A stretch of DNA of 64,000 nucleotides from Blastococcus aurantiacus (GTDB lineage Bacteria > Actinomycetota > Actinomycetes > Mycobacteriales > Geodermatophilaceae). A program made the translations under genes and the position numbers. Within the stretch, counting starts at the first letter, position 1. Each line of letters opens with the position of its first letter. This document shows, in pieces, positions 1-64,000 of the stretch. The notes under the pieces are model-generated. The model made no database searches. It saw only the letters and a list, made by a program, of their open reading frames with translations, and was not told where the DNA came from. The stretch covers positions 434,001-498,000 of the forward strand of contig NZ_FNBT01000001.1 of NCBI RefSeq assembly GCF_900102425.1, in the 5' to 3' direction.

Positions 1-150
1 GACCCGCCGACCGCGCGGGCGCTGGTCGAGGACCTGCGGACCGCGCTGGCCGGCCGGGTGGTGGTCTGCGTGACCCACGACGACGACGTGCCGCGCCCGG
101 GCGACACCGTCGTCCGGCTCGGCGAGGCCGCCGCCCGCACGCCCGCCTAG
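1..150 (+). CDS. C-terminal end of an ABC transporter ATPase (CydC-like), partial
   Basis: The first 49 codons are open in frame 1 and end at TAG. They read like the last part of an ABC ATPase domain: a DPPTARAL stretch that fits the segment after the Walker B/D-loop, then VVVCVTHDDDV, which fits the beta strand and H-loop histidine, then a short tail. The style is closest to the C-terminus of CydC/CydD-type thiol exporter subunits, but only this fragment is available, so the subfamily is a guess. The stop overlaps the stop of the convergent downstream gene by a few bases. The rest of the gene lies upstream of the window. Confidence 0.55.
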   Translation, partial: DPPTARALVEDLRTALAGRVVVCVTHDDDVPRPGDTVVRLGEAAARTPA

Positions 151-476
151 CGGCGCCCGGGGACGAGCGCGGCGAGCGGCACGTGGTGCTGCCCGGCGTG
201 GACGTCCCGGTCCCGGAGGCTGCCCTGCGCGACCGGCCGCGGGAACGACACCTTGACCACGTTCAGCTCCGGGATGCGGAAGAAGAGGATGTCCGCCGGG
301 TCGAGGTCGTACAGCCGGGCCACGACGTCCTCGTCCAGGAACTCCTCGTCGGCGACCAGGGCGTAGCCCTCGGCGTCCCGCATGAACAGCTCCATGGTCA
401 CCCAGAACGGGCCGGCGTTCTTCGACCGGACCTCCAGGGCGAGCTCGCCCAGCGTGGGCAGGTGCTCGGCGCTCAT
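147..476 (-). CDS. DUF4387 family protein
   Basis: A 109-residue protein starting MSAEHLPTLGELALEV, with the RSKNAGPFWVTMELF segment and a C-terminal FPRPVAQGSLRDRDVHAGQ stretch that are typical of DUF4387. Members of this family are nearly always encoded directly after an AtuA/DUF1446 protein, as here. The ATG overlaps the TGA of the upstream gene (ATGA), so the two are probably translationally coupled. The biochemical role is unknown; inference is that it is a second subunit of, or accessory to, the AtuA-like enzyme. No signal peptide or membrane segment is visible. Confidence 0.85.
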   Translation of the reverse strand: MSAEHLPTLGELALEVRSKNAGPFWVTMELFMRDAEGYALVADEEFLDEDVVARLYDLDPADILFFRIPELNVVKVSFPRPVAQGSLRDRDVHAGQHHVPLAALVPGRR

Positions 477-1861
477 CGGGTGGCCCCCTCGGGCAGGCGG
501 AGCCGGAACATGCCGGTCGGTGAGTCGACGTCGACGACGTGGTGGAGGGCGAACTCGTACGACGGGCCGCGCTCGGTCTCGGCCGGCGAGTAGGCGAACG
601 CCAGGCTCGGCAGGTAGGCCATGTCCCGCGTGGGGAGGTGCAGCATCAGCGGGTTGGCGATCTTCGCGACCGACGTCGCGGTCGCCTGGTCGGCGGCGTG
701 CACGAGCAGCATCACCCCCACCTCCCGCGGTGGGCCGGTGGCCGGGTCGATCGACTCCAGGACGGCGTCGTAGCCGTAGAGCCGCAGGTCGATCTCGTAC
801 TCGGGCGGCGAGATCCCGAGGGTCTGCCGGACCCGCGCGGTGAGGACCTGCTCCAGCAGCGCCGCCCAGTTCTCGATGCTGCCGAGGATGTGCGGATCGC
901 GGATCGCGCTGAACGACATGGTGGCGTAGCCGGAGATGCGGGCGCCCTCGAGCTTGATCGTGTGCTGGTCGGCGGGCTCGAACCGCGACCCCTCCACGCG
1001 GACCCGCCGCTCGTCCAGGGCCCGGTAGGTCGCCTCGCGCACCAGCAGCGTCCCGGCCGGTTCGCGCATCTGGAACGGGTCCACCGTCTCGTACAGCATG
1101 TGCGCGGCGACCGACGTGGGCGTGCAGGCCACCGCCGGGTCCAGCGGCTCGATGGTGAAACCGCCGGCGTCGATGGTGGCGAGGACGCCACCCGAGCGCG
1201 GGTCGGTGGTGCACTGGCCGCCGCACTCGACGATCTTCGCGGCGTGCCACGTCGGTCCGGCGGGCATGCCGCGCATCAGCGGGACGGCGGCGATCACGGC
1301 GGTGTCGGTGGCCCGCCCGGCGAGGACGACGTCGGCGCCGGCCTCCAGTGCCTCCATGATCGGCTCGGCGCCCATCATGCCGACGATGTGCGTGCAGCTC
1401 TCCAGCGTGGCCGCGTCCAGCGGGCCCTGGGGGGCGAGCGGGTGGATGCGGCCGGCGTCCAGTTGCGCCACCAGGTCGGCGGCGTCCTGCTCGCTGTAGA
1501 TGCGGGCGACGGTCAGAGCCAGGCCCTGCTCGCGCACAATCCCCTCCACGATGCCGGCGACCCAGTCGACGCCGGCATCGGTGCCGCCGGTGCCGCACGA
1601 GCCGATGACCAGCGGGATGCCCGCGGTCGCCGACGCACCGAGCAGTGAGCGCAGGTCGCGGGCGACGGCGGCGGCGCTGGTCTTGGCCGTCGCCGAGCCG
1701 AGGTAGTGGGGGCCCGAGTCGGTGGACCCGCCGTCGACGGCGATGACGTCGGCGCCGAGGGCGAGCCCCCGCTCGACCGTCCCGGCGGGGAAGCCGCCGC
1801 CGAGCATCCCCGACGGCACGAGGATCCGGACCTCCTCCGGCGGTGCTGGGGTGCTGGACAT
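473..1861 (-). CDS. AtuA family (DUF1446) acyclic terpene utilization-like protein
   Basis: A 462-residue protein with the family landmarks: N-terminal VRILVPSGMLGGGFPAGTVE, IAVDGGSTDSGPHYLG near residues 40-55, IGSCGTGGTDAGVDW, a VLAGRATDTAVIAA segment near residue 180, and VECGGQCTTDP. AtuA was named from the citronellol/geraniol utilization cluster of Pseudomonas, but most relatives occur in other catabolic clusters and the reaction is not established. It is the middle gene of a minus-strand operon: a D-2-hydroxyacid dehydrogenase lies 36 bp upstream and DUF4387 overlaps downstream. The company of a hydroxyacid dehydrogenase and a glycerate kinase argues for hydroxy-acid rather than terpene catabolism here (inference). 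Confidence 0.85.
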   Translation of the reverse strand: MSSTPAPPEEVRILVPSGMLGGGFPAGTVERGLALGADVIAVDGGSTDSGPHYLGSATAKTSAAAVARDLRSLLGASATAGIPLVIGSCGTGGTDAGVDWVAGIVEGIVREQGLALTVARIYSEQDAADLVAQLDAGRIHPLAPQGPLDAATLESCTHIVGMMGAEPIMEALEAGADVVLAGRATDTAVIAAVPLMRGMPAGPTWHAAKIVECGGQCTTDPRSGGVLATIDAGGFTIEPLDPAVACTPTSVAAHMLYETVDPFQMREPAGTLLVREATYRALDERRVRVEGSRFEPADQHTIKLEGARISGYATMSFSAIRDPHILGSIENWAALLEQVLTARVRQTLGISPPEYEIDLRLYGYDAVLESIDPATGPPREVGVMLLVHAADQATATSVAKIANPLMLHLPTRDMAYLPSLAFAYSPAETERGPSYEFALHHVVDVDSPTGMFRLRLPEGATR

Positions 1862-1897
1862 CGCGTGGGTCCTCTCGACGGGGTCGGGTGATCGGGA

Positions 1898-2872
1898 TCA
1901 GGCGGGCGGGATCAGGTGCGCGTTGAGCGAGTGGCGGGGCCGGCCGTCCAGCGCGGCGAGCAGCTCGCGGGCACCGTCGAGCCCGGCCGTGCGGCGCGCC
2001 TCGGCGGTCTGCCCGGCGAGGTGGGAGAACACGGTGATGCCCTCCACGCCGCGCAACGGGCTGTCCGGGGGCAGTGGTTCGGTGGTGGTCACGTCCAGCG
2101 CGGCGCCGGCGAGCCGCCCGGAGGTGACCGCCTCGGCCAGCGCCGCCTCGTCGACGATCGGCCCGCGCGCGGTGTTGACCAGGTGCGCGGTGGGCTTCAT
2201 CGCCGCGAGCGCGTCGGCGTCGAGCAGGTTGCGGGTGGCCGGGGTGAGGGCGGTGTGCACGGAGACGAAGTCGGACGAGGCGAGCAGCTCCCGCAGCTCG
2301 ACGAACCGCACCGACCCGTCGCGCTGCCCGGCCGGCACGCCGGTGGTGCACAGCACGGTCATCCCGAACGCCCGGGCGAGGGGGACGACGGCTCGGGCGG
2401 TCGCTCCGTAGCCGATGAGGCCGAGCACCCTGCCGCGCAGTTCGACGCCGCTCGCCCGGGGCCAGCCGCCCGCGGCCACGCCCGTCGCCACCGGCACGAG
2501 CCGGCGGGCCTGGGCCAGGAGGAGCGCCAGGGTGTACTCGGCCACGGCGTTCGCGTTGATGCCGGGCAGGTTGCTCACCGAGATGCCCGCGCGGGTGGCG
2601 GCGTCGACGTCGACGGAGTCGTACCCGACGCCCGTGCGCACGACGGCACGGAGCCGTGGTGCGCGGGCGAGGACGGCGGCCGTCATCGGCTCGTTCGCGA
2701 CGAGCGCCCCCACGGCGCCGTCCAGGGCGGTCACGAGGTCGTCCTCGGTGCGCGCTCCGCGCAGCGGTCGGTGCCGGGTGGCGTACCCGGCGTCGCGCAG
2801 CAGGAGGTCGACCTCGTCGCCGGGCACGAGGTGGTCCGTGGTGATCAGCACCGCCCCGGGCGTAGCGGACAT
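1898..2872 (-). CDS. D-2-hydroxyacid dehydrogenase
   Basis: A 324-residue NAD(P)-dependent D-2-hydroxyacid dehydrogenase. The two-domain fold is indicated by VVRTGVGYDSVDVDAA near residue 85, LRGRVLGLIGYGATA for the nucleotide-binding loop (the third glycine of GxGxxG is Ala), VNTARGPIVDE with the catalytic Arg, TTTEPLPPDSPL with the Glu, and FSHLAGQT with the catalytic His. The chosen ATG has GAGGAGG 5-12 bases upstream; an alternative start 7 codons earlier lacks this. It is the first gene of the operon with the AtuA-like and DUF4387 genes, transcribed away from a GntR regulator. Substrate is not predictable; glyoxylate/hydroxypyruvate or 3-phosphoglycerate-like acids are candidates. Confidence 0.88.
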   Translation of the reverse strand: MSATPGAVLITTDHLVPGDEVDLLLRDAGYATRHRPLRGARTEDDLVTALDGAVGALVANEPMTAAVLARAPRLRAVVRTGVGYDSVDVDAATRAGISVSNLPGINANAVAEYTLALLLAQARRLVPVATGVAAGGWPRASGVELRGRVLGLIGYGATARAVVPLARAFGMTVLCTTGVPAGQRDGSVRFVELRELLASSDFVSVHTALTPATRNLLDADALAAMKPTAHLVNTARGPIVDEAALAEAVTSGRLAGAALDVTTTEPLPPDSPLRGVEGITVFSHLAGQTAEARRTAGLDGARELLAALDGRPRHSLNAHLIPPA

Positions 2873-2903
2873 CGGTTCCTCCTCGCGTCCCACTGCAACG
2901 TAC

Positions 2904-2947
2904 TTGCCATAGCAACCAAGTCAACCATCGCATCATGGTTTGCCATA
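2904..2947. promoter_or_regulatory. Divergent operator/promoter region of the GntR locus
   Basis: This is an AT-rich island in a GC-rich region, between the divergent hydroxyacid dehydrogenase and GntR genes. It contains the inverted repeat AACCAT-N6-ATGGTT (2923-2940) and two copies of TTGCCATA (2904-2911 and 2940-2947), the first also reading as TTGC-N4-GCAA. GntR/FCD regulators commonly autoregulate from such divergent sites. Which repeat is bound is not known. Confidence 0.6.
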
Positions 2948-2968
2948 AAGCTGGCTAGACTCTCCGCC

Positions 2969-3703
2969 ATGACGGTGTTGACGGGTGCGAGGCCGACGGG
3001 TGACGCCGGCGGGACGCGGGCGGAGTTCGTCTACCGCGAGGTCCGTCGGCAGATCGGCTCCGGGGCGCTCCGGCCGGGGCAGAAGATCACCGAGCGCGGC
3101 CTGGCCGACGAGCTGTCCGTGAGCCCGACGCCCGTCCGAGAGGCCATCCGCCGGCTCGAGCAGGACGGGCTGATCGAGCGCCTGAGGCCGCGCACCGTCG
3201 TCATCACCGACATGCAGGAACGGGCCATCGACGACCTGGCCGAGGTGGAGGTCGCCCTGCGGGGACTGGTGGCCCGCTTCGCCGCGCGGCACGCCACGCC
3301 GGAGCAGCTGGACCGTCTCGACGCGATCCTCGACGAGGCCGACGACCAGCTGATCGTGCTGACGACGAGGTACCGCAACGGCGAGGACGTCGAGCGGCAC
3401 GTCACCGCGCTGCTGGACCTCATGCAGGACTTCAACGACGCGCTCGAGGCGTGCGCGAACAACCCGGTGCTCGTGCGACTGCTCGCCCAGTCCCGCGTCT
3501 TCTCCCGGCCCGAGCGCCGCGCCCGGCTGCTCGAGGAGATCGCGGCCGACGGCAGCTTCGGGCTGGACCGGTACGGCAGCCACCGGGCGCTGGTGCGGGC
3601 GCTGCGCGCCGGGGACGCCGCCACCGCGGAGGAGCTGGACAACGCCGACGCCCAGGGCGGCCTCGACGCGCTGCGGGCCCGCAACCGGGACCGCCGGTCA
3701 TGA
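2969..3703 (+). CDS. GntR family transcriptional regulator (FCD type)
   Basis: A 244-residue regulator. The N-terminal winged helix is clear: FVYREVRRQIGSGALRPGQ, then ERGLADELSVSPTPVREAI, IRRLEQDGLIERLRPR. The C-terminal part, about residues 85-235, is helical and looks like an FCD ligand domain, with a GSHRALVRALRAGDA motif carrying the usual late His. Such regulators bind carboxylic-acid effectors, often through a metal. It is divergent from the hydroxyacid dehydrogenase operon and 40 bp upstream of glycerate kinase, so it probably controls both. The start ATG follows the AT-rich operator closely with little room for a long leader. Confidence 0.9.
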   Translation: MTVLTGARPTGDAGGTRAEFVYREVRRQIGSGALRPGQKITERGLADELSVSPTPVREAIRRLEQDGLIERLRPRTVVITDMQERAIDDLAEVEVALRGLVARFAARHATPEQLDRLDAILDEADDQLIVLTTRYRNGEDVERHVTALLDLMQDFNDALEACANNPVLVRLLAQSRVFSRPERRARLLEEIAADGSFGLDRYGSHRALVRALRAGDAATAEELDNADAQGGLDALRARNRDRRS

Positions 3704-3743
3704 CCGGCGCCGCCCACCGGATCGCAGGACCGCGGCGAGCCTG

Positions 3744-4835
3744 ATGCGCGTGCTCCTCGCGCCGGACTCGTTCAAGGGATCGGCCACCGCCGGCGGGGTC
3801 GCGGCCGCGCTACGGGACGGGTGGCTGTCCGAACGGGCGTCCGACGAGGTGGTGCTCGCGCCGATGGCCGACGGCGGGGAGGGCACCCTCGACGCCTTCG
3901 CCGCAGCCGTGCCCGGTGCCCGGCGGGTTCCGCTGGAGGTCGACGGACCCGACGGCCGGCGGGTGCGCTGCAGCTGGCTCCGCCTCCCGGACGGCACGGG
4001 CGTCGTGGAGCTGGCGGCGGCCAGCGGCCTGCCGCTCATGCGCCGGCCCGACGCCTTCGCGGCCCACACGCTCGGCTTCGGCCAGGCGATCGCCTCGGCC
4101 CTGGACAAGGGCGTGGACCGGCTCCTGCTCGCCCTCGGGGGCAGCGCGAGCACCGACGGCGGCACCGGTCTGCTCACCGCCCTCGGCGCCCGCTTCCTCG
4201 ATCGCGCCGGCCGGCAGGTCCCCCTCGGCAACGCGGGGTTGGCCGTGCTGGATCGGATCGACCTCACCGGGCTGCGACCGCTGCCCTCCGGTGGCGCGAC
4301 GGTGCTGGGCGACGTCGACGCGCCGTTGCTCGGGCCGTCCGGCGCCGCGGCCGTCTTCGGGCCGCAGAAGGGAGCCCGGCCCGCCGACGTGCCGGTGCTG
4401 GAGGCGGGACTCGAGCGGCTGGCCGGGCTCACCGGCGGGGACCCGGCCGAGCCGGGGACGGGCGCGGCCGGTGGCGCGGGGTTCGGGCTCCGGCTCTGGG
4501 GCGCCACGATGGCCACCGGTGCCGCCGCCGTCGGGGACGCCGTGGACCTCCCACGACTGGTGAGCGCGGCCGACCTGGTCGTGACCGGCGAGGGCCGCTA
4601 CGACGAGCAGAGCGCCGCGGGCAAGGTGCCGTCCTACGTCCAGGACCTCGCCCGGCGGGCGGGGACACCCACGCTGCTCGTCGCCGGCAGCATCACCACC
4701 GGCACCGAGGGGTTCGCGGCTACCGCCTCGCTCGTCGACGTGGCCGGGGACCTCCCGGCGGCCCTGCAGGACCCCACGCGGTGGCTGCGCCGAGCGGCCG
4801 CCGACCTCGCATGCCGGTACCCGACCGCACCCTGA
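3744..4835 (+). CDS. Glycerate kinase (GlxK/GarK family)
   Basis: A 363-residue protein beginning MRVLLAPDSFKGSATA, the signature of the glycerate kinase type 1 family. It also has PMADGGEGTLDAF, ALGGSASTDGGTGLL near residues 130-145, GAAAVFGPQKGA and VVTGEGRYDEQSAAGK. It phosphorylates D-glycerate, normally to 2-phosphoglycerate, feeding lower glycolysis. The length matches the family. It follows the GntR gene by 40 bp, suggesting an operon, and complements the hydroxyacid dehydrogenase, which could make glycerate from hydroxypyruvate (inference). Confidence 0.92.
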   Translation: MRVLLAPDSFKGSATAGGVAAALRDGWLSERASDEVVLAPMADGGEGTLDAFAAAVPGARRVPLEVDGPDGRRVRCSWLRLPDGTGVVELAAASGLPLMRRPDAFAAHTLGFGQAIASALDKGVDRLLLALGGSASTDGGTGLLTALGARFLDRAGRQVPLGNAGLAVLDRIDLTGLRPLPSGGATVLGDVDAPLLGPSGAAAVFGPQKGARPADVPVLEAGLERLAGLTGGDPAEPGTGAAGGAGFGLRLWGATMATGAAAVGDAVDLPRLVSAADLVVTGEGRYDEQSAAGKVPSYVQDLARRAGTPTLLVAGSITTGTEGFAATASLVDVAGDLPAALQDPTRWLRRAAADLACRYPTAP

Positions 4836-4882
4836 CGAGCGCGACTCCCGACGGGTCCGGGCCGACCGCTCCTCTCGTGCTG

Positions 4883-5512
4883 TCAGGCTGCGGGCACGTC
4901 CACCGGGATCTCGGTACCGAGCTCCGCACCCTGCAGCAGCTCCAGGTCGTCGCCGGACCAGAACTTGCCGGGGTCGTACCAGTTCTGCGGGCGCGAGGCC
5001 GGCAGGAGCCCCATCGCCGTGTAGGTCGCCGCGACGAGCTCCGCGCAGTAGACGGCCTCCGCGGAGGTGCGGCGGCGCAGCCGCCCGTTGATCCAGCCGG
5101 CGGCCAGGCCGCGCGTGGTCGGGAAGGGCCGGCCGTCCAGCCGCGCCACGGTGCGCAGCACGGCGTCCTCCATGTCGGGGGTCACGCCGCCGTCGTCGGC
5201 CGGGCCGACCAGCTGCCGCAGGTAGGGCTGCTGGCCGTACCTCCGGCGCCAGGTCAGGACGGCGTCGCGCAGGTCGTGCAGCTGCACCCCGCGCTGGTGC
5301 TCCCCGGACCAGACGTCGGGCAGCGACCGCCCCAGCTCGGCGTGCCACAGCAGCGGCGGCAGGTCGTCCAGGACCACGGCCATACCGACGTGGTTGACCG
5401 GCGCGTTGGTCACCGCACGGATGGCGCGGTCGGCGACCGAGACGCCGCGGAAGATCCAGACGTCACCGGTGCGGGTCAGGTCGACCGCGTCGTCGAGCGG
5501 GAGCGCAGGCAC
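4883..5512 (-). CDS. Permuted papain-fold (YiiX/NlpC-P60-like) hydrolase
   Basis: A 209-residue protein from a GTG start. Landmarks are TGDVWIFRGVSV at the N-terminus, NAPVNHVGMAVVLDD (candidate active-site His near residue 41) and EAVYCAELVAATYTAMGLLP (candidate nucleophile Cys near residue 155). A His-before-Cys order is that of circularly permuted papain-like amidases of the YiiX/YaeF group. Known relatives hydrolyse peptide or lipid amides; the substrate here is unknown. No signal peptide is visible. It faces a small plus-strand gene with only 19 bases between the two GTG starts. Confidence 0.7.
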   Translation of the reverse strand: MPALPLDDAVDLTRTGDVWIFRGVSVADRAIRAVTNAPVNHVGMAVVLDDLPPLLWHAELGRSLPDVWSGEHQRGVQLHDLRDAVLTWRRRYGQQPYLRQLVGPADDGGVTPDMEDAVLRTVARLDGRPFPTTRGLAAGWINGRLRRRTSAEAVYCAELVAATYTAMGLLPASRPQNWYDPGKFWSGDDLELLQGAELGTEIPVDVPAA

Positions 5513-5519
5513 GGGGCGC

Positions 5520-5526
5520 TACGTTA
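5520..5526. promoter_or_regulatory. Overlapping divergent -10 elements for two leaderless genes
   Basis: In the 19-base gap between two divergent GTG starts, the plus strand reads TACGTT (5520-5525), 6 bases before the GTG at 5532. The minus strand reads TAACGT over 5526-5521, 8 bases before the GTG at 5512. Both fit the actinobacterial TANNNT -10 consensus, and no Shine-Dalgarno sequence fits in the gap. Leaderless transcription in both directions from interlocked -10 boxes is inferred. Confidence 0.5.
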
Positions 5527-5531
5527 CGGAC

Positions 5532-5765
5532 GTGCGCCCCTGGAAGCTGCTCGGACTGGCCGGCCTCGCCGGTGTCGCCGCCACCGGTGCGGTGCTGGCC
5601 CGCGACGAGCGCCAGCGCCGGGCGCTGACCCCGGACGACGTGCGGGCGCGGCTGCACGAGCGGCACGCCGCGCTGGCCGCCGTCCCGGAGCCCGCACCTC
5701 CGACGACGACCGAGCTGCGCGCCGGCCGCACCCACCGGGTCGCGAGGATCCTGCGCCGCCGCTGA
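5532..5765 (+). CDS. Small membrane-anchored hypothetical protein
   Basis: A 77-residue protein read from a GTG. It has VRPWKLLGLAGLAGVAATG, i.e. a short charged N-terminus and one hydrophobic segment (residues 5-22), then an Arg-rich cytosolic tail with DDVRARLHERHA. It is not recognised as a named family. The start was chosen because the codons before it overlap the divergent gene and a TANNNT element sits 6 bases upstream. It may be a small envelope protein of actinobacteria. Confidence 0.65.
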   Translation: MRPWKLLGLAGLAGVAATGAVLARDERQRRALTPDDVRARLHERHAALAAVPEPAPPTTTELRAGRTHRVARILRRR

Positions 5766-5849
5766 CCGTTCCGGCTGCGCGGGATCGGTATGCCCTCGGC
5801 TGGGGCGGGTAGGGCGGGAGGACCGTCCACCCACAGCTCAGGAGTTCCC

Positions 5850-6398
5850 ATGGCCCGCAACACCCTCTCCCGCACGCTGCACGACGTCGGCCTGTCCGCC
5901 TGGTTCGGAGGCACGCTGGCCAACGCGGTGGCGCTGAACGCCGCCGCGGGCGAGGCCGGGTCCGACGCCGCCACCGGCCGGGTCGCCAACGCCGGCTGGG
6001 ACCGGTGGACGCCGGTCAACGCCGCCGCCATCGGCGCGCACCTCGTCGGCAGCGTCGGCCAGCTGCGCGCGAACAAGCAGCGGGTCGCCGCCCAGCAGGG
6101 CGTCGCCGGCATGTCCACGCTCAAGACGCTGGTCACCGCCGCCGCGCTCGGCGCCACCGCCTACAGCCGGGTGCTCGGCCAGCGGGTCTCTGCCGCGGGG
6201 GCGGTGCCCTCGAAGTCGGGCACGAAGCCGAGCAAGCGCACCAAGGTGGCCCAGGCCGACGTGGCCGTCGCCCAGCAGCAGCTGGACACCCTGCAGTGGG
6301 TCATCCCGGCCCTGACCGGCGTGCTGGTCGCGATCAGCTCCTACGCCGGTGAGCAGCAGCGTCCCGGCGAGGTGGCGCAGGGCCTCTCGGCGACCTGA
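5850..6398 (+). CDS. Conserved hypothetical membrane protein
   Basis: A 182-residue protein. The ATG is preceded by AGGAG at 5-9 bases, which decides this start over an ORF start 60 bases upstream. It begins MARNTLSRTLHDVGLSAW, has moderately hydrophobic segments near residues 12-30 and 50-62, an Ala-rich segment at about 90-105, a Lys-rich linker (KSGTKPSKRTK), and a final hydrophobic helix LQWVIPALTGVLVAISSYA. The pattern suggests 3-4 membrane helices. No named family is recognised and neighbours give no functional clue. Confidence 0.8.
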   Translation: MARNTLSRTLHDVGLSAWFGGTLANAVALNAAAGEAGSDAATGRVANAGWDRWTPVNAAAIGAHLVGSVGQLRANKQRVAAQQGVAGMSTLKTLVTAAALGATAYSRVLGQRVSAAGAVPSKSGTKPSKRTKVAQADVAVAQQQLDTLQWVIPALTGVLVAISSYAGEQQRPGEVAQGLSAT

Positions 6399-6411
6399 CC
6401 GGCGCAGCGGC

Positions 6412-7155
6412 CTAGCCGGGCAGCGCGGCCTCGTCCTTGAGCGCCACGCCGGAGGCGCCCAGCTCGCGGGCGCCGGCCAGGAGTGCGGCGACCGTGCTGG
6501 CCGCCTGCTCGTAACCCAGGCCGTGGGGCGGGCGGACGTTGGAGACGCAGTTGCGCTCCGCGTCCACCCGCCCCGGGCGCGGGTCCCAGGTGAGGTAGAC
6601 GCCGAGCGAGTCCGCCGACGACAACCCCGGCCGTTCGCCGACGAGCACGACGACCGCCCGCAAGCCCAGCGCCGCGCCGATCTCGTCCCCGAGGGCCACC
6701 CGCGCCTGGTGCGCCAGCACCAGCGGGGCGACCGACCACCCCGCCAGCCGCGCCAGGAGCGCGGTGACCAGCCCGGCCGCGTGCTCGTGCACCGCCCGCG
6801 GCGAGAGCCCGTCGGCGATCACGATGCCGAGGTCCGCACCGGCCGACGGCAGAGCGGTGCCCTCGGCCAGCCGGCGGCCGAGGTCGGGGCGCTGCAGGTA
6901 CTCGGCCCGGTCGGCGGCCGCCGACCGCACCTCCAGCACCTCGAGCCCGGGCAGCGCAGCCCGCACGCGGACGGGGTCCAGCGGCGCGTGCACGGCGTCC
7001 CGGGCGACGGCGTGCGCGGCTCTGAACTCCAGCTCGCGGGAGGTCGGCAGCGCGTCACCGGCCCGGCCCAGCGCCACCCGCGCCCGGGTGGCGCTGCGCA
7101 GCGCGGCCCACGGGTCAGGGCCAGAATGGCCATCCTGGCCCTCATGAACACTCAT
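6412..7155 (-). CDS. eutC: Ethanolamine ammonia-lyase small subunit
   Basis: A 247-residue subunit of adenosylcobalamin-dependent ethanolamine ammonia-lyase, which splits ethanolamine into acetaldehyde and ammonia. Family landmarks are ARVALGRAGDALPT, LQRPDLGRRLAEG, DLGIVIADGLSPRAV, VVLVGERPGLSSADS and NCVSNVRPPHG. The ATG overlaps the end of eutB (ATGA). The first 13 residues precede the conserved start of the family and are encoded largely by a palindromic DNA element at 7118-7156. No carboxysome-like shell genes or acetaldehyde dehydrogenase lie nearby, so this is a minimal, cytosolic ethanolamine pathway. Confidence 0.96.
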   Translation of the reverse strand: MSVHEGQDGHSGPDPWAALRSATRARVALGRAGDALPTSRELEFRAAHAVARDAVHAPLDPVRVRAALPGLEVLEVRSAAADRAEYLQRPDLGRRLAEGTALPSAGADLGIVIADGLSPRAVHEHAAGLVTALLARLAGWSVAPLVLAHQARVALGDEIGAALGLRAVVVLVGERPGLSSADSLGVYLTWDPRPGRVDAERNCVSNVRPPHGLGYEQAASTVAALLAGARELGASGVALKDEAALPG

Positions 7156-7156
7156 G
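7118..7156. repeat. Tandem palindromes inside the 5' end of eutC
   Basis: GGGCCAG (7118-7124) and CTGGCCC (7135-7141) flank the perfect palindrome ATGGCCAT (7126-7133), giving a 24-bp palindrome with one mismatched pair. It is followed directly by CATGA-N4-TCATG (7143-7156), which contains the eutC start codon. Two adjacent palindromes of this quality in coding DNA look like an inserted repetitive element. Whether it is dispersed in the genome cannot be seen here. Confidence 0.6.
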
Positions 7157-8567
7157 GCCGCGCCGCGGCGAGCAGCGCCCGGGTGGTCGGGGCGTCGGCG
7201 GGCAGGTCGCGGACGCGGCCGTCGGGCCCGAGCAGGTCCATCCGTGCCAGCCACTCCTCGAACTCGGGTGCCGGCCGCAGCCCGAGCACCTGCCGCGCCG
7301 TGAGGACGTCGGAGAACGACAGCGACTGGTAGTGCAGCATCACGTCGTCCGACCCGGGGACGGCGATCACGAACGAGCAGCCGGCCGCACCGAGCAGCAG
7401 CATCAACGCGTCGGTGTCGTCCGGGTCCACCTCGGCGTGGTTGGTGTAGCAGACGTCCACGCCCATGGGCAGGCCGAGCAGCTTGCCGCAGAAGTGGTCC
7501 TCCAGGCCGGCGCGCAGCACCTGCTTGCCGTCGTAGAGGTACTCCGGCCCGATGAAGCCGACGACGGTGTTGACCAGCAGCGGCCCGAAGTGGCGGGCCA
7601 CGCCGTAGGCGCGCGCCTCCAGGGTCTGCTGGTCCACCGGCCGGCCGTCCACCCCGCGGTGGGCGTCGGCGGAGAGCGCCGACCCCTGCCCGGTCTCGAA
7701 GTACATGACGTCCCGGCCGACCGTCCCGCGGCCCAGTGCCAGGGCGCCGGCCCGCGCCTCGGCGAGCAGGTCGAGGGTGACGCCGAACCCGCGGTTGGCG
7801 GCCTGCGTGCCGGCGACCGACTGGAACACCAAGTCCACCGGCGCGCCACGCTCGAGCGCGCGCAGCGTGGTCGTCACGTGGGCGAGCACGCAGGACTGCG
7901 TCGGGATCCCGTACCGCTGGATGACCGCGTCGACCAGCTCCAGCAGCGCGACGGTCTGCGCCGGCGAGTCGGTGGCCGGGTTGATCCCGATGACGGCGTC
8001 GCCGGAGCCGTGCAGCAGCCCGTCGAGGATGGATGCGGTCACCCCCAGCGGGTCGTCGGTCGGGTGGTTGGGTTGCAGCCGCGAGGCCAGCCGGCCGGGC
8101 AGCCCGATCGTGGACCGGAAGCCGGTGACCACCCGCGCCCGCCGCCCGACCGCGACCAGATCGGCGTTGCGCATCAGCTTGGACACCGCCGCCACCATCT
8201 CCGGGGTGAGCCCGGGGGCCAGTGCCGAGATCGCCGGCTCGTCGCCGGCCGCGGCCCACGCCAGCAGCCGGTCGCGGAACTCCCCCACGGTCAGCGACGC
8301 GACCGGCGCGAAGGCGGCCCGGTCGTGGGTGTCGAGGATCAGCCGGGTGACGTCGTCCTCGTCGTAGCCGACGACCTGCTCCTCCAGGAAGGTCGCCAGC
8401 GGCAGGTCGGCCAGCACCGACTGGGCGGCCACGCGCTCGGCCGCCGACCCCGCGGCGCACCCGGCCAGCACGTCGCCCGAGCGGTGCGGGGTCGCGCGGG
8501 CCAGCAGGTCGGCCAGCGAGGCGAACTCGAACGTGTGCCCGCCCAGCGTCGTCCGGCGGACGGTCAC
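7152..8567 (-). CDS. eutB: Ethanolamine ammonia-lyase large subunit
   Basis: A 471-residue TIM-barrel subunit holding the B12 and substrate sites, normal length for EutB. Recognisable stretches include VTGFRSTIGLPGRLASRLQPNH, GDAVIGINPATDS near the middle, and GPEYLYDGKQVLRAGLED with LLGLPMGVDVCYTNH. The GTG start has GAGGAGGT 4-11 bases upstream and overlaps the TGA of the permease gene (GTGA); longer in-frame starts upstream run into the permease. It partners with EutC encoded immediately downstream. Activity needs adenosylcobalamin. Confidence 0.96.
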   Translation of the reverse strand: MTVRRTTLGGHTFEFASLADLLARATPHRSGDVLAGCAAGSAAERVAAQSVLADLPLATFLEEQVVGYDEDDVTRLILDTHDRAAFAPVASLTVGEFRDRLLAWAAAGDEPAISALAPGLTPEMVAAVSKLMRNADLVAVGRRARVVTGFRSTIGLPGRLASRLQPNHPTDDPLGVTASILDGLLHGSGDAVIGINPATDSPAQTVALLELVDAVIQRYGIPTQSCVLAHVTTTLRALERGAPVDLVFQSVAGTQAANRGFGVTLDLLAEARAGALALGRGTVGRDVMYFETGQGSALSADAHRGVDGRPVDQQTLEARAYGVARHFGPLLVNTVVGFIGPEYLYDGKQVLRAGLEDHFCGKLLGLPMGVDVCYTNHAEVDPDDTDALMLLLGAAGCSFVIAVPGSDDVMLHYQSLSFSDVLTARQVLGLRPAPEFEEWLARMDLLGPDGRVRDLPADAPTTRALLAAARP

Positions 8568-10021
8568 CGCACCTCCTCGTCGGCGGCGGCCAGCAGCTCG
8601 AACTCCTCCTCGGGCGCGGAGGCGACGAGGTGGTGCCGGCTGTAGAGGGCGAAGTACCCGAGGAAGAGCGCGTAGGCGGCCAGCGTCCACAGCGCCGCCT
8701 CGACGTCGACCAGGAAGGTGGCGACGACGGCCGCCGCGGCGAGCACCAGCGCCACGCCGGTCGTCGTCACCCCGCCGGGGGTGCGGTAGGGCCGGTGCAG
8801 TTCCGGCTCGCGACGGCGCAGCACGATGTGGCTGACCATCATGAGCACGTAGGAGACGGTCGCCCCGAAGACGGCCATGTTGAGCAGCATCGCGCCCTCG
8901 CCGGTCAGCGACAGCAGGAAGCCGATGGCTCCCGGCACCAGCAGGGCGAGCACCGGGGCCTTCCGGCTGTTGGTCACCGACAGCGTCCTCGGCAGGTAGC
9001 CGGCGCGGGAGAGCGCGAAGGTCTGCCGCGAGTAGGCGTAGATGATCGAGAAGAAGCTGGCGACCAGCCCGAACAGCCCCGCGTAGTTGACGACGTCGGT
9101 GAGCGCGGACGACGAGCCGGCGATCTCCAGCGCCTCGACCGGCGGGTTACCGCTCGCCGACATCGCCTCCGAGCCACCGGCACCGGCGGTGAAGACGAGC
9201 ATGAGGACGGCGAGGACGAGCAGCACGCCCATGGCCGCGACGATCCCCCGCGGCAGCGCCCGGGCGGGGTCGCGGGCCTCCTCCGAGGCCAGCGGCACGC
9301 ACTCGACGGCGAGGAAGAACCAGATGGCGAACGGGAAGGCGGCCCAGACGCCCATCCAGCCCTGCGGCAGGAAGTCCGACGCGCCGGCGGCGTCGGTCGG
9401 GGCGATGTCGAGCAGGTTCGACGAGTCGAAGGCGGGGATCGCGCCGACCAGGTAGAGCACCAGGCCGGCGACGGCGACGGCAGCGATGGCCAGCATGACC
9501 TTCAGCGCCTCACCGACGCCCAGCAGGTGCACGCCGATGAAGAGCGCGTAGGCGGCGAGGTAGACCCACCAGCCGTCGGTGATGCCGAACAGACCGAGGG
9601 ATTCGACGTAGGCGCCGATGAAGGTGGCGATCGCGGCGGGCGCGATCGCGTACTCGATGAGCACGGCCACCCCGGTGGCGTAGCCACCCCACGGCCCCAG
9701 CGCGCGACGCGCGAACGTGTAGCCGCCCCCGGCGGTCGGCAGCGCCGACCCGAGCTCGGCGAGCCCGAGCACCATCGCCCCGTACATGACCGCCATGAGG
9801 ACGACGGCGACGAGCAGCCCGCCGAAGCCGCCCTCGGCCAGGCCGAAGTTCCACCCGGCGTAGTCGCCCGAGATCACCGCGGCCACGCCGAGCCCGGCCA
9901 GCAGCACCCAGCCGGCGGTGCCGGTGCGCAGCTGCCGCTTCTCCAGGTAGCCCGCGTCGACCGCCTCCGCCTCGACGCCGGCGTGGTGGGGAGCGGACCG
10001 GGCGGTGGGTTCGACGGTCAT
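8564..10021 (-). CDS. eat: Ethanolamine permease (APC superfamily)
   Basis: A 485-residue transporter with about 12 membrane helices and the APC start ISGDYAGWNFGLAEGGFGG, in which the broken first helix is typical of ethanolamine permeases. SALPTAGGGYTFARRALG and AYSRQTFALSRAGYLPRTLS are also family features. It supplies ethanolamine to EutBC encoded next in the same operon (8564-8567 overlap). The ATG follows GGAGAGG. Upstream lies 122 bp with a GCAAC-GG-GTTGC inverted repeat (10089-10100) that could be an operator; no regulator gene is adjacent. Confidence 0.93.
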   Translation of the reverse strand: MTVEPTARSAPHHAGVEAEAVDAGYLEKRQLRTGTAGWVLLAGLGVAAVISGDYAGWNFGLAEGGFGGLLVAVVLMAVMYGAMVLGLAELGSALPTAGGGYTFARRALGPWGGYATGVAVLIEYAIAPAAIATFIGAYVESLGLFGITDGWWVYLAAYALFIGVHLLGVGEALKVMLAIAAVAVAGLVLYLVGAIPAFDSSNLLDIAPTDAAGASDFLPQGWMGVWAAFPFAIWFFLAVECVPLASEEARDPARALPRGIVAAMGVLLVLAVLMLVFTAGAGGSEAMSASGNPPVEALEIAGSSSALTDVVNYAGLFGLVASFFSIIYAYSRQTFALSRAGYLPRTLSVTNSRKAPVLALLVPGAIGFLLSLTGEGAMLLNMAVFGATVSYVLMMVSHIVLRRREPELHRPYRTPGGVTTTGVALVLAAAAVVATFLVDVEAALWTLAAYALFLGYFALYSRHHLVASAPEEEFELLAAADEEVR

Positions 10022-10143
10022 GGCGGGCCTCTCCGGTCAGCCCCCGCGAGCCCGGGGTCGCCAGCCTGGCCCTGTCCAAGGCCCCGCAGCAACGGGTTGC
10101 GACAGGTTGGAACACGGAGTTCACACCCGTGCGGCGCGGCCCC

Positions 10144-11040
10144 TCAGATGCTGCGCCAGCGCCCCTCGGTGGCGTTCCCCGCGGGCTTGCTCTCCAGCAC
10201 GTTGCCGGAGGTCGGCGGCACCTCGTCCTTGGACACCGCGAACTGCTGCAGCAGCGGACCCACGAGCAGGTCGTAGACGCCCGGCACGATCCGGAAGCCC
10301 GCGGTGACCACGTGGTTGAGCACCCCGGCCTGCACCACCCGGCGCGGCTGGTCGAGCGTGGACAGCACCCGTCGCGCGACCCGGAACGGCGAGTAGACCG
10401 GCGGTGGCGGCCGCCCGGTGTTGCCCGTCCAGGAGGCCGCCTGGCTGTAGATCGGGGTGTTGACGCCCCCGGGCTGCACGATGGAGATGGAGATGCCCGG
10501 CTCGTCGCGCGTCTCCAGCTGCAGCGTCCGCACCAGGCCCAGCTGGCCCCACTTGGCCGCGACGTAGCTGCCCATGGTGGGCGCGGTGACGTTGCCCAGC
10601 AACGAGTTGACGACGGTCAGGTGGCCGGCCCGCTGCTCCCGGAAGATGGGCAGGACGACGCGGGCGAGGTTGGCGGTGCCGTGCAGCGAGGTGTCGACCA
10701 CGGCCTCGTAGACCTCGCGGGGCACGTCCTCGATCTTCCCGTAGGCCATGACCTGCGCGGAGTGGACGACGACGTCCAGCCGCCCGAACCGGCCGGTCGC
10801 CGCGGTCACCGCGGCGCGCACCTGGTCCTCGTCGGTGACGTCGCCGGCGCAGACGACGACCTCCTTCGCCCCGGCGGCGCGCATCTCGATGGCGGCCTCC
10901 TCGAGCGACTCCCGATCCCGGGACATCAGGACCAGCTGAGCGCCGCGACCGGCGAGCTCGAGCCCGGTGGCACGGCCGATGCCGCTGGAGGCACCGGTGA
11001 TCAGCACGGTCAGGGGGGCGCCGTCGGATGGGATCGGCAT
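10144..11040 (-). CDS. SDR family oxidoreductase
   Basis: A 298-residue short-chain dehydrogenase/reductase with VLITGASSGIGRATG (NAD(P) loop), CAGDVTDEDQV, catalytic Ser in VVNSLLGN and the YxxxK motif in GSYVAAKWGQL. The usual NNAG is replaced by VHSAQ. The C-terminal 90 residues extend beyond the core (RRVVQAGVLNHVVTAG...), as in classical SDRs annotated with membrane or lipid substrates. A GAGGAG lies just before the ATG. Substrate is unknown, and the flanking genes do not suggest a pathway. Confidence 0.88.
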   Translation of the reverse strand: MPIPSDGAPLTVLITGASSGIGRATGLELAGRGAQLVLMSRDRESLEEAAIEMRAAGAKEVVVCAGDVTDEDQVRAAVTAATGRFGRLDVVVHSAQVMAYGKIEDVPREVYEAVVDTSLHGTANLARVVLPIFREQRAGHLTVVNSLLGNVTAPTMGSYVAAKWGQLGLVRTLQLETRDEPGISISIVQPGGVNTPIYSQAASWTGNTGRPPPPVYSPFRVARRVLSTLDQPRRVVQAGVLNHVVTAGFRIVPGVYDLLVGPLLQQFAVSKDEVPPTSGNVLESKPAGNATEGRWRSI

Positions 11041-11103
11041 GGGGCGGGCTCAGCTCCTCGGCTGGGGCGACGTCCCGGCAGGCCTACCCGTGCGCCCGGT
11101 GGG

Positions 11104-11508
11104 TCAACCGGGCGCGACCTCGTCCAGGCGCGCGAGCAGCCAGCCCGGCCCCGCGACGTCGACCGCCGCCGGCAGCCGGGCGCGCAGCCCGCGGTCGGCG
11201 GTCACGACCAGGACGTCCCGCTCGCACGCGGCGAGCGCCGCGACCTCGGTCACGAGCGCGTCGTCCCCGCTGCCCGGCGCGCGGACGATCCGCACCAGGC
11301 CCGCGCCCGGCACGTCGCGGGCCCGGCCCTCCACCACCGCGACCACGGCCTCGCACAGCAGCGGCGCGTCGTCGGGCCCCGCGAGGGTGCGGCCGACCAC
11401 CGCGGTGAGGCGCTCCAGCAGCCGGGTCGTGGCACCCGCGCGGTCGCGCCACCACCCGTCGGGGCGCGACCCCACCACGTTGGCCACGTCGACCAGCAGC
11501 ACCGCCAT
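11104..11508 (-). CDS. PIN/NYN-like small nuclease-fold protein
   Basis: A 134-residue protein whose start VLLVDVANVVGSRPDGWW, middle APGSGDDALVTEVA and end RDVLVVTADRGLRARLP follow the acidic-residue spacing of PIN/NYN domains (Asp-Asn near the N-terminus, Asp-Asp centrally, an Asp in TADRGL). Such domains bind divalent metal and often cut RNA. No antitoxin-like partner is adjacent, so it is not an obvious toxin; it may be a housekeeping RNA-processing or PIN-like protein. GAGGA precedes the ATG. Confidence 0.7.
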   Translation of the reverse strand: MAVLLVDVANVVGSRPDGWWRDRAGATTRLLERLTAVVGRTLAGPDDAPLLCEAVVAVVEGRARDVPGAGLVRIVRAPGSGDDALVTEVAALAACERDVLVVTADRGLRARLPAAVDVAGPGWLLARLDEVAPG

Positions 11509-11656
11509 ATCGCCGTCCTCCTCCCCGTCGGGCCGGTCCTACCCGTTCGCCCGACCGGGCGACACCGCGTGTGCCCAGGTCAGAGCCGGGAACCGTAGTG
11601 CGGACGACTGCCCGGGGGACCGACGCGGAGAGGTCCGCAACCGAAGGAGACCCACG

Positions 11657-12301
11657 ATGGCGAGCACCGAGCCCACCACGCCGCAGCGCGACGACACCCT
11701 CGTCCAGCCGGCGGTGGCTCCCCCGACGGGCCGGCACACCGCTCCCCCGACCGCACGCGAGGCGGTCGCCGCCCAGCGCGCCACCTTCGGCGGGGTCAAG
11801 TGGGGTGCCGCCTTCTTCGGCTGGCTGTCGGCCAACGGGCTGGCCGTGCTGCTGATCAGCCTGCTCGGCGCGGCCGGGGTCGCCTTCGGCCTGGCCCGGG
11901 GTGTCGACTCCGCGGACGAGGCCGCCGAGCAGGCGGAGACCATCGGGCTCGGTGGGGCGATCGCCGTCCTCGTCGTGCTCTTCCTGGCCTACCTCGCGGG
12001 CGGGTACGTCGCGGGCCGCATGGCGCGCTTCGACGGCGTCCGGCAGGGCATCGCCGTCTGGGTGATCGGCCTGGTCGTCGTCCTCGTGCTGGCCGCGGCC
12101 GGTGCGATCGCGGGTGCCCAGTACAACGTGCTCCAGGAGCTCGACCTGCCGCGCATCCCCATCGACGAGGGCACCGCCACCACCGGCGGCATCGTCACCC
12201 TGGTCGCGATCCTGCTGGCCACGCTGCTCGGCGCGATGCTCGGCGGCAAGCTCGGCGACCGCTTCCACCGCAAGGTCGACCGCGCGGGCTTCCCGGGCTG
12301 A
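11657..12301 (+). CDS. Conserved membrane protein
   Basis: A 214-residue protein with AAGGAG 8-13 bases before the ATG. Residues 1-45 are polar and Pro/Thr-rich. Then come four hydrophobic segments: GAAFFGWLSANGLAVLLISL, GLGGAIAVLVVLFLAYLAGGY, IAVWVIGLVVVLVLAAAGAI and GGIVTLVAILLATLLGAMLGG, followed by a basic tail. The GGYVAGRMARFDG loop and the GAMLGGKLGDRFHRK end are typical of a widespread actinobacterial family without assigned function. It stands alone with its own ribosome site. Confidence 0.82.
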   Translation: MASTEPTTPQRDDTLVQPAVAPPTGRHTAPPTAREAVAAQRATFGGVKWGAAFFGWLSANGLAVLLISLLGAAGVAFGLARGVDSADEAAEQAETIGLGGAIAVLVVLFLAYLAGGYVAGRMARFDGVRQGIAVWVIGLVVVLVLAAAGAIAGAQYNVLQELDLPRIPIDEGTATTGGIVTLVAILLATLLGAMLGGKLGDRFHRKVDRAGFPG

Positions 12302-12324
12302 GCCTGCGCTCCTACGCTCCGGGC

Positions 12325-12594
12325 ATGTGCCGGAACATCCGCCCGCTGTCGAACTTCGAGCCGCCGGCGACCGACGACGAGATCCGCGCGGCCGCGCTGC
12401 AGTACGTGCGCAAGATCAGCGGGACGACCAAGCCGTCCCGCGCCAACACCGAGGCGTTCGACCGGGCCGTGGAGGAGATCGCCGAGATCTCCTCCCGGCT
12501 GCTGGCCGAGCTGGTGACGACGGCGCCACCCAAGGACCGCGAGGTCGAGGCCGCCAAGGCCCGCGAGCGCGCCGCCCTCCGCTACGGCACCTGA
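12325..12594 (+). CDS. DUF2277 family protein
   Basis: An 89-residue protein beginning MCRNIRPLSNFEPPATDDEI, the diagnostic start of DUF2277, followed by ALQYVRKISGTTKPS and an acidic/basic helical tail. The family is small, soluble and of unknown function, with a conserved early Cys-Arg-Asn. It begins 23 bases after the preceding membrane protein gene and may be co-transcribed with it. Confidence 0.85.
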   Translation: MCRNIRPLSNFEPPATDDEIRAAALQYVRKISGTTKPSRANTEAFDRAVEEIAEISSRLLAELVTTAPPKDREVEAAKARERAALRYGT

Positions 12595-12644
12595 GGGCGG
12601 CGCCCCGCGGGAATGCTTGAGGCTTCATGCAGCTTGGGCGGCTC

Positions 12645-13502
12645 ATGAGCCTCTTCGCCGTCACCGGCGCGACCGGCCACCTCGGTCGTCTCGCCGTCTC
12701 CTCGCTGCTCGACCGGGGCGTCGCCCCCTCCGACCTCGTCGCCGTCGTCCGGGACGCCTCCAAGGCCGCCGACCTGGCTGCGCGCGGCGTGCAGGTGCGC
12801 GTGGCCGACTACGGCGACCCCGCTGCCCTGGAAGCTGCCTTCACCGGCGTGGACCGCCTGCTGTTCGTCTCCGGCAGCGAGGCCGGCCGCCGCGAGGTGC
12901 AGCACCGCAACGTGGTCGCGGCCGCGCAGGCCACGAGCGTGCGGCGGATCGTCTACACCAGCATCGCGCGCGCCGACACGAACAGCACCCCCCTCGCGGT
13001 GGAGCACCGGCTCACCGAGCAGCTGCTGCGCGACTCCGGCATCGACACCGTGCTGTTGCGCAACAGCTGGTACGTGGAGAACTACACCGCGCAGCTGCCG
13101 CAGTACCGCGCGACCGGAGCCGTCGTCGGGGCGGCTGGTGAGGGCCGGGTGGCCGCCGCGACGCGCGGCGACTACGCCGAGGCCGCCGCCGCTGCCCTGC
13201 TGGCCGACGAGCCGCGCGCAGCGAGGTACGAGCTCGGCGGCCCCGCCTTCACGATGGCCGAGCTGGCCGCCGTGCTCGGTGACGTCACCGGCACCGACCT
13301 CGCCTACCGCGACCTCCCGCCGGCAGACTTCCGCGCCGGGCTGCTGGCCGCCGGCCTCGACGAGGGCACCGCGGACTTCGTCCTCGCCCTCGAGCTGGCC
13401 ACTGCGGCCGGCGAGCTCGACGTGCCGCCGACCGACCTGGAGGAGCTGCTCGGCCGCCCGGCCACCGACCTGCGCACCGCCCTGACGGAGCTGGTGGGCT
13501 GA
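12645..13502 (+). CDS. NmrA/QorB-like NAD(P)H:quinone oxidoreductase-type SDR
   Basis: A 285-residue atypical SDR starting MSLFAVTGATGHLGRLAV. It has AVVRDASKAADLAARGV (NADP-type region), ADYGDPAALEAAFTGVDRLL, VYTSIARADTNSTPLAVEH and LLRNSWYVENYT, all as in YtfG/QorB proteins that reduce quinones with NADPH. An in-frame ATG 18 bases upstream would add MQLGRL, which is less like the family. The DNA just before the start has repeated GCTTGNGGC-like words that could be a regulator site. No HxlR/YtfH-type regulator is adjacent. Confidence 0.85.
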   Translation: MSLFAVTGATGHLGRLAVSSLLDRGVAPSDLVAVVRDASKAADLAARGVQVRVADYGDPAALEAAFTGVDRLLFVSGSEAGRREVQHRNVVAAAQATSVRRIVYTSIARADTNSTPLAVEHRLTEQLLRDSGIDTVLLRNSWYVENYTAQLPQYRATGAVVGAAGEGRVAAATRGDYAEAAAAALLADEPRAARYELGGPAFTMAELAAVLGDVTGTDLAYRDLPPADFRAGLLAAGLDEGTADFVLALELATAAGELDVPPTDLEELLGRPATDLRTALTELVG

Positions 13503-13566
13503 CCCACATGCATCGGTCGTGCACAACGGGACTGGCGGGCCCCGGGTCCGGGTACCCGTTGGTCCC

Positions 13567-14025
13567 GTGACCACCACCACCGCTGCACCCACCTCCGAGA
13601 CCTCGGGCGCGAGCCGTTGCCCCGACTGCACCGACGGGCTCGGCCAGCCGCGAGAGGTGCGTCCCGGCTCCTTCCGCGAGCGGGTGCACGCCAACCGCAG
13701 CGTGGCGCTGGCCTGGCGCATCGGCGTCTTCGTCGTCGGCCTGCTGTTCGTGGCCCTCGGCATCGCGCTCACGGTGCTGCCCGGGCCGCTGACGATCCCG
13801 CCGGTGCTGCTCGGCCTGTGGGTGTGGTCGACCGAGTTCGCCTGGGCGGCGCGGTTCTTCGCGACGTTCCGCCGCAAGGCGTCCGACGCCTGGGCGCACG
13901 CCAGGCAGCACCCGGTGAGCTCCCTGGCCATCACCGTCGGCGGCCTGGCCGCCGCCGGTGCCGCCTTCTGGGCCGTCGGGCACTTCCAGCTGGTCGACAG
14001 GGCGACGACGGCCCTCGGCCTGTAG
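13567..14025 (+). CDS. PGPGW-type transmembrane protein (TIGR02611-like)
   Basis: A 152-residue protein from GTG. The family core is GIALTVLPGPLTIPPVLLGL, with two adjacent helices on either side (residues about 55-95), then AARFFATFRRKASDAW and a third hydrophobic segment near the end. The N-terminal 45 residues contain a CPDC pair. Proteins of this type are short actinobacterial membrane proteins of unknown role. An earlier in-frame ATG (13519) would add 16 residues; GTG 13567 was preferred because the added part is unlike the rest. Confidence 0.75.
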   Translation: MTTTTAAPTSETSGASRCPDCTDGLGQPREVRPGSFRERVHANRSVALAWRIGVFVVGLLFVALGIALTVLPGPLTIPPVLLGLWVWSTEFAWAARFFATFRRKASDAWAHARQHPVSSLAITVGGLAAAGAAFWAVGHFQLVDRATTALGL

Positions 14026-14040
14026 CCCGCGGGGCGGGCA

Positions 14041-14072
14041 CCGGGCCGGCCCGGGCCTCCGGACCGGCCCGG
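14041..14072. terminator. Convergent terminator hairpin
   Basis: CCGGGCCGG (14041-14049) and CCGGCCCGG (14064-14072) form a perfect 9-bp stem with a 14-base loop between the ends of two convergent genes. There is no U-run, as is usual in GC-rich actinobacteria. Confidence 0.6.
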
Positions 14073-14075
14073 GCG

Positions 14076-14297
14076 TCAGTCGGGCCCGATCTCCGTCGGG
14101 TCCGGCGTGCGGAACGGCGGGTCGTCGGGCGCATCCGCGACGGTCTGGTCGGCGGGCGTCTCCTCGGGCCGGTCGGGCTCCTCCCCGCCCACCCCGAACC
14201 CCTCCGCGGGCGGCGGCGCGCCGGCTCCGGGATCGGCGGCCGGGATGCCCTCGTCGGGGGTCCCCAGGTTCGGCTCCATCGGCGTCCACATCGACAT
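14076..14297 (-). CDS. Small acidic proline-rich hypothetical protein
   Basis: A 73-residue reading frame, [17 protein letters not shown] followed by a Pro/Asp/Glu-rich stretch with no hydrophobic segment; likely disordered. It is not a recognised family. Evidence is its placement behind a convergent terminator and its strongly biased acidic composition. A spurious call is possible. Confidence 0.45.
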
Positions 14298-14434
14298 GCC
14301 GGCCGCCCTACCCACTCCGCTGCCCCGTCACCGCCCGCGGGGCACCGTTCCGCGTCCCGACGCCCTCCGGTCACCTGCCGTTGGCCGTCCCCACCCGGCT
14401 CTCGGCGCGGGGCGGGCCACGGGAACGGCCGCCG

Positions 14435-14512
14435 ATGAGTTCCCCGCGCCTCCGGCGTCTCTTCTCCCGTGCGGCCACCCGGCGCGCACGAGGAGCACAG
14501 GAGGCGCAGTGA
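14435..14512 (+). CDS. Possible 25-residue leader peptide before the ABC exporter
   Basis: ATG at 14435 opens a 25-codon frame encoding an Arg-rich peptide (starts [17 protein letters not shown]). Its TGA at 14510-14512 overlaps the GTG start of the ABC ATPase gene (GTGA). Such exact stop-start overlap suggests translational coupling or an attenuation-type leader, but the ribosome site is weak and the frame may be chance. Confidence 0.3.
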
Positions 14513-15543
14513 CGATCGCAGAGGTTGCCGCGGTCCGGGGCCCCGGACGTCCGGCCGAGGAGCCCGCCATCGAGACCGAGGGCCTGGTCAAGCGGTTCGG
14601 CGCCACGCGCGCCGTCGACGGCGTGGACCTGGTCATCCCGCGCGGTGGCGTGCACGGGTTCCTGGGACCCAACGGCGCGGGCAAGACGACGACCATCCGC
14701 ATGCTGGCCACGCTGATCCGGCCCGACGAGGGCACCGCCCGGGTCTTCGGTCACGACGTGGTCCGGGAAGCCGACGCCGTGCGCGCCCGCGTCAGCCTGA
14801 CCGGCCAGTTCGCTTCGCTGGACGAGGACCTCACCGGCGACGAGAATCTCCGCCTGCTCGCGCGGCTGCTCGGCTACCCCCGAGCGGAGGGGCGGGCCCG
14901 GGCCGAGCAGCTGCTGGACGCCTTCGGCCTGACCGACGCCGCCGGCAAGCAGGTGAAGAAGTACTCCGGCGGCATGCGGCGGCGCATCGACATCGCCGCG
15001 AGCATCGTCGTCCGGCCCGACCTGATCTTCCTCGACGAGCCCACCACGGGGCTGGACCCGCGCAGCCGCAACCAGGTGTGGGAGGTCATCCGCGCCCTGG
15101 TGCGCGGCGGGACGACGGTCCTCCTCACCACCCAGTACCTGGACGAGGCCGACCAGCTCGCCGACCGCATCTCGGTCATCGACGCCGGACGCGTGGTCGC
15201 CGAAGGCAGCCCGGGCGAGCTCAAGGCCTCGGTCGGCACCGGGACCCTCCAGGTGCGGGTGCGACGGCCCGACCAGCGCGCCGACGCCCGCGACCTCCTG
15301 ACGCGGGTGCTGGGTGTGGAGGTCCGCGAGCAGAGCGACCCGGCCGGGCTCACCGCCGCCATCGGCGACGCCGGACCGGTCGCCCGCGCCCTCACCGCCC
15401 TCGAGGACGCCGACATCGGCCTGGCGCAGTACGCGCTCGGCCAGCCCAGCCTGGACGAGGTCTTCCTCGCGCTCACCGGGCACACCGCCGAGACCGTCCC
15501 GCCGTCCCGCGACGGCGCCACCTCCGAGGAGACCCCGGCATGA
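14509..15543 (+). CDS. Daunorubicin-resistance-type (DrrA) ABC exporter ATPase
   Basis: A 344-residue ATPase. Its landmarks are Walker [16 protein letters not shown]-loop near [18 protein letters not shown], signature [12 protein letters not shown], Walker [15 protein letters not shown] and H-loop [13 protein letters not shown]. The histidine position of the H-loop is Gln-Tyr, as in the DrrA subfamily. The C-terminal 90 residues match the DrrA regulatory extension. The GTG start has AGGAGG at 6-11 bases. It overlaps the permease gene by 4 bases. It probably powers export of a hydrophobic compound; no biosynthetic genes are nearby. Confidence 0.92.
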
Positions 15544-16397
15544 CCGCCGTCGCCAGCACGCCGACTCCGACCCAGCAGCACTGGACGCCGGACACCGCCG
15601 CGGTGCACGAGGCGCTGGTCGCCGGCGCCCGGCCGCGGCCGCAGGGCCCGCTCGCCGCCTCCGCCACCTTCGGCTGGCGGACGCTGCTGCGGATCAAGCA
15701 CGTGCCCGAGCAGCTGTTCGACGTCACCGCCTTCCCGGTGATGATGACGCTGATCTTCACGTTCCTGTTCGGCGGCGCCCTGGCCGGCTCGGTGGACGCC
15801 TACATCCAGTTCTTCCTGCCCGGGATCCTCGTGCAGAGCATCCTGATGATCACGATGTACACCGGCGTCGCGCTGAACACCGACATCGAGAAGGGCGTCT
15901 TCGACCGCATCCGCTCGCTGCCGGTGTGGCGGCCCTCGGCGCTGGTCGGCGCACTGCTCGGCGACGTCCTGCGGTTCACGCTCGCCTCGGCGGTGATCAT
16001 CTCGCTGGGGCTGCTGCTGGGCTTCCGCCCTGACGGCGGGCCGCTCGGCGTGCTCGGCGCCGTGGGTCTGCTGCTGGTGTTCGCCTTCGCGCTGGGCTGG
16101 ATCTGGACGTTCCTGGCCCTGCGGCTGCAGACGCCCAATGCGGTGATGGGCTGGTCGATGCTGGTCATCACGCCGCTCACCTTCGGCAGCAACATCTTCG
16201 TCGACCCCTCGACCATGCCCGGCTGGCTGCAGGCGTTCGTCGATGTCAACCCGGTCTCCCACCTGGTGACGGCGGTGCGCGGGCTCATGCACGGCGAGGC
16301 GATGGCCGGCGACGTCGGCATGGTGCTGCTCTGGTCGGCCCTGCTCGTCGCCGTGCTCGGCCCGCTGACCATGCGCCGGTACGGCAACCGCTCCTGA
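15540..16397 (+). CDS. DrrB-type ABC-2 permease
   Basis: A 285-residue ABC-2 family permease with six hydrophobic segments after a polar N-terminus of about 50 residues. [54 protein letters not shown], and [19 protein letters not shown] with [16 protein letters not shown] near the end are typical of DrrB. Its ATG overlaps the ATPase stop (ATGA), so the two form one exporter. Confidence 0.92.
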
Positions 16398-16405
16398 CAG
16401 AAGAA

Positions 16406-16458
16406 CCATCCTTCCCCCCCCTCGCCTCGCAGGCTCGGCGCGGGACCCTGAAGGATGG
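16406..16458 (+). promoter_or_regulatory. Inverted repeat spanning the GNAT gene ribosome site
   Basis: CCATCCTTC (16406-16414) and GAAGGATGG (16450-16458) are perfect 9-base complements 35 bases apart, between the exporter permease and the GNAT gene. The right arm contains AAGGA, the likely ribosome site for the GTG at 16463. In RNA this could end exporter transcription or hide the ribosome site. Confidence 0.5.
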
Positions 16459-16462
16459 CCGG

Positions 16463-16921
16463 GTGTCCGTTGCTCCTTCTGATGCTCAGCCGCGACTCCG
16501 GCGGGCCCGGTTCGCCGAGCTCACCCCGTTCGAGGTCTACCGGCTGTGCCGCCTGCGGGTCGACGTCTTCGTCGTGGAGCAGCAGTGCCCCTACCCGGAG
16601 CTCGACGGCCGGGACCTGGAGCCTCGGACGGAGCACCTGTGGTTCGAGGTCGACGGCGAGGTCGCGGCCACCATCCGCGTCCTGGACGACGGCGCGACCC
16701 GCGCGATCGGGCGGGTGGCGACCGCGCCGGCGTTCCGGGGCGCGGGGCTGGCCGCCCGGCTGATCGGGCAGGGCATCGCCGACCACGGCGCCGTCCCGCT
16801 CACCCTCGGCGCGCAGGCGCACCTCGAGGGCTGGTACGAGCGGTTCGGCTTCCGCCGCAGCGGCCCCGGCTACGTCGAGGACGGCATCCCGCACGTGCCC
16901 ATGCGGCGCGAGCCGGCCTGA
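16463..16921 (+). CDS. GNAT family N-acetyltransferase (ElaA-like)
   Basis: A 152-residue acetyltransferase. RLCRLRVDVFVVEQQCPYPE and DLEPRTEHLWF are ElaA-family features, IGRVATAPAFRGAGLAARLI is the acetyl-CoA binding motif (R/Q-x-x-G-x-G/A), and AHLEGWYERFGF is the C-terminal motif. Substrate is unknown. The GTG start is 8 bases after AAGGA. Its last 52 bases overlap the 3' end of the convergent Brp gene. Confidence 0.88.
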   Translation: MSVAPSDAQPRLRRARFAELTPFEVYRLCRLRVDVFVVEQQCPYPELDGRDLEPRTEHLWFEVDGEVAATIRVLDDGATRAIGRVATAPAFRGAGLAARLIGQGIADHGAVPLTLGAQAHLEGWYERFGFRRSGPGYVEDGIPHVPMRREPA

Positions 16922-17943
16922 GCAGCCGAGCGGTCCAACCAGGCGACCACCAGCACGTGCGGCACCGTGAGGGCCGCCAGCAACGGCAGGTAGGCCGCGA
17001 CGAACCCGCGCCAGCCGTCCGCCGCGGACCAGAGCAGGGTCAGGACGACGAGGACCGCCACCGTGGGCGCCGCGGCAGCCACCGCGAAACGGCGCAGGGA
17101 CGGAGCCAGCCGGCCCGCGCGCAGGTCGGCGGCCCCCGCCGGGTCCTCGGCGACCACCCGCGCGACGTGACGTACCGCGTGCCAGGTGCCGAACCAGGTC
17201 CCGAAGGCGGCCGCCGGGGGGACGACGAGCACCAGGGCGAGCAGCAGCAGCACCTCCCCCGCCTCCAGCCACCGACGCCGTGCGGCCGACACCCCTGCTA
17301 GCAGGACGGCGGCCGGGAGCACGACAGCGAGGACAGCGACGCGGACGGCGCCGGGCAGCTGGCCGTCCCAGCCCGGTACGACCGCGGCGGAGATCGCCGC
17401 CACCTCGCTCGATCCCCGGGCCAGCGGTACCAGCAGCACGAGCGCGCCCAGCACGCTCGCCGCGATCGGCCTCGGCACCGGGACGCCTCCGGCACGCAGG
17501 TCGGCGAAGGCCGTCTCCCCGGTCCCGAAGTGCCAGGCCGACACGAGCACGAAGACCAGCAGGCCCGGCCCCGGGGCGGCGGTGAACACCGCCCACGCGA
17601 GAGCGGCGAGGGCGGCGTAGCCCGCTGCGAAAGCGAGCAGCCCCACCGGGCGCCAGTGGAGCCGGTACGACGGCAGGAGGTGGTCGACCGCGCCGTGCGG
17701 CAGCCCGAGGAGGAGCCCGGCGACCAGGGGGACCCAGGCCGCAGCACCCCAGCCTCCGGGCACCAGCACCTCGACGGCGAGCACGGCGGCCACCCCCGTC
17801 GTCGACACGGCCGTCGCGAGCGCGGCCGGTACGGCGATCAGGTCCCGCGGCGCCCCGGCGTGCTCCGCGGACGGCTCGTCGAGGCGGGCGCCCCCGGGCC
17901 GGGCACCCGCCCGGTCAGCCCTCGTGGTGCACCTCCCCGCCAC
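16870..17943 (-). CDS. blh: Brp/Blh-family beta-carotene 15,15'-dioxygenase
   Basis: A 357-residue integral membrane enzyme that cleaves beta-carotene to two retinals. Putative iron-binding histidines are in GLPHGAVDHLLP (residues 83 and 88), SAWHFGTGE (138), GTWHAVRHVARVV and VPHVLVVAWLD, set in eight or so hydrophobic segments. The gene begins (GTG) 29 bases inside the end of the rhodopsin gene, so the pair is one operon and the product supplies its chromophore. The N-terminal 35 residues are polar and the exact start is uncertain. The 3' end overlaps the convergent GNAT gene. Confidence 0.9.
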   Translation of the reverse strand: MAGRCTTRADRAGARPGGARLDEPSAEHAGAPRDLIAVPAALATAVSTTGVAAVLAVEVLVPGGWGAAAWVPLVAGLLLGLPHGAVDHLLPSYRLHWRPVGLLAFAAGYAALAALAWAVFTAAPGPGLLVFVLVSAWHFGTGETAFADLRAGGVPVPRPIAASVLGALVLLVPLARGSSEVAAISAAVVPGWDGQLPGAVRVAVLAVVLPAAVLLAGVSAARRRWLEAGEVLLLLALVLVVPPAAAFGTWFGTWHAVRHVARVVAEDPAGAADLRAGRLAPSLRRFAVAAAAPTVAVLVVLTLLWSAADGWRGFVAAYLPLLAALTVPHVLVVAWLDRSAAQAGSRRMGTCGMPSST

Positions 17944-18853
17944 CCGCGTCCCCCCGGAGCCGGGAGACCACGGACGACGACATCCGCCCGACCTCGGGCA
18001 GCACGCCGTCGCTCTTGTGCACGTGCGAGGACCAGACCGGCTCGGGATGGGTGTCGGTGCCCGCGGCGACGTCCTCGGCGGTGCGCAGCTTGGCGACCTT
18101 GTGGATCAGCACGCCGAAGCCGACCTTGGCCACGACGTCGGTGGCGCTGTAGCCGACCTGGATGGCGGTCAGCCAGGCCGGGGTCACGTCCACGAAGACG
18201 GGGATCGCGTAGATCAGCGGGTAGATCCCGAAGCTGCTGAACAGCACGATCGTGGCGTTGCGCAGACTGGCCGCGGCCTCGGTGCCCATCGTCGGCAGCG
18301 AGGCGCGCACGGCACCGATGAGGGCGACGGCCAGGTAGACGAAGAAGACGGTGCTGATCAGCCCCCAGACGACCAGGGCGGTGCGGTCGCGCCCGTCGGC
18401 GATCACCTGCGAGCCGAAGTAGCCGGTGACGATCATGAGCCAGGCCGCGCCCATGGTCGTGAAGCGCAGGTTCCGCGCCCGGGCGCCGGCGATCGAGCAC
18501 ACCGCGAGCAGCTCGACGGTCAGCAGCGGCACCGTGATCGACCAGTCGATGTAGCGCGTGCCGACGGAGTTCCGCGCCTCCTCCGTGGGCACCCAGACTT
18601 CCCCCTGGAGCCGGAAGCCGGAGTCCCAGTCGCTGTAGAGCAGCGCGTAGGCCAGCGCGGCCACCGCCGCCAGGCACACCGCGGCGTAGGCCGAGGGCCG
18701 GTACCGGGCGGACACCTCGTTCATGCTGATCAGCGAGTAGAGGAAGTAGGCCAGCAGCGCGAAGCCGGCCCCCAGCAGCGCGAGCTGCACCACGTCGTAG
18801 AGGCCGAGGGGCATCGTCTGCAGCTCGATCGTCGGGGTGTCGTAGACGTCCAC
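17915..18853 (-). CDS. Proton-pumping type-1 rhodopsin (green-type)
   Basis: A 312-residue seven-helix rhodopsin. Helix C reads RYIDWSITVPLLTVE: counter-ion Asp103, Thr107 and proton-donor Glu114 form the DTE motif of outward proton pumps. Leu111 sits at the proteorhodopsin position-105 tuning site, predicting green absorption. Helix G is YSATDVVAKVGFGV with Asp239 and retinal Schiff-base Lys243. No histidine occurs before helix C, so the proteorhodopsin His75 partner of the counter-ion is absent. About 55 residues follow helix G, a longer tail than usual. GTG start with little leader. Retinal comes from the overlapping Brp gene. Confidence 0.95.
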   Translation of the reverse strand: MDVYDTPTIELQTMPLGLYDVVQLALLGAGFALLAYFLYSLISMNEVSARYRPSAYAAVCLAAVAALAYALLYSDWDSGFRLQGEVWVPTEEARNSVGTRYIDWSITVPLLTVELLAVCSIAGARARNLRFTTMGAAWLMIVTGYFGSQVIADGRDRTALVVWGLISTVFFVYLAVALIGAVRASLPTMGTEAAASLRNATIVLFSSFGIYPLIYAIPVFVDVTPAWLTAIQVGYSATDVVAKVGFGVLIHKVAKLRTAEDVAAGTDTHPEPVWSSHVHKSDGVLPEVGRMSSSVVSRLRGDAGGGEVHHEG

Positions 18854-18909
18854 GGGGCGCCGCTACCCCCGACGATCGGGCACAACCGCCGACCGGCGAC
18901 GATGCGCCG

Positions 18910-19215
18910 GTGGACGACGCCACCGCACTGCTGAGTGCCGCCGACCGGATCGAGCAGCTGGCCGGGCGGACGACGCCGGGCGACTGGCGGCCGGCCGGAC
19001 TGCTGGCCTCTCGCCCGGAGGTGGTCGCCCACCGGGCCGACGGTGGCGCCGAGCACGTGGCCGAGGCGCGCGCGGGGTCCGGCGCGTGGATCACCGCGTT
19101 CTCCCCTGCCCTCGCCGGTCCGCTGGCCGAGCTGCTGCGCGCGGCCGCCACACGCCCGGCTCCCGATCCCGCCGTCGTCACCCTGGCCCGGGCCCTGCTC
19201 GCCCGCCTGCCCTGA
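18910..19215 (+). CDS. Hypothetical protein, divergent from rhodopsin
   Basis: A 101-residue soluble protein (GTG start) with MDDATALLSAADRIEQLAG, RTTPGDWRPAGLLASRPEVV, GSGAWITAFSPALAGPLAELL and a helical end. It resembles small actinobacterial proteins of unknown function; no motif assigns a role. It sits 56 bp from the rhodopsin start in the opposite direction, so the promoters share a region. Confidence 0.65.
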   Translation: MDDATALLSAADRIEQLAGRTTPGDWRPAGLLASRPEVVAHRADGGAEHVAEARAGSGAWITAFSPALAGPLAELLRAAATRPAPDPAVVTLARALLARLP

Positions 19216-19268
19216 GCAGGGCTCCGGGCGACACGTCGGCACCCACCGGGAACCGGCCGGTCGTCGCC

Positions 19269-19274
19269 TAATCT
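19269..19274 (+). promoter_or_regulatory. Leaderless -10 element of the glycosyltransferase gene
   Basis: TAATCT lies exactly 6 bases before the GTG at 19281, the spacing expected when transcription starts at the start codon. No ribosome site is present. Confidence 0.55.
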
Positions 19275-19280
19275 CGGGCC

Positions 19281-20741
19281 GTGACGGCGACCCGGGAGCA
19301 CCCCGCGCCGACCGCACCTCCCGACCGGTGCCGGCCACCGCGCTGGTCCCCGGTCGAGCTGGCCCCGCCCGTGCTGGTGGTGGCCCTCGGCGTCCTGCTG
19401 CTGCTCCCCGGGCACGGGCTGTGGTTCGACGAGCTGTTCACCGCGGAGGTCGGCCGGCGGTCGCTCGGGGACATCCTGACCGCGATCGTGCGCGGCGAGG
19501 GCGTGACCAGCTACCTCGCCGGCGTCCCGCCGTCGTACAACGCGCCGTACTACGTGGTGGTCCACGCCTGGATGTCCGTGCCGGGGCTGGGCGGCGACAC
19601 CTCGCTGCGCGTCCTCTCCCTCCTGGCGACCGCCGGCGGACTGGCGCTGGTCACCCGGGCGGTGGCGCGACTGGGCGGCACCGCGACCGGCGTCCTGGCC
19701 GGGCTCCTGCTGGCCGCGAGCCCCCTGCTGGTCCTGCACTCGGTCGAGGCCCGGAGCTACGGGCTCGCCGTCCTCGCGACCGGGGCCACCGCGCTGGCCC
19801 TCGTCCGCTGGCTGCAGGAGCCGCCGCGGGGGCTGGTACTCCTCGGCCTGGCCGGCGCCGGCATGGGCCTGGCCCACTGGTACGCGGTCACCGTCCTCGC
19901 GGCGTTCGTCGTCGCCGCGGTGGTGCTCCGCGGGCGCCGCGCCCTGCCGGTCGTCCTCGTCGGCGCCGTCGCCGCGCTGCCCACCTGCCTGCTCGTCGGG
20001 CTGAACGTGCTCAACGGCACCGGCTCGCGCAACGCCGAGCACCTGCGCGACACCGACGGCCGCCTGCTGGGTTACGCGGTCGAGGCCTGGGCCGGCGGCC
20101 GGACGCCGCTGCTCTTCCTCGCCGTCGGGCTGGCGGTCATCGGCGCGGTGCGGGGCGGCGGCAGCCGCGGTCGCGAGCTGCGGGTGCTGGGGCTGGCGTG
20201 GACCTGCGTGCCCCTGCTCCTCCTGGCGGGCGCCGAGTTCCTGCGCCCCGTCTACCACCCGCGCTACCTCCTCGCCGGGCTCCTGGGGCTCGGCGTCCTG
20301 GCCGCTGCCGGTGCGCTGGCGGTGCCGCGCGGTGCCCGCGGTCCGCTCGCCGGCCTGCTGCTCGGCTGCGCGCTGCTCGCCAGCGTCCCGCTGGCCGACC
20401 GGGAGCCCCGGGAGCGCGCCGACGACCTGGTGCGAGTTCTGGCCGACGTGCAGGTCGCCGGGGAACCCGTCGTGGCCGCGGACCAACGCTCGGCGATCGG
20501 CCTGGACCACTACGTGCGCACCCTGGCGCCGCGGTTGCGTGCCGACCTCGTCCTCCCCCCGGACGACGCGCCGGCCGACGCCGACCGGGTGTGGCTGGTC
20601 CGGCGGGTGATCGACGGGGTGCCGGAACCGACCGACGACGACGAGATCCTCCGGGAGGCGGGTCTCCGGCTCGTCGACGAGCAGGGCTTCCGCGGCACGC
20701 AGACCCGGCTGGTACTGCAGCGCTGGGAGGCCGGCGACTGA
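19281..20741 (+). CDS. GT39/PMT-like membrane glycosyltransferase
   Basis: A 486-residue polytopic protein with roughly ten hydrophobic segments. The first extracytoplasmic loop has GLWFDELFTAEVGRRSLGD, carrying the Asp-Glu pair found in GT-C (PMT/ArnT-like) enzymes that use polyprenyl-linked sugars. SVEARSYGLAVLATGATAL and YHPRYLLAGLLGLG are further family features, and a soluble C-terminal portion of about 110 residues follows. It probably transfers a sugar outside the membrane. It is convergent with a GT2/epimerase operon that may make the lipid-linked donor (inference). Confidence 0.82.
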   Translation: MTATREHPAPTAPPDRCRPPRWSPVELAPPVLVVALGVLLLLPGHGLWFDELFTAEVGRRSLGDILTAIVRGEGVTSYLAGVPPSYNAPYYVVVHAWMSVPGLGGDTSLRVLSLLATAGGLALVTRAVARLGGTATGVLAGLLLAASPLLVLHSVEARSYGLAVLATGATALALVRWLQEPPRGLVLLGLAGAGMGLAHWYAVTVLAAFVVAAVVLRGRRALPVVLVGAVAALPTCLLVGLNVLNGTGSRNAEHLRDTDGRLLGYAVEAWAGGRTPLLFLAVGLAVIGAVRGGGSRGRELRVLGLAWTCVPLLLLAGAEFLRPVYHPRYLLAGLLGLGVLAAAGALAVPRGARGPLAGLLLGCALLASVPLADREPRERADDLVRVLADVQVAGEPVVAADQRSAIGLDHYVRTLAPRLRADLVLPPDDAPADADRVWLVRRVIDGVPEPTDDDEILREAGLRLVDEQGFRGTQTRLVLQRWEAGD

Positions 20742-20750
20742 CCGGGCCGG

Positions 20751-21434
20751 TCAGCGTCGGGAGCGCAGCGCCCAGGCCAGCGAACGGACCGACTGGCGCA
20801 GCCGCGCCCGGGCGGTCCAGGCCGACCGGCCCTCCGTGCGGAGGTCCCGCTCGACCGGGACGCTGGTGACCGGGCAACCGGCCCGGGCCACCGCGAGGAC
20901 GACGCTGGGCGCACCCTGGTCGCGCACCGCGGTCACGACCGCGTCGCGGACGACCGGGTCCATCGCCAGGAAGGCGCCCGCGTCGGCCGGCAGCCCGGTG
21001 AGCCGGGCGGCCAGCCGCCGGTGCAGGTCACCGGTGACCCGTCGCACGGGCGACTCGTAGCGCCCCCGCCGTCCGGCGAAGACCGCCGAGACGCCGCCCT
21101 CCGCGAGGCGGTCGAGGAGCAGCGGCACGGCCTCGGGCGGGTCCTGCAGGTCCGCGTCGAGGCAGACCCACACGTCGGCGTCCTCCTCGACGGCCAGGCC
21201 GTGGGCGATCGCCGCGTGCTGACCGCCGTTGACGGTGAGCCCGCTGACCGCGATCCGCCGGTCCTGCGCCGCCAGGGACGCGGCGACGGTTGCGCTGTCG
21301 TCGGGCGAGGCGTCGATGACCAGGCGCAGCCGCCAGTCCCGCCCGTCCAGCGCGGCCGCGACGCGCTGGGCGAGGGGCCGGAGCGTGGCCGCGTTGCCGT
21401 ACACCGGCACGACGACCGCGATCCGCCGGCTCAC
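20751..21434 (-). CDS. Family 2 glycosyltransferase
   Basis: A 227-residue GT-A protein: IAVVVPVYGNAATLRPLAQR, LVIDASPDDSATVAAS, NGGQHAAIAHGLA, WVCLDADLQDPPEAVP (DxD-type metal motif DAD) and FAGRRGRYESPVRR. It has no C-terminal membrane helices, unlike Dpm1/GtrB proteins of about 310 residues, so it is a short form. The GTG start overlaps the epimerase stop (GTGA). Likely acts on a polyprenyl-phosphate or surface-glycan acceptor. Confidence 0.85.
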   Translation of the reverse strand: MSRRIAVVVPVYGNAATLRPLAQRVAAALDGRDWRLRLVIDASPDDSATVAASLAAQDRRIAVSGLTVNGGQHAAIAHGLAVEEDADVWVCLDADLQDPPEAVPLLLDRLAEGGVSAVFAGRRGRYESPVRRVTGDLHRRLAARLTGLPADAGAFLAMDPVVRDAVVTAVRDQGAPSVVLAVARAGCPVTSVPVERDLRTEGRSAWTARARLRQSVRSLAWALRSRR

Positions 21435-22282
21435 GACCGCGCCCAGGTGCGGGCGAGCCCTTCGGCCAGGTCGACCGTCGGCGTCCAGCCCAGCAGGCGG
21501 CGCGCCGCGGTGGGGTCGCAGACCCAGTCCGCGGTGTCCCAGTGCCGGCCCGGATGGGCGCCGGGGGTCGTGGCGATCGGCCGGCCGGTGACCCGGGCGG
21601 CGGTCTCCACCAGCTCCTCGGTGCTGGTCTGCACCCCGGTGCCGATGTTGAGCACCACACCCGGGGACAGGTCCTCCTGCAGGGCGGCACGCAGGCACGC
21701 CTCGACGACGTCGCCCACCCACACCCAGTCCCGCCGGCTGAGGTGCGGCGGCAGGGGCACGGTGCCGCCGGTGCGCGCCGCCTCGAGGACGACGGGGACC
21801 AACCGGGTCGGGTGGTCACCCGGGCCGTAGACCTGGAACGCGCGCAGGACCACCGCCCGCACGCCCCGCTCGGCGGCCGCGGCCTGCAGCAGCAGCGAGC
21901 CCGCGGCCTTGGTCGCACCGAAGAAGCCCCTCGGCTCCAGGGCGGCCTGCTCGGTGAGGGGCACGGAGGAGGCCGCGTACTCGGTCGAGGACCCCAGCCG
22001 GACGACGGTGCGGCACCGGTCGGGCAGGGCGTCCACCAGCCACGGGCTGGTGTTGACCGTCACGGTGGCTGCCCGCTCCCCGGGGGTCGCCTTGGCGCGC
22101 CCGGCGGCGAGGGAGAACACGACGTCCGGGTCGGCCGCGCGCACCGCGGCCGCGCCCGCCGCCGGGTCGGCCAGGTCGACCTGCTCCCGGCCGAGCGGCA
22201 CGACGTCCCAGCCGTCCGCGCGCAGCCGGTGCACCAGGTGACGGCCGACGAAGCCGCCGCCCCCGGTGACCACGGCTCTCAC
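21431..22282 (-). CDS. NAD-dependent epimerase/dehydratase-like protein with Tyr-to-Phe change
   Basis: A 283-residue extended SDR. It has AVVTGGGGFVGRHL (NAD loop), VDLADPAAGAAAV, VVRLGSSTEYA with the catalytic Ser/Thr region, LRAFQVYGPGDHPTRL, and RRDWVWVGDVVEACL followed by NIGTGVQTSTEELV. The YxxxK motif is altered: the residue four before Lys125 is Phe121 (GFFGATKAAG), so the usual catalytic Tyr is missing. It overlaps HpcH upstream and GT2 downstream by 4 bases each (GTGA). It may bind nucleotide sugar without normal redox cycling, or use another base. Confidence 0.85.
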   Translation of the reverse strand: MRAVVTGGGGFVGRHLVHRLRADGWDVVPLGREQVDLADPAAGAAAVRAADPDVVFSLAAGRAKATPGERAATVTVNTSPWLVDALPDRCRTVVRLGSSTEYAASSVPLTEQAALEPRGFFGATKAAGSLLLQAAAAERGVRAVVLRAFQVYGPGDHPTRLVPVVLEAARTGGTVPLPPHLSRRDWVWVGDVVEACLRAALQEDLSPGVVLNIGTGVQTSTEELVETAARVTGRPIATTPGAHPGRHWDTADWVCDPTAARRLLGWTPTVDLAEGLARTWARS

Positions 22283-23094
22283 GCCGAGGAACCCACGCCG
22301 ACCGGGTCCGGCGACGGCGACACCGGGGCCACCGGCCGGGTGACCGCCAGGAGCCGCTGCCGGTTGGTCTCCGCCGCTACCGGGTCCGCGCGGCGCAGGT
22401 CGGCCAGGTGCGCCAGCAGCCGGGGCACCTCGACCCAGGGGTCGCGGCCCTGCATGTCGGCGGTGAAGGACCGGCGCAGGAAGGTGAAGTCGGTGCGCAG
22501 CCGGACGAGCTCGGCGGCGAGCACCTCGCCGGGCACGGGGAAGCCGCCGCCGGGCAGCGTCAGCCCGCCGACCCCGAAGGGCTGGGTGACCGCGGCGCGG
22601 ACCGCGTCCACGGTGCCGTCGACGAGGGGCCGGAAGAGCTGGTCGGACCGGCGGTCGATGCGCAGGTCGTTGAGCCCCACGTAGATCCGCGACAGCGGGC
22701 GGGCGGCGAGCTCGGCGGCCGCGGCCACCGCGTCCTGCGTCTCGATCAGGATGCCCAGGCCGCACCGGCCCGCGACCAGGTCCAGGGTCCGGTCGACCGA
22801 CTCCGCCGTCCGCACCATCGGCAGCAGCAGCTCGTCGGCGCCGCGGGCGATCGCGTCCTCGACCTCGTCCCCCGTCCAGGGGCCGTAGCCGTTGAGCCGG
22901 CAGATGACCCGGCCGTCGGTGGCCGCCCGCATCCGGGACAGGTCCTCGGGGGTGTCGGTGCTGATCTGGGTGCCCTCGCCCAGCTGCCGCCGTTCCTTGC
23001 CCCGGCGCTCCCAGTCCACGACGATCCCGGCCGCCCCGGCGGCGACGACGTCGCCGCCCCGGAGGGGATCGACGGAGAAGAGGAAGAGGTCCAC
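22279..23094 (-). CDS. HpcH/HpaI-type aldolase/citrate lyase family protein
   Basis: A 271-residue TIM-barrel protein of the phosphoenolpyruvate/pyruvate-binding superfamily. GIVVDWERRGKERRQ near residue 25, RLNGYGPWTGDEVEDAIARG, LLLPMVRTAESVDR, GLGILIETQDAVAAA (metal-binding Glu) and YVGLNDLRIDR (metal-binding Asp) mark the active site. It probably handles a 2-keto acid. First gene of the HpcH-epimerase-GT2 operon. Its GTG is 7 bases after a TAAGCT -10 that overlaps an iron-box-like sequence. The link between an aldolase and glycan genes is unexplained. Confidence 0.78.
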   Translation of the reverse strand: MDLFLFSVDPLRGGDVVAAGAAGIVVDWERRGKERRQLGEGTQISTDTPEDLSRMRAATDGRVICRLNGYGPWTGDEVEDAIARGADELLLPMVRTAESVDRTLDLVAGRCGLGILIETQDAVAAAAELAARPLSRIYVGLNDLRIDRRSDQLFRPLVDGTVDAVRAAVTQPFGVGGLTLPGGGFPVPGEVLAAELVRLRTDFTFLRRSFTADMQGRDPWVEVPRLLAHLADLRRADPVAAETNRQRLLAVTRPVAPVSPSPDPVGVGSSA

Positions 23095-23099
23095 GGCGG

Positions 23100-23118
23100 T
23101 CAGCTTAGGCTTCCCTTA
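23100..23118 (-). promoter_or_regulatory. DtxR/IdeR-like iron box over a leaderless -10
   Basis: Read on the minus strand, TAAGGGAAGCCTAAGCTGA matches 14 of 19 positions of the iron-box consensus TTAGGTTAGCCTAACCTAA (counted by hand). The same bases contain TAAGCT, a -10 element 7 bases before the GTG of the HpcH gene, so a bound repressor would block it directly. Confidence 0.5.
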
Positions 23119-23143
23119 TCGGCGGGCGCGGCCGACGGGCCGG

Positions 23144-24226
23144 TCAGGCCGACAGGGCGGGGTGCGGCACGTCGTCGGCCGCGGACGGCGGGAAGGCCTG
23201 CGCGGACCCGAGGACGGTCACGGCGACCTCCTCGCCCGTCGACGGCAGGTCCGCACCGACCAGCCGTGCGCTCACGGTCCCCGCCCCCGGGAGGACCAGC
23301 CGGACCCGGGCGTCGTGCCCGAAGAAGTCGACCCCGCCGATCCGTGCCACGACCGAGCCCGGCTCCGTCCCCGGGGCGGAGAGACGCAACTGCTCGGGTC
23401 GGAGCAGCACCCGCGCCCGCCCGTCGGGGTGGCTTCCGTCGACGGGCACCGCGCCGAGCGCGCAGTGCGCCGTCCCCGCGCGCACGTCGGCGTCGAGGAC
23501 GACGGCCTCGCCCACGAACGTCGCCACGTCGAGGTCCTGAGGATTGCGGTACAGGGTCCGGGGGTCGGTCAGCTGCACCAGCCGCCCGTGCCGCAGCACC
23601 GCGACCTGGTCGGCCATCGACAGCGCCTCGGCCTGGTCGTGGGTGACCAGCACCGCGGTGGCGCCGATCGCGTCCAGCGCGGCGGAGACGGCGAGCCGGG
23701 TCTCCTCCCGCAGCGTGGCGTCGAGCGAGGAGAACGGCTCGTCGAGCAGCACGAGGGACGGCGCGGGCGCCAGCGCCCGGGCGAGCGCCACCCGCTGCTG
23801 CTGCCCGCCGGAGAGCTGGTGCGGCGAGCGGTCGGCCAGCGCGGCGTCCAGGCCGACGAGGCCGAGCAGTTCGCGGACCCGGCTCCCCTCGCGCCGCTGC
23901 CGGCGCGGCAGCCCGAAGCTGATGTTGCCGGCCACCGTCAGGTGCGGGAACAGGCCGCCCTCCTGGGGCACGAAGCCGATGCCTCGACTCCGTGCGGCGA
24001 CGCTGCGCCCGGGGCCACCGGCCACCGTCCGGTCCCCGACCACCACGGTGCCGTCATCGGGGTCGTCGAACCCGGCGATCAGCCGCAGCAGCGTCGTCTT
24101 CCCGCAGCCGGACGGGCCCAGGAGCGCCGTGAAGCTGCCGCTGGGCACGTGCAGGTCCACCCCGTCGAGCACGGGGACGCCGGCCGCGTAGGACTTGCAC
24201 AGGCCGGTCACGGTCAGGGTGCTCAT
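23144..24226 (-). CDS. fbpC: Ferric iron ABC transporter ATPase (FbpC-type)
   Basis: A 360-residue importer ATPase: Walker A LLGPSGCGKTTLLRL, Q-loop VPQEGGLFPHLTV, signature HQLSGGQQQRVALARAL, Walker B LVLLDEPFSSLDA and H-loop LVTHDQAEALSMA. C-terminal residues from about 240 form TOBE-like domains (VLLRPEQLRLSAPG...). FbpC/PotA-type length and layout. The ATG overlaps the stop of the permease gene (ATGA). Third gene of the fbpABC operon; energises Fe3+ uptake. Confidence 0.9.
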   Translation of the reverse strand: MSTLTVTGLCKSYAAGVPVLDGVDLHVPSGSFTALLGPSGCGKTTLLRLIAGFDDPDDGTVVVGDRTVAGGPGRSVAARSRGIGFVPQEGGLFPHLTVAGNISFGLPRRQRREGSRVRELLGLVGLDAALADRSPHQLSGGQQQRVALARALAPAPSLVLLDEPFSSLDATLREETRLAVSAALDAIGATAVLVTHDQAEALSMADQVAVLRHGRLVQLTDPRTLYRNPQDLDVATFVGEAVVLDADVRAGTAHCALGAVPVDGSHPDGRARVLLRPEQLRLSAPGTEPGSVVARIGGVDFFGHDARVRLVLPGAGTVSARLVGADLPSTGEEVAVTVLGSAQAFPPSAADDVPHPALSA

Positions 24227-25818
24227 GTGGTCAGACCTCGTCGGGCGTCTCGGGACAGCAGGACGGTGGCAGGTGCCGAGAGCAGCACCATGATCACCGC
24301 GTAGGGGGCGGCCGCTCCGTAGTCCACCGCGCTGCTCGCCGCCCAGAACGCGGTGGCCAGCGTGCGCGTTCCCGTGGGCGCGAGCAGCAGGGTGGCGGTG
24401 AGCTCGGTGACGACGGCGAGGAAGACCAGCGCGGCCCCGGCGCCGATGCCGGGGGCCAGCAGCGGCAGGGTGATGCGACGGAGCCGGTCGGGGGCCGAGG
24501 CACCCAGCGACGCGGCGACGTCGTCGTAGAGGGGTGGCGCCTGCTCGACGGCCGACCGGACGGTCACGATGGCCCGCGGCAGGAACAGGATCGCGTAGGC
24601 GGCCAGGAGCACCGGCACCGTCTGGTAGAGCCACGGCGTGACCCGGATGCTCACGGTCACCAGGGCGAGGGCCACGACGATGCCCGGCACGGAGCTGCCG
24701 AGGTAGGTGCTGCGCTCGAGCAGCGTGGCGACCCGCCCGCGTGCCCGCACCGCGAGCCAGCCGGCGGGCAGCGCCATCGCCGTGGTGATCGCCGCCGCGG
24801 CCGCCGCCAGCCCCAGCGTGGTCGACGTCGTGGAGCCGAGGTCCGCCCAGTCGACGGCGGAGCCCGCCCCGCGCGCCATCCAGTAGCCCAGGCTCCACAG
24901 CGGGACCGCGACGGCCAGTCCGACGAGCGTGCCCAGCGCGAGCAGCGCCGGTGCGGTGAGCCGGCGCAGGGCGACCGGCCGGACCGGGCGCGGGGCGCCG
25001 CGGCCGCTGCGCGCGTAGCCCCGCCGTCCGCGCAGCCGGATCTCGGCGATCAGCAGGACCAGGCAGAGCAGCACCAGGACGCCGGCCAGCATGGTCGCGC
25101 CCGGACCGTTGAAGGTGGCGCGGTACTGGTCGTAGATCGCGGTGGTGAAGGTCGGGTAACGCAGCATCTGCAGGGCGCCGAACTCGGCGAGCAGGTGCAG
25201 CGCGACGAGCAGTCCGCCGCCCAGCAGGGCCACCCGGAGCTGGGGCAGCTGGACCCGGAGGAAGACCGCCCAGGTCGAGAGTCCGAGCCCGCGGGCGGTG
25301 TCCTCGAGGGCCGGATCCAGCCCGCGGAAGGCGGCGGCGACCGGCAGGTAGACGAACGGGAAGTAGGAGAGGGTGACGACCAGCAGCGCACCGGCGTAGG
25401 TGTCCAGGCCGGGCAGCAGCGAGATCCACGCGTAGCTGTTCACGAATGCCGGCACGGCCAGCGGGGCGACCAGCAGGACGTGCCAGATCCGGCGGGCGGG
25501 CACCGACGAGCGCTCGACCAGCCAGGCGGCCCCCACGCCGAGCACCCCGCAGCAGACCACGGTGCCCAGCACGAGACGGAGGGTGTTCCACAGCAGCTCG
25601 CCGACCCGCGGCCGGAGGACCAGCTCGCGGATCCCCGCCCACCCGAGATCGGCCGAGTACCAGACGATGTAGCCCAGCGGCAGCAGCGCGAGCGCGGCGA
25701 CGGCCAGCGCGAGCGCGACGGTGACCGGGGAGCGCCGCAGCCGGCGCCCGGACGCGCCGGACCCCCGGTCCGCCGCGGGCGGACCGGGGGCCGGGGCCCG
25801 CAGCTCGGAGGTGGTCAG
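24223..25818 (-). CDS. fbpB: Ferric iron ABC transporter permease (FbpB-type)
   Basis: A roughly 531-residue double permease with about 12 membrane helices and two EAA-type loops: GLDPALEDTARGLGLSTWAVF near residue 190 and YDDVAASLGASAPDRLRRITLP near residue 430. Such fused permeases are typical of FbpB/AfuB. No ATG, GTG or TTG in frame allows a complete first helix. The likely start is CTG at 25818-25816, overlapping the fbpA stop (CTGA). It lies between fbpA and fbpC with 4-base overlaps at both ends. Confidence 0.88.
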   Translation of the reverse strand: MTTSELRAPAPGPPAADRGSGASGRRLRRSPVTVALALAVAALALLPLGYIVWYSADLGWAGIRELVLRPRVGELLWNTLRLVLGTVVCCGVLGVGAAWLVERSSVPARRIWHVLLVAPLAVPAFVNSYAWISLLPGLDTYAGALLVVTLSYFPFVYLPVAAAFRGLDPALEDTARGLGLSTWAVFLRVQLPQLRVALLGGGLLVALHLLAEFGALQMLRYPTFTTAIYDQYRATFNGPGATMLAGVLVLLCLVLLIAEIRLRGRRGYARSGRGAPRPVRPVALRRLTAPALLALGTLVGLAVAVPLWSLGYWMARGAGSAVDWADLGSTTSTTLGLAAAAAAITTAMALPAGWLAVRARGRVATLLERSTYLGSSVPGIVVALALVTVSIRVTPWLYQTVPVLLAAYAILFLPRAIVTVRSAVEQAPPLYDDVAASLGASAPDRLRRITLPLLAPGIGAGAALVFLAVVTELTATLLLAPTGTRTLATAFWAASSAVDYGAAAPYAVIMVLLSAPATVLLSRDARRGLTT

Positions 25819-26837
25819 AGGAGCCCCACGTCCTGCATGAGCTCGGTGACGAGCTCGGCGTCCAGCGAACCCGGGTCGACCTCGGGTGCCTGCAGCTCGG
25901 CCAGCGGCGGCAGCGCCTCGGCCGAGTCCGCCCCGACGCCGACGGCGTACTCCAGCGCCGTGCTCTCGGCCAGCCGCTCCTGCGCCTGGGGGCTGGTCAG
26001 CCAGGCGACCAGGCGCTGGGCGGCGTCCTTCTGGTCGGAGGAGGCCAGCACGCCGGCACCGGAGACGCTGACGAAGGCGCCGGGGTCCTGGTTGCGGAAG
26101 TAGTGCAGCTCGGCGTCGTCGCCGACGAGGCCCTCCTGGGCCTGGTCGCGGAACCAGTAGTAGTGGTACGTGATGCCGAGCGGGACCTCGCCCTCGTCGA
26201 CGGCCTTCATGATGGCGGTGTTGCTCGCGTAGATCTCGGCGTTGCGCTCCAGGCCGGTGAGCCACTCGCGGGTGGCGTCCTCGCCCTCCAGCGCGAGGAC
26301 CGCGCTGACGATGGCCTGGAAGTCGGCGCCGCCGGCGGCGATCGCCACGCGGCCCTCCCAGGCCGGGTCGGCGAGGTCGAGCATCGAGGCGGGGAGCTCG
26401 CTCTCGGGGATCTCCGCCGGGTTGTAGATCAGCGCCGTCGAGCGCGCGGCGAAGCCGGTCCAGTTGCCCGAGTCGGGGCGGTAGCGCTCCTCCACCTGCT
26501 CGGCGGTCTCCGGGTCGATCGGCGCGAGCAGCCCGGCCTTGTCGACGACGTCGATCGACGGGCTGTTCTCGGTGAGGAAGACGTCGGCCGGCGAGGCCTT
26601 GCCCTCCTGCACGATCTGGTTGGCCAGCTCGGAGTCGTTGGCGTCGCGGAACTCCAGCTCGATGCCGGTCTCGTCGGTGAACCCCTCGAGCATGGTCCGG
26701 ACCAGGCTCTCGTGCTGGGCGCTGTAGACGGTGAGGGTCTCGGTGTCCGACGCCTGCGAGTCCCCGCACGCGGCGAGCGCGACGAGGACGGTGGCGGAAG
26801 TCAGCAGACCGGTGAGCACCCGGCGCGGCCTGGTCAC
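25815..26837 (-). CDS. fbpA: Ferric iron-binding lipoprotein (FbpA-type)
   Basis: A 340-residue extracytoplasmic solute-binding lipoprotein. The signal peptide ends at lipobox LVALAAC (Cys24). The mature part shows LTVYSAQHESLVRTMLEGF, SPADVFLTENSPSID, and GITYHYYWFRDQAQ, in which adjacent tyrosines match the Tyr pair that binds Fe3+ in FbpA proteins. GTG start, GGAGGA 11-16 bases upstream. Heads the fbpABC operon behind an iron-box promoter. Confidence 0.92.
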   Translation of the reverse strand: MTRPRRVLTGLLTSATVLVALAACGDSQASDTETLTVYSAQHESLVRTMLEGFTDETGIELEFRDANDSELANQIVQEGKASPADVFLTENSPSIDVVDKAGLLAPIDPETAEQVEERYRPDSGNWTGFAARSTALIYNPAEIPESELPASMLDLADPAWEGRVAIAAGGADFQAIVSAVLALEGEDATREWLTGLERNAEIYASNTAIMKAVDEGEVPLGITYHYYWFRDQAQEGLVGDDAELHYFRNQDPGAFVSVSGAGVLASSDQKDAAQRLVAWLTSPQAQERLAESTALEYAVGVGADSAEALPPLAELQAPEVDPGSLDAELVTELMQDVGLL

Positions 26838-26867
26838 GTGTGGAAGTCCTCCTGCATCGGGCCCGGC

Positions 26868-26896
26868 ACCCTACCGGTATGGCAAGGCACACCTAA
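26868..26896 (-). promoter_or_regulatory. fbpABC promoter with DtxR/IdeR-like iron box
   Basis: TATGGCAAGGCACACCTAA (26878-26896, plus strand) is, on the minus strand, 13 of 19 to the consensus TTAGGTTAGCCTAACCTAA by hand count, with the TTAGGT half intact. The -10-like TAGGGT follows at 26873-26868, so the box covers the -35/spacer. Repression by iron-loaded IdeR is inferred. Confidence 0.6.
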
Positions 26897-27065
26897 GCAT
26901 GACGTGCCCGTGCAACCGCGGGTGCCTCGGCTCCCCCACCGCTGCCCGCGGGCACCCGGATGCGGGCCCGTGCCCGGGAGCGTTGACGAACCCGGGCGCG
27001 AGGGACACCGTCTGGCCACGGCCCGGCGCCCGACCGGGCCGCCTCCGCACGCTGAGGAGCCCGCC

Positions 27066-27563
27066 GTGCAGACACTCGACCGTGACGAGGCCAGCACCGT
27101 CGTCGCCGCTCCGCCGGACGAGGTCTACGCCCTGGTCGCGGACGTGACCCGGACGCCGGAGTTCAGTCCGGACATCGTGAGCTGCCGGTGGCTGGACGGC
27201 GCCGACGGCCCGGCGGTGGGTGCGCGCTTCGAGGCCGTGAACACCACCGCGGCGGGCAAGAGGTGGAAGAACCGCCCCGAGGTCGTCGTGGCGGACCCCG
27301 GCCGGGAATTCGCCTTCTCCCGCACCGAGCCCTTCGCCGGGACCATCGTCTGGCGCTACCGGTTCGAGCCGGTGACCGGCGGCACCCGGGTCACCGAGAG
27401 CTACGAGGTGCTCCGCCCGGTGCGCCGACTCGGCTGGTTCGTCATCGAGAAGGTGTTCGCCGCGGGCGACCGGCGGGCCGCGCTCGCCGAGGGCATGCGG
27501 ACGACGCTGGAGCGGCTCCGCCTGGCCGCGGAGGGCGCGGGCCCCGGTCCCGGCGGGCGCTGA
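27066..27563 (+). CDS. SRPBCC family protein (polyketide cyclase/START-like)
   Basis: A 165-residue START-fold protein: STVVAAPPDEVYALVADVTR, then TPEFSPDIVSCRWLDG, GARFEAVNTTAAGKRW, RYRFEPVTGGTRVTESYEV and a C-terminal helix with MRTTLERLRLAAE. These bind hydrophobic ligands; no catalytic residues can be named. The GTG start has GAGGAG 8-13 bases upstream. It diverges from the fbp operon across a 228-bp spacer that holds the iron box. Confidence 0.85.
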   Translation: MQTLDRDEASTVVAAPPDEVYALVADVTRTPEFSPDIVSCRWLDGADGPAVGARFEAVNTTAAGKRWKNRPEVVVADPGREFAFSRTEPFAGTIVWRYRFEPVTGGTRVTESYEVLRPVRRLGWFVIEKVFAAGDRRAALAEGMRTTLERLRLAAEGAGPGPGGR

Positions 27564-27597
27564 CGCCGCGCAGCGCCCGCCTCCGGCGCCGTCCCGG

Positions 27598-28908
27598 TCA
27601 GTCGGTCGGCAGCCCGGCCGGCCCGCCGCAGTCGGCCGCCCGGCCCAGCAGCAGCGCCCGCTCCCGCTCGTTGCGGGTCAGCCCCGCTGCCCGTTCGAAC
27701 TCCGCCCGCGCCTCGTCGTCGCGCCCCAGCGACACGAGCAGGTCGCCGCGGACCGCGGGCAGCAGGTGGTAGCTGCTGAGCGCCGGGACGTCGAGCAGCC
27801 GGTCCACCAGCTCCAGCCCGGCGGCGGGCCCGTAGGCGCGGGAGACGGCGACGGCGCGGTTCAGCTCGATCACCGGCGACGGGTTGAGCGCGGCGAGCGC
27901 CTCGTAGTGCCCGGCGATGCCCGCCCAGTCGGTCTCCTCGACGCTGCGGGCGCGGGCGTGGCAGGCGGCAATCCCCGCCTGCAGCGCGTAGGGCCCGAGC
28001 GCACCGGCGGCGGTCTCCCTCGCGCGGTCCAGGGCCGCCAGCCCGTGGTTGACCAGCACGCGGTCCCACCGGGAGCGGTCCTGGTCGGCCAGCAGCACCG
28101 ACTCGCCGTCCGGACCGATGCGGGCGGCCAGCCGCGAGGCCTGCAGCTCCATGAGGGCCAGCAGTCCGTGCACCTCGGACTCCTCCGGTACCAGCCCGGC
28201 GAGGATGCGGCCCAGCCGCATCGCCTCCTGGCAGAGGGCCGGACGGGTGAGGTCCTCCCCCGCGGTGGCGGCGTACCCCTCGTTGAACACGAGGTAGAGC
28301 ACCTCCAGCACCGAGGAGAGGCGGGCGCCGAAGTCGGCCCCGGTGGGCATCTCGAAGGGCACGCGGGCGGCGGTGAGGGTCCGCTTGGCCCGCACGATCC
28401 GCTGCGCCAGCGTCTTCTCGGGCACCAGGAAGGCGCGGGCGATCTCGTCGGTCGCGAGGCCGCCGACCAGGCGCAAGGTCATCGCCACCCGGGCCTCGCG
28501 GGAGAGCACGGGGTGGCAGGAGATGAAGACCAGCCGCAGGACGTCGTCCTCCACGACCTCGTCCAGCGCGGCGGCCCAGTCCTCCTCGACCCCCTCCTGC
28601 TGGACGAGCTCGCGGCCCAGCTCGACGGTCTTGCGCTGCAGGTTCTGCGACCGGCGGAAGGAGTCGATGGCCCGGTGCTTGGCGATCGCCATGAGCCAGG
28701 CGCCGGGCTTGGCCGGCACGCCGGACTCCGGCCACTGCTCCAGCGCGGCGACCAGGGCGTCCTGCGCCAGCTCCTCGGCCTGGCCGACGTCGCCGGTGAC
28801 GCGGGTCAGCGCACCGACGATCCGGGCGGACTCCATGCGCCAGACGGCGTCGACGACGCGGTGCAGATCCGCGGTCGCCGACGCCGTCGGGGCAGGAGGG
28901 GTGCTCAC
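27598..28908 (-). CDS. ECF42-type RNA polymerase sigma factor with C-terminal extension
   Basis: A 436-residue sigma factor. Sigma2 reads ALTRVTGDVGQAEELAQDALV and KPGAWLMAIAKHRAIDSFRR. Sigma4 reads RVAMTLRLVGGLATDEIARAF. A 220-residue helical extension (LYLVFNEGYAATAGEDLTRP, MELQASRLAARIGPDGE, LLPAVRGDLLVSLGRDDEA) is TPR-like and characteristic of group ECF42, where it is needed for activity instead of an anti-sigma factor. It overlaps the DGPF-protein gene (GTGA), the hallmark partner of ECF42. Confidence 0.93.
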   Translation of the reverse strand: MSTPPAPTASATADLHRVVDAVWRMESARIVGALTRVTGDVGQAEELAQDALVAALEQWPESGVPAKPGAWLMAIAKHRAIDSFRRSQNLQRKTVELGRELVQQEGVEEDWAAALDEVVEDDVLRLVFISCHPVLSREARVAMTLRLVGGLATDEIARAFLVPEKTLAQRIVRAKRTLTAARVPFEMPTGADFGARLSSVLEVLYLVFNEGYAATAGEDLTRPALCQEAMRLGRILAGLVPEESEVHGLLALMELQASRLAARIGPDGESVLLADQDRSRWDRVLVNHGLAALDRARETAAGALGPYALQAGIAACHARARSVEETDWAGIAGHYEALAALNPSPVIELNRAVAVSRAYGPAAGLELVDRLLDVPALSSYHLLPAVRGDLLVSLGRDDEARAEFERAAGLTRNERERALLLGRAADCGGPAGLPTD

Positions 28909-29330
28909 GCCTCGCGCTGGGCCGTGAGCGTGTCCCGCAGCTCGTTCTCCTTCTCCTGCAGCTCGGGCGTGAACGCCTCGCCGAAGTCCTCGGGGACGGA
29001 GAAGGGGCGGATCTCCAGCTCGCCGCCGCGGAAGGGCGCCCTGCGGGCCCACTCGACGGCCTCCTCCTTGGAGGAGACCTCGAAGACCCAGTAGCCCGAG
29101 ACCAGCTCCTTGGTCTCGGCGAACGGACCGTCGATGACGCTGGCGTTGCCCTCGTCGTCGAACCGCACCCGCGCGCCGTAGGAGCTCGGCCGCAGCCCGT
29201 CGCCGTCGAGCATGACCCCGGCCTTGACGAGCTCCTCGTTGTAGGCGCCCATCGCCTCCAGCATGTCCTGGCTGGGCATGGCGCCCTTCTCGCTGTCCTC
29301 CGTCGCCTTGACGATCACCATGAAACGCAT
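28905..29330 (-). CDS. DGPF-motif YCII family protein, ECF42 partner
   Basis: A 141-residue protein: MRFMVIVKATEDSEKGAMPS, LRPSSYGARVRF, then VIDGPFAETKELVSGYWVFE with the DGPF motif at residues 67-70, and PFRGGELEIRPF. The YCII fold is dimeric; function is unproven. GGGAG precedes the ATG, which was preferred over an upstream in-frame start. It is the first gene of the ECF42 operon and its promoter carries the expected ECF42 target motif. Confidence 0.93.
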   Translation of the reverse strand: MRFMVIVKATEDSEKGAMPSQDMLEAMGAYNEELVKAGVMLDGDGLRPSSYGARVRFDDEGNASVIDGPFAETKELVSGYWVFEVSSKEEAVEWARRAPFRGGELEIRPFSVPEDFGEAFTPELQEKENELRDTLTAQREA

Positions 29331-29398
29331 CGGAATCTCCCTGTCGTGGAGGCGGAGGCCGGTTCTTCGTCCCGGCGTGGGCTCCGCTCTACCTTTCC

Positions 29399-29425
29399 GT
29401 CGAACGGGCGCCGCCGGAATCGACA
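29399..29425 (-). promoter_or_regulatory. Predicted ECF42 autoregulated promoter
   Basis: On the minus strand TGTCGA (29425-29420) and CGAC (29402-29399) are separated by 17 bases, about 70 bp before the DGPF-protein ATG. ECF42 promoters are described as TGTCGA at -35 and CGA/TC at -10, so the operon is probably driven by its own sigma factor. Confidence 0.65.
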
Positions 29426-29500
29426 CGTCGCAGAAAGATTTTCCCGACGGCTGCCGGGCACGTCGACGGACGCACGTGACGTCTGGGACAGCGGCGTCGC

Positions 29501-30763
29501 ATGGCCGCGAGAACGATCGGGCAGTGGCTCCGCATGACGATCGACGTCCTGCTGCTCGTCGGCGGTCTGCTGGGCATCGTCGTGGCGGCGCTGTCCAGCC
29601 GGCTGCGCCGCCTCCCGGTGTCCGAGCCGATGGTCGGACTGCTGGTCGGCATCGCGTGCGGCCCTGCCGTGCTGGACCTGCTGCCCGTGGCGCCGCTGAC
29701 CGAGGACCAGACCTGGCTGCACACCGCCACCCGGCTGCTCCTGGCTGTCTCGGTCATGTCGGTGGCCCTGCGCTACCCGTTCCGGGATGCCCGCTCGCGG
29801 CTGCGGCCGGTGCTGCTGCTCCTGGCGGTGGCGATGCCGGCGATGGCGCTGATCACCGCGGGCCTGTCCGCTGCCTTCCTCGGCGTCGGGCTGGGTGCCG
29901 CCGCGCTGCTCGGCGCCGCTCTGTGCCCCACCGACCCGGTCCTCGCCTCCAACGTCGTGACCGGGGCGCCGGCCGAGGAGGACCTGCCCGCACGCGACAG
30001 GCAGGTCCTGTCCCTGGAGTCCGGGGCCAACGACGGCCTGGCGCTCCCACTCGTCCTGCTCGCCGTCGCGCTGGCGGGTCCGCTGGGCACCGGTGCCGCA
30101 GTGCTCGAGTCGCTGTGGCAGGTCGTCGGCGCCGTGGCGCTGGGCGCGGCCTTCGGCTGGCTCGGCGGACGCGCACTGCGGGCCGGTGAGGCGCACGGTT
30201 CGACCGACCAGGGACCGCTGGCGCTGTTCACCGTCGTGCTCGCCTTCGCGGTGCTCGGACTCTCCGGCATCGTCCGGGTGGACGGCGTGCTCGCGGTGTT
30301 CGTCTGCGGCCTGGCGTTCAACCTCGTGGCCACCGGTTCCGAGCGGACCACCGATGCGCCCATCGACGAGGCGATCAACCGCTTCCTGGTGATCCCGCTG
30401 TTCATCGCCGTGGGGGCCGCGCTGCCCTGGTCGGCGTGGGCGGACCTCGGCTGGCAGGGGCCCGCGCTTGCCGTGGCGATCCTGCTCCTCCGCAGGCTGC
30501 CGGTGCTGTTCGTGCTCCGCCGGCCGCTGGGGCTGCGGGTCCCCGACGCGGTCCACCTCGGCTGGTTCGGCCCGATCGGCGTCTCGGCGCTGTTCTACCT
30601 GGCGATGGAGGCCGAGCGCCTCGGGGCCGACCCCACCGTGCTCGCTGCCGGCACGCTCGTCGTCGCGGCCAGCACCCTGGTGCACGGGATCACCGCGGCT
30701 CCCGGGCGGGTGCTGTACCGCCGCCGGGCGGCCCACCGGCAGGGGGCCGGCGCTCAGTCGTGA
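29501..30763 (+). CDS. Na+/H+ antiporter (CPA family)
   Basis: A 420-residue transporter with about 12 membrane helices. GAALCPTDPVLASNVVTG and LSLESGANDGLALPLVLLAV carry the conserved TDP and Asn-Asp residues of cation:proton antiporters. AINRFLVIPLFIAVGAALPW and HLGWFGPIGVSALFYLAM are late-helix features. It exchanges Na+ or K+ for H+ across the cell membrane. An ATG 33 bases downstream (MTIDVL) could be the true start because helix 1 begins right after it. The last 10 bases overlap a convergent reading frame. Confidence 0.88.
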   Translation: MAARTIGQWLRMTIDVLLLVGGLLGIVVAALSSRLRRLPVSEPMVGLLVGIACGPAVLDLLPVAPLTEDQTWLHTATRLLLAVSVMSVALRYPFRDARSRLRPVLLLLAVAMPAMALITAGLSAAFLGVGLGAAALLGAALCPTDPVLASNVVTGAPAEEDLPARDRQVLSLESGANDGLALPLVLLAVALAGPLGTGAAVLESLWQVVGAVALGAAFGWLGGRALRAGEAHGSTDQGPLALFTVVLAFAVLGLSGIVRVDGVLAVFVCGLAFNLVATGSERTTDAPIDEAINRFLVIPLFIAVGAALPWSAWADLGWQGPALAVAILLLRRLPVLFVLRRPLGLRVPDAVHLGWFGPIGVSALFYLAMEAERLGADPTVLAAGTLVVAASTLVHGITAAPGRVLYRRRAAHRQGAGAQS

Positions 30764-31182
30764 GCCGCGCGCTGGTGCGCCCTGGCATAGGCCTCCAGGA
30801 TCTCCGCCGTCCCACCGCCGGTGTGCAGGAACTGGTCGTCGAGCACCCGGGCGGAGTCGTCGACGGCCCCGGCCAGGAGCGCGGCAGCGACCCGCACGTC
30901 AGGACGCGGCGCGGACCGTCCGGTCTCCGCCAGCGAGGTCGCGACCCGGATCATCGCCGGCAGCGCGACCTCCTCGTCACCGTCCCGGAAGTAGTACGTC
31001 CCGGCGTACTGCGTGGCGTCGACCCGCAACTGGACCAGCTCGGCCCCCAGGTCCGCGAGCAGCGGCGCGGCCAGGCTCGAGCCGGGGTCGTGCAGCAGGT
31101 CCTCGGGGGCGACCGGACGGAGCACCGCCAGCCGCACGGCCAGCGCCCGCCGCCGGACGAGGGCCGGGTAGATCTGCAGCAC
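30754..31182 (-). CDS. Truncated hypothetical protein (C-terminal fragment)
   Basis: A 142-codon frame from a GTG at 31182 shows protein-like character: LVQLRVDATQYAGTYYFRDG, EVALPAMIRVATSLAETG, RVAAALLAGAVDDSARVLDD and AILEAYARAHQ-like ending. I do not recognise it; the YYFRDGDEEVALP pattern is reminiscent of cytoplasmic tails of actinobacterial ion-channel-like proteins, but that is weak. The frame stays open for 270 more bases upstream, where it is only antisense to a DUF421 remnant. The true N-terminus therefore seems lost at about 31172-31182. Confidence 0.45.
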   Translation of the reverse strand: MLQIYPALVRRRALAVRLAVLRPVAPEDLLHDPGSSLAAPLLADLGAELVQLRVDATQYAGTYYFRDGDEEVALPAMIRVATSLAETGRSAPRPDVRVAAALLAGAVDDSARVLDDQFLHTGGGTAEILEAYARAHQRAAHD

Positions 31183-31381
31183 CCAGGTGACCGAGGCGGT
31201 GAGCCTGCGCGAGCAGCGGGTGACCGAGGACGAGGTCCGGCAGGCCGTGCGAGCGACGGGCAGCGGGGATCTCGGCAGCATCGCCGCCGTGGTGCTGGAG
31301 TCCGATGGGTCGCTCAGCGTCATCTCCCGCTCGAACGCGGGCGACCTGAAGGCGCTGGACGGTGTGCGGAGCCCGACGTAG
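31172..31381 (+). pseudogene. Remnant of a DUF421/YetF-type membrane protein (C-terminal domain only)
   Basis: An in-frame stop at 31169-31171 is followed by codons reading REQRVTEDEVRQAVRATG, GSIAAVVLESDGSLSVISRS, which is the soluble C-terminal domain of DUF421 proteins (normally behind three membrane helices and an upstream soluble part). Only about 65 residues remain. It abuts the truncated minus-strand frame head to head, suggesting a deletion that removed the 5' halves of both. Confidence 0.6.
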
Positions 31382-31436
31382 CCGCCGACGATCCACGTCC
31401 AGGTGTGCCCGCCGACGTCACGGGTAGCGGCGGGGC

Positions 31437-31820
31437 ATGGCTGACGACGGGGCATCGGGTGGGTTCGCGGGGCGACTGGGGGCGCACGTGGCGGCCGCCG
31501 ACGACGGGTCGGCCCGCATCGCGTTCGAGGTGACCGCCGATCACCTCAACCCGGCCGGCACGCTGCACGGCGGCGTCCTGGCCACGCTGGTCGACACCGC
31601 GATGGGGACGGCGGTCCGCACCGCCACCGACGACGACGACGTCCCGGCGACCAGCCAGCTCACCGTGACCTACCTGCGCCCGGGGAAGCCCGGCCCGCTG
31701 TCGGTCACCGCGCGCGTGCGCACCAAGGGCGAGCACCTGACCGTCTGCGAGGCCGAGGTGGAGCAGGACGGCAAGGCCATCGGGCACGCCGTGGCCACCT
31801 TCGCGCTGCTGCACGGCTGA
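31437..31820 (+). CDS. PaaI-type hotdog thioesterase
   Basis: A 127-residue hotdog-fold protein: TADHLNPAGTLHGGVLATLVD is the classical motif (N/D and HGG) for acyl-CoA thioesterases of the PaaI/YbgC group. QLTVTYLRPGKPGPLSVTAR and CEAEVEQDGKAIGHAVATF complete the fold. It hydrolyses an acyl- or aryl-CoA of unknown identity. GGCGGGG precedes the ATG closely. Confidence 0.88.
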   Translation: MADDGASGGFAGRLGAHVAAADDGSARIAFEVTADHLNPAGTLHGGVLATLVDTAMGTAVRTATDDDDVPATSQLTVTYLRPGKPGPLSVTARVRTKGEHLTVCEAEVEQDGKAIGHAVATFALLHG

Positions 31821-31828
31821 GCCCGGGG

Positions 31829-31856
31829 GCGCGGGCCGGCGCTCCCGGGCCCGCGC
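31829..31856. terminator. Convergent terminator hairpin
   Basis: GCGCGGGC (31829-31836) pairs with GCCCGCGC (31849-31856) around a 12-base loop in the 36-base gap between convergent genes. Confidence 0.5.
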
Positions 31857-32024
31857 TCACTGGTTGAGCTGGCTGACCAGCAGGATGAACAGGAAGATCA
31901 GCACGATCACGCCGATGAACACCGCCGGGATCAGCAGCCGGCCGCGACGGCGCCCGCTCTCCGTGGAACGGCCGGTGGGCCGTCCGGCGTGGGGGTCGTG
32001 GGGATCGGGTGCAGGGCTGGACAT
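31857..32024 (-). CDS. Small single-span membrane protein
   Basis: A 55-residue protein: a polar Pro/His/Arg-rich N-terminus, then IPAVFIGVIVLIFLFILLV as one membrane helix and a short SQLNQ end. GAGGAG lies 5-10 bases before the ATG. No family assignment; small anchored proteins of this type are common in actinobacteria. Confidence 0.75.
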   Translation of the reverse strand: MSSPAPDPHDPHAGRPTGRSTESGRRRGRLLIPAVFIGVIVLIFLFILLVSQLNQ

Positions 32025-32160
32025 CGACGTCTCCTCGGGAAGCGGCCCGCCCGCGGACGACGGGTGGGTCGGGCGGTCCTGCCGTGGCGGCGGGTGCCCC
32101 ATGGGGTGATGCCCAGCAGGTTCCTGGTCACTCACGGGTTCCTGTGCCGGTGCGTGCCGG

Positions 32161-32210
32161 TATCCTGGGGGAACTCCGCACGGTGCTCCGCTGCGGTCGG
32201 CCCCAGGAGG
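32161..32210 (+). promoter_or_regulatory. Promoter and structured leader ahead of a small zinc-ribbon gene
   Basis: TATCCT (32161-32166) fits a -10. CCTGGGG (32164-32170) and CCCCAGG (32201-32207) form a perfect 7-bp outer stem, with an inner CCGCA/TGCGG stem, and AGGAGG (32205-32210) overlaps the right arm. The region 32025-32160 otherwise shows nothing coding. Whether the hairpin is transcribed whole depends on the actual start site. Confidence 0.4.
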
Positions 32211-32244
32211 CACCCCGTTCCCGCTCAGCACGGACGATGCGCCG

Positions 32245-32453
32245 ATGACCATCTCGGATGCCCCTGCCGAGGGGACGCCAAGGCCCACGAGGAGCGATCC
32301 GCCGAAGTCACCGAGGCCCGCGCCAAGGGCCAGGAGCCGGTCGAGTGCCCCGAGTGCGGCGGGCCGGCCACTCCGCTCCACATCGTGACGTGGGGCCACT
32401 GCCGGCCCTGCCACACCGCGACGTCCCGGTCCATCCAGCCGCTGCGCTGGTAG
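32245..32453 (+). pseudogene. Small zinc-ribbon protein with an apparent frameshift
   Basis: From ATG 32245 the frame reads MTISDAPAEG and then loses sense. After a one-base shift near 32273 the next frame continues DAKAHEERSAEVTEARAKG, QEPVECPECGGPATPLH, GHCRPCHTATS to a TAG at 32451. Joined, they give a plausible protein of about 69 residues with two CxxC pairs. The second frame has no ATG/GTG close to a ribosome site, so either there is a real frameshift, a sequence error, or an unusual start. Confidence 0.4.
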
Positions 32454-32494
32454 CCCGCCCTCTCGAGCGGGCCCCCGGAGGCTCGCTCCGGGGG
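32454..32494. terminator. Convergent terminator, two hairpins
   Basis: CCCGC/GCGGG (32454-32458 and 32467-32471) is followed by the perfect 9-bp stem CCCCCGGAG/CTCCGGGGG (32472-32480 and 32486-32494) between the zinc-ribbon frame and a convergent gene. Confidence 0.65.
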
Positions 32495-32495
32495 G

Positions 32496-32909
32496 TCAGC
32501 GGCCGGGGCGGGAACCGGCCAGCTCGCGGGCGGCCGCCGCGGCGTCGCTGTCGAGCTGCTGCGCGACCGCGGCCAGGAAGGTGTCGTAGGCCCGCTCGGG
32601 GCTGACGCCCAGCGCCCGGGCGATCTCGTCCCAGTCGGCGCCGCCGCGCAGCGCCGCGCGGATGCCGACCAGCCGGCTGTCGTGTGCCTTGCGGGCGACG
32701 ACCTCGCCGAGGGCGAGCAGTTCGAGGGACTCGTGCACGTCGAGCTGGGTCTCGGTGGCCTTGAGCGACGCCCAGCCGTCCTCGTCCTCGTCGTGCCGCA
32801 CGGTGTTCAGGGCGGTGTCGCCGTTGTCGCGGCGGCTCAGGAAGTCCAGTCGGGTCGCGGCCGTGGACAGCGAGAACTCCGCTTCCAGGGCCTCGGGGGT
32901 GATGCTCAT
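32496..32909 (-). CDS. Hypothetical protein with helix-turn-helix-like segment
   Basis: A 137-residue soluble protein starting MSITPEALEAEFSLSTAATR, with ESLELLALGEVVARKAHDSR and ADWDEIARALGVSPERAYDT, which has the shape of a helix-turn-helix. The Ala-rich tail is helical. It may be a small DNA-binding protein, but no family is recognised. It stands alone between two terminators. Confidence 0.72.
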   Translation of the reverse strand: MSITPEALEAEFSLSTAATRLDFLSRRDNGDTALNTVRHDEDEDGWASLKATETQLDVHESLELLALGEVVARKAHDSRLVGIRAALRGGADWDEIARALGVSPERAYDTFLAAVAQQLDSDAAAAARELAGSRPGR

Positions 32910-32998
32910 GGGGAAGGTGTCCCCCGCCTCCCGGGCGTGGCAAACCGGGAGCGGCGCTTGTCACCCGTCCGGCACCCGGTTTCACCCTCCGCACATGG

Positions 32999-33034
32999 CG
33001 AGGGCCCGCACCCCTCGCGGGGTGCGGGCCCTCG
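32999..33034 (-). terminator. Strong intrinsic-type terminator hairpin
   Basis: A perfect 16-bp stem: CGAGGGCCCGCACCCC (32999-33014), TCGC loop, and its exact complement to 33034. It lies 20 bases after the stop of the ferritin-like gene on the minus strand. Confidence 0.8.
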
Positions 33035-33053
33035 TCAGGACGGGGTCCGTCGA

Positions 33054-34025
33054 TCAGCTGGAGACGCCGACGGCTTCCTTGGCCAGGTCGGCCAGGCGGG
33101 TCTGCGCGGCGCTGGCCACGTTCGACCGCTTCTTGTGGGTCTCCTCGTAGCGGATGATCACGTTGATGTCGTGGGGCGTCGTGAGCTGCTTGATCGCCTT
33201 CACGGCATCGGTGGCCGCCATCGAGTCGTAGCCCTTGATCGGCAGCTCGTCGGCGCTGACGTCGCCGAGCTCCTCGCGGGCGGCCTTGGCGGCGTGTGCG
33301 GCCTGCGGGTTGCCCTCGCGCTGGGCGATCCGCTCGGCGCGGCGCAGGCCGGCGGCCCGGCTGACGGTGAGCGTCTCGCGCACGGCGCCGCTGAGCGCGG
33401 CGGCGCGGTCGGCCACGGCGCCGAGGCGCTCGGTGGTCTCCTCACCGGCGTGCTGCACGGTGTCGACGGCGCTGTTGACCGTGTTGTGCACGAACCGGAC
33501 GGGCGCACCCGCGGCGCGGGCCACCGTGCCGGCGACCTTCTGCAGCGGGGTGGCGACGAGGGCGGCCGGGCCACCCATGGCCTCCTCGGCGAGGACGACG
33601 GTCAGCCACTCGACGGTGGCGCGGTGCGCCTCGATGAGCTTCTCGGCCAGGCGCGCGACCTTCGTCTCGCCGGCCGTCTCGGCCAGCACCTTGACGTAGG
33701 TGGCCCGGTCGAGCAGCTGGTGCTCGAGCTGCAGGTCGGTGAGCAGCGCCTCCTCCAGCGGGCCGGCCTGCTCGAAGGTCGCCTTCAGGGTGGCGGCGAG
33801 CCGGCCGAGAGCCGGGGTGACGACGTCAGGGACGCCGCCGGCGGCACGCAGCGCCTCGGTGATCTCGATGGTGCGCGCCGCCGCGTTGTCGGCGTTCTGG
33901 GTCAGCTCGCGACGGACGGCGTCGGTACGGGCCTGGGAGATCCGCGTCCGGGCGACCTGCTCCTCGGTCTGCGTGAGCAGGACGAGGGCGCGCAGCTGGT
34001 TCTGGATCTTGGTGTTGTCGGTCAT
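33054..34025 (-). CDS. Ferritin-like-domain conserved actinobacterial protein
   Basis: A 323-residue, almost wholly helical protein. Residues about 1-150 have ferritin-like character with Glu/His-containing helices (RALVLLTQTEEQVARTRISQ, LLTDLQLEHQLLDRATYVKV, AHRATVEWLTVVLAEEAMGG). The middle is amphipathic. The end, ADELPIKGYDSMAATDAVKA with INVIIRYEETHKKRSNV, is a motif found at the ends of several actinobacterial stress or envelope-associated proteins. Metal binding is not certain. It has its own strong terminator and an upstream region with a half-CIRCE-like element, which suggests stress control. Confidence 0.75.
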   Translation of the reverse strand: MTDNTKIQNQLRALVLLTQTEEQVARTRISQARTDAVRRELTQNADNAAARTIEITEALRAAGGVPDVVTPALGRLAATLKATFEQAGPLEEALLTDLQLEHQLLDRATYVKVLAETAGETKVARLAEKLIEAHRATVEWLTVVLAEEAMGGPAALVATPLQKVAGTVARAAGAPVRFVHNTVNSAVDTVQHAGEETTERLGAVADRAAALSGAVRETLTVSRAAGLRRAERIAQREGNPQAAHAAKAAREELGDVSADELPIKGYDSMAATDAVKAIKQLTTPHDINVIIRYEETHKKRSNVASAAQTRLADLAKEAVGVSS

Positions 34026-34089
34026 GACTGGGAACAACTCCGTGGGATCGGGGATGACCTGACGGTCTGGGTCATGCCCCGATCCGGCG

Positions 34090-34121
34090 GAGTGCTAACT
34101 CTTGCAAGCGATTTGCTAGCA
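34090..34121. promoter_or_regulatory. Half-CIRCE-like element and TGCTAGCA palindrome
   Basis: GAGTGCTAA (34090-34098) equals one arm of the HrcA operator CIRCE, but the second arm is missing. It is followed by the perfect palindrome TGCTAGCA (34114-34121). The block is unusually AT-rich for this region and lies 65-96 bp upstream of the ferritin-like gene. Confidence 0.4.
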
Positions 34122-34159
34122 GTGAGGCCGGTCACGCGTCTCCGCGTGCAACGGCCCGG

Positions 34160-34363
34160 TCAGACCAGTGCGTCGCTCTGCCGCTCCAGCGGGGTGCGCG
34201 GGGTGACGTTGAAGCGGAGCACCGGCTGCGTGTCGTCGTCGCGCAGGTACTGCGGCGCGAGCCGCGCCCGGCGGGCCGGCAGCGGGGACGGCGGCAGACG
34301 CTTGCCGCAACCGACGCAGAACCGGCCGCGCTGCTCGACCGCGTCGCAATGCGTGCAGGTCAT
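34160..34363 (-). CDS. Small zinc-ribbon protein
   Basis: A 67-residue protein beginning MTCTHCDAVEQRGRFCVGCG, i.e. two CxxC pairs forming a zinc ribbon in the first 20 residues, then a basic linker and VLRFNVTPRTPLERQSDALV. GGGAGG stands 6-11 bases before the ATG. Function unknown. Confidence 0.75.
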   Translation of the reverse strand: MTCTHCDAVEQRGRFCVGCGKRLPPSPLPARRARLAPQYLRDDDTQPVLRFNVTPRTPLERQSDALV

Positions 34364-34505
34364 GGATGCCTCCCCGATGGGCGTGGTGTGGAACCGGACC
34401 GGGGAACAGTGACAGGCCCACCGGCGACCCCGAGGCGTTCCGCATGCGGTGGGACGACATGTCATCGAACCGTCATGCAGGCGGTCTGGTGCCGGCCACG
34501 CGGGG

Positions 34506-34970
34506 TCAGGGGCCGCCGACGGCCTCGAGCAGCCGGTCCAGGAAGGGCACCTGACCGCCGACCAGCTTGGCCCTGGCCTCGTCGACCGCGAACCAGGCCG
34601 CCCGGTCGATCTCGGGGAACTCCTGGATGCGGCCCGAGCGCGGCGGCCACTCGAGCTCGAACGTGTTGCTGGTGCAGGCCGCCGCGTCCAGGTCGCCCTC
34701 GGCCGCCCAGACGGTGAGCACCTTCCCCGAGGCGCGCAGCTGCCCGAGGGGCACCAGGTCGGCGGCCGGCACCGGCGAGCCCAGCTCCTCGGTGAACTCG
34801 CGGTGGGCGACGGCGAGCGGGTCCTCGTCGGGGCCGTGCTCCCCCTTCGGGATCGACCACGCGCCGTCGTCCTTGCGCGCCCAGAAGGGCCCGCCCATGT
34901 GGCCGAGCAGCACCTCGCGGCCGGCCGGTCCGCGCCGGTGCAGCAGGATCCCGGCGCTGGTCCTCGGCAC
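34506..34970 (-). CDS. Nudix hydrolase
   Basis: A 154-residue Nudix protein: TSAGILLHRRGPAGREVLLG, then the Nudix box starting at GEHGPDEDPL (Gly43) and ending REFTEELG (to residue 64), fitting Gx5Ex7REUxEExGU. WSIPKGEHG and EFPEIDRAAWF resemble diadenosine polyphosphate/NUDT2-like hydrolases of actinobacteria. It cleaves a nucleoside-diphosphate-linked substrate with Mg2+. The GTG start is immediately preceded by GGGAG, so initiation may be leaderless. Confidence 0.88.
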   Translation of the reverse strand: MPRTSAGILLHRRGPAGREVLLGHMGGPFWARKDDGAWSIPKGEHGPDEDPLAVAHREFTEELGSPVPAADLVPLGQLRASGKVLTVWAAEGDLDAAACTSNTFELEWPPRSGRIQEFPEIDRAAWFAVDEARAKLVGGQVPFLDRLLEAVGGP

Positions 34971-34993
34971 CTCCCGGATTCTGCCGGGCCGGG

Positions 34994-35596
34994 TCAGACC
35001 AGGCTGGTCCGGGTGACGCCCTGGCTGCGCCAGTACTCGTTGAGCGCGTTGTTGGTCCGCACGAACCAGATGAAGGGCCCGACCAGGATGAACATGCCCG
35101 GGAAGAACCACAGCCCGGTCAGGGCGGTGACCGGCGGCGCCTGGCCGCGGCGCTCGTAGAGCTTGCCCACCTCGTTGCTCAGCAGGAACGGCGAGACGAT
35201 TCCGAAGATCAGCGAGATGACCAGGGCGACGATGCCGCCGAGCCCCTCGCCCGTGTGCCGCTTCATCTCCTCGTGGGTCTGGAAGTAGTAGACGAAGCCC
35301 CAGATCCCGAAGGTGACGAAGAACAGCAGGATGATCATGCCGGTGGGTCGCATCGTGCCGAGCGCCCCGTTCGGCTGGGCGTACTGCGCCCAGGACGGCG
35401 GGGCCGGCATGGCGGCACCGGGACCCCCTGGCCCCTGCTGCCCGTAGCCGGGCTGCTGGTGGCCGGGCTGCACGTAGGGGTCCTGCCCGTAGCCCTGCTG
35501 CCCGTAGCCGGGCGCGGAGATCTGCTGGGTCTGGTCGACCGGCGGTGCGGACGGCGGCGTGCCGTGCGGCTGCGGCTCGTGCTGCGGTGTGCTCAT
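34994..35596 (-). CDS. DUF4234 membrane protein, copy 1
   Basis: A 200-residue protein: a disordered Gln/Pro/Gly/Tyr-rich N-terminus with repeated GYGQQ-like units (residues 1-75), then MRPTGMIILLFFVTFGIWGF, HEEMKRHTGEGLGGIVAL, VGKLYERRGQAPPVTALTGL and a final helix before NNALNEYWRSQG. This is the DUF4234 pattern of about three or four helices. GGAGG precedes the ATG. It is paralogous to the next gene upstream and function is unknown. Confidence 0.85.
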   Translation of the reverse strand: MSTPQHEPQPHGTPPSAPPVDQTQQISAPGYGQQGYGQDPYVQPGHQQPGYGQQGPGGPGAAMPAPPSWAQYAQPNGALGTMRPTGMIILLFFVTFGIWGFVYYFQTHEEMKRHTGEGLGGIVALVISLIFGIVSPFLLSNEVGKLYERRGQAPPVTALTGLWFFPGMFILVGPFIWFVRTNNALNEYWRSQGVTRTSLV

Positions 35597-35661
35597 GCCG
35601 GCTCCTCCTGGCGCGCGTGGGCAGCGGCATCGTGTCACCGTCGCGACGCACGTGGGGTCTT

Positions 35662-35715
35662 CCGGCGCGCGCCGGGAAGCGAGCGGCCGTGCCGTCGGGG
35701 GCGACGACACGGCCG
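35662..35715 (-). terminator. Palindrome and terminator hairpin between DUF4234 paralogues
   Basis: CCGGCGCGCGCCGG (35662-35675) is a perfect palindrome. CGGCCGTG (35684-35691) pairs with CACGGCCG (35708-35715) and encloses a second CGTCG/CGACG stem. On the minus strand it follows the stop of copy 2 and precedes copy 1, so the two genes are probably separate transcripts. Confidence 0.55.
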
Positions 35716-35747
35716 GTCAGGTGGTGCGAGGCGCAGCAGGCGGGCGT

Positions 35748-36245
35748 TCAGCCCTGGGCGCCGACGCTCCGCCAGTAGGCGTTGAGCGCACCGTTGGTCT
35801 TCACGAACCAGACGATGGGCCCGACGATGATCAGGATCCCGGGGAACACCCAGAGACCGGTCACGGCACTGACCGGCTTGGCCTGGCCGCGACGCTCGTA
35901 GAGGTTGCCCACCTCATGGCTGTGGAGGTAGGGCGAGACGATGCCGACGAAGAAGGCGAGCAGGAAGGCCACGAGCCCGCCGAGGCCCTCGCCGGTGTGC
36001 TTCTTCATCTCGTCGTGGGTCGCGTAGTAGTAGTACAGGCTGTAGATGCCCAGCGTGACGATGCAGAGCAGGATCGCGATGCCGGTCGGCCGGATCTTGC
36101 CCGCGGGGCCCTGCGGCGCCGCGTACTGGGCGCCGACCGGAGCGTTCGGCATCGGCTGACCGCCGTAGCCGTAGGTCTGACTGGGCTGCGCCGCCGGGTA
36201 CGGCTGGCCGTAGTCCGGAGCTGGGGAACCACCTGGCGTGGACAT
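35748..36245 (-). CDS. DUF4234 membrane protein, copy 2
   Basis: A 165-residue paralogue of the neighbouring gene: disordered N-terminus (PDYGQPYPAAQPSQTYGYGG), KIRPTGIAILLCIVTLGIYS, HDEMKKHTGEGLGGLVAFLL, VGNLYERRGQAKPVSAVTGL and NGALNAYWRSVGA. Almost every motif of copy 1 is present, with a shorter tail at the N-terminus. A purine-rich AGGAAG lies before the ATG. Confidence 0.85.
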   Translation of the reverse strand: MSTPGGSPAPDYGQPYPAAQPSQTYGYGGQPMPNAPVGAQYAAPQGPAGKIRPTGIAILLCIVTLGIYSLYYYYATHDEMKKHTGEGLGGLVAFLLAFFVGIVSPYLHSHEVGNLYERRGQAKPVSAVTGLWVFPGILIIVGPIVWFVKTNGALNAYWRSVGAQG

Positions 36246-36412
36246 GCGCCCGCTTCCTGTCGGTCGTGCCGGCACTTCCGGCATCCGCGCGGAACCTAGG
36301 GGTCGGCCGCCCGTCGCACCAGGACATCGGGGATCGACCGGTCGCGCCGCCCCGTGCGATGACCGGCGTCCCAGCTGCCCCAGCGCAGCGGCCGGGCGGA
36401 CGGGCGCGAGCT

Positions 36413-37207
36413 CTACCGTCCGCGCCACTCGGGCCGGCGCTTCTCCAGGTAGGCGGCGATCCCCTCGCGGCGGTCCTCGCTGAGGTAGGGGTTGGGGCCG
36501 ACGTCCAGCCGGAGCGCCTGCCACAGCGGCAGGTCGACGCCCTTGACGGCGGTCTCCTTCATCCGGCGGACACTGATCGGCGCATTCCCCGCGATCCGCC
36601 CGGCGAGCTCCATGGCGGTGGGCAGCACCGCGTCGGCGTCCACGATCCGGTTGACCAGACCCCAGCGCTCGGCGTCCTCGCTGGTCACGTACTCGCCGAT
36701 CAGCAGCATCTCCAGGGCGATGCCCATCGGGATGCGCTTGGGCAGGACGACGGAGCCGAAGTTGGCGCCCATGCCGATCGTCGCCTCGGGCAGCCCGAGC
36801 TTGATGCCGGGAGCGGCGACCCGCAGGTCGCAGGCAAGGGCCAGCTCGAACCCGCCGGCGACGGCGTGCCCCTGGAGCGCGGCGACGATGGGGACGGGCG
36901 TCTCGGTGACGACCTCGAACAGCGATCGGCCGGGGCGGTTCATCGGCGGGCGGAAGCGCTCGCCGCGCTGGTCGCGCTCGCGGATCTCCTTGAGGTCGAA
37001 GCCGGCGCAGAACGCGGGACCGTTGCCGGTGAGCACGATGGCGCGCACCTCGCCGCCCTCCCCCGCGTCGAGCAGCTGGTCGACCAGGTCGGCCTGCAGC
37101 CCGGAGGAGAGTGCGTTGCGCCGCTCGGGCCGGTCGAGGGTGAGCACGCGGACGTGCCCTCGGTTCTCGACGACCAGGCCCGACTCGTACCGCTGCGATC
37201 CGCTCAC
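36413..37207 (-). CDS. Enoyl-CoA hydratase/isomerase family protein
   Basis: A 264-residue crotonase. VLTLDRPERRNALSSGLQAD, FCAGFDLKEIRERDQRGERF, LQGHAVAGGFELALACDLRV (oxyanion-hole Gly) and LGLPEATIGMGANFGS are the crotonase signature; RRPEWRGR forms the usual C-terminal end. It acts on an acyl-CoA, hydrating or isomerising a double bond, but no beta-oxidation genes adjoin. The GTG start was chosen at the first plausible position after a long antisense-only stretch. Nothing else is evident in the 222 bases upstream. Confidence 0.88.
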   Translation of the reverse strand: MSGSQRYESGLVVENRGHVRVLTLDRPERRNALSSGLQADLVDQLLDAGEGGEVRAIVLTGNGPAFCAGFDLKEIRERDQRGERFRPPMNRPGRSLFEVVTETPVPIVAALQGHAVAGGFELALACDLRVAAPGIKLGLPEATIGMGANFGSVVLPKRIPMGIALEMLLIGEYVTSEDAERWGLVNRIVDADAVLPTAMELAGRIAGNAPISVRRMKETAVKGVDLPLWQALRLDVGPNPYLSEDRREGIAAYLEKRRPEWRGR

Positions 37208-37429
37208 GACCCATTCGTACCGGTCCCGCTCGTGGTGCGGCCCGTCGGGTCGGGTTGTCGCCGTACAGGGGGCTTGCGGGGTCCGGGTCGTGAATGCACG
37301 ACCGACCACCCTCCCGACGGAACGACTGTTCAGGCCCTGGCGCGGCCGGCCCTGCGGCCGCCGCAGCGATGAGTCGGCGCTTCTCACCCGTCTGTACCTG
37401 TACGACCGGCCCACGAGAGGAACACTGTG

Positions 37430-37870
37430 ATGACAACCGAGACCGAGGCATCCGTGCGGGAACTCATAGAGCTGCACGAGAGGTGGTTCGCGGCCGCCGA
37501 GAACAAGGACGTGGAGGCGTCCATGGAGCCGATTTCCGCCGACATCATCTCCTATGAGCACGTCTCGCCGCTGCAGTTCACCGCGCTCGACGACATCCGC
37601 AAGGAGTGCCAGCGCGGCTTCGAGCAGGAGCTCGATGACTTCACCTGGACCGTCCCGGACCTGCGCGTGATCGTCCGGGAGGATCTGGGCGTCGCCTGGG
37701 GCCTGAACAGGATGGCGAGCCGTCGACCCGACGGGACGGAGCGGGTCACGTGGTCGCGAGGGACGCGGATCTTCCGCAAGGTCGACGGCAAGTGGCTGAT
37801 GGTGCACCAGCACGTGTCCTTCCCGTTCGAGCCCGAGACGGGCGCGGCGGCGCTCGCGCTCGCGCCGTGA
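37430..37870 (+). CDS. SnoaL-like/NTF2-fold protein 1
   Basis: A 146-residue NTF2-like protein: VRELIELHERWFAAAENKDV, EPISADIISYEHVSPLQF, DDIRKECQRGFEQELDDFTW and TRIFRKVDGKWLMVHQHVSF, the last being the usual SnoaL/DUF4440 ending. GAGAGG precedes the ATG by 9 bases (a GTG 3 bases earlier is possible). It is the first gene of a three-gene unit ending in a sigma factor. Codons such as ATA and AGG appear more often than in neighbours. Confidence 0.8.
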   Translation: MTTETEASVRELIELHERWFAAAENKDVEASMEPISADIISYEHVSPLQFTALDDIRKECQRGFEQELDDFTWTVPDLRVIVREDLGVAWGLNRMASRRPDGTERVTWSRGTRIFRKVDGKWLMVHQHVSFPFEPETGAAALALAP

Positions 37871-38271
37871 TGGCGGCGCCAACGGGACCGGAGACCATCC
37901 GGGCTCTCATCGAGGACTGGGTACAGGCCGTGAACGCGGCGGACCTCGACGGGGTGTGTGCCCGCCGGACGGACGACGTCGTGCTCATGGACGTGCCGCC
38001 CCCCGAGGAGGGCGTGCGCGGGATCGACGCCTACAGGGTCGCGTGGTCACCGTTCCTTGAGTACGTCCGCAGCGGCGCGGTCTTCGAGCTGGCGGATCTC
38101 CGCGTGGAGGCCGGCGAGGACGTCGCCTGGGCGTGGGCACTATTGCGGTGTGGCACCGCCGACGAGCTGGCCGCCCGGCCGGAACGACGCCTGCGGCTCA
38201 GCGTCGGCCTGCGTGCGAAGGACGGTGCATGGCAGGTCGCACACGAGCACCACTCCTTCACGGGAACGTGA
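37870..38271 (+). CDS. SnoaL-like/NTF2-fold protein 2
   Basis: A 133-residue protein of the same fold: IRALIEDWVQAVNAADLDGV, DDVVLMDVPPPEEGVRGID, FELADLRVEAGEDVAWAWAL and LRAKDGAWQVAHEHHSFTG. The ATG overlaps the preceding TGA (TGATG). The stop overlaps the start of the sigma factor gene (GTGA), so translation of all three is coupled. Ligand unknown. Confidence 0.82.
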   Translation: MAAPTGPETIRALIEDWVQAVNAADLDGVCARRTDDVVLMDVPPPEEGVRGIDAYRVAWSPFLEYVRSGAVFELADLRVEAGEDVAWAWALLRCGTADELAARPERRLRLSVGLRAKDGAWQVAHEHHSFTGT

Positions 38272-39230
38272 CGACGCCCGCGGTGGAAGCCGAGGCCGAC
38301 CTGGGCAGTGTCTTCGAGCAGCGCCGCCGCGAACTCCTGGTGCTGTGCTACCGCATGACGGGATCGTTCGCGGACGCGGAGGACTTGACACAGGAGACGT
38401 TCCTGCGCGCATGGCGCAGCCGCGACGGGTTCCGCCACGGGTCGTCCCTGCGCACCTGGCTGTACCGGATCGCGACGAACGCCTGTCTGGACTTCCTCGC
38501 CCTCCACGAGCGGCGCGCCGCGCCTACCGATTCCCTGACAGAACTGCTGGAGGGCGAGGGCAGGATCGGCCCGTTCCCGGACTGGCGACTCACGTCCGCG
38601 CCGTCGGGCCCCGATCCTGCCGTCGTGGTCGAGGCCAGGGAGACGACCGAGCTCATGCTCGTCGCCGCGCTCCTCCGCCTGCCGCCGCGGCAGCGGATAG
38701 CGCTCATCGCCCGGGAGTTCCTCGGGCTGTCCTCGACGGAGACCGCGGCGCTGCTCGGGGTCTCCGTTCCATCAGCGAACAGTCTCGTGCAGCGGGCGCG
38801 TGCCGAGGTCAGGCGGTGTCACGGGACATCGGAACGTGGCCTACCGGACGCTCCTGTGGACGACGGCCTCGTCCGGCGGTACGTCCGCGCCCACCAGGAC
38901 GGCGATGTCGACGCGATCACCGCGATGTTGGCGGCGGACGTGCGCGTCAGCATGCCGCCCGAGGAGCCCGCCATCGGCCGCGCCGCCGCTGCGGCGTTCT
39001 TCACCCGAGCCGTCGGACCTTCGCGTCCCGGAGAATGGCGGCTCGTGACAGCGCGTGCGAACGGGCGGCCGGCCACGGTGAACTATCTGCGCCGTCCCGG
39101 CGATCGTCTGTTCCGTGCGCTGTCCGTCGACGTGCTCACCTTTCGCGGCGGACAGCTCGAGGCGATCCACTGCTTCACGGACCACCGCGCCGTCGCAGCG
39201 TTCGGGCTTCCCATCGAAACGGACCGATGA
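38268..39230 (+). CDS. Sigma-70 family factor with SnoaL C-terminal domain (SigG/TIGR02960-like)
   Basis: A 320-residue ECF-type sigma factor. Sigma2 is LLVLCYRMTGSFADAEDLTQ, ETFLRAWRSRDGF, SLRTWLYRIATNACLDFL. Sigma4 is LPPRQRIALIAREFLGLSST, ETAALLGVSVPSANSLVQRA. Residues from about 205 form an SnoaL-like domain (VRRYVRAHQDGDVDAITAML, then VNYLRRPGDRLFRALSVDVL). In related sigma factors this domain controls activity. Two free-standing proteins of the same fold precede it in one coupled unit, which suggests they act on, or compete with, its tail (inference). The GTG overlaps the previous stop. Confidence 0.9.
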   Translation: MTTPAVEAEADLGSVFEQRRRELLVLCYRMTGSFADAEDLTQETFLRAWRSRDGFRHGSSLRTWLYRIATNACLDFLALHERRAAPTDSLTELLEGEGRIGPFPDWRLTSAPSGPDPAVVVEARETTELMLVAALLRLPPRQRIALIAREFLGLSSTETAALLGVSVPSANSLVQRARAEVRRCHGTSERGLPDAPVDDGLVRRYVRAHQDGDVDAITAMLAADVRVSMPPEEPAIGRAAAAAFFTRAVGPSRPGEWRLVTARANGRPATVNYLRRPGDRLFRALSVDVLTFRGGQLEAIHCFTDHRAVAAFGLPIETDR

Positions 39231-39376
39231 CAGGCGTCGCTGTCGCGAACGGTCCGAGCGCGTGGCGACGTCTGCCCGGCCCCGGCCAGCACTGCTGAGG
39301 CGGCGCGCCATCCGGAAGGCACCGGTGCAGGACCCTCCCCTCGTTGCAGACGCGCGACGACCGCGTCCCCCAACGA

Positions 39377-40615
39377 TCAGGCGGGGACGAGGAACGGCTC
39401 GTGGACGACGATCTCGGTGCCGTCGGGGCGCCGGGTGCGCCATCGGCCATTCGGTTGTCGTTCGACGCGGAAGCCGTGGTGCACCTTGGTGTGGTGCCGT
39501 TCGCACAGCAGCGCTGAGTTGTCGAGATCGGTGTTGCCGTCGTCGATCCAGTGGACGAGGTGGTGGACGTCGCACCAATGGGACGGGGCGTCGCACCCGG
39601 CGAACACGCAGTGCCGGTCGCGCACCTCGACCGCTCGGCGCAGGTGCGGTGGGAACAGGCGCGTGGAGCGGCCCAGGTCCAGCGGTTGGCCTTCGGGGCC
39701 GATGACGATGCGGGTGACGTTGCCGCCGCAGGCCAGCCAGCGCGCCTCGGCCGCGGAGATGATGCCGCCGAAGCCGGTCCGTCCGGCACCTTCCCCGGTC
39801 GAGGTGTCCATCAGGTCCTCGAGGTCGATGGTGACGACCACGTGCGGCTTCACCGTCCGCATCGTGGGCAGGTCACCGGAGGCGAGGGCGTTGTCGCACA
39901 ACTGGACCAGGGCGTCGGCCTGCTGCTGGGAGCGGGTGCGCACGTCGCCGGCGGGCCGGTTGGCCTGGACGATGGACTCGACCGCGGCCAGCAGCTTCTC
40001 CCCGCCGATCTCATCGAGGACGAACCGGCCGGTGACCATGCCATGACTGTCCCGGGCCGTCGCGAAGCTGCGGTTCTCCGTCGGGTCGGGCTCGGTGCCG
40101 TCAGGATCGAGCCGCGCGAGGTAGTGGCCGACGACCTGCCGCAGCTCGGAGTGCGCCCGGGTCGCGGCCACCGTGGCGAGTGCCGCGTCGACCGCAGGCA
40201 CGTCCACACCCTGCTCGTCGGCGCGGGCGAGGTTCTCCGCCGCCGCCACGGGCGCGATCGTGGACACCGCCTCCGCGGTCACCGCGCCGGCAACAGCCGC
40301 TGCCGCGAGGGCGGGTAGCTGCTCCAGGACGCGGCCGTTCCGGACCAGCCGGCTCGCCTCCCCTTGCGACAGTCGGTGGTGCCCCCGCAGCCAGGAGGAC
40401 ATCGATGCCTTCCCGTCGTGCTCGGCCGCCTGGGTCAGCTCCCCCTCGCGCACCGTCCGCGCCAGCACCGCGTCCAATCGGTTCCGCGCCACGAGCAGCG
40501 AGCCGGTGCGCTCGATCACCGCCGGGCCGAACGACCCCTTCAGGTCCTCACCGGCCAGCGCCTCCAGCACACCTGCGAGGCACGCCACCGGAGTCGCACA
40601 GTCGGTCGAACACAT
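39377..40615 (-). CDS. DUF222/HNH endonuclease-domain protein (13E12-like family)
   Basis: A 412-residue protein. The N-terminal two thirds are DUF222: MSSWLRGHHRLSQGEASRLV, LARADEQGVDVPAVDAALAT, FVLDEIGGEKLLAAVESIVQ. The C-terminal HNH domain reads VRDRHCVFAGCDAPSHWCDV, HHLVHWIDDGNTDLDNSALL, CERHHTKVHHG, with the HH-x14-N-x8-H pattern intact. This family is present in many copies per genome in actinobacteria and may be mobile or homing-like; no flanking repeats were found here. A leaderless promoter precedes it. Confidence 0.92.
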   Translation of the reverse strand: MCSTDCATPVACLAGVLEALAGEDLKGSFGPAVIERTGSLLVARNRLDAVLARTVREGELTQAAEHDGKASMSSWLRGHHRLSQGEASRLVRNGRVLEQLPALAAAAVAGAVTAEAVSTIAPVAAAENLARADEQGVDVPAVDAALATVAATRAHSELRQVVGHYLARLDPDGTEPDPTENRSFATARDSHGMVTGRFVLDEIGGEKLLAAVESIVQANRPAGDVRTRSQQQADALVQLCDNALASGDLPTMRTVKPHVVVTIDLEDLMDTSTGEGAGRTGFGGIISAAEARWLACGGNVTRIVIGPEGQPLDLGRSTRLFPPHLRRAVEVRDRHCVFAGCDAPSHWCDVHHLVHWIDDGNTDLDNSALLCERHHTKVHHGFRVERQPNGRWRTRRPDGTEIVVHEPFLVPA

Positions 40616-40621
40616 GTACGA

Positions 40622-40627
40622 ATCCTA
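40622..40627 (-). promoter_or_regulatory. Leaderless -10 element of the DUF222/HNH gene
   Basis: On the minus strand TAGGAT ends exactly 6 bases before the ATG at 40615, with no ribosome site between, the arrangement of a leaderless actinobacterial transcript. Confidence 0.55.
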
Positions 40628-40826
40628 CCGCTATCGAGTGCCGGGCACCACCTGAATCCCCAGGTCAGCGGCCTGTCCACAGATTCATGCTTGCCTCGCC
40701 GCGAGTGGAGAAGCGCGTCCAAAGGGAGGCACCGCCGGTGCGTGCGGGCGGCTGTCCACGGCGCGGCCCTGCCCTATGGTGGGAGTGAGGTGCGACTCGG
40801 CAGCCACCGCACAGGGGAGATGGCCG

Positions 40827-41018
40827 ATGGAGCGATACGAGCACAACCAGTACTCGCCGGCCGGCCAGATCGATCAGTGGGGCGACCTGGCTCAGGGGCT
40901 GAAGCAGAACAGGCCGGGAAGACGCCGAGCCATGCGCATGCTCGTATGGCTCGCTGTCGTCCTCGTCGTCGGGCTCGGGCTCGTCTACCTGCTGGCCCTG
41001 AGCGGGCTCCTCGCCTGA
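40827..41018 (+). CDS. Small single-span membrane protein
   Basis: A 63-residue protein: MERYEHNQYSPAGQIDQWGD, a basic stretch RPGRRRAMRM, then one membrane helix LVWLAVVLVVGLGLVYLLAL. GGGGAGA lies 7-13 bases upstream of the ATG, and a -10-like TATGGT stands at 40775-40780. No family recognised. Confidence 0.72.
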   Translation: MERYEHNQYSPAGQIDQWGDLAQGLKQNRPGRRRAMRMLVWLAVVLVVGLGLVYLLALSGLLA

Positions 41019-41172
41019 CATGCGGGAGCGTCCAGCACGCTGACCAACTCCGCGCGGAGGGCCGTCGGCTGCTCCGCGGGAGAGGCTCCGGGAAGAGCGG
41101 CGCTGAGTTCCCGCGCCACCGCACGTCTACGTCATGACGGCCGCCGAACACCGGCCGCGGGAGGAGCACGCG

Positions 41173-41793
41173 ATGACCGAGACCGGCACCGACCAGACCC
41201 AGCGTCACCTCCAGCCGTGGATCGCGCAGACGTACAGCAGCCTCGCGGACCTGCTGGACGACGGCTCCGCCGACCCCTGGGACGCCGCCACGCTGTGCGA
41301 GGGCTGGCAGGTCCGGCACGTCGTCGCCCACGTGACCATGCCCGTCCGGCTCACCCCCGAGCGGTTCGGCGCGGAGATGGCGGCCGCGGGCGGGGACTTC
41401 GGGCGGCTCTCCGACACGGTGGCTGCCCGCGACGGCGCCCTGCCGGCCGACGACCTCCTGGCCGACCTGCGCTCACCGACCCTGCACCAGTGGGAGCCGC
41501 CGGGCGGTGGCGCGGCCGGCGCGCTCAGCCACGCCGTCATCCACTCCCTGGACGTCACCGTCGCGCTCGGCATGCCTGCGGTGGCACCGGGCGAGGCGGT
41601 CGTCGCCGTCCTCGACCAGCTCACCGCCGCGAACGGCGCCTTCTTCGGTCTCGACCTGACCGTCACGGGGCTCGAGGCGGACGACGCCGACTGGTCCTGG
41701 GGCGAGGGCGACGTCGTCCGCGCCGGCGCCGGCGAACTGGTCGCCCTGCTGGGCGGTCGCACGTTGCCCGACGGTCGCACCCTCCGCCGCTGA
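41173..41793 (+). CDS. Maleylpyruvate isomerase-like mycothiol-dependent enzyme family protein
   Basis: A 206-residue DinB/MDMPI-fold protein. ATLCEGWQVRHVVAHVTMPV near residues 38-58 is the N-terminal metal-binding helix signature, and GALSHAVIHSLDVTVALGM supplies the second His. SWGEGDVVRAGAGELVALLG matches the C-terminal domain of this actinobacterial family. Such enzymes use mycothiol or bind metal; the substrate is unknown. GGAGGAG stands 7-13 bases before the ATG. Confidence 0.85.
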   Translation: MTETGTDQTQRHLQPWIAQTYSSLADLLDDGSADPWDAATLCEGWQVRHVVAHVTMPVRLTPERFGAEMAAAGGDFGRLSDTVAARDGALPADDLLADLRSPTLHQWEPPGGGAAGALSHAVIHSLDVTVALGMPAVAPGEAVVAVLDQLTAANGAFFGLDLTVTGLEADDADWSWGEGDVVRAGAGELVALLGGRTLPDGRTLRR

Positions 41794-41799
41794 CGGAAG

Positions 41800-42261
41800 T
41801 CAGCGGGTGTTGCGCACCCGCATGGTGATCGTGGTGCCGATGCCCAGCGCCACACCCGGCACCGCGAACCACATCGGCCAGAAGTGCACGGACCCGTCCG
41901 CGGCGAGGCTGACCAGCAGCCACACCGTCAGGTTGATCGCCACCACGCTGGCCCACGCCGTCCACAGGATCTTCAACGCCAGCGGGAAGCGGGCCGGGCT
42001 CCGCACGACCGATGCCCCCGCCGCCCGGGCCACAGCCGCAGCGGACGACACCGTGTAGGCCGGCACGGGCGAGTTCGGCCGCGCCGGCAGGTCGGTGAAC
42101 AACCGGTCGAGGTCCGCGTAGGTCACCGCCGCGTAGGCCTCGGCCAGCCGCCGGTCGTACTCGGCCAGGTCGAGCCGGCCCTCGTCGTGGGCGGCGCGCA
42201 GCCGGTCGGCCGCCGCCTGCCGGTCGGCGTCGGCCGCCCGCAGCCCGGGCGCGTGGGTCAT
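41800..42261 (-). CDS. DUF1707 domain membrane protein
   Basis: A 153-residue protein whose first 60 residues are DUF1707: LRAADADRQAAADRLRAAHD, EGRLDLAEYDRRLAEAYAAV, TYADLDRLFTDLP. Two membrane helices follow (LKILWTAWASVVAINLTVWL and WFAVPGVALGIGTTI) and a basic end. GGAGGT is 4-9 bases before the ATG. The family is widespread in actinobacteria without known function. It is convergent with the previous gene (6 bases apart) and divergent from the large helicase. Confidence 0.9.
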   Translation of the reverse strand: MTHAPGLRAADADRQAAADRLRAAHDEGRLDLAEYDRRLAEAYAAVTYADLDRLFTDLPARPNSPVPAYTVSSAAAVARAAGASVVRSPARFPLALKILWTAWASVVAINLTVWLLVSLAADGSVHFWPMWFAVPGVALGIGTTITMRVRNTR

Positions 42262-42302
42262 GCCACCTCCGCAGTCCAGACGTCGCCCGTCATCGTCGCA
42301 CC

Positions 42303-42335
42303 GGAGGACCGGCTCCGGAACGGATCCGGTCCTCC
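42303..42335. promoter_or_regulatory. Strong palindrome in the DUF1707/helicase divergent region
   Basis: GGAGGACCGG (42303-42312) and CCGGTCCTCC (42326-42335) are exact complements, and the spacer contains TCCG-GAA-CGGA, so nearly all 33 bases pair. It sits 42 bp before DUF1707 and 110 bp before the helicase start. It could be an operator or a leader hairpin. The rest of 42262-42445 shows no coding sequence. Confidence 0.5.
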
Positions 42336-42445
42336 ACGGCGCCGTCCCTGTGATTCGCACCGGCTTCCCGACGCAGGCGTCACATGCGCCCCACCCGTCG
42401 GGGAGCATGAAGGGACCATTCCGTCCTACCCGGTAGACAGGTGAC

Positions 42446-45400
42446 ATGGAGAGCACTGTCGATCTCGACCTCCGCGACGCCGTGGCGCCGCAGACGGCGG
42501 CGATCTCCATCGAGATCACCTCCACCCCGGTGCTCAGCTACGCCCTGGCGCACAACGGCATCCCCGTAGTCCCGCGGCTGGCCCTCACCTCCGAGGCCAC
42601 CGTCCGCGGCGCGACCGTGCGGCTGTCGGTCCGTGACGCCGAGGGCCCGATCGCCCGGCCCGTGGAGCTGCTGGCCGACATCGACGCCGGTCGCAGCACC
42701 GTGCTCACCGACGTCGGCCTGGTCATGGACCCCGCCGCGATGCTCCAGGTCGAGGAGCAGCGGCCGGGCGTCATCGACGTCGAGGTTCTGGTGGACGGCG
42801 AGGACGGTCCGGTCCTGGCCGGTGAGGCATCCCGGCCCGTGCAGGTGCTCGCCGCCAACCAGTGGCTGGCCTCTCCCCTGCCGCTGGCACTGGAGATGCT
42901 CGCCGCGCACGTCATGCCCAACCACCCCGCGGTCACCGCGCTGGTCGCCGAGGCCGTCGACCACCTCGAGCAGGCCACCGGCAGCGGCGCCCTCGTCGGG
43001 TACGCCGCGACGGCCGAGCGGGTCGACGAGGTGGTCGCCTCGATCGCCGAGACCCTGCGGGCCCGCGGCCTCCGCTACAGCGAGCCGCCGGCCACCTGGT
43101 CCGACGTCGGCCAGCAGGTGCGGACGCCGGGCGACGTCCTGACCTGGAAGGTCGGCACGCCGCTGGACACCGTGGTGCTGCTGGCCGCCGCGCTCGAGCA
43201 GGCCGGCATCCGGCCGCTGCTGTGGCTCGCGGAGGGGCACTCGTTCCTGGGCTACTGGCGCGAGGAGCGCAGCGCCGAGTCCGCCGCCACCACCGACGCC
43301 GCCGGCCTGGTCAACCTGGTCGACCTCGGGCTGATCGGTCTCGTCGAGACGACGCTGCTCACGAGCATGGGCGAGCCCGGCGCCGACCTGCACCGCCCGG
43401 CCTACGACGGCTGGCTGACCGGCGAGCTCGACCGGATCATCGGCGTCACCGACGTCCACCGCGCCCGGCGCGACGGCATCGTGCCGCTGCCGGCGCGCGC
43501 CCGCGACGAGCAGGGCGTGCTGCAGGTCGTGGAGTACCGGGCCGCGGTGCACAGCGCCCCGGCACCCCCCGAGGGGACGACGACGGCGGCACCCCGCCCC
43601 GAGGCGCCTCCGCGGGTGCAGCAGTGGAAGAACGCCCTGCTGGACCTCAGCCTGCGCAACCGCCTGATCAACTACACCGACCGCACCGGGCTGGCGCTGA
43701 CGGTGCCGGCCACCTCGCTGCCGGTGCTGGAGCGGTTCGTCCACGACGGCACACCCATCACGCTGCTGCCCGGCGACAAGCTCGCCGCCGTCCAGGCCGA
43801 GCGCGGCCTCACCGGCGCCGGCGACCTGCCCTCGCAGCAGCTGGCCGACCTGCTCGTCGAGCGCCGCGAGCTGCACGCCGACGTCACCACCGGCGGCTAC
43901 CTCCCCCGGCTGCGCAACCTGGCCTACCGGGCCAAGACCGTGCAGGAGGAGACCGGCGCCAACAACCTCTACCTGGCGCTCGGCTCGCTGGTGTGGGAGC
44001 TCGACGGCCGGCCGCTGCGCTCCCCGCTCGTGCTCATCCCGGTCACGCTCACGCCGCTGAGCCGCACCGGCTCCTACCGGCTCGCGCTGGACGAGTCGGG
44101 CAGCACCGCACCGAACTACTGCCTGCTGGAGAAGCTGCGCCAGCTGCACGGGCTCTCCATCCCGACGCTGACCGAGACCGCCGACGGCACGATGGACGTC
44201 GAGGCGGCGCTGGAGGCCATGCGGGTCGCGCTGGTCGGCCACGGGCTGCCCTACCGCGTCGAGGCGACGGCGGACCTCGCCGTCCTCCAGTTCGCCAAGT
44301 ACCGGCTGTGGAAGGACCTCGACGAGCACTGGGCCGACTTCGCCCAGAACCCGCTGGTCTCCCACCTGGTGCACGAGCCCACCGAGCCGTTCACCGACCC
44401 GGCGCTGGACACCGGCGCCTTCGCCGACCTCGACGACCTCGCCGCGCAGCTGCCGGCCCCCGCCGACGCCTCGCAGCTGCGGGCGATCGCGGAGGCCAGC
44501 GCCGGGCGCACCTTCGTGCTCGAGGGCCCTCCCGGCACGGGCAAGTCGCAGACCATCACCAACCTGCTCACCCGGGCGGTCGCCGAGGGCAAGCGGGTGC
44601 TGTTCGTGGCCGAGAAGCGGGCGGCCCTGGACGTCGTCGCGCGCCGCCTCGACGCCGTCGGCATGGGCATGTTCGCCCTCGACCTGCACGACAAGGGCAG
44701 CCGCGCCTCGATGGTGCGGGCGCAGATCCGGCTGGCGCTGGAGCACGCGGTCGCCGTCGACGAGCAGGGGCTGGCCGCCGACTCGGAGAACCTGCGCTCG
44801 GCCCGCCGGCTGCTGGCCCGCTACGCCGACCGGCTGCACACCGAGAACGCCGCCGGGCTGTCGCTGTACACCGCCCGCACCGCCGAGCTGACCGCCGGCA
44901 CCGACGTCGAGCCCCTCCCGGTGCCGCTGCCCTTCGTCGCCAACGCCGCTCCCGAGGTGCTCGCCCAGATCCGGCGGGCCCTGGCGCTGCTGCCCGAGAT
45001 CGCCGACCTGACCCGCCCCTCACTCCGCCACCCGTGGGCGTTCGTCGACTCCCCCGCCATCGACCTGCCCGCCACCCAGGCCGCGGCCACCGCCGTGGAC
45101 GAGGCGGTGCGCGCCGTCGCCGGCCACGCCGAGCTCACCCAGGTCCTGCGGCACGCGCGCACGCCGGACGACTTCGCCGCCCTCGGCCACCTGCTCGGCG
45201 GGCCGGCGGTCGGGCTCGACGTCCTCGACGAGACCTTCTCCGGCCGCTGGACGACGGCGACCGGCGCGGTCCTCGGCGAGATCGCGGCCTTCCTCGCCTT
45301 CCGGCACCCGGGCATGGACCTGGTCGCCCCCGAGGTGCTGGCGCTGCCGCTGGCCGACATCTACGTGGCCGCGCAGACCGCCGCCGCGTCGTCGTGGTGG

Positions 45401-48352
45401 GGTCGCCGGCGCCGGCTGGTCGCCGTGCGCGACCGCCTCGCCCCGCACCTGCGCGCCGAGGCCAAGGTCAGGCCCAAGGACGTCCCCGCGCTGGTGGAGA
45501 ACCTGTGGCGGGTGCAGACCGCGGTGCAGCAGATCGCCGGCCGCGTCAACGCCGTCCCGGGCCTGGCCGTGCCCGAGGGCTGGAACCCGTTCGTCGACCC
45601 GCACCTGCCCGAGCACCAGGTCGCCTGGCTGCGCCGCGCGGGGCAGGCCGTCGACGGGTCGTCGTCCTTCCACGTCCAGCTGCGCAAGCTGATCGTGGCC
45701 GGCATGCCGGTCGGTCCGGAGGCCGCCACGGCCGTCGACCGGCTGCAGCGCTCGGTGACGGCACTGGTGCGCGTCTGCGCCACGAGCGCCGACCAGCTCG
45801 CCGCCTGGACCGGGGACGACGGCTTCACGCTGCGCTGGTCGATGACCCGCCCCGAGCGCGGCACCGACGGCTCGGTGCTCATGTCGCTGCGCCGCTGGGT
45901 CAGCTTCCTCGACACCCTCGAGCCGCTGCGCTACGCGGGGCTCTTCGACGCCCGGCGGCTGCTCGTCACCGGTGCGATCGCCGCCGACGACGCCGTCCGC
46001 GCCCTGGACCGGGGCATGGCGACGGCCTCGGTGACCGAGCGCCTCGACGCCACCGGGCTGGACCTCTTCGACGAGGGGCTGCACGAGAAGGCGATCACCC
46101 GCTTCGCCGCCGCGTCCCGGGCCGTGCGGGAGCACCTGACCGCGGCCCTGCCCGCGTCGGTGCTGGCCACGCGGCCCTTCGACGCCGCGTCCGGTGCCGG
46201 CCAGGTGGGTGCGCTGCAGCGCGAGCTGGCCAAGCAGCGCCGCGGGCTGGGCGTCCGCCAGCTGCTGGCGCAGTACGGCGAGCTGATCACCTCCGTCATG
46301 CCGTGCGTGCTGGTGTCGCCGGACTCGGTGGCCCGGTTCTTCCCGGCCGCGGCCGCGCAGTTCGACCTGGTCGTCTTCGACGAGGCCTCGCAGATCCGGG
46401 TCGCCGACGCCGTGGGCGCACTGGGCCGCGCGAAGGCCGCCGTCGTCGTCGGTGACTCCAAGCAGATGCCGCCGACGTCCTTCCTCGAGCCGACCGCCTC
46501 GGTCTCCGACGACGTCGTCGAGGTGGAGACCGCGGTCGAGGACGAGGAGTCGATCCTCAGCGAGTGCGTGCAGGCGCGGGTGCCGCGCCACTGGCTGTCG
46601 TGGCACTACCGCAGCCAGGACGAGTCGCTCATCGCGTTCTCCAACGCGCAGTACTACGAGAACCGGCTGTCGTCGTTCCCGGCGCCCACGCACGGCCGGG
46701 CGTCGTCGGAGCCCGACGGCCGGGGCGTCTCGCTGGTGCGGGTGCCCGGCACCTTCCACCGCTCCGGCGCCGGCCGCCTGCTGCGGACGAACCCGATCGA
46801 GGCCAAGGCGATCGTCGCCGAGATCCGCCGCCGGTTCGACGCGGTACCCAAGTGGGACGGCGTCGACGCGGTGCCCTCGATCGGCGTGGTCACCTTCAAC
46901 GCCCAGCAGCGCTCCTACATCGAGTCGCTGCTGCGCGACGCCGACGACGAGCGGCTGGCCGCGGCCCTGGACCGCACCGACGGCGAGGGCCTGTTCGTCA
47001 AGAACCTGGAGAACGTGCAGGGCGACGAGCGCGACGTCGTCTTCTTCTCCACCGGCTTCTCCCCCACCGCCGACGGCACGCTGCCGCTGAACTTCGGCCC
47101 GCTCAACCGCAGCGGTGGCGAGCGCCGGCTCAACGTCGCGATCACCCGCGCCCGGCGGCAGGTCGTCGTCTTCTCCTCCTTCGACCCGGAGCAGCTGCGG
47201 GCCGAGGAGACCAGCTCGGTGGGCATCAAGCACCTGCGCGCCTACCTCGACATGGCCGAGCGCGGCACCGACGTGCTGCCCCGTTCGCCGCGGTCGGTCG
47301 CCGTCGTGGACCGGCACCGCGAGGAGATCGCCGCCGCCCTGCGCGAGCGGGGTCTGGTCGTGCGCACCGACGTCGGTCTCTCGGAGTTCCGTGTCGACCT
47401 GTCGATCAGCCGACCTGTCGACCCGGAGACCCCGGTCGCGGCCGTGCTGCTGGACAGCCCGGCATGGGCGCGGCGCGGCACGGTCGGCGACCGCGACGGA
47501 CTGCCGGTCGAGGTGCTCGGCGGGCTGCTGCGCTGGCCGGTGGTCTCCCGCGTCTGGCTGCCCTCGTGGCTGCTGTCGCCGTCCACCGTCGTCGACCGCC
47601 TGGTCGAAGCGGTCGACTCCGCTCCGGCCACCCCGGTGCTGCCGGCACCGATCCCCCTGCCGACGGCGGCGGTCGAGTCGTTCAAGGGCGTGGCGGCGCT
47701 GCGCTCGTCGGTGACCGCGTCGGTGGCGGTGCCCGCGACGTCCGCGCCGACGCGTCCGGCCGCTTCCAAGCCGGCGGCGGCCAAGCCCGCGCGGCCGGTG
47801 GCGATGGAGGGCGAGACGCCGTTCGTGCCGTGGATCCCGAAGACCGCCGGCGAGAAGTCGGTGCTCGACGAGCTGCCGGCGTCCAAGGCCGCGCGCGTGG
47901 TGCGCCGCGTGCTCGCCGCCGGGATCAAGGCCGAGGGCCCCATCCACGTCGACCGGCTGGCCAAGCTCACCGTCGGGGCCTTCGGGCTCAACCGGGCGAC
48001 CGAGTCGCGGAAGTCGACGCTGCTGTCGTTGCTGCCCCCGTCGGCCGTGCAGGGCGAGCACCTGTGGCCCGAGGGCGTGACGCCCGAGAGCTACGAGGGT
48101 TTCCGCCGTCAGGTCTCCAGCACCGACCGGCCGATCGACCACGTCGCGCCCGAGGAGATCGCCAACGCGATGGCGGCCCTGTGCCGCGCCTCGGCGGGGA
48201 TGGGCCGCGGTGAGCTGCTCACGCAGACAGCGGCGGTGTTCGGGCACAAGCGCCGCTCCGCCGCGGTGACCGGCGTCCTGGAGCAGGCGCTGACCGCCGC
48301 GATCGAGCGCGGCAAGCTCACCGAGCAGCCGAACGGCCTGCTCACCATCTGA
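42446..48352 (+). CDS. Hhe-type protein: transglutaminase-like, DUF4011, SF1 helicase, Vsr-like, DUF3320
   Basis: A 1968-residue protein. Residues about 1-300 end in a transglutaminase-like segment with GTPLDTVVLLAAALEQAGIR (237 on) and GHSF (His265); the catalytic Cys position is Pro239. DUF4011 begins near 390 (VQQWKNALLDLSLRNRLINY). The SF1/DNA2-NAM7 helicase has Walker A GPPGTGKS (694-701), Walker B VVFDEAS (Asp1312, Glu1313) and NVAITRARRQVVVF (1563 on). A Vsr-like nuclease segment (about 1618-1725) keeps Asp1651 in FRVDL, but the usual Glu of IECDG is Leu1668 (VLLDSP). DUF3320 ends the protein. This order is that of Hhe antiviral proteins. ATP-dependent DNA translocation is likely; nuclease activity is doubtful. 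No partner genes overlap. Confidence 0.9.
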   Translation: MESTVDLDLRDAVAPQTAAISIEITSTPVLSYALAHNGIPVVPRLALTSEATVRGATVRLSVRDAEGPIARPVELLADIDAGRSTVLTDVGLVMDPAAMLQVEEQRPGVIDVEVLVDGEDGPVLAGEASRPVQVLAANQWLASPLPLALEMLAAHVMPNHPAVTALVAEAVDHLEQATGSGALVGYAATAERVDEVVASIAETLRARGLRYSEPPATWSDVGQQVRTPGDVLTWKVGTPLDTVVLLAAALEQAGIRPLLWLAEGHSFLGYWREERSAESAATTDAAGLVNLVDLGLIGLVETTLLTSMGEPGADLHRPAYDGWLTGELDRIIGVTDVHRARRDGIVPLPARARDEQGVLQVVEYRAAVHSAPAPPEGTTTAAPRPEAPPRVQQWKNALLDLSLRNRLINYTDRTGLALTVPATSLPVLERFVHDGTPITLLPGDKLAAVQAERGLTGAGDLPSQQLADLLVERRELHADVTTGGYLPRLRNLAYRAKTVQEETGANNLYLALGSLVWELDGRPLRSPLVLIPVTLTPLSRTGSYRLALDESGSTAPNYCLLEKLRQLHGLSIPTLTETADGTMDVEAALEAMRVALVGHGLPYRVEATADLAVLQFAKYRLWKDLDEHWADFAQNPLVSHLVHEPTEPFTDPALDTGAFADLDDLAAQLPAPADASQLRAIAEASAGRTFVLEGPPGTGKSQTITNLLTRAVAEGKRVLFVAEKRAALDVVARRLDAVGMGMFALDLHDKGSRASMVRAQIRLALEHAVAVDEQGLAADSENLRSARRLLARYADRLHTENAAGLSLYTARTAELTAGTDVEPLPVPLPFVANAAPEVLAQIRRALALLPEIADLTRPSLRHPWAFVDSPAIDLPATQAAATAVDEAVRAVAGHAELTQVLRHARTPDDFAALGHLLGGPAVGLDVLDETFSGRWTTATGAVLGEIAAFLAFRHPGMDLVAPEVLALPLADIYVAAQTAAASSWWGRRRRLVAVRDRLAPHLRAEAKVRPKDVPALVENLWRVQTAVQQIAGRVNAVPGLAVPEGWNPFVDPHLPEHQVAWLRRAGQAVDGSSSFHVQLRKLIVAGMPVGPEAATAVDRLQRSVTALVRVCATSADQLAAWTGDDGFTLRWSMTRPERGTDGSVLMSLRRWVSFLDTLEPLRYAGLFDARRLLVTGAIAADDAVRALDRGMATASVTERLDATGLDLFDEGLHEKAITRFAAASRAVREHLTAALPASVLATRPFDAASGAGQVGALQRELAKQRRGLGVRQLLAQYGELITSVMPCVLVSPDSVARFFPAAAAQFDLVVFDEASQIRVADAVGALGRAKAAVVVGDSKQMPPTSFLEPTASVSDDVVEVETAVEDEESILSECVQARVPRHWLSWHYRSQDESLIAFSNAQYYENRLSSFPAPTHGRASSEPDGRGVSLVRVPGTFHRSGAGRLLRTNPIEAKAIVAEIRRRFDAVPKWDGVDAVPSIGVVTFNAQQRSYIESLLRDADDERLAAALDRTDGEGLFVKNLENVQGDERDVVFFSTGFSPTADGTLPLNFGPLNRSGGERRLNVAITRARRQVVVFSSFDPEQLRAEETSSVGIKHLRAYLDMAERGTDVLPRSPRSVAVVDRHREEIAAALRERGLVVRTDVGLSEFRVDLSISRPVDPETPVAAVLLDSPAWARRGTVGDRDGLPVEVLGGLLRWPVVSRVWLPSWLLSPSTVVDRLVEAVDSAPATPVLPAPIPLPTAAVESFKGVAALRSSVTASVAVPATSAPTRPAASKPAAAKPARPVAMEGETPFVPWIPKTAGEKSVLDELPASKAARVVRRVLAAGIKAEGPIHVDRLAKLTVGAFGLNRATESRKSTLLSLLPPSAVQGEHLWPEGVTPESYEGFRRQVSSTDRPIDHVAPEEIANAMAALCRASAGMGRGELLTQTAAVFGHKRRSAAVTGVLEQALTAAIERGKLTEQPNGLLTI

Positions 48353-48358
48353 CCCCGT

Positions 48359-48430
48359 CCCCGCTTTTCCGCGGTAAAGCGGTCTGCTTTTCCGCGGTTA
48401 AGCAGACCGCTTTTCCGCGGAAAGGCGGGG
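48359..48430. repeat. 72-bp palindrome made of three tandem 22-bp palindromic units
   Basis: Units at 48361-48382, 48384-48405 and 48407-48428 are each palindromic around TTTCCGCGG and repeat every 23 bases. Units 1 and 3 start CCGCTTTTCCGCGG; unit 2 starts CTGCTTTTCCGCGG. The whole block folds on itself: 48376-48389 and 48400-48413 are perfect 14-base complements, and the pairing continues outward to CCCCGC/GCGGGG at 48359-48364 and 48425-48430. By hand count 32 of 36 base positions per arm are complementary. It begins 7 bases after the helicase stop. Confidence 0.75.
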
Positions 48431-48440
48431 CGTGGAGTGC

Positions 48441-48517
48441 TCCCGGGAAATAGGGCTGCGCGTTTCCGGATGCGTGTGTTGACTGCACCGGCCTTCGGGC
48501 ACACACGACCGCATCCG
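48441..48517 (+). other. Structured RNA-like leader upstream of rtcB
   Basis: CGGATGCG (48467-48474) pairs with CGCATCCG (48510-48517), GTGTGT (48474-48479) with ACACAC (48501-48506), and the tip is GCC-TTCG-GGC (48491-48500), a C(UUCG)G tetraloop. Upstream, GGAAA (48446-48450) can instead pair with TTTCC (48463-48467), competing for the base of the long stem. An AAAGGA ribosome site follows at 48526-48531. No clear promoter was seen. Could be a regulatory leader or a small RNA. Confidence 0.5.
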
Positions 48518-48534
48518 AGCGAATCGAAAGGACG

Positions 48535-49698
48535 ATGGAGAAGATCAACGCACGCCTGCTCAACTGGGCGTCGATCCTGGAGGACACCACCCGCGAGCAG
48601 GCGGAGCGCACGGCGCAGATGCCGTTCATCTACCCGCACCTGGCCCTGATGCCCGACGCCCACCTGGGCATGGGCGCGACCGTCGGCTCGGTCATCCCGA
48701 CCGACGGCGCGATCATCCCGGCCGCGGTCGGCGTGGACATCGGTTGCGGCATGATCGCCGTTCGCACCCAGTTCACCGCCGACGACGTCGCCGGGCGCCC
48801 GCTGGACGTGCTGCACCAGCAGATCTCGCGCTCGATCCCGCTGTCGGCGGGTGGCCGGAACCAGAAGATCCGGGCGTCCGCCGAGCCGCGGATCGCCGAG
48901 CTGCGCGAGACGCCGGGTGCCGGGCAGGCCGACGCCGAGTCGCGGCAGTGGCCGCAGCAGCTGGGGTCCCTCGGCTCCGGCAACCACTTCATCGAGCTCT
49001 CGCTCGACGAGGAGGACCGGGTGTGGCTGTTCTTGCACTCCGGGTCCCGGGGTGTGGGCAACCGGCTCGCGCAGAAGCACATCAAGGTGGCGCGGGAGCA
49101 GTGCGAGCGCCGGCACATCCAGCTGCCCGACCGGGATCTCGCGTACCTGGTCGAGGGCGAGCCGGAGTTCGACCGGTACGTCGAGGCGCTCCGCTGGGCG
49201 CAGCGGTTCGCCTACCTCAACCGCGAGGAGATGATGGACCGCTGCGTCGACCAGCTGGGCCGGTTCCTGAACGCCGGGGTCGAGCGCACCGAGACGGTGA
49301 ACTGCCACCACAACTACACCGAGCGCGAGACCCACTTCGGGCGTGAGGTGTGGCTGTCCCGGAAGGGTGCGATCTCGGCACGGGAGGGCCAGCTCGGCCT
49401 CATCCCGGGCTCGATGGGTGCGGCGTCCTACGTCGTCGCCGGCTTGGGGAACGTGCCCTCGCTGATGTCCTCGCCGCACGGCGCCGGCCGGAACTTCTCG
49501 CGGACGGCGGCGCGCAAGCGGTTCACGCGGCAGGACCTCGACGCGCGGATGGCGGGCATCGCGTGGGGGCATTCGGACGCGTTCCTCGACGAGCACCCCG
49601 ACGCGTACAAGCCGATCGACCAGGTGATGGCCGACGCCGCCGATCTGGTCGAGGTGCGGCACACGCTGCGTCAGATCGTCAACGTCAAGGGCGACTGA
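48535..49698 (+). CDS. rtcB: RNA-splicing ligase RtcB
   Basis: A 387-residue RtcB. It joins RNA 2',3'-cyclic phosphate or 3'-phosphate ends to 5'-OH ends using GTP and Mn2+. Metal and active-site residues are visible: MPDAHLGMGATVGSVIP, GVDIGCGM (Asp68, Cys71), GSLGSGNHF (His151), FLHSGSRG (His168), NCHHNYTE, LIPGSMG and SSPHGAGRNFSR with His315, the expected guanylylated His. The length is that of the shorter bacterial RtcB group. It has a structured leader and its own terminator, and no rtcA, archease or Rsr gene is near. Likely used for RNA repair. Confidence 0.95.
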   Translation: MEKINARLLNWASILEDTTREQAERTAQMPFIYPHLALMPDAHLGMGATVGSVIPTDGAIIPAAVGVDIGCGMIAVRTQFTADDVAGRPLDVLHQQISRSIPLSAGGRNQKIRASAEPRIAELRETPGAGQADAESRQWPQQLGSLGSGNHFIELSLDEEDRVWLFLHSGSRGVGNRLAQKHIKVAREQCERRHIQLPDRDLAYLVEGEPEFDRYVEALRWAQRFAYLNREEMMDRCVDQLGRFLNAGVERTETVNCHHNYTERETHFGREVWLSRKGAISAREGQLGLIPGSMGAASYVVAGLGNVPSLMSSPHGAGRNFSRTAARKRFTRQDLDARMAGIAWGHSDAFLDEHPDAYKPIDQVMADAADLVEVRHTLRQIVNVKGD

Positions 49699-49701
49699 CC
49701 A

Positions 49702-49735
49702 CCGGGCCGGCGTTCCATCCGGAGCGCCGGCCCGG
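49702..49735 (+). terminator. rtcB terminator hairpin
   Basis: CCGGGCCGGCG (49702-49712) and CGCCGGCCCGG (49725-49735) form a perfect 11-bp stem with a 12-base loop, starting 4 bases after the rtcB stop. Confidence 0.7.
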
Positions 49736-49780
49736 CTGCTCCCGCGCACGCGAAGAGTGCAGGTGCGCCAGGATGCGCCC

Positions 49781-50788
49781 ATGCCGCTGACCGTCGCCGA
49801 GGTGTTCCGGGAGAACGCCGACCACCCGGCCGAGCGCAGCTCCCCGCTCATGCAGGCCCTCCTCCTGGGCGCCGCCAGCGACTGGGACGCCGGTGGCATC
49901 ACCCACGCCGCGCTGCAGCCCTTCGCCGGCGACCCGCCCGGATCGGCGTTGCCGCTGCGGTTCGCGGCGGCACTGCACCGCCTCGTGCTGACGGGGAGGG
50001 CGCCGGAGCTGGCCGAGCACTACCCGACCGTCGGGGGTGCCGCCGATCCGGAGGGGGCCTGGCCGGCAGCCCGGCGGGTTCTCGAGCGCGAGACCGAGGA
50101 CGTGCAGCAGCTGACCGGGCAGCCGTGCCAGACCAACGAGGTCGGCCGCACGGTGCCGCTGCTCGTCGGCCTCGCCGAGGTCGCCCGTCGCACCGGCGAA
50201 CCCCTGCGCCTGCTGGAGATCGGCGCTTCCGCGGGGCTGAACCTGCTGTTCGACCGGTTCCGCTTCGGCGAGGTCTGGGGGCCGCCGGACTCACCGTGCC
50301 GGCTGCCCGATCCCGGTATCCCGCTGGACCTGGACGGCGTGCGGGTCGTCGAGCGGGCGGGCTGCGACCCGGCGCCCTTGGACCCGCGCGACGACGAGGC
50401 ACGACTGCGGCTCTCGTCCAGCGTGTGGGGCGACCAGGTGGCTCGCTTCCGACGACTGCAGGGCGCTCTCCAGATGGCCGGCTCCCACCGGGTCCCCGTC
50501 GAGCGGGCCGGCGCCGCCGAATGGCTCACCCGCCGGCTGGACGACCAGCCCTCGGCACAAGGAGTCCCGGTCGTGTGGCACAGCATCGTCCGGACCTACG
50601 TCGACCCGGACGAGTGGCGGCAGGTGGAGGCGCTCACCGCACGGCCCGACGTCTGGCGGCTCTCCTACGAACCCGCCCCGGAGCCCGGTGCCCGCGGCGT
50701 CCCGCTGCGGCTGTTCGGGTCCGGCACCGATCCGGCCGGCGACGTCCTGGCGCACGGCACCGGGCACGGGCCGCCGTTGTCGCGCTGA
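49781..50788 (+). CDS. DUF2332 family protein
   Basis: A 335-residue soluble protein with DUF2332 features: SSPLMQALLLGAASDWDAGG, QLTGQPCQTNEVGRTVPLLV, RLLEIGASAGLNLLFDRF (methyltransferase-like motif) and VPVVWHSIVRTYVDP. The EIGASAGLN loop suggests a Rossmann/SAM-binding fold, but the family function is not established. The ATG was chosen over one 24 bases upstream because the family usually begins close to LTVAEVFREN. Confidence 0.85.
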   Translation: MPLTVAEVFRENADHPAERSSPLMQALLLGAASDWDAGGITHAALQPFAGDPPGSALPLRFAAALHRLVLTGRAPELAEHYPTVGGAADPEGAWPAARRVLERETEDVQQLTGQPCQTNEVGRTVPLLVGLAEVARRTGEPLRLLEIGASAGLNLLFDRFRFGEVWGPPDSPCRLPDPGIPLDLDGVRVVERAGCDPAPLDPRDDEARLRLSSSVWGDQVARFRRLQGALQMAGSHRVPVERAGAAEWLTRRLDDQPSAQGVPVVWHSIVRTYVDPDEWRQVEALTARPDVWRLSYEPAPEPGARGVPLRLFGSGTDPAGDVLAHGTGHGPPLSR

Positions 50789-50812
50789 CCGACGGCGGCC
50801 CGTGCGGACAGC

Positions 50813-51865
50813 TCAGCCCAGGGTGACGGAGCCGGTGCCGTTGGGCACGAGCTCGACCCAGGTGTTGCCCGGCGCCAGCTCCACCGGCCCACCGTCGGGG
50901 AGGGCGAGGACGACCGGGTCGGTCGGCGACGCCTTGGACCACGTCGCGGCGATGGTGCTGCCGCCGCTGGCGATCAGCGCCTCTCCCCCGCCCACCATCT
51001 GCGTCTCGGGCACCGGGTTGCCGGCGGCGTCCCGGGCTGCGGTGTTGACGACGTCGACCCGCAGCACGACGACGTTGGCGGCGCGCACCCGCGCTCCGTC
51101 GGCGACGGTCGCGGGGGTGTCGCCCTCGGCCCGCAGCCAGCCGTTGTCGGGCTGGCTCCACGTCCAGCTCGGGTAGCTGCTGGGCGACAGCTTCAGCCGC
51201 ACGGCGGCGGACGGCGCGCCCGCGGCGACCGCGGTGGGCTGCCGGCCCGCGGTCGCGAAGGCGAACTCCCCGACCGGCGACGCCTGGTGGCCGGGGTCGG
51301 CCTGTGCGACGAAGTCGGCCGGGTTGGCGTAGACGTTGTGCGGCGCGTCCCGGCTGTCCAGCCGGAAGAACCCGGCGGTCCCGGCACCCTGGCTGAGCAC
51401 CTGCGCGCCGGTGCCGGCGATCGCGTCCACGTACTTCGGCTGCCCGCCCGAGAAGGCGAACAGGCCCTTGAGCGGACCGGCGATCGCGGCGTCCATCGGC
51501 CGCACCGAGCGGATCGGCCCGACGTCCGGCGGCAGGGTTGAGTGGAAGACGGCGACGAAGCGGGTGATGCCGCCCTCGACGACCTGCTCCCACACCACGT
51601 CGGCGGCGTTCAGGCCGCTCTGCGGGCGGGCGGCCACCGAGTTCTCGATCTTCACCGCCAGGGCGGGACGGGCGGGCACCGCGTCCACCTCGACGCCGGT
51701 GAGCGGCCACGGGACCAGCACCGGGGCGGGCGGGGCGGCGGGTTCGCCGGCCGCAGCCGGCTTCGTCTCCTCGGGGCCGCAGCCCGCGGCGAGCGCGAGC
51801 GTCCCGATCGTGGCGAGTGCTGCGACTGTGCGACCCAGGCGGCGGGTGAGCGTCCGGTGGGACAT
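50813..51865 (-). CDS. DUF3048 family lipoprotein
   Basis: A 350-residue secreted protein. The signal peptide ends in LALAAGC (Cys29), a lipobox. After a Pro/Ala linker come PLTGVEVDAVPARPALAVKI, ENSVAARPQSGLNAADVVWE, VVEGGITRFVAVFHSTLPPD and VGPIRSVRPMDAAI, the core of DUF3048 (YerB-like), then the C-terminal domain with TWSQPDNGWLRAEGD. It is probably anchored outside the membrane; the role is unknown. AGGAG lies upstream of the ATG. Confidence 0.9.
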   Translation of the reverse strand: MSHRTLTRRLGRTVAALATIGTLALAAGCGPEETKPAAAGEPAAPPAPVLVPWPLTGVEVDAVPARPALAVKIENSVAARPQSGLNAADVVWEQVVEGGITRFVAVFHSTLPPDVGPIRSVRPMDAAIAGPLKGLFAFSGGQPKYVDAIAGTGAQVLSQGAGTAGFFRLDSRDAPHNVYANPADFVAQADPGHQASPVGEFAFATAGRQPTAVAAGAPSAAVRLKLSPSSYPSWTWSQPDNGWLRAEGDTPATVADGARVRAANVVVLRVDVVNTAARDAAGNPVPETQMVGGGEALIASGGSTIAATWSKASPTDPVVLALPDGGPVELAPGNTWVELVPNGTGSVTLG

Positions 51866-51982
51866 GGGGTGTGCTCCTGCGTCGGCGTGCGTACGGGCTG
51901 CTTGCCGAGCGAGCTCGGCGTTCCACCCGTTCGCATCGGCAGTCCCGAGGCTCGACCGCACCGACGGTGGGGCGGGTGGGGC

Positions 51983-54172
51983 TCAGGTGCGCGCGAGCGC
52001 CAGCACGGTCACGTCGTCGGCGTCCGGCGGCGCCAACGCGGCGAGCACCGCGTCGAGGAGCGGCTCGGCGCCGGCCGGCCCGGCCGCGACCACCTCGCGC
52101 AGCGCGTCCAGCCCCCGCGGCAACCCGCCCCGCCCTCGCTCGACCAACCCGTCGCTGAACAGCAGCAGCCGGTCGTCGCCGGCCAGCGTCAGCTCCGACT
52201 CGGCGTACGTCGGCCGGTCCAGGACGCCGAGCGCGGGGCCACGACCACCCATCACGTACTCGGCGGCTCCGTCGTGCGCGTGCAGCACCGGCAGGTGTCC
52301 GGCACTGGCGACGACGACGTCCCCCGTCCGGGGATCGAGCTCCGCGACCACGACGGTCGCCAGCTCACCGGGCAGGAGCGCGCTGGTCACCTCGTTGAGC
52401 AGCCCCAGCGCCGCGGCCGGCCCGGCGGCGCGCAGCAGCTGGGCCCGCAGCGCGTGCCGCAGCTGGGCGGTGACCGAGGCGGCGGCCAGCCCGTGCCCGG
52501 CGACGTCCCCGACGACGACGGCGAGCTTCCCGCCCGGCAGCGGCACGAGGTCGTACCAGTCCCCGCCGACGACGTCCTCGGCGCTGGGCCGGTAGCGGGC
52601 CGCCAGGGCGACACCGGGGACCTTCGGCAGCTCCTGCAGCAGCAGCGTGCGCTGGAGCGCGCCGACGAGCCGGTTGTCCTCCTCGGAGCGGTTCAGCGCG
52701 GCGGCCGTGAGGTGCCCGGCCAGCGCGCGGGCCGCGCTCACCTCGTGGTCCCGCCAGGGGCGCGACGTGCCGCGGACGGTCTCGCTCCACGCTGCGAAGG
52801 AGCGGCGGGGGCTCAGCCGCGGCCCGTCGTCGGTCTGCGCGACCTTGGACGCGTACGGGTTGCCGCCCCAGGTCACCTCGCGCAGCGTCTCCGGGCGGAA
52901 CCAGGCCAGGAAATCACCCGTGCCGACGGGAACGGCCAGCACCCCGCTGGCCGAGGCGATGAACTCCTCCGCCGCAGGCACGACCCGGGCGGCGGCGTCC
53001 GTCGCGGTCACGCCGGCGGCCAGCAGTGCGCCCACGAGCGCGGTCACCCGGTCCGCCGGGGGCGTGTCCCCGAGCAGCCGGAGCTGCCCGCCCAGCCGGA
53101 CGGCGGCGCCGCCGGCGGGCAGCAGGTCGAGCACGGTGAGGTCCTGCTCGGTGAGCGCCGCGCCCAGGGCGCGCGGGGTGCGGCCGACGGCAGCGGCCAG
53201 CTCGGCGGCGCGCTCGGCGACGTCGACGACGCCCTCCTGCTCGTCCTCGGCGACGACGGTGCGCAGCAGCAGCGAGGCGGTGCGGCCGAGGAACTCCGCG
53301 GCGGTGCGGTCGGCGTACGAGGGTCGGTGCGGACCGGCGTAGTGGTGGCAGGAGATGAGACCCCAGAGCCGGCCGCGGTCGATCAGCGAGACCGACATGG
53401 ACGAGACCACGCCCATGTTGGCCAGGTACTCCAGGTGCACCGGCGAGACGCTGCGCAGCATCGCGCCGGAGAGGTCCAGCGGGCGGCCGGTCAGGGGGTT
53501 CGCCGCCGGCTCCAGCGGCACCCGCTCGTAGCCGGCGTCGGGGATCAGCCGCATCCAGTTGGTCGTGTAGAGCGCGCGGGCCTGGGCGGGGATGTCGCTG
53601 GCGGGGAACCACAGACCGAGGAAGGGCTCGAGGTCCTCGCGCCGGTCCTCGGCGATCACCTCGCCGTTCCACTCCGGGTCGAAGCGGTAGACCATGACGC
53701 GGTCGAAGCCGGTCACGGTGCGGACGTCGCGGGCCAGGGTCTCCGCGAGCTGCTCGAGCGTGGCCGACGACGACAGCCGCTGCAGCACGCCGGGCAGGCG
53801 GCGGTGCCACGCGGCACCCGCCTGCTCCGCCCCGGTCACCGGCTCCCACTCGGTGAGCAGCAGCCCGTCGGCGCGGTGCACGACGAGGTCGACCTCCACG
53901 CCGGCCACGGTCGTGCGCAGCGGGTTCACCTCGGCGAGGTCGCCGGCCAGCCCGTCCCGCAGCCGGGCGAGGGCGTCGTCGTCGAGCACGTCGACGAGCG
54001 AGCTCACCGGTCCGCCGAAGAGCTCCGCGGCGTTGGCCGAGGCGACGACGACGTCGAGGCCGGGCTCGGTGACGGCGAGCAGCACCCCGTGCGGCTGCAC
54101 CGCCCCCGGGATCGCGATCGGCTCGTCGGCGCAGCGCCGCAGCGCCTCGTCGTCCACCCGCGGGGAGGTCAC
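51983..54172 (-). CDS. Bacteriophytochrome with PP2C (SpoIIE-type) phosphatase output
   Basis: A 729-residue photosensor. PAS (residues 1-115) has RRCADEPIAIPGAVQPHG with Cys14, the biliverdin-attachment site of bacteriophytochromes. GAF (about 135-305) carries FPASDIPAQARALYTTNW (DIP 193-195) and ISCHHYAGPHRPSY (His276/277). PHY (about 320-495) has the tongue motif SPRRSFAAWSE (PRxSF 455-459). The output is a PP2C phosphatase (about 525-729): GGDWYDLVPL, VVVGDVAGHGLAAA, FSDGLVERG and ADDVTVLAL, all metal-binding Asp present. There is no kinase domain. It overlaps the STAS gene (GTGA), its presumed substrate. Confidence 0.95.
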   Translation of the reverse strand: MTSPRVDDEALRRCADEPIAIPGAVQPHGVLLAVTEPGLDVVVASANAAELFGGPVSSLVDVLDDDALARLRDGLAGDLAEVNPLRTTVAGVEVDLVVHRADGLLLTEWEPVTGAEQAGAAWHRRLPGVLQRLSSSATLEQLAETLARDVRTVTGFDRVMVYRFDPEWNGEVIAEDRREDLEPFLGLWFPASDIPAQARALYTTNWMRLIPDAGYERVPLEPAANPLTGRPLDLSGAMLRSVSPVHLEYLANMGVVSSMSVSLIDRGRLWGLISCHHYAGPHRPSYADRTAAEFLGRTASLLLRTVVAEDEQEGVVDVAERAAELAAAVGRTPRALGAALTEQDLTVLDLLPAGGAAVRLGGQLRLLGDTPPADRVTALVGALLAAGVTATDAAARVVPAAEEFIASASGVLAVPVGTGDFLAWFRPETLREVTWGGNPYASKVAQTDDGPRLSPRRSFAAWSETVRGTSRPWRDHEVSAARALAGHLTAAALNRSEEDNRLVGALQRTLLLQELPKVPGVALAARYRPSAEDVVGGDWYDLVPLPGGKLAVVVGDVAGHGLAAASVTAQLRHALRAQLLRAAGPAAALGLLNEVTSALLPGELATVVVAELDPRTGDVVVASAGHLPVLHAHDGAAEYVMGGRGPALGVLDRPTYAESELTLAGDDRLLLFSDGLVERGRGGLPRGLDALREVVAAGPAGAEPLLDAVLAALAPPDADDVTVLALART

Positions 54173-54534
54173 GTGCCGGCGTCGCGCCCGGAGATGCCCG
54201 TGGGGATCTCACCGACCGAGGCGACGAGCGGGACGAACGCGCCCAGGTCGAGCAGGTCGATGGTCAGCCGGACAGGGCTGTTGGAGCGGGGCGCCAGCAC
54301 GAACAGCCCGACACCGGCCACCTCGGCCTTGCGGGCCACGCCCAGCAGGCTGCGTGCGCCGGAGGAGTCGAGGAACATCGTGGGGGTCAGGTCCACGACG
54401 AACTCGCCGACCCGCTCGGTCAGCAGTTCGTCGGCGGCCGCATCCAGGCGCGGTGCGGTCGCGAGGTCGAGCTCACCCCGTACGGTGAGAGCCGGCCGGC
54501 CGGCGACGATCGTCCGCTCCACATCGAACTGCAC
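54169..54534 (-). CDS. STAS-domain anti-anti-sigma factor
   Basis: A 121-residue STAS protein: ALTVRGELDLATAPRLDAAA, EFVVDLTPTMFLDSSGARSL with the Asp-Ser-Ser site, where the Ser is the expected phosphorylation target, then VGLFVLAPRSNSPVRLTIDL. Dephosphorylated STAS proteins bind anti-sigma kinases and free the sigma factor. The GTG start has GGGAGG upstream; its stop overlaps the phytochrome start. The divergent HATPase gene is the likely opposing kinase. Confidence 0.92.
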   Translation of the reverse strand: MQFDVERTIVAGRPALTVRGELDLATAPRLDAAADELLTERVGEFVVDLTPTMFLDSSGARSLLGVARKAEVAGVGLFVLAPRSNSPVRLTIDLLDLGAFVPLVASVGEIPTGISGRDAGT

Positions 54535-54602
54535 CGCACCGCCCCTCCCACCTCGTCGTTCCGTCGAGGGTAGGACATCGGTGCCGAGGGGACAGAGCTG
54601 CC

Positions 54603-55028
54603 ATGGACATCTCGTTCAGCGTCCGGCTGCCGCGGGACGCGCGCAGCCTGCCTCTCATGCGCGGTCTCATGCGCCAGGCGCTCGAGCACCTGGATGCGAA
54701 GCCGCAGACGATCGAGGAGATCGTGCTGGCGCTCACCGAGGCGTGCGCCAACGTCGTGCAGCACGCGGGCGAACTGGACGAGTACCAGGTCGACGTCGCC
54801 ATCACCGACGACATCTGCAGAGTCACCGTGCTCGACGACGGCCAGGGCTTCGACTTCGATGCGGCCGCCGCGCCCGAGGGCTCGCCCCTGGAGGCCGGCC
54901 GTGGCCTCGTGCTGATGAAGGCGCTCGTCGACGATCTGCAGTTCGTCCGCTCCGACGACGGCCGGCACCGCGTCGTGCTGGAGAAACGCCTGCGCGCCGA
55001 GCCGAAGCTCCGCCTGCTGCAGACCTGA
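54603..55028 (+). CDS. Anti-sigma regulatory factor (RsbW-like HATPase)
   Basis: A 141-residue GHKL ATPase-type protein: TIEEIVLALTEACANVVQHA (N-box with Glu and Asn), VTVLDDGQGFDF (G1 box DxGxG) and LEAGRGLVLMKALVDDLQFV (G2). This is the serine-kinase anti-sigma pattern of RsbW/SpoIIAB. It starts 68 bp from the divergent STAS gene. The target sigma factor is not in the immediate vicinity. Confidence 0.9.
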   Translation: MDISFSVRLPRDARSLPLMRGLMRQALEHLDAKPQTIEEIVLALTEACANVVQHAGELDEYQVDVAITDDICRVTVLDDGQGFDFDAAAAPEGSPLEAGRGLVLMKALVDDLQFVRSDDGRHRVVLEKRLRAEPKLRLLQT

Positions 55029-55074
55029 CCGGCCTCCCTGCGAGCCGCCGGGGCGGGTGGACGACGATGGCCCG

Positions 55075-56343
55075 GTGAGTGCTGCCGCCCCGACCTCCGA
55101 CACCTTCACCGCCGAGGTGCGCGACGCCGTCCGCCGGCTCGACGGCGTGGCCGAGCGGACGCTGCTGCAGCGCAACGCCCGGCTCTCCGGGCTGACCGGC
55201 GCCGATGTCTGGCTGAAGCGCGAGGACCTGCAGGTCGGACGCTCGTACAAGATCCGCGGCGCCTACACGATGATCTCCGCCCTCCCGGCGGCCGAGCGCG
55301 CCGCCGGCGTGGTGTGCGCCAGCGCCGGTAACCACGGGCAGGGCGTCGCCTACGCCTGCCGGGCCCTCCAGGTGCGCGGCCGGGTGTTCGTGCCGGGGAC
55401 GACGCCGCGGCAGAAGCGCGAGCGGATCGCGGCGCTCGGCGGCGACATGGTCGAGCTGGTCATCAGCGGCGACTCCTACGACGACGCGGCGACCGCGGCA
55501 GCCGAGTTCGCCGCGGTCTCCGGCGCGACCCTGGTTCCGGCGTTCGACTCACCGGCGACGGTGGCCGGGCAGGCGACCGTGGCGGTCGAGATCCTCGAGC
55601 AGCTGCCCGAGCCACCCGACGTCGTCCTCCTGCCGGTCGGCGGTGGTGGGCTGCTCGCCGGTGCTGGCAGCTGGCTGCGCGCCTCCTCCCCCGCGACCCG
55701 GCTGATCGGAGTGGAGCCCGCGGGTGCGGCCAACATGGCGGCCGCGCTGGCCGCCGGCGGGCCGGTCGACCTGCCGGAGATGGACACGTTCGTCGACGGC
55801 GCGGCGGTGCGCCGGGCCGGCGCGGTCACCTATCCCCTCGTCCGCGACTCGGGCGCGGAGCTGCTCGCCGTGCCCGAGGGGCAGATCTGCACCGAGATGC
55901 TCGACCTCTACCAGGCCGACGGGATCATCGCCGAGCCCGCAGGAGCCCTGGCCTCGGCCGCACTCAGCGGCGGGCTCGTGGCGCTCGAGCCCGGGCAGAC
56001 CGTCGTGTGCGTGCTGTCCGGCGGCAACAACGACGTCAGCCGGTACGCCGAGGTGATCGAGCGCTCGCTGGTGCACCGCGGGCTCAAGCACTACTTCCTG
56101 GTCGAGTTCCCGCAGGAGCCCGGTGCGCTGCGCCGCTTCCTCGACGAGGTGCTGGGCCCGGACGACGACATCGTGCGGTTCGAGTACGTCAAGCAGGACA
56201 ACCGGGAGACCGGCGCGGCACTGACCGGCATCGAGCTGGGGCGCGCCGAGGGGCTGGCCGAATTGCTGACGCGCGTCCAGGCCAGCCCCCTGCGCATCGA
56301 GCACCTCACGCCCGGCTCGACGGCCTACCGCTTCCTGGTCTGA
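55075..56343 (+). CDS. ilvA: Threonine ammonia-lyase
   Basis: A 422-residue PLP enzyme that deaminates threonine to 2-oxobutanoate for isoleucine synthesis. The PLP lysine is in GRSYKIRGAYTMI. CASAGNHGQGVAYACR and LLPVGGGGLLAGAGSWL bind phosphate and PLP. SGGNNDVSRYAEVIERSLVH leads to a short ACT-like C-terminal domain (HYFLVEFPQEPGALRRFLDE), the single-domain form (TIGR02079-like), probably subject to isoleucine feedback. A GTG 18 bases upstream is an alternative start. Confidence 0.93.
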   Translation: MSAAAPTSDTFTAEVRDAVRRLDGVAERTLLQRNARLSGLTGADVWLKREDLQVGRSYKIRGAYTMISALPAAERAAGVVCASAGNHGQGVAYACRALQVRGRVFVPGTTPRQKRERIAALGGDMVELVISGDSYDDAATAAAEFAAVSGATLVPAFDSPATVAGQATVAVEILEQLPEPPDVVLLPVGGGGLLAGAGSWLRASSPATRLIGVEPAGAANMAAALAAGGPVDLPEMDTFVDGAAVRRAGAVTYPLVRDSGAELLAVPEGQICTEMLDLYQADGIIAEPAGALASAALSGGLVALEPGQTVVCVLSGGNNDVSRYAEVIERSLVHRGLKHYFLVEFPQEPGALRRFLDEVLGPDDDIVRFEYVKQDNRETGAALTGIELGRAEGLAELLTRVQASPLRIEHLTPGSTAYRFLV

Positions 56344-56353
56344 GCCGGCTGGG

Positions 56354-57001
56354 TCAGGCGGTCATGAAGCCGCTTTCGTAGGCGGCGATCACGGCCTGGG
56401 TGCGGTCCCGCGCGCCCAGCTTGAGCAGCACGCTGCTGACGTGGGTCTTCACCGTCTCGCGGCTGAGGAACATCTCGGCGGCGATCTCGGCGTTGGACAG
56501 CCCGCCGGCGATCAGCCGCAGGACGTCGGCCTCTCGGCCGGTGAGCTCCGGCAGCGCGGCCGCGCCCCGCGCACGGGAGGGCACGTGGGAGGCGATGAGC
56601 CGGCGGGTCAGGTCGGGCAGCACGAGCGACGACCCCCGCGCCACGATGCGGATCGCGTCGACCAGCTCGTCGGGGTCCGCCCGCTTGAGCGCGAAGCCGC
56701 TGGCCCCGGCCTTGAGCGACCGGAACAGGTAGTCGTCGTCCTCGAAGGTGGTCAGCACCAGCACGCGCGGCCGGCCGGGATCCCGGGCCACCAGCAGCCC
56801 GGTCGCCGTGATGCCGTCCATGTCGGGCATGCGCACGTCCATCAGGACGACGTCGGGGTCGGTGCGGGCCGCCACCTCGAGCGCCTCCCGGCCGGTGCCG
56901 GCCTCGCCGACCACGGTCAGGTCGGGCTCGCTCTCCAGGATCACCCGCAGCCCGGAGCGCACGAGCACGTCGTCGTCCACGAGGACCAGCCGGAGCGTCA
57001 C
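56354..57001 (-). CDS. NarL/FixJ-type response regulator
   Basis: A 215-residue regulator. The receiver domain has LRLVLVDDDVLVRSG, DVVLMDVRMPDMDGITA (phosphoacceptor Asp in LMD) and the Lys in SGFALKRADPDEL. The LuxR-type HTH is LTGREADVLRLIAGGLSNAE, IAAEMFLSRETVKTHVSSVL. GTG start overlapping the kinase stop (GTGA). It probably controls the divergent ABC exporter, through the palindrome between them. Confidence 0.93.
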   Translation of the reverse strand: MTLRLVLVDDDVLVRSGLRVILESEPDLTVVGEAGTGREALEVAARTDPDVVLMDVRMPDMDGITATGLLVARDPGRPRVLVLTTFEDDDYLFRSLKAGASGFALKRADPDELVDAIRIVARGSSLVLPDLTRRLIASHVPSRARGAAALPELTGREADVLRLIAGGLSNAEIAAEMFLSRETVKTHVSSVLLKLGARDRTQAVIAAYESGFMTA

Positions 57002-58281
57002 GCGGCACCGGCCAGCGGCAGGACGACGCAGAGCTCGAACCCGCCCGAGGGCGTGGGTCCGGCGGTGAGGGTGCCCCCGGCGGCGCGGGTGCGCTCGTGC
57101 AGGCCGGCCAGCCCGCGACCGCCGCCGGGACCGGGCCGGCTCTCCTGCTGGTCGGGGCGCTCGTTGTGCACGCTGACGACGAGGGTGTCGCCGAGACGCA
57201 GCACCTGCGCGACGGTCGCCGGGGTGCCCGCGTGCCGCAGCACGTTCGTCGTCCCCTCCTGCACCACCCGGTAGGCCAGCGCCTGCACCTCCGGCGGGAT
57301 CCCGTCGGCTCCGACGTCGACGGTCAGGGCGACCGGCAGGCCGCCGTCGCGCAGCCCGGCGAGCAGCTCGTCGAGGTCGGCGAGCGTCGGTGCGGCGAAG
57401 GGGGCGGGGTCGCGGCCGTCGTCCTCGGCGCGCAGCACGGTGAGCGCCCGGTCGAGTTCGGCGAGCGCGGCGCGGGTGTTGGTCTCGATGTGCTGCAGCG
57501 CCTGGCGGGCGAACTCCGGCTGTAGGGGCTCGTCGCCGGCGGGACCGAGGGTGCGCCGGGCCGCGGTGGCCTGCAGCAGGCTCGCGGTCAGGGCGTGGCC
57601 GATGGTGTCGTGCAGGTCGCGGGCCAGCCGGTTGCGGTCGGCCAGGCGCCGCCCGCCGGCCTGCAGCGCGGCGATCTGCTGCTCGGCGCCGGCGCCCAGC
57701 AGCCGGGGACCGACCGCCGCCGCGAGGCGCACCAGCAGGTCGAGCAGCAGGAGGGCCAGCAGGACGATGACGCCGATGAGCGCCAGCAGGGGCAGCCCGT
57801 TGAGCACGTTCCAGTCGATGCCGACGATGAGCGCGGCGGACAGCACGGTGGAGAAGAACAGGACGGCGAGGGTGGCCGCGCCCAGCAGCACGCGGGCGCC
57901 CAGCCAGCCGACCGCCCGCCAGGTGCTGGCCGAGGTGACCAGCCGGCGCACTTTGGCCCGGACGCCGGGCAGCCGCCGCACCCGCTCGCCGGTGGGGACG
58001 TCGACCCCGAGCAGGGTGCGCAGCATCCGGCGCTCGAGCCCGGCGAATGCGCGGATGGCGGCCAGCACGAGCAGGATCAGCAGCAGCCCGACGCCGTAGA
58101 TGACCGCGACGACCGAGCCGAACAGCGCGAAGTAGAAGGCCAGGCCCAGCGCGCCCACCGGCAGCAGGAGAAGGGCGTACAGCACGCGGCCGGGCCAGCC
58201 GGGACCCGCGGCGGTGGCGAGCACCCCGCGGAAGGCGGCCCCGATCTCTGGGGCGGAGCGGGGGAACGTCGTCGTCGGCAC
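56998..58281 (-). CDS. Sensor histidine kinase (DesK/NarX-like, HisKA_3)
   Basis: A 427-residue kinase. The N-terminal region has four main hydrophobic segments in two pairs (residues about 30-75 and 120-180) with no large extracellular loop, as in intramembrane-sensing kinases. The phosphorylated His is in RNRLARDLHDTIGHALTASL. The ATPase domain shows AYRVVQEGTTNVLRHAG and GGRGLAGLHERTRAAGG. GTG start with AGGA upstream. Paired with the overlapping response regulator. Confidence 0.92.
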   Translation of the reverse strand: MPTTTFPRSAPEIGAAFRGVLATAAGPGWPGRVLYALLLLPVGALGLAFYFALFGSVVAVIYGVGLLLILLVLAAIRAFAGLERRMLRTLLGVDVPTGERVRRLPGVRAKVRRLVTSASTWRAVGWLGARVLLGAATLAVLFFSTVLSAALIVGIDWNVLNGLPLLALIGVIVLLALLLLDLLVRLAAAVGPRLLGAGAEQQIAALQAGGRRLADRNRLARDLHDTIGHALTASLLQATAARRTLGPAGDEPLQPEFARQALQHIETNTRAALAELDRALTVLRAEDDGRDPAPFAAPTLADLDELLAGLRDGGLPVALTVDVGADGIPPEVQALAYRVVQEGTTNVLRHAGTPATVAQVLRLGDTLVVSVHNERPDQQESRPGPGGGRGLAGLHERTRAAGGTLTAGPTPSGGFELCVVLPLAGAA

Positions 58282-58338
58282 GGTTCGATCCTGCTGCTCG
58301 CCGAGGCCGAGCGATTCCCCCGACGGCGTGCTCCGCTC

Positions 58339-58356
58339 CTCCCCCACGTGGGGGAG
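58339..58356. promoter_or_regulatory. 18-bp perfect palindrome between the two-component and ABC genes
   Basis: CTCCCCCACGTGGGGGAG is an unbroken palindrome centred 67 bp from the kinase start and 117 bp from the ABC start. A dimeric response-regulator operator is the simplest reading. The remaining bases of 58282-58464 show no coding sequence. Confidence 0.5.
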
Positions 58357-58464
58357 CCAGGTCGGCACCGCGGGGTGATCCGCGCGCACGTCCCTGGCCG
58401 ACACGCTGCTGATCATGACCGAGACGAACTCCTGGCGGCAGTGCCGCCTCACCGGGAGCTCCGC

Positions 58465-59403
58465 ATGATCGAGGTGCGCGGGCTCACGAAGCAGTACGGC
58501 GCCGTGCGCGCCGTCGACGACCTGACCTTCGAGGTGCAGCCGGGCAAGGTGACCGGCTTCCTCGGCCCGAACGGTGCGGGCAAGTCGACCACGATGCGCA
58601 TGGTGCTGGGGCTGGACCGGCCCTCCGCAGGCTCCGCGCTGGTGGCCGGACGGCCGTTCGCCCGGCTGGCCGAGCCGCTGCGCACGGCCGGCGCGCTGCT
58701 CGACGCGCAGGCGGTGCACCCGGGCCGCAGCGGCCGCGACCACCTGCGGGTGGCCGCCCGCGCCAATGGCATCCCGCTGCGCCGGGTCGACGAGGTGGTC
58801 GACCAGGTCGGACTGGGGCCGGCCTCCCGCCGTCGGGTGAAGGGTTACTCGCTCGGCATGCGGCAGCGGCTCGGCATCGCGACGGCGCTGCTGGGCGACC
58901 CCGCGGTGCTGCTGTTCGACGAGCCGATGAACGGCCTGGACCTCGACGGCGTCCGCTGGATCCGCCGCCTGGTGCGCCAACTGGCCGACGAGGGCCGGAC
59001 GGTGCTGCTGTCCAGCCACCTGATGAGCGAGATGGAGCAGACCGCCGACCACCTGGTGATCATCGGCCGCGGCCGGCTCATCGCCGACGCCTCGATGGCC
59101 GAGGTGATGCGCGGCGAGAGCGCACGCCGGCAGGTGCAGGTGCGCACCCCGTTCCCCGACGAGCTGACCGGCGCACTGCTGCGCCGGCAGCTGCGGGTGC
59201 ACCCGACCGACGTCGGCGACCTGCTGGTCGAGGGCGCCTCGCCGGAGACGGTGGGCGACGTCGCGTTGGAGGTCGGCGTGGCCGTGCACCGGCTGGCCGA
59301 GGTGCACAACTCCCTCGAGCAGATCTACCTCGACCTCACCGGCGACAGCGTGCAGTACCGGGTGGCGGCCGAGCCCGTGCCGGCCGGGCAGGTGCAGCGA
59401 TGA
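58465..59403 (+). CDS. ABC transporter ATPase
   Basis: A 312-residue ATPase: IEVRGLTKQYGAVRAVDDLT, Walker A GPNGAGKSTTMRMVLG, signature region YSLGMRQRLGIATALLG, Walker B VLLFDEPMNGLDLDG and H-loop LLSSHLMSEMEQTA. The Q-loop region (GALLDAQAVHPGRSGRDHL) is typical of the BcrA/lantibiotic-immunity class. GGGAG precedes the ATG. It overlaps the permease gene by 4 bases, and a divergent two-component system suggests drug- or envelope-stress-induced export. Confidence 0.92.
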   Translation: MIEVRGLTKQYGAVRAVDDLTFEVQPGKVTGFLGPNGAGKSTTMRMVLGLDRPSAGSALVAGRPFARLAEPLRTAGALLDAQAVHPGRSGRDHLRVAARANGIPLRRVDEVVDQVGLGPASRRRVKGYSLGMRQRLGIATALLGDPAVLLFDEPMNGLDLDGVRWIRRLVRQLADEGRTVLLSSHLMSEMEQTADHLVIIGRGRLIADASMAEVMRGESARRQVQVRTPFPDELTGALLRRQLRVHPTDVGDLLVEGASPETVGDVALEVGVAVHRLAEVHNSLEQIYLDLTGDSVQYRVAAEPVPAGQVQR

Positions 59404-60191
59404 GCGCCGCGGTGCTCGCGCGACCGGCCGAGCCGGGGACCGGCACGGTCTTCTTGCGGGCCGCCGGGGCGGAGTGGGTGCGGCTGCGCACGGTGCGGAC
59501 GACGTGGGCGTGTCTGCTCGCCGCCACCGTGGTCATCGTCGGGCTGGGCGCCATCGCGGCGGCCGACGAGGCGGAGGGGACGGCGACCGCCGCGAACCCC
59601 ATCGTGTCGACGTTCGCCGGCGAGTACGGCGTGCTGCTCGGCCAGTTCGGGCTGCTGGTGCTGGCCCTCCTCGCGGTCACCCAGGAGTACGCCAGCGGGT
59701 CGATCGGGCCGACGCTGCAGTGGACGCCGCGCCGCGGGGTGCTGCTGGCGGCGCGGGTCGCCGTCCCGACCGTGGTGGCGACGGTGACCGGCGTGCTGCT
59801 GGCGCTGACCGCCGACGTCGTCGCCCTGCTGATCGACCCGGAGCTGACGCTGCCCCTGGAGGACGCGGTGGCCGGGCTGGCGCGGATCGCCGCGGTTCTC
59901 GTCGCCGGGTCGCTGCTCGCCGTCGGGGTCGGGTTGCTGCTGCGGTCGACCGCGGCCGGCCTGGCCACCGTCTTCCTGCTGCAACTGGTGCTGCCGTTCC
60001 TCATGCAGTCCTTCGGCGTCGGGTGGCTGAACGACGTCGCCCTGTGGCTGCCGGGCACGGGTGCGGTGCGGACGCTGCTGGGCGAGCCGGACTCGATGTC
60101 CCTCGGCGGTGCACTGGCGCTGCAGGCCGGCTGGTCGGCCGCGGCGCTGGCGGCCGGAGGCTGGCGGCTGCTGCGCCGCGACGCCGGCTGA
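59400..60191 (+). CDS. ABC-2 type permease
   Basis: A 263-residue membrane protein with six hydrophobic segments. GAEWVRLRTVRTTWACLLAA begins the first, TQEYASGSIGPTLQWTPRRG is the conserved cytoplasmic loop of this permease type, and FLLQLVLPFLMQSFGVGWLN lies late. It completes the exporter with the ATPase encoded immediately upstream (ATGA overlap). Substrate unknown. Confidence 0.88.
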   Translation: MSAAVLARPAEPGTGTVFLRAAGAEWVRLRTVRTTWACLLAATVVIVGLGAIAAADEAEGTATAANPIVSTFAGEYGVLLGQFGLLVLALLAVTQEYASGSIGPTLQWTPRRGVLLAARVAVPTVVATVTGVLLALTADVVALLIDPELTLPLEDAVAGLARIAAVLVAGSLLAVGVGLLLRSTAAGLATVFLLQLVLPFLMQSFGVGWLNDVALWLPGTGAVRTLLGEPDSMSLGGALALQAGWSAAALAAGGWRLLRRDAG

Positions 60192-60216
60192 CCTCCGCCG
60201 CACTGTTGGTCCTCGC

Positions 60217-60258
60217 ACAGTCGGCCTCTGCCCACAGGTGTGGGCAGAGGCCGACTGT
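60217..60258. terminator. Perfect 20-bp stem bidirectional terminator
   Basis: ACAGTCGGCCTCTGCCCACA (60217-60236), two G residues, then its exact complement (60239-60258). It lies between convergent genes and has no loop beyond a few bases. Such a perfect palindrome could also be a dispersed repeat. Confidence 0.75.
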
Positions 60259-60266
60259 CCGCGGAC

Positions 60267-61220
60267 CTACTGCCCGATCACCCGCACCGGCCGGCCGGCC
60301 ACCCACGCGGCGACGTCCTCCACCGCCTCGCCGTAGAAGACCTCGTAGGTGCCCCGGGTGACGTAGCCCAGGTGCGGGGTGAGCACGGTGCGCGGCGCCG
60401 AGCGCAGCGGGTGGTCGGGCGGCAGGGGCTCGGCCTCGAACACGTCGAGCCCCGCGCCGGCGATCCGTCCGCCGTGCAGGGCGTCGAGCAGCGCCTGCTG
60501 GTCGACGATCGGCCCGCGGCTGGTGTTCACCAGCACGGCGGTGGGCTTCATCCGGCCGAGGTCGTCGGCGCCGATGAGACCGCGGGTCCGCCGCGACAGC
60601 AGCAGGTGAATCGTGACGACGTCCGCGGTGGCGAAGAGCTCGTCGCGCTCGACGCGCCGGACTCCGACCTCCGCGGCCCGCTCGTCGGTGAGGTTCTGGC
60701 TCCACGCGACGACGTCCATCCCGAAGGCCTTCCCCACCGCGGCGACGCGGCTGCCGAGCCGGCCCAGCCCGACGACACCGAGCCGCGCCCCGTCCAGGTC
60801 ACCACCGAGGGTCTGCTGCCAGCCGCCGGCGCGGATCGAGGAGTCCTCGCGCGGGATGTGCCGGAGGGTGGCCAGGAGCAGCCCCCAGGTGAGCTCGGCG
60901 GTGGCCGCGGCGCTCGCTCCGGTGCCGCAGACGGTGATGCCCAGCTCGGTGGCGGCGGCGACGTCGATGGCCCGGTTGCGCATGCCGGTGGTGACCAGCA
61001 GCCGCAGGTTGGGCAGCCGCTCCAGGAGGCTGCGCGGGAACTCGGTGCGCTCCCGCATGGCGACGACGACGTCGAAGGGTTCGAGCCGGGCGGCCAGGGC
61101 GTCGGGGTCCGCGACGGCGTCGTGGAACTCGACGACGTCGACGGGGCCGGGCACCTGCGACCAGTCGCAGAAATCGGCGGCGACGGACTGGTAGTCGTCG
61201 AGGACGGCGATGCGGTGCAC
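60267..61220 (-). CDS. D-2-hydroxyacid dehydrogenase family protein
   Basis: A 317-residue NAD-dependent enzyme: RIAVLDDYQSVAADFCDWSQ, ARLGVVGLGRLGSRVAAVGK (complete GxGxxG), VLVNTSRGPIVDQQALLDAL (catalytic Arg), LDVFEAEPLPPDHPL (Glu) and VLTPHLGYVTRGTYEVFY (catalytic His). It starts at GTG and is preceded by no clear ribosome site. It differs from the enzyme at 1898-2872 in having the full nucleotide loop. Substrate unknown; no pathway neighbours. Confidence 0.9.
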   Translation of the reverse strand: MHRIAVLDDYQSVAADFCDWSQVPGPVDVVEFHDAVADPDALAARLEPFDVVVAMRERTEFPRSLLERLPNLRLLVTTGMRNRAIDVAAATELGITVCGTGASAAATAELTWGLLLATLRHIPREDSSIRAGGWQQTLGGDLDGARLGVVGLGRLGSRVAAVGKAFGMDVVAWSQNLTDERAAEVGVRRVERDELFATADVVTIHLLLSRRTRGLIGADDLGRMKPTAVLVNTSRGPIVDQQALLDALHGGRIAGAGLDVFEAEPLPPDHPLRSAPRTVLTPHLGYVTRGTYEVFYGEAVEDVAAWVAGRPVRVIGQ

Positions 61221-61262
61221 GTGCCCGGTCTACTACACCGCGCCGATGCCCGGGCCGGACGC

Positions 61263-61300
61263 CGACGGCCCCCGGCCGCGGGTGCGGACGGGGGCCGTCG
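61263..61300 (-). terminator. Terminator hairpin after the 46-residue gene
   Basis: CGACGGCCCCCG (61263-61274) pairs with CGGGGGCCGTCG (61289-61300), a perfect 12-bp stem with a 14-base loop, 15 bases beyond the small gene on the minus strand. Confidence 0.65.
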
Positions 61301-61315
61301 TGGCGTGCTGGTGGA

Positions 61316-61456
61316 TCAGCGGCGCTTGCCGCTGTTCTTGTTCTGGAAGTCGGCGACCATCTTCTTGAGCTTCGCCTGGTTCTGCGGCTTGCGCGCTTCC
61401 TGGATCACCCGTGCGGCGACCCCGGACACGATGAGCTTCCGGATCATTCCGGCCAT
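61316..61456 (-). CDS. 46-residue basic conserved-looking protein
   Basis: A short frame starting MAGMIRKLIVSGVAARVIQE and continuing ARKPQNQAKLKKMVADF to NKNSGKRR. GAGGAGG lies 7-13 bases before the ATG and a terminator follows, which is strong support for such a small gene. It is Lys/Arg-rich and amphipathic, with no membrane span of full length. The family is not recognised. Confidence 0.75.
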   Translation of the reverse strand: MAGMIRKLIVSGVAARVIQEARKPQNQAKLKKMVADFQNKNSGKRR

Positions 61457-61531
61457 GTTCGCCTCCTCGGCAGTGGGACTGATCCCTGGAGTGCCCCGCC
61501 GGACGGTCCGTCAACCGCGGCGGCCGGGTTG

Positions 61532-62191
61532 TCAGTCGATCGGGGCAGAGCCTGGCTGTCCGCCCAGTCCCGCGTCTCGTGCCCGAGCGACGGCCGACGC
61601 ACGATCCGGGACGTCCAGCTTGGTGAAGATGCTCGAGACGTGGTTGCGGACGGTCTTCTCGGACAGGAACAGCCGGCGCGCGATGTCGGCGTTGGCCCGC
61701 CCCTCGGAGACCAGCCGCAGCACCTCGCGCTCCCGGTCGGACAGCTGCGGGAACGGAGTCACCGACGACCCCGACCGGACGGAGAGGAAGCCCATCACGC
61801 GCTCCGCGACGCCCGTGCCGTAGACCACCTGGCCGTCCGCGACCGATCGGACCGCGCGCTCGATCTCCTCCTGACCGGCACCCTTGAGCAGGTAGCCCCA
61901 CGCGCCGGCGCGGATCGCGGCGAGCACGGTCTCGTCGGCCTCGATCATGGTGAGCACGAGGACCTTCGTCGCGGGCGCCACCTCGTGCAGCCGTCGGGTC
62001 ACCTCCACGCCGGTCATCCCGGGCATCTGCAGGTCCAGCAGGGCGACGTCGGGTCCGGTCGTGACGACGGCGTCCACGGCGGCGAGCCCGTCGGCTGCCT
62101 CTGCCACGACGTCGAGGCCGCTGTCCTCCAGGAGCAGGCGCAGGCCGGCCCGGAACGCGGGATGGTCGTCGGCGATGACCACGCGGATCAT
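61532..62191 (-). CDS. NarL/FixJ-type response regulator
   Basis: A 219-residue regulator: IRVVIADDHPAFRAGLRLLL, DVALLDLQMPGMTGVEVTRR (phosphoacceptor Asp in LLD), GAWGYLLKGAGQEEI (Lys), and HTH LSDREREVLRLVSEGRANAD, IARRLFLSEKTVRNHVSSIF. Its ATG overlaps the kinase stop (ATGA). Targets unknown. Confidence 0.93.
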   Translation of the reverse strand: MIRVVIADDHPAFRAGLRLLLEDSGLDVVAEAADGLAAVDAVVTTGPDVALLDLQMPGMTGVEVTRRLHEVAPATKVLVLTMIEADETVLAAIRAGAWGYLLKGAGQEEIERAVRSVADGQVVYGTGVAERVMGFLSVRSGSSVTPFPQLSDREREVLRLVSEGRANADIARRLFLSEKTVRNHVSSIFTKLDVPDRASAVARARDAGLGGQPGSAPID

Positions 62192-64000
62192 CCCGGTCCT
62201 CCGACCCGGAGCGGCAGGAGGGCGGAGACGCGGGTTCCGCCGCCGGGCCCGCAGGAGATCCGGCAGGACCCGCCGAGCTCGGCGGCGCGGTCACGCATCG
62301 ACTGCAGGCCGAGACCGGGGACCGCGTCGTCCGGGCACCCGCGACCGTCGTCGTCCACCTCGATGCCGACGCCGTCCGGACCGGCGTCCAGGTGCACCGT
62401 GATCCGCTTCGCCCCGGCGTGCCGGATGGCGTTGGTCATCGCCTCCTGGGCGATGCGGAAGGCCGCCACCTCCACGGCGGCGGGCAGGGACGCCAGCTCG
62501 CCGCTGCCCTCGATCCGGATGTCCGGTGCGCCCGCCTGGTCCGCGAGCAGCCCGGGCCCGGTCGCCTGGAGGGCGCCGACCAGTCCCAGGTCGTCCAGCG
62601 CAGGCGGACGCAGGCCGTGCACGATGCGACGGACGTCGCCGACGGCCTCCTGCAGCTGCCCGCGCGCCGTCGTCACCAGCGGCGCCGCCCGCCCCGGCTC
62701 CTGTGCGAGCGCGCGCGTCGCGACGTCGAGCGCCATGACGGCCGAGGCCAGTTGGGGCCCGAGGCCGTCGTGCAGGTCGCGGCGGATCCGACGGCGCTCC
62801 TCCTCCCGGGCGCTGACCAGGCGGTCGTGCGAGCGCTCCAGGTCGGTGGCCAGCCGGAGCGCGAACCCGACGGCGGCGAGCTGGTCGGCGAGATCGCCCA
62901 GCAGCGCGACGTCGAGCGGATCGAGGGCGTCGGTGCCGACACGTCGGGCCACGTGGAGCGCGCCGACGACGTCGTCGTGCCACCGCAGCGGGAAGGAGTG
63001 GACCGCGAGCGCCGGCTCGCCCACCGACTCGACCACCGGGAGGGCGTCGGGCCGGTCGACCCGGACGCTGACGGCGGGCAGCTTGAGGTCCGCCGCGATC
63101 GTCGCGACCGCCTCGGCCAGCGCACGCCGCGGCGAGGCGGCGTCGCGCAGCACCTGGGTGACGTGCGCGATCACCCGGTGCGGGTCGCCGCGGAGGCCGT
63201 GGAGCAGCCGGTCGACCGCCCGCTGGATGCGGACGTACAGCGGGTGGAAGACGGCAGCGACGGCCACCGCCCCGACGAGGCCGACGACGGTGTCCGCCGT
63301 GCCCGCGAGGCCGCCGAGCCAGCCGACCACCGCCACGTAGACCAGCGCCGAGCAGGCCAGCAGTGCCGTGCCGACCAGGGTGCGGTTGAGGACGACGTCG
63401 ATGCCGAACAGCCGGTAGCGCACCACGGCGATGCCGATGGCGACGGGGACGGCGAGGGTGGCCACGACGTTGAGCGGTGGAGGTGCGACGAAGGAGGCGA
63501 GGACCGCCACGGCCAGCGCGTACCCGACCCAGGCGATCTGGCGGCGGCCCTGCGGATCGGCGCGGCGGAACCGGAGGACCAGGCTCGCCGACGCCAGCAG
63601 CGCGAGCGCCGGGAGGAGCGGGTCGAGCACCGCCTCGACAACGTCGAGGACGGCCTCCGGCAGCGTGAGGGCGACGGGGTTCGGCGGCTGGCCGCCCTCG
63701 GGCTGGATGTCGGTGAAGGCGGTGAGCAGCGATGTCACCACGATCAGCGCGACCGCCATGGCCGCCACGGGCCGCCACCGCCGCGAGAGCAGCCGGCCGT
63801 CGGGGAAGAACAGGGGCAGCAGGAGGGCGAAGGAGAGGAACGAGGGCACCCAGGTCCACAAGGTGAGCCAGGCGGCGACGCGGAAGACGAGGGCGGGATC
63901 GTCGCTGCCGGCGAAACCGTGCGCGGCGAGGCCGACGGAGCCGGCGTAGACGCAGGCGGAGCAGCCGATCAGGGTGGTGAGCTGCACGACCCGGTTCCCC
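62188..64000 (-). CDS. Multi-helix GAF-containing sensor histidine kinase, partial
   Basis: About 604 residues are visible and the frame is still open at the window edge, so the start probably lies beyond. The N-terminal half has about seven or eight hydrophobic segments. It is followed by a GAF-like region (AVHSFPLRWHDDVVGALHVA) and a kinase core with the phosphorylated His in REEERRRIRRDLHDGLGPQL. ATPase motifs are FRIAQEAMTNAIRHAGAKRI and GLGLQSMRDRAAELGG. It forms a two-component pair with the overlapping regulator. Confidence 0.9.
   Translation of the reverse strand, partial: GNRVVQLTTLIGCSACVYAGSVGLAAHGFAGSDDPALVFRVAAWLTLWTWVPSFLSFALLLPLFFPDGRLLSRRWRPVAAMAVALIVVTSLLTAFTDIQPEGGQPPNPVALTLPEAVLDVVEAVLDPLLPALALLASASLVLRFRRADPQGRRQIAWVGYALAVAVLASFVAPPPLNVVATLAVPVAIGIAVVRYRLFGIDVVLNRTLVGTALLACSALVYVAVVGWLGGLAGTADTVVGLVGAVAVAAVFHPLYVRIQRAVDRLLHGLRGDPHRVIAHVTQVLRDAASPRRALAEAVATIAADLKLPAVSVRVDRPDALPVVESVGEPALAVHSFPLRWHDDVVGALHVARRVGTDALDPLDVALLGDLADQLAAVGFALRLATDLERSHDRLVSAREEERRRIRRDLHDGLGPQLASAVMALDVATRALAQEPGRAAPLVTTARGQLQEAVGDVRRIVHGLRPPALDDLGLVGALQATGPGLLADQAGAPDIRIEGSGELASLPAAVEVAAFRIAQEAMTNAIRHAGAKRITVHLDAGPDGVGIEVDDDGRGCPDDAVPGLGLQSMRDRAAELGGSCRISCGPGGGTRVSALLPLRVGGPG

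Follow-up and report, generated by a model that had tools for sequence, protein, structure and literature searches.

The locus studied here raises the question of why an elaborate palindromic block stands between a helicase-like gene and the RNA ligase gene rtcB in Blastococcus aurantiacus, and whether this block serves its neighbors or belongs to something wider. The block lies in the window, that is, the whole stretch of 64,000 nucleotides that was analyzed. A repeat search and folding delimited an array at positions 48359 to 48430 (no strand assigned), which is a 72-nt imperfect inverted repeat predicted to form a single long hairpin. As an earlier inspection of the letters without database searches (the sequence-only reading) had described, it contains three 22-nt palindromic units with an exact period of 23 (48361 to 48428; start-to-start spacings of 23 and 23): unit 1 (CCGCTTTTCCGCGGTAAAGCGG, 48361 to 48382), unit 2 (CTGCTTTTCCGCGGTTAAGCAG, 48384 to 48405), which is placed at the apex of the predicted long hairpin, and unit 3 (CCGCTTTTCCGCGGAAAGGCGG, 48407 to 48428). 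Units 2 and 3 are 86% and 91% identical to unit 1, respectively, and the entire block is, again as described, one inverted repeat, with 36-nt arms that are 89% complementary. The RNA fold of positions 48357 to 48432 was predicted at -61.8 kcal/mol (z -12.1), and 0 of 200 shuffles were equally stable. When up to 3 mismatches were allowed, the core pattern was found 6 times in the 64-kb window, every match lying inside the block, whereas shuffled windows (n = 100) contained on average 0.51 matches and 0 of 100 reached 6. The unit core presumably resembles the Noc site and parS. The array had no match in plasmid and phage collections.

The flanking genes were assigned by profile matches. The upstream gene (42446 to 48352, plus strand), whose 3' end carries the array, is a DUF4011/AAA helicase-like gene with a stop codon ending at 48352, 6 nt before the array. 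Its best NCBIfam equivalog is the anti-phage protein ProA (1665.7 bits versus a cut-off of 1500); it remains below the Hhe model's own cut-off (547 versus 2000), and PADLOC returned PDC-S37 as the best model and Hhe as the second. The sequence-only reading had called this gene a helicase and "Hhe-type." Its identification of the downstream neighbor as RtcB holds. This gene (48535 to 49698, plus strand) is not part of the element and starts 104 nt after the array end at 48430; both distances to the flanking genes had been given correctly to within one base. The rtcB leader extends from the array to the start codon (48431 to 48534, plus strand), and stretches that recur in it were read by eye: AATAGGGCTGCGC and TTGACTGCACCGGC, located in 48440 to 48534, are found whole or partly upstream of rtcB in other Geodermatophilaceae and are possibly a conserved promoter or control site.

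We considered whether the array serves rtcB alone, as a cis-regulatory or a processed RNA, which its end 104 nt upstream of the gene might suggest. The rtcB loci closest to that of the window (95% identical) are those of Blastococcus sp. TML/M2B and Blastococcus sp. DSM 44205. Among 80 rtcB loci scanned, two have units in the corresponding gap: those of L088, two in number, are intact, and the long hairpin is still predicted, whereas both units of L073 are decayed and the predicted hairpin is lost. At the remaining 78 of the 80 loci, the scan did not find the array in the rtcB gap, and the other weak unit matches, of which L090 has one and L145 two, fall outside this gap. The tie to rtcB is thus shared by just two close relatives, one of them with a decayed array. 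By eye, the leader looks similar whether or not a relative has the array, so that the array is not required for it. A search of positions 48000 to 48800 against Rfam gave 8 weak matches, none of which reached its gathering score; the matches confined to the array were microRNA models below this score, which were rejected as hairpin look-alikes. Since, in addition, at least 38 further arrays are located elsewhere in the genome, this reading was already disfavored, and we regard it as extremely improbable.

These further arrays became apparent in the assembly of the window's own genome (G000, 4.16 Mb; related genomes, loci, and contigs are designated below by G, L, and C numbers). With up to 3 mismatches, the core pattern had 104 forward and 102 reverse matches in G000, whereas the reversed pattern had 12 and 10. 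At least 39 arrays were identified, from which 85 units were read: 30 arrays have two units, 8 have three, and 1 has one. Array counts given here are lower bounds, and those of G018, G007, G004, and G009 apply among the matches listed. Unit spacing in the 39 listed arrays is 23 in 44 cases and 40 in 2 cases; the usual element consists of two palindromic units of 22 nt separated by one base, and one, three, and four units also occur. Most of the 85 units match 16 to 18 of the 18 core bases, and the CCGCGG core is 99 to 100% conserved in these units and in 77 units from the related genome G001. Position counts over 80 units gave mainly C[C/T]GC and GC[A/G]G at the unit ends, and a GTAG or CGTC tag at one unit end was not found in these units. 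Neighboring arrays less than 2 kb apart formed 5 pairs versus 0.75 expected (P 0.0007, ten contigs used), and there was no significant signal for an extension of the stem into the array flanks. Judged from sequence comparison, the block belongs to a dispersed gene-end palindrome family in part of the genus Blastococcus, and it is a REP-like family member rather than a special rtcB control site. A dispersed palindromic element had been one of the options offered by the sequence-only reading, which proposed to search for the core unit and held that many copies across the genome would make the block a generic repeat; such copies were indeed found.

Two observations on individual contigs may be added. 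The two arrays with a spacing of 40, on contigs C9 and C18, are located at rRNA operon ends: 5S rRNA lies beyond the C9 array (Rfam), and the C18 copy has 98% the same sequence up to its contig end. For this reason, the idea that these contig-end arrays are transposon ends was rejected. The array density in G000 is uneven: C12 (447 kb) has 0 arrays versus 4.5 expected, and C18 (430 kb) has 12 versus 4.3 expected.

To place the arrays relative to genes, we used the calls of a simple codon-based gene caller. None of the 39 listed G000 arrays is inside a called gene; 15 are between convergent genes, 21 between co-directional genes, and 1 between divergent genes, whereas 2 (the rRNA ends) are unclassified. 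The distance to a stop codon was at most 15 nt in 33 of the 39 arrays and at most 5 nt in 24, with a median of 3 nt to the nearest stop for the 38 arrays that adjoin a gene 3' end; the gene starts adjoining 22 of the listed arrays are at a median distance of 63.5 nt. A random 45-nt element in the 35 array-free gaps of the window would fall within 15 nt of a stop in 10% (placement weighted) or 32% (gap weighted) of cases, and comparison of 33/39 with the larger of these figures gives P about 2e-11. Often, the array fills the gap between two convergent genes. In G001, 1 of 42 arrays is in a called gene, and the others comprise 11 convergent, 16 co-directional, and 14 unclassified cases, many of the latter at contig ends; a single unit is visible in 17 of the 42, in some because an insertion sequence (IS) splits the array.

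This placement, together with the strong hairpins, might mean that the arrays are ordinary factor-independent terminators, each formed at its own site, and that they resemble one another by convergence. The window indeed contains further strong gene-end hairpins, such as that at 60192 to 60266 (z -10.6 and -8.4). Such an origin is strongly disfavored by the one common sequence found in the 85 units of the 39 listed arrays, and spacing and unit ends are species specific across loci. Furthermore, of the features of a U-tract terminator, the 39 listed arrays have the GC-rich hairpin and lack the T-run: none of the 39 has T4 within 10 nt after the array on either strand, and the arrays are accordingly not predicted to be classical U-tract terminators. 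The sole match of a terminator scanner took the next unit as its tail. We consider a separate origin of each array highly improbable.

Folding predicted that all of the 28 listed G000 arrays with two units at period 23 fold into one long hairpin instead of a small hairpin per unit. Covariation in G000 agrees with this prediction, since only 11 of 2,000 re-paired controls reached the observed pairing across units, compared with 753 of 2,000 re-paired halves for the pairing within units. Cross-unit covariation was also seen in the 15 arrays of G018 and G007 (63 of 3,000 controls reached the observed value), whereas it was absent in the 15 arrays of G001 (2,655 of 3,000) and the 8 of G004 (2,129 of 3,000). 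Pairing within units was no better than that of re-paired halves in G001 (2,514 of 3,000), in G018 and G007 (709 of 3,000), and in G004 (246 of 3,000). The long stem is therefore the better supported of the predicted structures, with evidence that is mixed across species. As for the processed RNA hairpin that the sequence-only reading had put forward, it is the structured-hairpin part that would be compatible with the predicted fold.

The same data bear on its other proposal, an array of dimer-binding sites. Because pairing covaries between and not within units in G000, independent dimer-binding sites are unlikely; likewise, the number of units differs in 7 of the 16 orthologous arrays compared, and the usual spacing in G018 and G007 is 24 rather than 23. 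More generally, a protein that recognizes a specific DNA sequence, for example, a chromosome-organizing factor, could bind the arrays as two or three adjacent dimers, and both the almost complete conservation of the CCGCGG core in G000 and G001 and the near-regular spacing of 23 or 24 would suit such a protein. What makes this very unlikely in our view is that units keep no palindromy beyond composition in any of the genome sets just mentioned, that orthologous arrays vary in their number of units, that arrays are found at gene 3' ends, and that most members of the genus have few or no matches.

The last point emerged from a scan of 22 other genomes of the genus, with up to 2 mismatches, in which the reversed control gave 0 to 3 forward matches. 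Forward matches numbered 75 in G001, 37 in G004, 34 in G018, 13 in G007, 9 in G016, 5 in G009, and 0 to 3 in the rest. In a two-locus tree, G000 and G001 are sisters (support 0.996) and G018 and G007 form a distant pair (1.0); the tree neighbors of G000 and G001, namely, G010, G022, and G019, have 2, 1, and 3 forward matches, the placing of G019 versus G004 being weak (0.48). The distribution of the family on this tree is thus patchy. Among the matches listed, a spacing of 24 prevailed in G018 (14 of 15 cases) and G007 (4 of 6), and all 10 cases in G004 had 23. Groups whose best unit matched fewer than 16 of 18 bases were left out of the relatives' arrays, so that locus L301 of G009 has no row; locus L060 contained no array and contributed no row either.

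Although the family is patchy, many of its positions are shared. At least one flank of 29 of the 39 listed G000 arrays is found beside a G001 array, and both flanks in 18 (within 60 nt, 38 G001 loci); the remaining 10 had no counterpart among these 38 loci. Among the matches listed, both flanks match G000 array sites for 8 of 13 arrays of G018, 5 of 7 of G007, and 5 of 10 of G004. The flanks of the arrays compared between G000 and G001 mostly align at about 84 to 95%, mostly to within about 20 nt of the array. The array sequences themselves behave differently. The likeness of outer units in orthologs versus non-orthologs was 0.867 versus 0.874 for G001 (14 pairs) and 0.756 versus 0.767 for G018 (7 pairs), with orthologs slightly ahead for G007 (0.801 versus 0.782, 4 pairs) and G004 (0.905 versus 0.885, 5 pairs); within genomes, unit likeness was 0.80 to 0.91. 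In a small sample of nine equal-length G000-G001 array pairs, orthologs agreed at ten variable positions in 130 of 180 comparisons and non-orthologs in 1,031 of 1,440, and at positions 2 and 21, orthologs agreed in 17 of 36 versus 45%. Hardly any locus-specific sequence memory is thus visible in these alignments, while many positions are shared between species. As the site is shared and its sequence hardly remembered, arrays appear to be homogenized or replaced within each genome.

Two G000-array sites were followed through the genus. The convergent gap at L053 could be read in 18 of 22 genomes, the other 4 not permitting a judgment; it measures 2 to 30 nt in 8 and 50 to 110 nt in 10. Among the long gaps, that of G001 holds an array, and 6 of the 9 others hold unrelated palindromes with stems of 13 to 24 bp; in the long gaps of G005, G006, and G007, the palindrome score gave 9-bp stems. 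The carriers G018 (6-nt gap) and G007 lack the array at L053. At L050, unrelated stems of 20 to 28 bp with 0 to 3 mismatches occur in G014, G009, G022, G003, G012, and G021, and the carrier G004 has a 32-nt gap in which the array is absent. Of 21 genomes at this site, 5 were without flank or adjacency, and 5 gaps of 451 to 537 nt were left unscored for palindromes; G018 had no usable match. The occurrence of other long palindromes, or of almost nothing, at these two sites suggests that the slot itself favors a hairpin.

A further property was revealed by contig ends. In G001, contigs often end at arrays (L154, L156, L160, L167 to L169, L172, L174, L176, L178, L182, L185, and L224), and at ten of these ends, the sequence beyond the unit is one IS30-type element. 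Five left and five right ends of this element were found in G001 (98 to 100% identity), and 10 of 10 abut an array unit; these joins are known from contig ends, not from continuous sequence. Initially, the ends had been regarded as two elements, "IS-A" and "IS-B," which was rejected because in G008 both delimit a single element; there, they are 80% and 72% identical and lie 1.26 kb apart. The protein of the G008 element matches the IS30 model with 290.7 bits (cut-off, 80). Comparison of the insertion sites with G000 arrays matched both flanks at L042, L051, and L058 and one flank at L052 and L034. By eye, the G001 insertions show 3-bp duplications (gtc, gac, and gcc) centered on the inter-unit spacer. 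G008 has family matches at control level, and 3 of its 4 IS30 copies (L220, L221, and L223) are located, by eye, inside another palindrome, GTGCGC...GCAGTTC, again with 3-bp duplications by eye; this palindrome exceeds its control in G008 (20 and 17 versus 2 and 4). G001 also contains a single case of an ISL3-like end inside a unit (a fragment, 19.9 bits versus a Pfam cut-off of 23) and a single case of an IS110-like end beside an array (a weak fragment, E 0.12), both likewise known from contig ends. By eye, the IS30-type ends do not resemble the array unit, for which reason the arrays are not taken to be short derivatives of IS30. A Y1/RAYT transposase (PF01797) was found in none of 14 genomes of the genus, including G000, G001, G004, and G007 and with G018 outside the set, whereas the same search was positive in Escherichia coli and 4 other control genomes.

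Repeats of the general REP kind are described in PMC3116915, PMC3733652, PMC2817692, PMC8049555, and PMC1525189. REPINs are inverted REP doublets that form a hairpin, with doublet spacings of 71 and 110 bp and 560 doublets (PMC3116915). The arrays resemble them in that the doublet is usual, copies are many and outside genes, and one long hairpin is predicted with changes on both sides; they differ in their length of about 45 bp and number of at least 39, in the absence of a detected Y1/RAYT, and in near self-palindromic units without a tagged end. GTAG- and CGTC-tagged REPs are mainly located between genes that are unidirectional or convergent, and those with the CGTC tag are reported to have no dedicated transposase (PMC3733652). 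The arrays are likewise short palindromic repeats between genes, with no Y1/RAYT transposase detected, but carry neither tag. REPs targeted by IS are reported for the IS3, IS110, IS4, IS256, and IS5 families, whereas IS30 is cited in the accessible part of that paper solely for transposase-DNA binding, and its table has IS1655 at 2/13 and 2/6 (PMC1525189). The arrays, too, are palindromic gene-end repeats used by insertion sequences, but the clear case here is of the IS30 type and in an actinobacterium. Hot spots of IS30 are nearly palindromic, and E. coli IS30 makes 2-bp duplications (PMC9333248); here, the target is nearly palindromic as well but is a repeat family, and the duplications are 3 bp. 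Bacterial gene-end stem-loops are stable and concentrated behind stop codons and in convergent gaps (PMC1590033), positions that the arrays share, although the latter belong to one homogenized family. The array family is thus set apart from REP families by its lack of a tag and of a detected RAYT, its near-symmetric units, and its use as an IS30-type target. Among the open-licence papers listed for Blastococcus and Geodermatophilaceae, none was on such repeats in this group; BOX-PCR has been applied to Blastococcus strains, and the accessible part of that study describes no repeat (PMC2625358).

The reading that we favor, and hold to be reasonably probable, is that the arrays are a RAYT-less, REPIN/BIME-like family of gene-end hairpins that end or stabilize transcripts, have spread and been homogenized within genomes, and serve as an IS landing pad. 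Their position and predicted structure suggest that they probably end or stabilize transcripts in both directions. An array would act on the flanking gene or genes, two-way where genes converge, and at the window locus it would keep transcripts of proA apart from the rtcB leader. Copies would replace each other through conversion, template switching, or a mobilizing enzyme. In G001, as seen at contig ends, the IS30-type element lies at the inter-unit center of arrays. The near-invariant CCGCGG core exceeds the needs of a bare hairpin and argues against that part of the reading, but recent copying would also explain it.

A rather unlikely alternative is that the arrays are selfish REP-like sequences without host function, which are behind stops as the least harmful place and are kept by an enzyme or recombination. 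In its favor are the patchy occurrence on the genus tree, as seen for the carriers G000 and G001 and their neighbors (1 to 3 forward matches), the replacement of sequence within genomes, and the rarity of single units (1 of 39 listed arrays in G000). This sits less well with the positions that distant carriers have in common, with the lack of a significant excess of flanking target-site duplications, such as a MITE of a DDE transposase would leave, around the 39 listed arrays (k = 2 to 5, P 0.18 or more), and with the other long palindromes, or almost nothing, that other species hold at L053 and L050. A more speculative possibility, which we consider distinctly unlikely, is a self-targeting palindrome without a RAYT-type transposase, in which new copies land on or overwrite resident units, so that arrays stay fixed while number, spacing, and sequence are replaced in each species. 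Such self-targeting would fit because positions are shared, memory is lost, other palindromes occupy two of the slots, and IS insertions occur; if true, the gene-end gap would be a slot for successive unrelated palindrome families and a safe harbor for IS30-type elements.

Under the favored reading of a gene-end hairpin family, the arrays represent a REPIN-like repeat in an actinobacterial genus without a detected Y1/RAYT transposase. They separate conservation of place from conservation of sequence, with many arrays keeping their gene ends across species and the contents replaced, and make two questions testable, namely, how such a family persists without the usual transposase and whether its role as a gene-end hairpin is what retains it. 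The arrays further point to places in which a gene-dense genome can harbor a transposon without damage, and they explain why the G001 assembly breaks at such sites.

Two minor observations concern further elements at gene ends. A second IS30-like element has a 75% identical end in G001 and was seen at L225, L226, and L227 (G001) and L228 (G004). The 14-nt stretch CTGGGATCAGGTSA borders it in three G001 ends, is present twice in L228, in opposite directions and 1.26 kb apart, and is also found in a convergent gap of G010 (L241); it may be the target palindrome of this element or part of its own end. Finally, the palindrome at 60192 to 60266 of the window (CAGTCGGCCTCTGCCCACAggTGTGGGCAGAGGCCGACTG) is very strong and fills a convergent gap; it may represent a second gene-end family, and a near copy of it adjoins an array in G001 (L160:288-305).
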